The notes under the pieces: model-generated
Told to the model about the DNA's origin: nothing
What the model saw: only the letters and a program-made list of their open reading frames with translations
Databases searched by the model: none
Shown: positions 1-6,570 of the stretch, piece after piece
How positions within the stretch are numbered: the stretch's first letter is position 1
How the letters are laid out: every line of letters begins with the position of its first letter
Assembly: GCA_945292135.1 (NCBI GenBank)
Contig: CALYRA010000071.1
Coordinates: forward strand, 1-6,570
DNA from: an uncultured Dysgonomonas sp.
GTDB lineage: Bacteria > Bacteroidota > Bacteroidia > Bacteroidales > Dysgonomonadaceae
Reading direction: 5' to 3'
DNA: 6,570 nt
Program-made: the position numbers and the translations under genes

Positions 1-2
1 TT

Positions 3-530
3 AAATATGCTACGACAGATAATTTTACAAAAGTTATACTTTATCAAGGAGGATTGAATAAAGCCTATTTACATCCCCTTGCAGCTCAAAAATTAGCGAA
101 AGCTCAAGAAATCCTAAAAAAAAATAATCCTAACCTTTCATTACTGATATATGACGCAGCTCGTCCCAGAAGCATTCAACGCATCATGTATAATGTCGTA
201 AAAAATACGCCTCAGCATAATTATGTAGCGGAACCAACACGCACCGGTTTACATAATTATGGTATGGCAGTAGACCTCACTTTGTGTGATGATAAAGGTA
301 TAGCATTAGACATGGGAACCCCTTTTGATTTTTTCGGGCAGGCAGCTGCGATTCGTGATGAAGAAGGACTTGTGGAAAGAGGAGTATTGACCAAAACGCA
401 AGTCGCGAACCGTCGGTTGTTACGAAAAGTAATGACGCAAGCCGGATTTTTATCAATACAAGGTGAATGGTGGCACTTTAACGCTGTTTCGCTCAGTGAT
501 GCGCGCGCAAAGTATGATGTTTTAGAATAA
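3..530 (+). CDS. D-Ala-D-Ala dipeptidase (VanX/DdpX, peptidase family M15D), 5' end outside the window
   Basis: Zinc peptidase that splits D-alanyl-D-alanine; in organisms without vancomycin resistance the family serves peptidoglycan dipeptide recycling or turnover. Counting residues from the TTG at 54, the M15D signature is complete: a YDAARPRS segment (33-40) like the family's Y-D-x-x-R-P, zinc ligands H67 and D74 in HNYGMAVD, and E138-W-W-H141 supplying the catalytic Glu and third zinc ligand. The spacings (7 and 3) match VanX. The frame stays open to base 3, and the upstream codons read KYATTDNFTKVILYQGG, which resembles the usual N-terminal part of the family (YATT-NFT), so the true start and any signal peptide lie upstream of the window. 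It ends in TAA, 94 bases before dnaG. Whether it is periplasmic or cytoplasmic cannot be judged. The fold and active site are certain; the physiological substrate is inferred from the family. Confidence 0.9.
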   Translation, partial: KYATTDNFTKVILYQGGLNKAYLHPLAAQKLAKAQEILKKNNPNLSLLIYDAARPRSIQRIMYNVVKNTPQHNYVAEPTRTGLHNYGMAVDLTLCDDKGIALDMGTPFDFFGQAAAIRDEEGLVERGVLTKTQVANRRLLRKVMTQAGFLSIQGEWWHFNAVSLSDARAKYDVLE

Positions 531-600
531 ATAGGAAGCGAATAATATCGAATAAAAAGTTTCTTTTCTATTAACATAACCCGACTTGTTACTCCCTTAA

Positions 601-608
601 TAATTTTG
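601..608 (+). promoter_or_regulatory. Candidate Bacteroidota -7 promoter element for dnaG
   Basis: TAATTTTG fits the TAnnTTTG -7 consensus of the Bacteroidota primary sigma factor and sits 16 bases before the dnaG ATG, which would give a leader of roughly 12 bases. No clear TTTG-like -33 element is present at the expected 19-21 base spacing (that stretch reads CATAAC), and the TTG at 586-588 is too close. This is a motif match only; AT-rich DNA yields such matches by chance. Confidence 0.35.
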
Positions 609-624
609 TACATTCGTCGTCGGT

Positions 625-2634
625 ATGATAGATCAGTCCACTATAGACCGCATTATTAATGCGGCAGACATTGTCGATGTTGTATCCCAATATGTTACTC
701 TCAAAAGAAGAGGGATAAACTATGTAGGTCTTTGTCCTTTTCATGAGGATAAAACCCCTTCTTTTTATGTATCCCCATCAAAGAATATATGTAAATGTTT
801 TGCATGCGGCGAAGGAGGAACGGCTGTACATTTTATAATGAAACATGAACAGCTATCATATTTTGACGCTTTACGGTTTTTAGCTAAAAGGTATAACATT
901 GAAGTTCAGGAAAGGGAGCTGACAGATGAGCAGTAGAAGGCGTATAATGAACGTGATAGTTTGTTTATACTGAACGAATATGCTCGGGATTATTTTGTGA
1001 AAACCTTACATGAACATATTGAAGGGAAATCCGTTGGATTGAGTTATTTTCGCGAAAGAGGATTTAGGGATGATATTATCAAAAAATTCCAGTTAGGATA
1101 TAACCTTGAAGAAAAAGATTCTTTTACGCAAGAAGCTTTAAGAGCAGGATACAAAGAGGATTATCTTGTAAAAACCGGATTGACGTTTAAAGGAGATAAT
1201 AATTACCTTGCTGACAGATTTAGAGGGCGCGTAATGTTTCCCGTACATACCTTATCCGGCAAAGTGGTAGCCTTTGGCGGTCGTATCCTCAAGAAAGTCG
1301 AAAATACCGGTAAATATGTCAACTCACCTGAAAGTGATATTTATCATAAAGGAAATGAACTTTATGGTATCTTCTTTGCCAAACAAGCAATCACAAAGAA
1401 TGATTGTTGTTACCTTGTTGAAGGATATACCGATGTCATTTCTATGCATCAATCAGGAATTGAAAATGTAGTAGCATCTTCAGGTACGGCGCTCACACAT
1501 GGACAAATAAAACTCATACATCGATTCACAAATAATGTTACAGTCATATATGATGGCGATGCGGCAGGTATAAAAGCCGCATTGAGAGGGATAGACCTTT
1601 TGTTGGAAGAAGGTATGAATATAAAAGTTATCCTTCTGCCCGATGGCGAAGACCCCGATTCGTTTGCGAAAAAGCAAAATGCGGAATCTTTGTCGAAATA
1701 TATTGCCGAACATGAAGTCGACTTTATTCGATTTAAGACACAATTATTATTAGGCGATGCAGGAGAAGACCCTATAAAACGAGCTAACCTGATAACAGAT
1801 ATTGTAAACAGTATTTCTGTTATACCGGATAATATTGTTCGTACGGTTTACATCCGTGATTGCAGTCATTTGCTTGAAATAGATGAACAGGTATTGATAC
1901 GTGAGGTTAATAATAAACGTAGAAATTATCACGATCAAAAATTTGCGGAAAACAAACAAAATCAGAATAATTCTTATTCTAAACAAGAAGAATTTATGTC
2001 TTTTACTCCTAAAAACGGAGCGAGACAACAAACGAAAAAAAGCGTTTCAATATACAAATACGAGCGTGCTGTGCTTTATTATATCGTCCGTTATGGAGCT
2101 GAAATATTGATAGATGAATCTACAACCGAAAATGGGGAAAAAATAAAGCCAATAAATATTATTGAATTTATCAAGACAGATTTAGAACAAGATGGTTTGT
2201 GGTTTACTTATCCGCTCTATAAGCAGATGCTCGATGAGGCTATTGAACATCTGCAACAAGAAGGATTTACGCCTTCCCGTTATTTTCTAAGTCATCCGGA
2301 TACGCAAATCAGCAAGATCGCAGTAGATTTGATCAGTGATAAATATCAATTAAGTAAAGTTCATATAAAGCAATTTGGAGAGAACGTAAGTATGGAAGAT
2401 ACGCCCCTCTCCGAAGACAAACATTTAATAAAACATGTTCCGTGGGTATTGACTGAGCTAAAGAATGCTTATGTTAAACAACGAATGGATGAGATTACGG
2501 AACAATTGAAAGAAAAGCAGAAAGAAGGAAATTTTGAGCTTGTTATGAGCCTAATGACCGAACTCAAAGAACTAAAAGAAGTGAAAAAAATGTTGGACAA
2601 ATTTTTGGGCGAACGAATTGTCTTACCTAAATAA
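625..2634 (+). CDS. dnaG: DNA primase DnaG, full length but interrupted by one in-frame TAG codon
   Basis: Makes the RNA primers for lagging-strand synthesis, working with the DnaB helicase at the fork. Counting the TAG as residue 104, the reading frame has 669 positions, the usual length in Bacteroidota. Domains in order: CHC2 zinc-binding domain (about 1-100) with C37, H40, C58 and C61; linker holding the TAG; RNA polymerase domain with the RFRGRVMFP motif near 198-206; TOPRIM core with E266 (EGYTDV), D310 and D312 (DGDAAG) and the later DPD motif at 343-345, numbering very close to E. coli E265, D309 and D311; an Asn/Gln/Lys-rich linker (430-473); and a C-terminal helicase-binding region. 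ATG 625 is chosen because a stop at 601 closes the frame upstream and MIDQSTIDRI is a typical DnaG start. Without readthrough, the products would be a 103-residue zinc domain (625-936) and, only if translation restarted at TTG 961, a 557-residue polymerase part. Identity is certain; whether the gene is functional is open. Confidence 0.93.
934..936 (+). other. In-frame amber (TAG) codon within dnaG
   Basis: The codons read GAG CAG TAG AAG GCG TAT AAT GAA CGT GAT AGT TTG TTT, that is DEQ-stop-KAYNERDSLF. Both sides fit DnaG with no loss of frame and no missing residues, so the change is one substitution; CAG, AAG or GAG would each give a plausible linker residue. The codon falls between the zinc-binding and polymerase domains. 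The first in-frame ATG downstream is at 1234, inside the polymerase domain, so restart would need a weak start such as TTG 961 or GTG 997. Confidence 0.95.
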
Positions 2635-2636
2635 AT

Positions 2637-2690
2637 TTAGTTTTTGCAGATTTAAGATCAATAGTTTACGGGTCTTTGCAAAAAAACTAA
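2637..2690 (+). terminator. Candidate composite hairpin just after dnaG, possible terminator
   Basis: TTAGTTTTTGCA (2637-2648) is complementary to TGCAAAAAAACTAA (2677-2690) apart from two extra A bases, and an inner stem AAGATC (2654-2659) pairs with GGTCTT (2671-2676) with one wobble. It begins two bases after the dnaG stop. It is AT-rich and has no clean T tract right after the 3' arm, so it is not a canonical rho-independent terminator; an mRNA 3'-end stabiliser or a chance pairing in AT-rich DNA are alternatives. Confidence 0.35.
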
Positions 2691-2885
2691 TTATAAAAAT
2701 ATATTTTAACATTTGTATGAATTACTCGTTGCTTCAATCCTCTTTGTGTTCATTAAGCATTTAAACTATAAAAGATAGTGGACTCACAGATAAAAAAACT
2801 TTACAAAAAAAGTAAAATGTAAAAACAAAATTAAAAATGTTACCTTTATAAACTTTTGCAAACAAAAAAGAACTTTTGTGATTTT

Positions 2886-2899
2886 GCCGATGGATCGGC
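2886..2899. promoter_or_regulatory. GC-rich near-palindrome upstream of the ABC operon, possible operator or leader hairpin
   Basis: GCCGAT-GG-ATCGGC is a perfect 6+2+6 inverted repeat in otherwise very AT-rich DNA, 43 bases before the ABC ATPase start. As RNA it makes a five-pair stem with a UGGA loop. No T run follows on either strand, so a terminator is unlikely. Operator or leader structure is inferred from position and symmetry only; no regulator binding site is recognised. Confidence 0.35.
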
Positions 2900-2942
2900 G
2901 ACTAATTAAATAAAAAATATTAAAATAAAAATATCAGAAAAG

Positions 2943-3860
2943 ATGTTTTATCTCGAAGCGCTGGATGTAGTTAAACAATATGGAAATCATACCGCTCTGA
3001 GTGGAGTTAGCATACATGTGCCCCACGGGTGTATATACGGATTGCTTGGACCTAACGGAGCAGGCAAAAGTTCGCTTATCAGAATTATCAACCGTATCAC
3101 AGCTCCGGATCAAGGCAAAATATTGATAAATGGGAAAGAGTCATTACCCGAAGATATTTTCAATATAGGTTATATGCCCGAAGAACGAGGTTTATATAAA
3201 AAAATGAAAGTAGGAGAACACATCCTTTTTTTAGCGCGTTTGCGAGGATTGTCGAAAACAGATGCTAAAAAGAAGATGGAATATTGGCTCGATAGATTTG
3301 ATATCACTTCATGGGAACAGAAAAAGGTCGAGGAATTGTCAAAAGGCATGCAGCAAAAAATTCAATTTATAGCAACGGTCATTCATAATCCTGATTTATT
3401 TATCCTTGACGAGCCATTTAGTGGATTGGATCCGGTAAATGCGGAAACATTGAAAAATGAAATATTGGAATTGAAAAAAAATGGGAAAACAGTTATTCTT
3501 TCCACGCACAATATGGGATCAGTAGAAGAATTGTGTGATCAGATAACGCTTATCGACAAATCTAAAGCAATGCTTCAAGGCGATGTACAAGAAATACGCG
3601 CCCAATATCGTAAGCATATATTTAACATTGAAATAGCAGACAATAAAGCATTTGACGTTGTTTCGCCTAATTTCAAAGTACTATCTATTACGCCTAATAA
3701 ACAAAGTACTATTGTACAGATTCAGAAAAACGATGTCGAGACATCCAATTCTTTATTAATAAAAGACATTGTAGATAAGTATGAGATTCTATCTTTCCAA
3801 GAACAACTTCCTACAATGAATGATATATTTATCCAAATCGTATCCAACAAAGCGAAATGA
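2943..3860 (+). CDS. ABC-2 type transporter ATP-binding subunit (NatA/YhaQ-like)
   Basis: The 305-residue cytoplasmic ATPase of an exporter, driving the membrane subunit encoded next to it. All nucleotide-binding motifs are intact: Walker A GPNGAGKSS (36-44), IGYMPEERGLY (76-85) in the Q-loop region, where this subfamily carries the MPEERG form, signature LSKGM (132-136), Walker B LFILDE (152-157), D-loop SGLD (160-163) and switch His H189 in STHNM. The last 80 or so residues form a C-terminal extension beyond the ATPase fold, usual in the NatA/DrrA type. ATG 2943 starts the conserved strand LEALDVVKQYG directly; there is no Shine-Dalgarno, as normal for the phylum. The stop overlaps the permease start (ATGA), which indicates translational coupling. 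The NatA group is linked to sodium or drug export, but the substrate cannot be read from this sequence. Confidence 0.92.
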   Translation: MFYLEALDVVKQYGNHTALSGVSIHVPHGCIYGLLGPNGAGKSSLIRIINRITAPDQGKILINGKESLPEDIFNIGYMPEERGLYKKMKVGEHILFLARLRGLSKTDAKKKMEYWLDRFDITSWEQKKVEELSKGMQQKIQFIATVIHNPDLFILDEPFSGLDPVNAETLKNEILELKKNGKTVILSTHNMGSVEELCDQITLIDKSKAMLQGDVQEIRAQYRKHIFNIEIADNKAFDVVSPNFKVLSITPNKQSTIVQIQKNDVETSNSLLIKDIVDKYEILSFQEQLPTMNDIFIQIVSNKAK

Positions 3861-5209
3861 AAGCATTAAGTTTGATTATACAGCGCGAATATGCCGCAAC
3901 AGTGAAGACAAAGGCATTTATCATAACAACGATACTTATGCCCATAATAATGATCGTGATGATAGCATTACCTTCTTTTTTGATGAAGTTAGGAAATGAT
4001 GATATAAAGAAAATTTATGTTTTGGATCGTACAGGTATTTATTACCCACTGTTGGAATCTTCGGATAAATATCAATTTGAGAATTTGAAAGACGATGAAG
4101 CAGCGTTTCCCAGAAAAAATAATGATGGCGCCGGTCAGAATTCCGCTTTGCTGACAATTGATGCCGTATTGAATGATAAACCGACAGCAGCTACATTTTT
4201 TTCCGAGAAACAAAAACCACCTCGCGAACTGACCCAATATATAAACGAAGTGCTAACAAACGCCGTAAAGAATAAGACATTGAATGATTATACGGCAGAA
4301 ATGAATGTTGATAAGCAAGTAGCGGATTCTATAAATAAGATAACGACATCAAAAGAAAGCATAAAAATAACGACAAAGCAATGGGATGAAACAGGAGCGG
4401 AAAAAGATACAAAAAGCGATGCAGTTTCATACATCGGAATGGGGTTGACCTTTTTAATGTTTTTCTTTATCGTTATGAATGGATCAATGGTTATGCAAAG
4501 CGTCGTTGAGGAAAAAACAAATAAGATAGTAGAAGTTATAATATCTTCGACGAAACCATTTAACCTGATGATGGGCAAAATTATTGCGGTAGCGTTAACC
4601 GGACTGACTCAACTTGTGATTTGGATTGTTGTAGTTGCTATTGGAGGAGGAATTGTAATGACTGCGTTAGGAGTAGATGCAGCTACCCTCTCAACGATGG
4701 CTTCAGGAAGTGGCGATCCTCAACAAATGGCCGCGATGACGGGAGCCGATCCCAATATGCAGCTTGGTATAAAAGCTTTAGTCGGCGTTGATTGGATTAA
4801 AGTAATTTCCAGCTTTATTATATATTTCATAGGAGGATACTTGCTCTATGCTTCGCTATTTGCCATGTTTGGATCCGCTGCCAATGATTCGCAAGAAGCT
4901 CAACAATTTATCAGACCAGTAACAGTTATCCTGATGTTGGCATTTTATGTAGGATTTGCGGCTACCCGAAATCCCGAAGGAAATCTGGCTTTCTGGGGAT
5001 CTATTATACCATTTACGTCACCCATTGTAATGATGGTACGCCTTCCGTTTGAAGTTCCGATTTGGGAAATTATTTTATCATTTGTTTTGCTCTTTGCTTC
5101 AGCAATATGTTCAACAATGTTGGCAGGGAAGATTTACCGTACAGGTATTTTGATGCAAGGTAAAAAAACAAACTTCAAGGAAATATTTAAATGGCTGAGA
5201 TATAAATAA
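3857..5209 (+). CDS. ABC-2 type transporter permease subunit (NatB/YhaP-like)
   Basis: The 450-residue inner-membrane subunit of the exporter formed with the preceding ATPase. Layout: first membrane helix at about 21-43, a long hydrophilic, presumably extracytoplasmic domain (about 44-190), then a cluster of helices near 192-213, 240-270, 314-336, 353-370 and 402-424, with a further hydrophobic stretch near 381-395. The segment VVEEKTNKIVEVIISSTKP (216-234) before the third helix is the conserved cytoplasmic coupling region of NatB/YhaP-type permeases. A polar loop rich in Met, Gly and Ala (about 272-304) separates two helices. The start ATG lies inside the ATPase stop (ATGA), and the gene ends in tandem TAA stops followed by a terminator, so the two genes appear to form a complete two-gene operon. 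The exported substrate is unknown; no accessory periplasmic or outer-membrane partner is next to it. Confidence 0.9.
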   Translation: MKALSLIIQREYAATVKTKAFIITTILMPIIMIVMIALPSFLMKLGNDDIKKIYVLDRTGIYYPLLESSDKYQFENLKDDEAAFPRKNNDGAGQNSALLTIDAVLNDKPTAATFFSEKQKPPRELTQYINEVLTNAVKNKTLNDYTAEMNVDKQVADSINKITTSKESIKITTKQWDETGAEKDTKSDAVSYIGMGLTFLMFFFIVMNGSMVMQSVVEEKTNKIVEVIISSTKPFNLMMGKIIAVALTGLTQLVIWIVVVAIGGGIVMTALGVDAATLSTMASGSGDPQQMAAMTGADPNMQLGIKALVGVDWIKVISSFIIYFIGGYLLYASLFAMFGSAANDSQEAQQFIRPVTVILMLAFYVGFAATRNPEGNLAFWGSIIPFTSPIVMMVRLPFEVPIWEIILSFVLLFASAICSTMLAGKIYRTGILMQGKKTNFKEIFKWLRYK

Positions 5210-5227
5210 TAACAGTTTAATATATAA

Positions 5228-5266
5228 AAGACACATCTTGATGAATTAAGGTGTGTTTTCTGTTTT
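5228..5266 (+). terminator. Rho-independent terminator after the ABC operon
   Basis: AAGACACATCTT (5228-5239) pairs with AAGGTGTGTTTT (5248-5259) as a 12-pair stem with two G-T wobbles and an 8-base loop, followed by the T-rich tail CTGTTTT. It lies 18 bases after the permease stop and separates the ABC operon from ruvX. Confidence 0.75.
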
Positions 5267-5361
5267 AAATCTTAGTATCGCTTTATCATATAATATTAGT
5301 TTCTTATAAATAATTAAATCTGTTATTTGTCTGAATATAATATAAATAAATATTTTTTGTC

Positions 5362-5369
5362 TACCTTTG
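5362..5369 (+). promoter_or_regulatory. Bacteroidota -7 promoter element abutting the ruvX start
   Basis: TACCTTTG is a perfect TAnnTTTG match followed by C, the commonest Bacteroidota form. No TTTG lies at the ideal spacing upstream; the nearest are at 5326-5329 (too far) and 5356-5359 (too near). Position after a terminator and before a new gene run supports it. With the box ending six bases before ATG 5376, transcription would begin at or next to the start codon. Confidence 0.55.
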
Positions 5370-5375
5370 CCAAAT

Positions 5376-5792
5376 ATGGGACGATTGCTGGCTATAGATT
5401 ACGGAACTAAGCGAACCGGTATTGCGGTTTCGGATTCACTCAAAATAATAGCTAATGGGCTTACAACAGTTCCAACACATACATTATTTGATTTTCTGAA
5501 AAGCTATTTAGAAAAAGAAGATGTTGAATGTATAGTTGTCGGATTGCCGAAGCAAATGAATAATGAGTATTCGGATAATATGAAGAATATTCGTCCATTT
5601 GTAAAAAAGTTGAAAACAGACTATCCTGATATGAAGATAAAATATTATGATGAACGATTTACATCGTCAATAGCTCAACAAGCTATGATTGATGGAGGGT
5701 TAAAAAAAAAGGACAGGCAAAACAAAACTTTAGTAGATGAAATAAGCGCAGTTATCATATTACAAGATTATATGGAAAGTCTGCGTTTTTAA
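5376..5792 (+). CDS. ruvX: RuvX/YqgF family putative pre-16S rRNA nuclease (Holliday junction resolvase-like)
   Basis: A small cytoplasmic RNase H-fold nuclease of the YqgF family, known for 5' maturation of 16S rRNA and earlier annotated as a Holliday junction resolvase. From ATG 5376 it has 138 residues, the normal family length. Motifs: [15 protein letters not shown] (6-20) with the first acidic residue D8, [10 protein letters not shown] (53-62), YYDERFTS (90-97) with D92/E93, and [12 protein letters not shown] (121-132) with D121. A TTG nine bases upstream at 5367 is also in frame but lies inside the promoter box, and the family starts at [10 protein letters not shown], so I chose the ATG. 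It begins a unit with def 20 bases downstream. Confidence 0.92.
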
Positions 5793-5812
5793 TAGATAAT
5801 TTTAATGTATTT

Positions 5813-6370
5813 ATGATATTACCAGTATATTTATATGGACAACCGGTTTTAAGAAAAGAATCGATCGATATAACACCGGATTACCCCCAATTAAAAGAAC
5901 TTATTGAAAATATGTTTGAGACTATGTATAATGCCGATGGAATAGGATTGGCAGCCCCTCAAGTAGGTCTCAATATCAGACTCTTTATTATAGATTTAGA
6001 ACCTTTGGCGGAAGATGAGCCAATGTATTCAGGATTTAAAAAGGTATTTATTAATCCTCGTATTGTTGAATATAAAGGTGAAATAGTGAAACTGAATGAG
6101 GGTTGTCTCAGTCTTCCCGGACTGTCCGAAGCAGTAGAGCGTGAAGAATCAATACGTATCCAATATTTTGATGAAGAATTTAAGTCTCATGATGAAGAAT
6201 ATTCCGACTTTTTTGCTCGTTGTATTCAACATGAGTATGATCATATCGAAGGCAAACTATTTATAGATAAGATATCAGCTATTCGTAAGCAGTTGATAAA
6301 GTCGAAGTTGAATAATATGCTCAAAGGCAAGGTTAAATGTCATTATAGAATTAAGGCTGTCCAGAAGTAA
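5813..6370 (+). CDS. def: Peptide deformylase
   Basis: Metalloenzyme that removes the formyl group from the N-terminal methionine of new proteins at the ribosome exit. It has 185 residues with all three family motifs: [10 protein letters not shown] (43-52, with Q50), EGCLS (96-100, metal ligand C98) and QHEYDH (139-144, metal ligands H140 and H144, catalytic E141). The conservative Tyr in HEYDH replaces the more usual Phe or Leu. The basic C-terminal tail after the IRKQLIK segment looks like that of Bacteroidota enzymes. The start ATG gives the standard MILPVYLYG opening. It follows ruvX by 20 bases and precedes the next gene by 7, so the three are probably co-transcribed. No sign of damage. 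Confidence 0.96.
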
Positions 6371-6377
6371 ATTTCTT

Positions 6378-6570
6378 ATGAAAGGCAAGACGATAATACT
6401 TGTAATTCTTAGTATTTTAGGCATTTTTAGCTCATGCGTTACAACGCGCGACACAAACTTTCTACAGGATATATCCAAAGAATATCCAAAAATAAAAGAA
6501 CCGGAATATAAAGTTATTGTTGGTGACCGATTAGATATAACAGTATATTCGATGGATTCGGAACAACTAA
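6378..6570 (+). CDS. Polysaccharide export outer-membrane lipoprotein (Wza-like), 3' end outside the window
   Basis: The first 64 codons of a gene that runs off the window. The N-terminus is a lipoprotein signal: Lys near the start (MKGKT), a hydrophobic core (IILVILSILGIF) and a lipobox F17-S-S-C20, so lipidation at C20 is expected. Then comes TTRDTNFLQD, and from about residue 44 YKVIVGDRLDITVYSMD, which resembles the opening of the Poly_export (Wza N-terminal) domain, where the 'GD-L-I-VY' pattern is conserved. Proteins of this kind form the outer-membrane channel for capsule or exopolysaccharide. The ATG is seven bases after the def stop. The family call rests on a short segment, so confidence is moderate; the lipoprotein signal is clear. 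Confidence 0.75.
   Translation, partial: MKGKTIILVILSILGIFSSCVTTRDTNFLQDISKEYPKIKEPEYKVIVGDRLDITVYSMDSEQL

Follow-up and report, generated by a model that had tools for sequence, protein, structure and literature searches.

Is the TAG codon that breaks the DNA primase gene (dnaG) of this locus a feature of the organism, or of its assembled sequence? The window, that is, the whole 6,570-nucleotide stretch of DNA that was analysed, is contig C71 in its entirety and belongs to a draft genome of an uncultured Dysgonomonas sp. (416 contigs, 1,998,400 bases, 71.55% complete). Were the codon real, either an essential gene would be broken and the cells would survive all the same, or the genetic code would be read differently. 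As an artefact, it would call for caution in claiming recoding or split genes from fragmented drafts, a caution that consists in first comparing the breaks with near-identical proteins of other assemblies and with further conserved genes in the draft concerned. Such comparisons, made here at the level of sequence, indicate that the TAG is most likely not a feature of the organism.

The primase gene and the codon that interrupts it

The frame opened by ATG 625 runs for 103 residues up to the TAG and then continues, in the same frame, through to TAA 2632–2634 (Table 1). Homologues align through the TAG without any change of frame, which confirms the in-frame stop without frameshift described by the sequence-only reading. 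As both pieces score against TIGR01391, the dnaG model (143.7 bits for one, 302.2 bits for the other), the TAG is not a chance break of an open reading frame. Apart from the stop, the zinc, polymerase-core and TOPRIM domains all lie in one frame, as in a DnaG primase. The interrupted codon is residue 104 of 669 and falls, as had also been claimed, in the interdomain linker, between the end of the zinc domain at residue 97 and the start of the polymerase core at residue 124. The in-frame starts past the TAG are TTG 961, GTG 997, TTG 1039, TTG 1180 and ATG 1234, in agreement with the earlier statement that no ATG occurs before 1234. A second, intact dnaG elsewhere in the genome, which the same reading had envisaged, was not found in this 71.55% complete draft, in which the gene is single-copy. 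A second oddity, absent from that reading, lies 21 bases downstream of the stop, at residue 111.

Table 1. Features of the interrupted primase gene in window coordinates; domain limits are taken from the near-identical protein P0001 (Pfam).
Feature	Position	Strand	Basis
dnaG, DNA primase, broken in frame	625..2634	+	frames 625–936 and on to 2634; intact near-identical proteins of 669 residues; TIGR01391
In-frame TAG, residue 104	934..936	+	K in 117/119 and R in 2/119 homologous proteins
Residue 111, second unusual codon (D)	955..957	+	E in 119/119 homologous proteins; D in 9/90 other distinct loci (wider relatives)
Zinc-ribbon domain PF01807, residues 3–97	631..915	+	Pfam match
Polymerase core DNAG_N PF08275, residues 124–252	994..1380	+	Pfam match
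TOPRIM domain PF13155, residues 263–347	1411..1665	+	Pfam match
TTG, earliest possible in-frame restart past the stop	961..963	+	position only; use unsupported by any evidence

Elsewhere in the window (2943–5209), a gene for an ABC transporter ATPase and one for a large membrane protein, probably its permease, are both open in frame, and the first shares a few bases with the start of the second.

Near-identical proteins and residues at the break

When a database of 5.8 billion proteins was searched, 11 proteins (P0001–P0011) were found to be 98–100% identical to the primase over its full length, all of them intact and all carrying K104 and E111. They likely come from the same species as the window, judging from this identity, and they differ among themselves when the proteins are compared. 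P0001 differs from the window protein at residues 104 and 111 alone; it is recorded on 8 contigs, of up to 884,981 bases, although the contigs behind P0001–P0007 may not be independent, and the source of P0008–P0011 is marked lgn. P0013, the interrupted form, is recorded from a single contig of 6,570 bases, which is the window's own size. Intact near-identical copies, from assemblies that may not be independent, thus stand against a break on one contig. Lysine at this place in proteins likely of the same species is, in protein form, one of the results that the sequence-only reading had named as refuting a genuine amber codon. Among the same hits, P0012 is a protein of 1154 residues that contains two primase copies in tandem, the first one cut short, and is perhaps an assembly fault.

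The wider homologues were considered as 119 proteins (the 120 hits listed minus the interrupted form) or as 118 (also minus the double-length P0012). Residues 104 and 111 are the only ones of the window protein that are missing from all 118 homologues, among the matches listed. At the DNA level, the site is spanned by 111 loci (counting the window), with 91 distinct proteins among the matches. Lysine occupies residue 104 in each of the 90 other distinct loci, while residue 111 is glutamate in 81 of the 91 and aspartate in 10, the window being one of these. Since aspartate occurs in 9 of the 90 other distinct loci, it is tolerated in wider relatives, and D111 may, on this comparison, be a natural variant. 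The chance that two differences would lie within 7 codons of each other is about 2%.

A primase match is present in 58 of the 61 genomes searched, the window's own included; with that one set aside, the top match in each of the remaining 57 is without internal stop, though not always full-length. Among the incomplete ones are a weak match to the zinc domain only in G020 and partial matches in G032 and G001; secondary, weaker matches with an internal TAA occur in G057 and G034. Other fragmented primases are seen in these genomes. In a draft of the same genus (G023:C83:15110-17099), dnaG appears as two overlapping pieces, with a frameshift-like change near residues 35–55. In another genome, primase residues 1–119 and 232–659 lie on two contigs (G042:C108 and G042:C134). 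Finally, one draft holds two primase parts on two contigs, of 85% and 61% identity (G001:C31:1-822 and G001:C93:4398-5558), which may come from different organisms.

Other interrupted genes of the draft

Genes of relatives were compared with 81 of the 416 draft contigs as subjects. In the initial comparison, with genes from 400 kb of G016, a genome placed in the same genus, 27 genes were matched and two in-frame stops were seen, both TAG, a pattern that resembled an effect on UAG until the gene set was widened. The widened set takes in further parts of G016 and G014, ten named dnaG neighbourhoods, as well as 12 short pieces from other draft contigs (714,240 bases), and gives 71 matched genes (26,380 codons) in which five stops, but no frameshift, are flagged. 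One of the five, a TAA in L184, was set aside, as it sits just before a start codon. The other four are premature stops in 4 of the 71 genes: TAG in dnaG and in an alpha-amylase gene (L198), TGA in queA (L201) and in L121, a TolC-like gene of the outer membrane. When other genomes are taken as subjects, no internal stop is found in 106 matched genes (four overlapping comparisons), except for two at the extreme ends of matches (column 6 in one of 216 and column 209 in one of 211). Run against the 81 draft contigs, these queries give 3 internal stops in 56 genes, L184 being again left out. Codon-use scoring on either side of stops mostly picked up adjacent genes, and the dnaG stop was not among them.

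The amylase stop (TAG at L198:2334-2336, minus strand; G000:C64) stands at a tyrosine position, tyrosine being found in 119 of the 120 listed homologues and a gap in the remaining one. An intact near-identical protein, P0241 (98%), is known for this gene too. The 75 residues ahead of the stop are identical in both, and 5 of the 8 differences, namely the stop and the next four, lie within 16 codons, a clustering expected by chance in about 1 in 10,000 placements. At three positions of this cluster, the stop included, the amylase differs from every one of the 120 listed homologues. queA (L201:1135-1137, G000:C67) contains a TGA and is otherwise 93% identical to a relative, and the TGA of the TolC-like gene lies near position 1988 of L121 (G000:C102).

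A further interruption is found in dnaE (L259, G000:C263), as an in-frame TAA that falls within conserved sequence and corresponds to residue 408 of the G016 protein; the main dnaE matches in 12 other genomes are open. Stops of any kind therefore occur in other conserved genes of the draft, and all three stop codons are represented. Searches of the whole draft for gene families show an open rpoB, an rpoC open over the part present, and uninterrupted matches for tRNA synthetases (3 of 3) and for the Plug domain (18 of 18); among 23 ABC matches, there is one TAA, in a weak partial match (G000:C98:114-290).

Origin of the interrupting codon

All these results point to the TAG being, most likely, a base error in the consensus assembled for this fragmented draft, dnaG being otherwise an ordinary single gene. 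An error is favoured because near-identical copies are intact, the interrupted form is on one contig and stops occur in four other genes. The living organism would have an unbroken dnaG and make one full-length primase, the draft would contain brief runs of unreliable sequence, probably at places where the consensus rests on few reads, and special translation would not be required. Of the five interrupted genes, two or more likely contain such poor patches, each of a few codons. Some observations nevertheless run counter to an error: odd residues do not gather around the dnaE stop, the rpoB, rpoC, tRNA-synthetase and Plug-domain matches are open as described above, and D111 may be natural. A base-call or assembly error had already been ranked first by the sequence-only reading, ahead of suppression or a recent mutation and of a split primase; this order is kept here, and the gap has widened.

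If UAG were instead decoded as an amino acid, through a suppressor tRNA or an altered code, the protein would not be ended at residue 104; this would suit the two TAGs inside conserved genes and the failure to find release factor 1 (prfA) in this incomplete draft. One release factor gene was found in the draft; it is below the prfA cut-off and is therefore likely to encode RF2 (the coordinates show that the TAA flagged there is where this gene normally ends). However, release factor 1 is above the cut-off in 23 of 25 genomes, and the two in which it falls short, this draft and G006, are both incomplete. TAG is, moreover, neither rare nor absent as a true gene end: it ends 37 of 315 long open frames on the 81 contigs and, among 64 matched genes, closes 4 at or close to the point where the relative ends (five places before overlaps are removed). 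Nor are internal stops confined to TAG and to one constant residue, since TGA and TAA break genes too, and the two TAGs stand in place of a lysine in one case and of a tyrosine in the other. Given that every stop codon is represented, in unrelated genes, and that the TAGs are at such unlike residues, no single suppressor or reassignment explains them. Reassignment of UAG was rejected on these grounds, and no suppressor tRNA was found among the 21 tRNAs detected in this 71.55% complete draft. Thus, of the search suggested earlier, for a tRNA with a CUA anticodon (CTA in the gene) and for more in-frame TAGs, the first part came out empty (0/21), whereas the second gave the amylase TAG, beside TGA and TAA. 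With lysine at the site in the near-identical proteins as well, the suppressor or UAG-recoded lineage proposed earlier finds no support, and the decoding of UAG is very improbable. It would be just as surprising if this were a lineage with low-efficiency read-through of all three stops, able to tolerate nonsense codons in a single-copy primase and in the replicative polymerase.

A real nonsense codon might also belong to a minor, dying or dead strain chosen by the assembler, most cells having an intact dnaG. The intact near-identical proteins vary, which indicates that the species has strains, and several genes are broken, as in genome decay. Yet gene decay usually brings frameshifts as well, and none is flagged in the 71 genes; a single genome would have to carry breaks in dnaG as well as dnaE with their frames otherwise kept, and the interrupted dnaG is listed on a single contig. 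We consider such a strain unlikely, though less so than any altered reading of stops. The least credible possibility is a split primase, in which a separate zinc protein of 103 residues would act in trans on a polymerase part begun at TTG 961. The stop does sit in the linker, and a title in the reference list of a review (PMC6163395) speaks of primase subunits able to act in trans. But the break is not conserved in the species or its relatives, the near-identical proteins being whole and the codon being one for lysine in 90 of 90 other distinct loci, and the first ATG in frame past the stop is far downstream. Used as a query, the 103-residue piece matched 935 proteins, of which 120 were listed and the ends of 50 compared; nearly all of these 50 continue beyond residue 104 or pass, at differing points, into unrelated sequence, and the only ends near the linker are those of P0207 (102 residues) and P0238 (100 residues, named partial). 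As no linker break is shared among these 50 of the 120 listed hits, the split primase was rejected, and the suggestion made from the sequence alone is left without support. P0207 is a zinc-domain protein, 75% identical, on a contig of 3,699 bases.

The locus resembles systems of stop reassignment or amber suppression in having a TAG in the conserved dnaG frame and a second one in the amylase, but differs from them in that TAG still terminates genes, TGA and TAA also interrupt, and no CUA tRNA was found. The gene itself is like any DnaG-type primase (TIGR01391; PF01807, PF08275, TOPRIM), with the domains, the order and the size of an ordinary Dysgonomonas primase, and differs by one in-frame TAG at residue 104, seen in this assembly alone so far as searched. 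The likeness to consensus errors of fragmented drafts or metagenome-assembled genomes is threefold: stops of all kinds are present in unrelated conserved genes, intact near-identical copies exist elsewhere, and odd residues are clustered near two of the stops.
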